From assembly GCA_021780415.1 (NCBI GenBank), contig JAJXYW010000153.1, positions 1 to 11,097 on the forward strand: a stretch of 11,097 nucleotides of DNA, read 5' to 3'. The stretch comes from Acidobacteriota bacterium. Its GTDB lineage: Bacteria > Acidobacteriota > Terriglobia > Terriglobales > Acidobacteriaceae. The notes under the pieces were generated by a model. That model saw nothing but the letters and a program-made list of their open reading frames with translations, made no database searches and had not been told where the DNA came from. How positions within the stretch are numbered: position 1 is the first letter of the stretch; the number at the start of each line of letters is the position of its first letter. The translations under genes were made by a program, and so were the position numbers. Below, in pieces: positions 1 through 11,097 of the stretch.

Positions 1-400
1 ACTCGTTGGAGATGGAGACGCCGACGGGCCAGTGCCAGCTATCGGGGACGCGGACGCGGGGACGGATGTGGTCGCCGACCCACTGGTAGCCGGTCTCGGC
101 GGAGTAGGTGGTGAAGATGTAGAAGCCAACCTCACTCCACTTGGTGACGCCTTCGGTGAGTTCGACGGTTTCACGGCCGGCGTGGTTGGTGGGGAAGGTG
201 CCATCGATGGTGTAGAGCGAGCCGGGCAGAGGCTTGAAGCCGTCGATGGAGTAGTTAGAGTGAAGCTCGGTCATGAGAGTCCTGGGAGCGACGGTTTCGG
301 AGCCGTAGACCTGGATCTCGTAGTTGTCCTGCGCGTGCAGGAGAGGGAGGGCCAAAAAAGAAAACGCAAGGGAGAGCAGCGGGAGGCGAGCGTTAACCAT
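1..400 (-). CDS. Exported protein of unknown function, N-terminal part only
   Basis: Reading the minus strand from ATG at 400 gives an open frame of 133 codons that leaves the window at position 1, so the C-terminus is missing. An in-frame TAA five codons upstream makes this the first possible ATG. Residues 1-23 look like a signal peptide: Arg5, then a hydrophobic run (LPLLSLAFSFLALPLL) and a likely signal peptidase I site after LHA, leaving a mature protein that begins QDNYEIQVYG. The mature part is rich in Tyr, Trp, Thr and Gly with alternating polar and aromatic residues (KWSEVGFYIFTTYS), as in beta-barrel or beta-sandwich proteins of the cell envelope. I do not recognise a named family, and an outer-membrane barrel is only a guess. 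Codons are mostly C-ending, like the other minus-strand genes. It lies 86 bases after the upstream methyltransferase gene and could share its transcript, but a TAAAAT hexamer 9 nt before the ATG could also be its own -10 box. Confidence 0.72.
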   Translation of the reverse strand, partial: MVNARLPLLSLAFSFLALPLLHAQDNYEIQVYGSETVAPRTLMTELHSNYSIDGFKPLPGSLYTIDGTFPTNHAGRETVELTEGVTKWSEVGFYIFTTYSAETGYQWVGDHIRPRVRVPDSWHWPVGVSISNE

Positions 401-486
401 GTGTTCTCGATTTTATTTGGGGCGAGCAAACCCTGCATGAACGAATGGTTATTCGCGTTGATGCGGTGGATCATCGAGACGCAAAA

Positions 487-1161
487 CTAACGTGCGGGAC
501 GAGATCCGGCGAGGACGGCGAAGCGATTGTCCTTGAACCAGCAGTCGGCGTCGGAGAAGCCTGCTTCGCGCATCCAGTGGAGTTGGTCTTCGACGGAGGC
601 GCAGTGGTCATCCTGCTGGCGGTAGAGAGAGTCGGCGATCTGGGCGGGTGTGGCCTGGGCTTCGCGCACCTGCTGGAGCCAGAGCTTCTGGTAGAAGTCG
701 TCGAGTGCGGGTGTGGGGCCGGCGACCTGCTCGGCGTTGACGAAGACGCCGCCGGGCCGGAGCGCGGCGTAGATCTTTGCGAAGAGTGCTTTCTTGGCGG
801 GGTGTTCGAGGTGATGAATGGAGAGCGCGGAGACGATGGCGTCGTAGTTGTCGTCGAATGGGGCAGAGGCGTAGTCGGCGACTTCGAAGGAGACGTTGGT
901 GTCAGCGGCGAGACGGGTGCGGGCGCGCTCGAGCATGGGTGCGGAGACGTCGATGAGATGAATGTGCGCGTCGGGATACCAGGAGCGGACGAAGGCGGAG
1001 AGAAGACCGGTGCCGGCGCCGAGATCGAGAACACGCAGGGCGCCACCGGGGATGAGGTCGGTGGTGCGGCGATAGAAAGCGTCGTAGCAGGGGATGAGAC
1101 GAGCGCGCTCGGCGTCGTAGGTGGCGGCGGTGATGTCGAAGATGGTCTGGGTTGTGGACAT
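487..1161 (-). CDS. Class I SAM-dependent methyltransferase (paralogue A of a tandem pair)
   Basis: A 224-residue soluble Rossmann-fold methyltransferase. Motif I (LDLGAGTGLLS, about residues 45-55) binds S-adenosylmethionine, Asp71 at the end of the next strand (HLID) should bind the ribose, ADY (95-97) is the motif II/III acidic region, SIHHL (114-118) is the post-II motif and LRPGG (134-138) is the typical turn before strand 5. The acceptor substrate cannot be read from the sequence. The start at 1161 has a good ribosome binding site (GGGGGAA, 6 nt upstream). A hand alignment with the next gene upstream gives about 52% identity over 216 positions, including the unusual C-terminal blocks QVAGPTPAL, QIADSLYRQ and the DCW-K-N-FAV end. 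The two are therefore a duplicated pair separated by 62 bases. The family assignment is secure; any link to a pathway would be speculation. Confidence 0.88.
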   Translation of the reverse strand: MSTTQTIFDITAATYDAERARLIPCYDAFYRRTTDLIPGGALRVLDLGAGTGLLSAFVRSWYPDAHIHLIDVSAPMLERARTRLAADTNVSFEVADYASAPFDDNYDAIVSALSIHHLEHPAKKALFAKIYAALRPGGVFVNAEQVAGPTPALDDFYQKLWLQQVREAQATPAQIADSLYRQQDDHCASVEDQLHWMREAGFSDADCWFKDNRFAVLAGSRPAR

Positions 1162-1223
1162 GATGGTTCCCCCGGTATCAGGATACAGCGTGGGGAGATG
1201 CGAAGCGGGTGGGGAAGCCTACT

Positions 1224-1901
1224 CTAGGGCCGGGTTCCTGCGAAGACGGCGAAACTGTTGGATTTGTACCAGCAATCGACGTCCGCAAATCCGGTGGTGC
1301 GCAGCCAGGCAAGTTGCTGATCGAGGGGTGTGCGGCGGTCTTCGAGTTGACGATAGAGGGAGTCGGCGATTTGTTGTTCGCTTGCACCGAGAGCGCGGAC
1401 GCCTTCGATCCAGCGTTGCTGGTAGAGGGCTTCGAGCGCAGGCGTGGGGCCGGCGACCTGATCGGCGTTGAGGAAGACGCCGCCGGGTTGGAGCGCGTCA
1501 AAGATAAGCGGAAAGAGGGCGCGCTTGCGCTCGTCTTCGAGATGATGGATGGACAGAGAGGAGACGACGGCGTTGCAGGCGGGGAGAGGTCCTACGGTGT
1601 AGTCGGCGAGGGTATAGGTGATGTGCGGGTCGTTGGCGAGGCGGTGACGCGCGAGGTCGAGCATGGGCTGGGAGAAGTCGATGAGGTGAAGGTGCGCTGC
1701 GGGAAAGGCGGCGCGAAGCATTGCGGAGAAGAGACCGGAGCCGGCGCCGAGTTCGACGATGGTCGCGACGTCAAAGGGAATCTGCGCGAGTGCCGCGGCG
1801 TAGAAGGCTTCGTGCCCGGGGAGGAGCAGCATGCGGTCGCGGTCGTAGGCTGCGGCGGTGGCGTCGAATACGGCGCGGGTGTTGTTGGTGCTTGTGCTCA
1901 T
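1224..1901 (-). CDS. Class I SAM-dependent methyltransferase (paralogue B of a tandem pair)
   Basis: A 225-residue methyltransferase with motif I VELGAGSGLFS (about residues 49-59), the acidic ribose-binding Asp75 in HLID, LADY near 98-101, SLSIHHLE near 115-122 and LQPGG near 136-140. The frame is open back to 1988, but I chose the ATG at 1901 because it lines up with the start of paralogue A (both begin MST and soon reach FD-TAA-YD). The extra 29 residues would add a hydrophobic stretch absent from A. No Shine-Dalgarno sequence precedes 1901: the nearest AGAGGAA is over 20 nt away, and TATCCC/TTATGC hexamers lie within about 15 nt, so a short or absent leader is possible. It sits 102 bases downstream of the ATPase gene and 62 bases upstream of paralogue A on the same strand. 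Substrate unknown. The LFNAD-like stretch of A (VNAEQVAGPTPAL) is conserved here as LNADQVAGPTPAL. Confidence 0.87.
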   Translation of the reverse strand: MSTSTNNTRAVFDATAAAYDRDRMLLLPGHEAFYAAALAQIPFDVATIVELGAGSGLFSAMLRAAFPAAHLHLIDFSQPMLDLARHRLANDPHITYTLADYTVGPLPACNAVVSSLSIHHLEDERKRALFPLIFDALQPGGVFLNADQVAGPTPALEALYQQRWIEGVRALGASEQQIADSLYRQLEDRRTPLDQQLAWLRTTGFADVDCWYKSNSFAVFAGTRP

Positions 1902-2003
1902 GAAGAGAGCATAAGGGATAGAAATAGAGTTCCTCTGTGGAATAAGAAGAACTAATGCGGCAATGAATGCGGAGAAGGCATGCTGCAATGATTTTGGGGC
2001 GGG

Positions 2004-3581
<1,578 letters not shown>

Positions 3582-3587
3582 CGTTTA

Positions 3588-3593
3588 AGTATA
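3588..3593 (-). promoter_or_regulatory. Candidate -10 box (TATACT) placed for leaderless transcription of the ATPase gene
   Basis: TATACT on the minus strand ends 6 nt before the ATG at 3581, so transcription would begin at or next to the start codon. No purine-rich Shine-Dalgarno sequence fits in between. There is no good -35 match 16-18 nt upstream, which lowers confidence. The 154-base interval 3582-3735 shared with the divergent channel gene shows no other clear element. Confidence 0.45.
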
Positions 3594-3735
3594 GATGTTT
3601 CGCGGGGGTGAGGGGATTCGGGGCCGTGGCGGGAAGGAATTTGAAGGATCGGATTTACAGTGCGCTCGAAGATGGCGTCTAAGGAAAAGGTGAGTTGAGA
3701 TAGACGAGAAGTGCTTGAGGGAGGGTTTGCCTGTG

Positions 3736-4851
3736 ATGGCGATGTATCAGCACCACCGTTGGTTTTTTGTGATTTTTCTGTTTTGCGGAGCGTTGGTGCT
3801 GGCTAACGTGCTGCACTTCGTGCTCTTTCGTGTGCTGAAGCGGAATGCGGTGGGGGGGACGAGGGCGGGATGGGGACTGCAACAACACCTGGGACGTCCG
3901 GCGCGCCTTATCTTCCTGCTGACGTGCGTGATGCTGGTGCTGCCGCTGGCGCCGGGGCTGCCGCCAGACGTAGAGCACGAGACGCAGCACGTACTGATGA
4001 TGATTGTGGTGGCTGCGCTGGGATGGTTCTCTGTGGGCTGCGTGTATGTTGCGCAGGATATCCTGCTGAGTAAATACGACTTGAAGGCAGCGGACAACAG
4101 GAATGCACGGCGCGTGCATACGCAGTTCCAGGTCTTTCGGCGAATTGCTGTTGCGTTTGTCGTGGTGTTGACGGCGGGCGCGCTGCTGTGGACGTTCAAT
4201 GACCCGAAGATATGGCACTACGGGAGCGGCCTGCTGGCGTCGGCGGGGATTGCGTCGTTGATTCTGGCCTCGGCGGCGAAGTCGACGGCGTCGAATTTTC
4301 TGGCGGGGTTGCAGATTGCGCTGACTGAACCGATACGGATTGATGATGTGGTGGTGGTGCAGGGGGAGTGGGGACGGATTGAGGAGATTACGTCGGCGTA
4401 TGTGGTGATAAAGATATGGGACCTGCGACGGCTCATTGTGCCGCTGAGCTGGTTCATTGAAAATGCGTTTGCGAACTGGACGCGAGAGAGTGCGAATATT
4501 CTGACGTACTCGTATCTGTATTTGGACTATGGGGTGCCGGTGAAGGAGTTGAGGACGCAGTTGGAGGCGGTGGTGAAGGCTTCGGGGATGTGGGATGGCG
4601 TGGCGCTGGGGTGCCAGGTGACGAACCTGACGGCGCAGGCCATGGAGGTGCGGTGTTTGATGAGCGCGAAAGATTCGGGGACGGCGTTTAATCTGCAGTG
4701 CCTGGTGCGGGAGGAGATGATGGATTGGGTGAAGGAGAAGTATCCAGAGGCGTTTCCGAATATGAGGTATCGGGCGGTGGGGGAGAAGCCGCTGGAAGCT
4801 GTTCCGATGAAGTTGGAGGGTGCGGTTCCGCACGTTGCAGCTACTCGCTGA
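3736..4851 (+). CDS. MscS-family mechanosensitive ion channel
   Basis: A 371-residue inner-membrane protein of the small-conductance mechanosensitive channel family, which opens under membrane tension to release solutes on osmotic downshock. By eye there are five hydrophobic segments (about 10-33, 57-73, 86-107, 137-153, 164-182). The last is the pore-lining MscS helix with small residues (SAGIASLILASAAKSTASNFLAG), followed by the conserved EPIRIDDVVVVQGEWGRIEEI (198-218) that opens the cytoplasmic beta domain, then VPLSWFIENAFANWTR and an alpha/beta C-terminal domain. Two extra N-terminal helices relative to three-helix MscS place it among the longer MscS-like channels. The frame is open from a TTG at 3715; I prefer the ATG at 3736, with AGGGAGG centred about 14 nt upstream. 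It is divergent from the ATPase gene and followed by a hairpin shared with rho. Codons are strongly G-ending, in line with the strand skew. A specific orthologue (YnaI, YbdG and so on) cannot be assigned. Confidence 0.9.
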   Translation: MAMYQHHRWFFVIFLFCGALVLANVLHFVLFRVLKRNAVGGTRAGWGLQQHLGRPARLIFLLTCVMLVLPLAPGLPPDVEHETQHVLMMIVVAALGWFSVGCVYVAQDILLSKYDLKAADNRNARRVHTQFQVFRRIAVAFVVVLTAGALLWTFNDPKIWHYGSGLLASAGIASLILASAAKSTASNFLAGLQIALTEPIRIDDVVVVQGEWGRIEEITSAYVVIKIWDLRRLIVPLSWFIENAFANWTRESANILTYSYLYLDYGVPVKELRTQLEAVVKASGMWDGVALGCQVTNLTAQAMEVRCLMSAKDSGTAFNLQCLVREEMMDWVKEKYPEAFPNMRYRAVGEKPLEAVPMKLEGAVPHVAATR

Positions 4852-4872
4852 CGGCATGTGGCGGACAAAGCG

Positions 4873-4899
4873 AAGGGCGCGGCTGGTGGCCGCGCCCTT
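4873..4899. terminator. Bidirectional terminator between the mscS-type gene and rho
   Basis: A perfect 11-bp stem, AAGGGCGCGGC (4873-4883) and GCCGCGCCCTT (4889-4899), closes a 5-nt loop. It lies 21 bases after the channel stop codon and 27 bases after the rho stop codon, so it can serve both converging genes. The T-tracts are weak: GTTGCTGCATTTT on the plus side and CGCTTTG on the minus side. Confidence 0.8.
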
Positions 4900-4926
4900 G
4901 TTGCTGCATTTTCCACCCTGAGGAAA

Positions 4927-6177
<1,251 letters not shown>

Positions 6178-6198
6178 GAGTACCTGGGTAGTTTCCAT

Positions 6199-6389
6199 AG
6201 ATTTTTGCGGGATGGGATGTTGCGAGGGGGGTGGTGCGGAATCACGCTGAAACGGGGGGAGTTCCGAAAGCGGAGTTGCAGGAAAGATCGAGCGGAGGGA
6301 TCTACAGAAATGGGAGTGATGAAGCGTGTTGCAGAATGAGATGCTTGATTTTGATAAAGGGTAGCAGAACAGGGTGAGGAAAAGTAGTG
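6199..6389 (-). promoter_or_regulatory. C-rich, G-poor rho leader (candidate rut/autoregulatory region)
   Basis: Counted by hand, the minus strand of these 191 bases holds 78 C and 20 G, nearly 4:1, with many pyrimidine runs (for example CCACCCCCCTCGC) and little scope for stable hairpins. A 60-base sample inside rho (5401-5460) is balanced (17 G to 18 C), so the bias is local. C-over-G bubbles without structure are the hallmark of Rho loading sites, and rho genes are known to be controlled by attenuation in their own leader. The function here is inferred. I found no convincing promoter inside this stretch. Confidence 0.5.
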
Positions 6390-6411
6390 TCGCGCGGCCG
6401 GAACCGCGCGA
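6390..6411 (-). terminator. Hairpin downstream of rpoZ (probable terminator or attenuator before rho)
   Basis: An 8-bp inverted repeat, TCGCGCGG and CCGCGCGA, closes a 6-nt loop starting 9 bases after the rpoZ stop codon. On the minus strand it is followed by CACTACTTTTCC, an imperfect T-tract. It could end the rpoZ transcript or partly attenuate read-through into rho. Confidence 0.65.
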
Positions 6412-6420
6412 CAAAGGATT

Positions 6421-6642
6421 TTAGGCTGCGCGACGCTCGGTGGGGGAAACACCTTCGAGGCCGGCTTCAGCGGAGAGATCCATGGGAATGGTGTCCTTGA
6501 AGCGGTCGAGGACCTCATTGGTGGTGTCCTGCAGGCGGGTGTTCGGCTTGTGGAGCTTGCGGGTGGCCTTGGAGGCAAGTTGACAGAGCTTGTAGCGGTT
6601 ATTCACGTGCGTAAGAGCACCAAAGATAAGATCTGAGCGCAT
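6421..6642 (-). CDS. rpoZ: DNA-directed RNA polymerase omega subunit
   Basis: A 73-residue protein. The diagnostic block NRYKLCQLASKATRKLHK (about residues 15-32) matches the omega motif that begins NRF-L and runs through the A-R-A-R helix, where omega wraps the beta-prime C-terminus to aid polymerase assembly and stability. The following TTNEVLDRFKDTIP corresponds to the second omega helix. The C-terminus (EGVSPTERRAA) is short, as in many non-proteobacterial omegas. The frame is open back to 6762, but the ATG at 6642 is clearly right: AGGAGA lies 8 nt upstream and the protein begins in the usual place. It lies just upstream of rho and about 180 bases downstream of a structured-RNA candidate on the same strand, from whose promoter it may also be read. 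Confidence 0.93.
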   Translation of the reverse strand: MRSDLIFGALTHVNNRYKLCQLASKATRKLHKPNTRLQDTTNEVLDRFKDTIPMDLSAEAGLEGVSPTERRAA

Positions 6643-6819
6643 GGAAGATTCTCCTGGGATGCCGAGGCTCCGGGCGTCATCGGTGTAACGCCTATGAGTC
6701 GGATGCTTCGTGGCTTGCTGTGGCTTGGAGGTGATAACAAGCCGGTTACTGGTTAGACGCATTCGCGGCAGCGAAGATGCGTCGGGAAATGTCTTGCAGG
6801 GGACAACCTGCCATAAGTT
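6643..6819 (-). other. Gap between the structured-RNA candidate and rpoZ; two small hairpins, no gene
   Basis: No convincing coding frame. Two inverted repeats are visible: GACGCAT (6756-6762) with ATGCGTC (6777-6783), which can extend by three further pairs across a 2-nt bulge, and GCAGG (6796-6800) with CCTGC (6807-6811). Neither has a T-run on the minus strand, so they are not clear intrinsic terminators. They could mark the 3' end of the RNA or belong to a long rpoZ leader. The only other clear element is the rpoZ ribosome binding site near 6651-6656. Confidence 0.5.
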
Positions 6820-7014
6820 GCAGCCAGGTTAGGGCTTGGGCTGCCATCGCGCAAACGACTCCCAACCTTTTGAGGAGGGAAAACCCTCAAAGTGGCGGAG
6901 GGAACGACATTTGGGAGGAATGTCCGGATCGACGCCGGCTGAACCGGTGATCATCGAGGCCGGAAGGAACGTTCGGGGTCTCGATGGGAACAGCTTGGGC
7001 CCTAAATACCTGCT
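6820..7014 (-). ncRNA. Structured RNA candidate with its own promoter, class unassigned (6S-like size)
   Basis: About 195 nt with no convincing coding frame. The two ends pair in a long closing stem: 7012-7008 with 6829-6825 (5 bp), 7004-6999 with 6835-6830 (6 bp), a symmetrical internal loop with CCAA on both sides (6998-6995 and 6839-6836), 6994-6991 with 6843-6840 (4 bp) and 6987-6982 with 6849-6844 (6 bp); 21 pairs in all. Inside are hairpins 6960-6964 with 6923-6927 (enclosing UCGA and CCGG pairs), 6919-6924 with 6906-6911, and 6885-6891 with 6869-6875. A sigma-70 promoter places the RNA 5' end at 7013-7014, exactly at the foot of the stem. Size, own promoter and closed ends suit 6S RNA, but the interior is three hairpins rather than one rod, so I do not assign the family. 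It could instead be a long rpoZ leader. Confidence 0.6.
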
Positions 7015-7020
7015 TCTTGA

Positions 7021-7049
7021 ACCATACCGTGTGCAGAGGCGCTGGTCAA
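7021..7049 (-). promoter_or_regulatory. Sigma-70-type promoter for the structured RNA (and possibly rpoZ)
   Basis: On the minus strand a -35 TTGACC (7049-7044) and a -10 TATGGT (7026-7021) are separated by exactly 17 nt. The expected start, 6-7 nt after the -10, is 7013-7014, where the closing stem of the downstream RNA begins. This is the best promoter match I found in the window. It lies in the 112-base space after the comM stop codon. Confidence 0.7.
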
Positions 7050-7126
7050 TCCTTTTTTTGGGACACGGCGGAAGGTGAATACTGAAAATGGGATATTGAG
7101 TTGGGGCGGTGGAGTCGGGGGTGGGC

Positions 7127-8719
7127 TCAGGACCAATAGCTGCGGTCGAGGGTGCGGTATTGGATGGCCTCTGCGATGTGGGGAACGGTGATGGAGGGTG
7201 CGGCTTCGAGGTCGGCGATGGTGCGGGCGACCTTGAGGATGCGGTCGTGGGCGCGGGCGCTGAGACCCTGCTGCAGCATGGCGCGCTCGAGCAGACGCTC
7301 GGCGTCGGAGGAGAGCTCACAGAAGGTGCGGATCTGCTGGGTGGACATTTGAGCGTTGGCAAAGATGGCGCGGCTGGCGGCGCGGGAGGAGCCCTTGGTA
7401 CGGACGGGGGTTTCGAGGAAGCGGGCGTGCTGGATCTCGCGGGCGGCGAGGACGCGGGCGCGGATTTCGGCGGAGCCCTCGGCGGCGGCGTTGCTGCGGA
7501 GCTCTTTGTACTGGACGGCGGGGACTTCGATGTGGATGTCGATGCGGTCGAGGAGCGGGCCACTGACTTTGCTGACGTAGCGCTGGATCATGGGCGGTGT
7601 GCACATGCACTCGCGGGACTTGTCGTTGAAGTAGCCGCAGGGGCAGGGATTCATGGCGGCGGCGAGCATGAAGCGGGCGGGAAAGCTGAGGGACATGGCA
7701 GCGCGAGAGATGGTGACGGTGCCGTCTTCGAGGGGCTGGCGGAGGACTTCGAGGACGTTGCGAGGGAACTCGGGGAGTTCGTCGAGGAAGAGAAGGCCGT
7801 TGTGGGCGAGAGAGACTTCGCCGGGACGGGGAATCATGCCGCCACCGATGAGGCCGGCGTCGGAGACGGTGTGGTGGGGGGAGCGGAAGGGACGGTGAGT
7901 GACGAGACCTTCGTCGCGGTTGAGGATGCCGGCGACGGAGTGGATCTTGGTAGTCTCGAGGGCCTCTTCAAATCGCAGAGCCGTGAGGATTGAGGGGAGG
8001 CGCTTGGCGAGCATGGTCTTGCCGGAGCCGGGCGGGCCGATCATGAGAATGTTGTGGCCACCGGCGGCGGCGACTTCGAGAGCTCGTTTGGCTACTTGCT
8101 GGCCGCGGACGTCGCGGAAGTCGGCTTGATATTCGATGGCCTCGTTGAGCAGGGTGGTGCTGTCGACGACGAGAGGCTGGGCGAAGATGGAGCCGTTGGC
8201 GGCGGAGTTGAGGAGTTCGCGGACTTCGAGAAGTGAGGTGACCGGATAGACGTTGACGCCGGAGACGACGGCGGCCTCGCGGGCGTTGGCGGCGGGGATG
8301 AGGAGATTTTTGATGCCAGCGGTGCGGGCGGCGATGGCGATGGGCAACATGCCCTGGACGGCACGGAGGGAGCCGTCGAGGCCGAGCTCGCCGACGAGAA
8401 CGAAGTCGGAGATGTCTTTGATGGAGAGCGCGCCATAGGCTCCGAGGATTCCGATGGCGATGGGGAGATCGAAGCCGGAGCCCTCTTTTTTGAGGTCGGC
8501 GGGGGCGAGGTTGATGGTGATGCGGGTGGGAGGGAGATCGAAGCCGGAGTTCTTGATGGCGGAGCGGACGCGGTCGCGTGATTCGCGGACTGCCGCGTCG
8601 GGGAGGCCGACCGTGGCGAAGGTCTCTTCCTGGGTTTTGATGCCGGAGAAGTCGACCTCTACGTCGATGATGTGAGCGTCGATGCCGTAGACGGCCGCAC
8701 TGCGAGCTTTGAAGAGCAT
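7127..8719 (-). CDS. comM: ComM/YifB-family Mg-chelatase-like AAA+ ATPase
   Basis: A 530-residue protein (E. coli YifB about 506). ComM is a hexameric helicase that drives branch migration during integration of transformed DNA in naturally competent species; the family is also widespread in species not known to be competent. Domains in order: an N-terminal Lon-protease-like fold (about 1-170, with [24 protein letters not shown] and [11 protein letters not shown]), the AAA+ ChlI domain with Walker A GPPGSGKT (228-235), [17 protein letters not shown] (278-294), Walker B LLFLDE (309-314), a four-Cys knuckle between 359 and 373 (CPC...CMC), an arginine finger in LLDRID (389-394), and the Mg-chelatase C-terminal lid (about 430-530, ending [20 protein letters not shown]). 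The frame runs to a GTG at 8761; I chose ATG 8719 because [13 protein letters not shown] matches the family start and AAGGA lies 10 nt upstream. A TACACT at 8757-8752 may be its -10. It stands alone, divergent from sdaA. Confidence 0.95.
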
Positions 8720-8813
8720 GCCTGGTAAGTCCTTGAGGCCGTAATGGGCCAAGTGTAGCACTCAGGCAGGAGGTTCGTATGTGCTGCGGATGCTCTCGAT
8801 GGGAGCGGACGTC

Positions 8814-8819
8814 TACAAT
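8814..8819 (+). promoter_or_regulatory. Candidate -10 box (TACAAT) of sdaA
   Basis: TACAAT would place the transcription start at about 8825-8827, giving a leader of only about 20 nt before the sdaA ATG at 8846. The -35 region 16-18 nt upstream is poor (CT-rich). A six-codon reading frame (8829-8849, MRLVRR) would begin almost at the mRNA 5' end and its stop overlaps the sdaA start. Confidence 0.45.
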
Positions 8820-8845
8820 CGTTGGGACATGAGGCTAGTGAGGCG

Positions 8846-10342
8846 ATGAATACGAGTTTGTTTGAGCTGTTCAAGATTGGAATTGGGCCGTCGAGTTCGC
8901 ACACGGTGGGACCGATGCGGGCGGCGCTGCGGTTTGTGCGGGAGATGAGCGCGCGAGGAGAGTTTGGTGCGGCGATTACGGTGGATCTGTATGGGTCGCT
9001 GGCGCTGACAGGGATTGGGCACGCGACGGATCGAGCGGTGATGATGGGGCTGCTGGAGGAGTCTCCTGACACAGTGGACCTCAATACGATAGGGGGGCGG
9101 ATTGAGCTGCTGAGGGCAACAGGGATGTTGAAGCTGCTGGGGGAACAGGCGGTGCGATTCGATCCGGCGATAGATTTACGGTTTCGACGCGATCAGATGT
9201 ATCCGGATGCGGGCGTGGCGACGCATCCGAATGGGATGCGGTTTACTTTGCTGGATGCGAGTGGGAAGGTTTTGTTGGAGCAGGTGTACTACTCGGTGGG
9301 CGGCGGATTTATTTTGTCGGCGGAAGAGTTTGCGTCTGCGGATGGTGGAGCGAAGAAGCGCGATGTGCCGTATGCGTTTTCGAGTGCGGATGAGTTGCTG
9401 TGCGTCGGCGAGAAGCATGGGATGACGATTGCCGAGATGGTGTTGGCAAATGAGGTCGCGTTGCTGGCGGACCCGACGATTGTGCGCAGGATCGACAGGA
9501 TTGTGTCGCCGCTGCGGCCGGGGAACAAGACGACGCAGAGAGAGGAGTCGCTGGTGGGGGAGGCTCGGGTGAAGGCAGCGATCTTTACGCTGTGGCAGGC
9601 GATGTCGGATTGTATTGAGCGCGGGATTGCGACCGAGGGAACGCTGCCGGGTGGGTTGAATGTGCGGCGGCGTGCTCCGGGGCTGGCGCGGCGATTGGCG
9701 GCGATGGAGGAGGCGGGAAAGATGAGAGATCCGCTTGCGCCGCTGGACAGCGTGACGCTGGTGGCGATGGCGGTGAATGAAGAGAATGCTGCGGGCGGGA
9801 GAGTGGTGACGGCTCCGACGAATGGTGCGGCGGGAGTGATTCCGGCGATCGCGTATTACTACGTCCATCATGCTGCAAGTGAGGTGAGTGACGAGGAGAG
9901 AGAAGCCGGACTGCTGCGGTATTTTTTGACGGCGGCGGCGATTGGGATTCTGTACAAAGAGAATGCGAGCATCTCAGGCGCGGAGGTGGGATGCCAGGGT
10001 GAGGTGGGGGTGGCGTGCTCGATGGCTGCGGGTGGTTTGGTTGCGGCGCTGGGCGGCGACAATGCGGCGGTGGAATCCGCAGCGGAGATTGCGATGGAAC
10101 ACAATCTGGGGATGACGTGTGATCCGATTGGCGGGTTGGTGCAGATTCCTTGCATCGAGAGGAATGGGATGGGCGCGGTGAAGGCCGTGAATGCGGCGCG
10201 GCTGGCGATGAATGACCAGGGCGTGCATAAGGTGTCGCTGGACCAGGTGATTGAGACGATGTACCGGACGGGGATGGATATGCAGTCGCGTTATAAGGAG
10301 ACGAGCCTGGCGGGGTTGGCGCTGAATATTATTGAGTGCTGA
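8846..10342 (+). CDS. sdaA: L-serine ammonia-lyase (L-serine dehydratase), iron-sulfur, single-chain type
   Basis: Deaminates L-serine to pyruvate and ammonia using an oxygen-sensitive [4Fe-4S] cluster. The 498-residue protein has the N-terminal beta domain (SLFELFKIGIGPSSSHTVGPM, 4-24; GHATDRAV, 58-65; SVGGGF, 150-155) joined to the catalytic alpha domain (PGGLNVRRRAPGL, 268-280; VVTAPTNGAAGVIPA, 320-334; ISGAEVGCQGEVG, 376-388; MTCDPIGGLVQIPCIERN, 423-440). Cys383, Cys425 and Cys436 are the expected cluster ligands and Cys498 is the last residue. As I recall the Legionella enzyme (343, 385, 396, 458), the spacings 42, 11 and 62 are identical, so a self-inhibiting C-terminal Cys tail is likely. 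The frame is open from a TTG at 8822; ATG 8846 fits the family start and has GAGG upstream. Its last 14 bases overlap the convergent methyltransferase gene. Confidence 0.96.
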   Translation: MNTSLFELFKIGIGPSSSHTVGPMRAALRFVREMSARGEFGAAITVDLYGSLALTGIGHATDRAVMMGLLEESPDTVDLNTIGGRIELLRATGMLKLLGEQAVRFDPAIDLRFRRDQMYPDAGVATHPNGMRFTLLDASGKVLLEQVYYSVGGGFILSAEEFASADGGAKKRDVPYAFSSADELLCVGEKHGMTIAEMVLANEVALLADPTIVRRIDRIVSPLRPGNKTTQREESLVGEARVKAAIFTLWQAMSDCIERGIATEGTLPGGLNVRRRAPGLARRLAAMEEAGKMRDPLAPLDSVTLVAMAVNEENAAGGRVVTAPTNGAAGVIPAIAYYYVHHAASEVSDEEREAGLLRYFLTAAAIGILYKENASISGAEVGCQGEVGVACSMAAGGLVAALGGDNAAVESAAEIAMEHNLGMTCDPIGGLVQIPCIERNGMGAVKAVNAARLAMNDQGVHKVSLDQVIETMYRTGMDMQSRYKETSLAGLALNIIEC

Positions 10343-11093
10343 GGCGACCGACGTCGATCCAGCAGGTGGTTGGGATGGTGATTGTGCCGTCGACGGCATA
10401 GGTTTGGAAGTGATCGCGCAAGTGCTGGCTGAAGGTGGAGAAGCGCGGGTCGTGTGGTTGAGGAACGACAGACAGAGACATTGTTTGACCGAGGAAGGCT
10501 TCCCATGTCAGCTTTTGTTCGAGCGGGATCTGTTCACTGTGGCGGTTGGCGAGGAAGATGCCGTCGAGGTTGTCGTGGACGCGATAGCCAGCGCGGACGT
10601 AGGTATAGTCGGTGCTTTCGCTGGTGAGCAGAGCTTCGAAGTCTCGGTACTGCGGGCTGTCGTCTTTGGCGCGGCCAAGAGAGACGAGGACGAGCCAGCC
10701 TGCGGGTTGGAGAATGCGGCGGAACTCAGAGAGTGCGCGCGGGACATCGAACCAGTGGAACGCGCGGCCGGCCGAGACGATGGCGATGGAGTGGTCGGGG
10801 AGACCTGTGGCTTCGGCGGTGCCGTTGCGGATTTCAAGCAGCGGCCATTGACTCAAGAGTTCTTCACAGGAAGTACGCATTTCTTTGTTGGGTTCGATTG
10901 CGATGACGGGGTTGCCGTTGGAGAGAAAGACTTCGGAGAGCATGCCGGTTCCTGCACCGATGTCCGCGATGTTCTCATGCGGTTGCAGGTTGCACCAGCG
11001 TTTGAGACGATCGAGAACGATTGTGGTGGGATAGCGGAGGCGGAAGCGATTGTAGGTTTCGACGCGTCCCGTAAATCGCTCGATGCTGTTCAT
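10329..11093 (-). CDS. Class I SAM-dependent methyltransferase, third and unrelated in detail
   Basis: A 254-residue methyltransferase of the Methyltransf_11/25 type. Motif I is IADIGAGTGML (42-52), the acidic ribose ligand is Glu67 in AIEPN, motif II-like NGTAEATGLPD spans 90-100, and AGRAFHWFD (108-116) and RRILQPAGWLVLV (125-137) follow in order. The AFHWFD signature marks a different branch from the tandem pair at the left of the window, which has SIHHL there and a different C-terminus. The long C-terminal half (about 140-254) has alternating aromatic and polar residues and presumably forms the substrate cap. The ATG at 11093 gives a typical family N-terminus (ERFTGRVETYNRFRLRYP); only four more bases of window remain upstream, so the ribosome binding site cannot be seen. 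The acceptor is unknown. The gene converges on sdaA with a 14-base coding overlap and no terminator between them. Confidence 0.87.
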   Translation of the reverse strand: MNSIERFTGRVETYNRFRLRYPTTIVLDRLKRWCNLQPHENIADIGAGTGMLSEVFLSNGNPVIAIEPNKEMRTSCEELLSQWPLLEIRNGTAEATGLPDHSIAIVSAGRAFHWFDVPRALSEFRRILQPAGWLVLVSLGRAKDDSPQYRDFEALLTSESTDYTYVRAGYRVHDNLDGIFLANRHSEQIPLEQKLTWEAFLGQTMSLSVVPQPHDPRFSTFSQHLRDHFQTYAVDGTITIPTTCWIDVGRLSTQ

Positions 11094-11097
11094 GACT

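Follow-up and report, generated by a model that had tools for sequence, protein, structure and literature searches.

The region upstream of the rpoZ-like gene in the window (the whole 11,097-nt stretch of Acidobacteriaceae DNA that was analysed) probably, at a rough probability of 0.55, subjects rpoZ to control by two promoters; the segment between them would make up the upstream half of this control region and belong to a long leader as its distal portion. Comparison of related loci shows conservation of both promoters (P1 and P2), of their spacing and of the folds in the leader. In the proposed mechanism, the housekeeping-type P1 would start a transcript near position 7014 that reads across ~230 nt of folded, rapidly evolving sequence before it enters rpoZ, which makes its leader about 370 nt long, and the ECF-type P2 would start a second message with a short leader. 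Both messages would share two hairpins, HP-I and HP-II, 5′ of the ribosome site, which probably tune the translation of omega. We infer that P1 transcripts reach rpoZ and that the folds take part in regulation.

The genes concerned all lie on the minus strand, in the order comM-like gene, reported segment, rpoZ-like gene and then rho:
7127 to 8761, minus strand: comM-like gene (Mg chelatase/ComM family), the upstream neighbour (Pfam Mg_chelatase, 1.5e-98)
6650 to 6655, minus strand: ribosome binding site AGGAGA of rpoZ, read from the sequence and invariant across 10 aligned leaders
6421 to 6642, minus strand: rpoZ-like gene, 73 aa (TIGR00690, PDB profile search)
6388 to 6413, minus strand: terminator-like hairpin 3′ of rpoZ
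4927 to 6186, minus strand: rho (Pfam Rho_RNA_bind, 9.8e-35)
Judged by profile comparison, the identity of 6421-6642 as rpoZ is weak but specific. TIGR00690 (rpoZ) was the sole NCBIfam model listed, at a sub-threshold E of 0.079, and a six-sequence profile found an omega subunit as its best PDB match (E 0.58); no Pfam family matched the gene at E≤0.001. The hairpin that follows rpoZ (6413-6388) has 11 bp and a T-rich tail, so that rho is probably a separate unit, and the rho part of the rpoZ-rho link drawn by an earlier, sequence-only reading is thereby weak.

For comparison, 179 loci with an rpoZ start were reduced to 132 distinct ones by dropping those identical in the last 350 nt and stretches shorter than 300 nt; 103 comM-rpoZ gaps were likewise reduced to 75. 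Lineage sets were picked by similarity: F (14 sequences, with Occallatibacter and Terracidiphilus among them), A (11, from Edaphobacter and its relatives), C (5-6), B (5) and D (4, including the window). The lineage tests drew on part of the 116 segments with P1; singletons, members of small groups and some of the distant F-like segments were left out. An omega query found no match in 22 genomes of other families, a result that has no bearing on spread beyond the family. Three loci of relatives (L039, L040 and L041) carry a further rpoZ-like gene, 49-62% identical, and a search for the promoter patterns turned up neither P1 nor P2 for it.

P1 is preceded by two conserved elements:
7021 to 7049, minus strand: P1, sigma-70-type promoter, TTGACC (7049-7044), 17 nt, TATGGT (7026-7021)
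7051 to 7060, minus strand: A-rich tract 5′ of the -35 element, AAAA.AAg conserved in 69 loci; possible proximal UP element
7078 to 7095, minus strand: box TATCCCATTTTCAGTATT upstream of P1, which may serve as a distal UP element or be bound by a regulator; columns T.C..ttt..g.A are conserved across 69 aligned loci
The promoter had been proposed from the sequence alone, and it proved real: it is the only sigma-70-like site found within 6000-7200 (0.3 expected) and is kept across the family. As defined by the pattern TTGAC-17/18-TAnnnT at 280-560 nt upstream of rpoZ, P1 is present in 103 of the 132 distinct loci against 0.7 expected from a first-order Markov control, and the pattern occurs on the opposite strand in two; a recognisable P1 is absent from about 29. 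The distance from P1 to the ATG of rpoZ is tight (median 411, interquartile range 388-430), and that from comM to P1 is variable (11 to 903 in 72 loci).

A second promoter lies closer to the gene:
6753 to 6780, minus strand: P2, ECF-sigma-type promoter GCATC-16-CGTCTAA, found by the CGTC[TC]AA pattern; sigma class predicted
Of the 132 loci, 103 carry CGTC[TC]AA upstream of rpoZ, at a distance of 40-260 nt (median 117), versus 2.2 expected from the Markov control, and about 29 loci have no recognisable element. By eye, the CGTC-type -10 has an ECF-like (AAC/ATC-like) -35 placed 16-17 nt upstream, and from the form of these two elements P2 would belong to the ECF-sigma promoters. P1 and P2 are both present in 84 of the 132 loci, where P2 then stands between the segment and rpoZ. 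P2 (6780-6753) and the structured rpoZ leader downstream of it (6743-6663) were both overlooked in the sequence-only reading.

The short leader consists of two hairpins:
6712 to 6743, minus strand: leader hairpin HP-I, GGCTTGTT/AGCAAGCC
6663 to 6710, minus strand: leader hairpin HP-II, CGAAGCATCCG..GGCG..CGCCCGGAGCCTCG, directly 5′ of the ribosome site (covariation, model R2)
This stretch between P2 and the start codon was originally chosen as a control, and proved structured. When RNAalifold energies of the lineage alignments were compared with those of column shuffles, which preserve neither dinucleotides nor phylogeny, the leader gave z of -8.5 in the window's clade (B+D), -5.5 in A, -5.3 in F and -2.3 in C; no other fold signal of the window's lineage is as strong, which does not hold for A or F. 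Among ten window-clade sequences 94% of cells are paired. Covariation in this alignment appears modest: two-sided changes fall in 2 of 21 pairs, both in HP-II, a count that 112 of 500 shuffles reach, whereas 2 of 500 reach the six two-sided cells, and 2 of 500 the covariation score. Across the 132 loci, the 70-nt stretch with most structure spans -80 to -11, where z averages -0.75±0.14 over clusters.

Three models were made: R1 from lineage F, R3 from lineage A, and R2 from 10 training loci of the rpoZ leader. At E≤1 in 362 kb, R2 recovered its training loci and gave six further matches (3.7e-5 to 0.35), all at the rpoZ leader; these come from L032, L074, L031, L029, L053 and L161, and represent five distinct sequences, as L032 equals L074 in score. 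Among the best 136-150 candidates per genome in 28 genomes of the genus, R2 matched strongly in 11, each time beside rpoZ, with ten of these being training genomes; ten weak matches (0.13-0.78) lay elsewhere.

The RNA between the promoters is more variable:
6783 to 7014, minus strand: segment from P1 to P2, predicted to form a structured RNA (either the distal leader or a small RNA), with its 5′ end placed from P1 by prediction
Against the same kind of column shuffles, alignment-fold z of the segment was -6.9 in F (14 sequences), -6.2 in A (11), -3.3 in C (6), -2.9 in B (5), -2.6 in D (4, with the window) and -2.0 in B+D (9), compared with control values for the 200 nt upstream of P1 of 0.1, -1.1, -2.7, 0.0, +0.9 and -0.5, respectively. 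None of 100 shuffles was as good in A or F, and 3 of 100 were in the window's clade B+D; in lineage C neither the leader nor the P1-P2 segment clearly exceeds the upstream control (-2.7). Alignment-level structure is seen downstream of P1 in three other lineages (z -3 to -7); for the window's own lineage the signal is weak, at z -2 to -3. In lineage A, 96% of cells are paired, and four pairs (five cells) carry two-sided changes versus 1.0 in shuffles, which none of 500 reached. In lineage F, 86% of cells are paired versus 34-42% when the structure is slid; its seven two-sided cells, reached by 129 of 500 shuffles, are not distinguishable from them. Single-sequence folding is barely beyond control, with mean z of -1.0 for P1-P2 (54 sequences), -0.9 for the leader (53) and -0.5 upstream (46). 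As seen by eye (and counted in F), a 5′ strand of the segment (GUCGCAG in A, GAUUGC in F) could pair either with a near or with a far partner, which would make a conformational switch conceivable.

At E≤1 in 362 kb, R3 matched eight of its own loci and, at the matching place, seven loci of other lineages (E 5e-6 to 0.13), with one opposite-strand match (L030, E 0.84). Among the best 136-150 candidates per genome in 19 genomes, its strong matches (E<1e-6), found in five, were all beside rpoZ, and seven further weak ones (0.039-0.79) were elsewhere; in G241 the rpoZ-side match (E 0.023) was weaker than one elsewhere (0.009). R1 at E≤1 matched lineage F only (11 training loci, three others and two antisense), and all six of its matches in 17 genomes, again among the best 136-150 candidates per genome, were beside rpoZ. 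For all three models, strong matches among those candidates were thus found only beside rpoZ, as would be expected of a cis-acting leader (6 of 17 genomes for R1, 5 of 19 for R3 and 11 of 28 for R2), mostly in the genomes that had supplied the models. Compensatory changes were also found, in the leader cells (2 of 500 shuffles) and in the lineage-A segment (0 of 500). A single RNA model for all lineages was rejected, as R1 is limited to lineage F and R3 reaches related lineages, not the window. Because R1 and R3 both miss the window, a P1-P2 RNA in its clade stands on weak evidence.

The sequence-only reading had found no credible coding frame in the segment, and this was borne out: by eye, no frame is conserved in length as well as peptide across 34 sequences from four lineages, and a small reading frame between P1 and P2 was rejected. 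Short TTG-start frames do occur at like places in three of four window-clade sequences (20-34 aa) and in 7 of 14 from lineage F (18-33 aa). A string resembling a ribosome site accompanies the TTG-start frames, which makes them candidates for a leader peptide. We also rejected a C-rich stretch for Rho loading, as an excess of C over G is present in all four loci of the window's clade but extends to just 33 of 116 in total.

Within the window the segment contains the following pairings:
6825 to 7012, minus strand: closing stem proposed by the sequence-only reading, 7012-6982 with 6849-6825; present in the window's fold, with poor support from relatives
6952 to 6986, minus strand: local hairpin CATCGAG/CTCGATG; 67% of cells paired, two-sided changes in 2 of 7 pairs, nine sequences
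6905 to 6925, minus strand: hairpin GGACAT/ATGTCG with the pyrimidine-rich loop TCCTCCC; 78% of cells paired, two-sided changes in 3 of 5 pairs, nine sequences
The closing stem is present in the window's own fold and finds poor support among the relatives. The minimum-energy fold of the window (-74 kcal/mol; z -2.96, reached by 3 of 200 shuffles) contains the interrupted 5′/3′ pairing GGGC-CCAA-GCUG/CAGC-CCAA-GCCC (7003-6991 with 6843-6831). When the first 40 nt were paired with about +145 to +219, z was -2.2 for the window and +0.1, -0.5 and -0.2 for its nearest relatives L003, L004 and L008, with a mean of +0.07 over 48 sequences including the window, 5 of which fell below -1.64. In the nine window-clade sequences (lineages B+D), 64% of 180 cells pair versus 27-43% when slid, with the structure taken from one of the nine. 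The compensatory changes that the stem was predicted to show do exist, in 6 of 20 pairs, but shuffles do as well: this count is reached by 125 of 500, and the covariation score and two-sided counts by 42 to 125. The closing stem is, as a conserved feature, unproven and poorly supported by the alignments; it may still hold in the window's clade, where misalignment on the 3′ side may mask part of it. The two local hairpins, one of which competes with part of the closing stem, jointly pair in 72% of 100 cells in the same nine sequences and have eight two-sided cells versus 3.7 in shuffles, which 1 of 500 reached. The loop TCCTCCC resembles an anti-Shine-Dalgarno seed. Pairing of this loop with the ribosome site of rpoZ was set aside, as the energies were computed without a control.

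It is possible, if somewhat unlikely, that the product of P1 is a small RNA in its own right, ~220-240 nt long and terminating shortly ahead of P2, with rpoZ transcribed only from P2; such an RNA could act on other mRNAs via the pyrimidine-rich loop, or bind a protein. In 84 of the 132 loci P2 separates the segment from rpoZ, which is consistent with this, as are the UP-like elements of P1 (UP elements are used by stable RNA genes) and the loop, which is pyrimidine-rich in all nine sequences of the window's alignment; CCTCC overall, however, is hardly enriched (27 of 116 versus 21.8 expected). A hairpin with a T-run precedes P2 in 16 of 93 loci (6 of 81 for the control stretch) and does so directly in 6 of 14 lineage-F segments, which favours a separate RNA in lineage F, where we consider it as likely as read-through. 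It is absent from the window, from lineage A (0 of 11) and from lineage B (0 of 5), and a general intrinsic terminator before P2 was rejected. Read-through into rpoZ is favoured because there is no such general terminator, because no frame is kept in both length and peptide, and because strong RNA matches were seen only beside rpoZ among the best 136-150 candidates per genome. It is also conceivable, at still longer odds, that function is confined to the two promoters and the short leader, so that the P1-P2 stretch is unconstrained and the window's fold is due to chance. The cluster-averaged local fold z along the stretch (-0.10 to -0.63, 132 loci), the end pairing of the relatives, which is not above chance, and the modest alignment score of the window's clade (z -2.0, 3 of 100 shuffles) would agree with that. 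Such a stretch would not readily explain the z of -6.2 and -6.9 in lineages A and F (0 of 100 shuffles), the four two-sided pairs of lineage A (1.0 expected; 0 of 500), the recovery by R3 of the same place in seven loci outside its training set, or the two-sided cells of the window's two local hairpins (1 of 500 shuffles).

That the segment is 6S RNA, as a primary or second copy, is extremely improbable. The sequence-only reading had raised 6S on account of size and closed ends, and the window's segment does resemble it in size and in a stable closed fold, with the closing stem paired in 64% of cells among nine near relatives. In contrast to 6S RNA (RF00013), it has no covariance-model match in 6780-7120 even at E≤10 and a poorly supported closing stem, end pairing over 48 sequences being no better than chance. 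The bona fide 6S RNA of the window's genome is on another contig (G000:C18:72592-72779, 60 bits, E 2.8e-11), and a search of 28 genomes of the genus found one copy each in 25, the window's genome among them and 24 over the cut-off, always elsewhere; we therefore rejected the identity. The genome's 6S gene (L001:1501-1688) is flanked by thioredoxin-like and lgt-like genes, named by eye from their open reading frames. The Rfam check suggested with that reading, covering 6S and the Acido motifs, gave no match: at the gathering score no family matches anywhere in the window, and at E≤10 the sole match in 6780-7120 is WT1-AS_2, a lncRNA family hit on the plus strand, which we regard as chance (13.3 bits versus a gathering score of 45). 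Acido-1 (RF01686) and Acido-Lenti-1 (RF01687), described in PMC2864571 as acidobacterial RNAs without a clear gene link, have no covariance-model match in the window and were rejected. In Actinobacteria, Ms1 RNA is likewise linked to RNA polymerase and was tracked down through gene synteny; its link is binding of the RNA polymerase core, that of our segment is gene position. Of the options offered by the sequence-only reading, an rpoZ leader or lineage-specific RNA fits best, given the conserved P1-rpoZ distance, the alignment folds and the matches beside rpoZ.

Omega forms part of a ppGpp site, and to our knowledge control of its amount in bacteria has been little studied. Two promoters and a conserved leader fold, shared across the family, provide a concrete and testable point at which omega could be controlled. 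As a tentative and rather unlikely extension, an undescribed Acidobacteriaceae RNA family might set the omega level, with a long folded leader from the housekeeping promoter, a short one from the stress-type promoter, and shared hairpins that sense RNA polymerase or a stress signal. Neither the rpoZ leader nor the P1-P2 RNA matched Rfam 15, and the matches listed in a full-text literature search, as far as their text extends, include no structured rpoZ leader in Acidobacteria. The icd-II and gltD motifs, which PMC8632094 presents as structured cis-regulatory leaders found by comparative genomics, share with the rpoZ leader a conserved fold directly 5′ of one gene, beside a promoter and a ribosome site. 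In our case, by contrast, the fold precedes rpoZ and is reached from two promoters, and nothing points to a ligand or regulator.

Searched with the P2-type pattern, the window's genome gave three matches, each ahead of a gene, and the reversed pattern gave two; the window's own P2 misses the first base of the pattern used for genome searches. The three lie 94-170 nt before TonB-like, FtsH and RpoD genes (L218, L219 and L220, around position 1501), the last being the main sigma factor. The sites ahead of rpoD and ftsH suggest that parts of RNA polymerase may come under shared stress control, and, taken by sequence, P2-like sites point to a possible ECF stress regulon; if true, the joint occurrence of such sites ahead of rpoD, ftsH and rpoZ within a single genome would place omega and the main sigma factor in one envelope-stress regulon. 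The pattern alone is not specific, since it had 19 matches in eight other genomes versus 28 for the control. Those matches include two before ftsH, two before rpoZ, and one before a frame that by eye is Hfq-like (L238).
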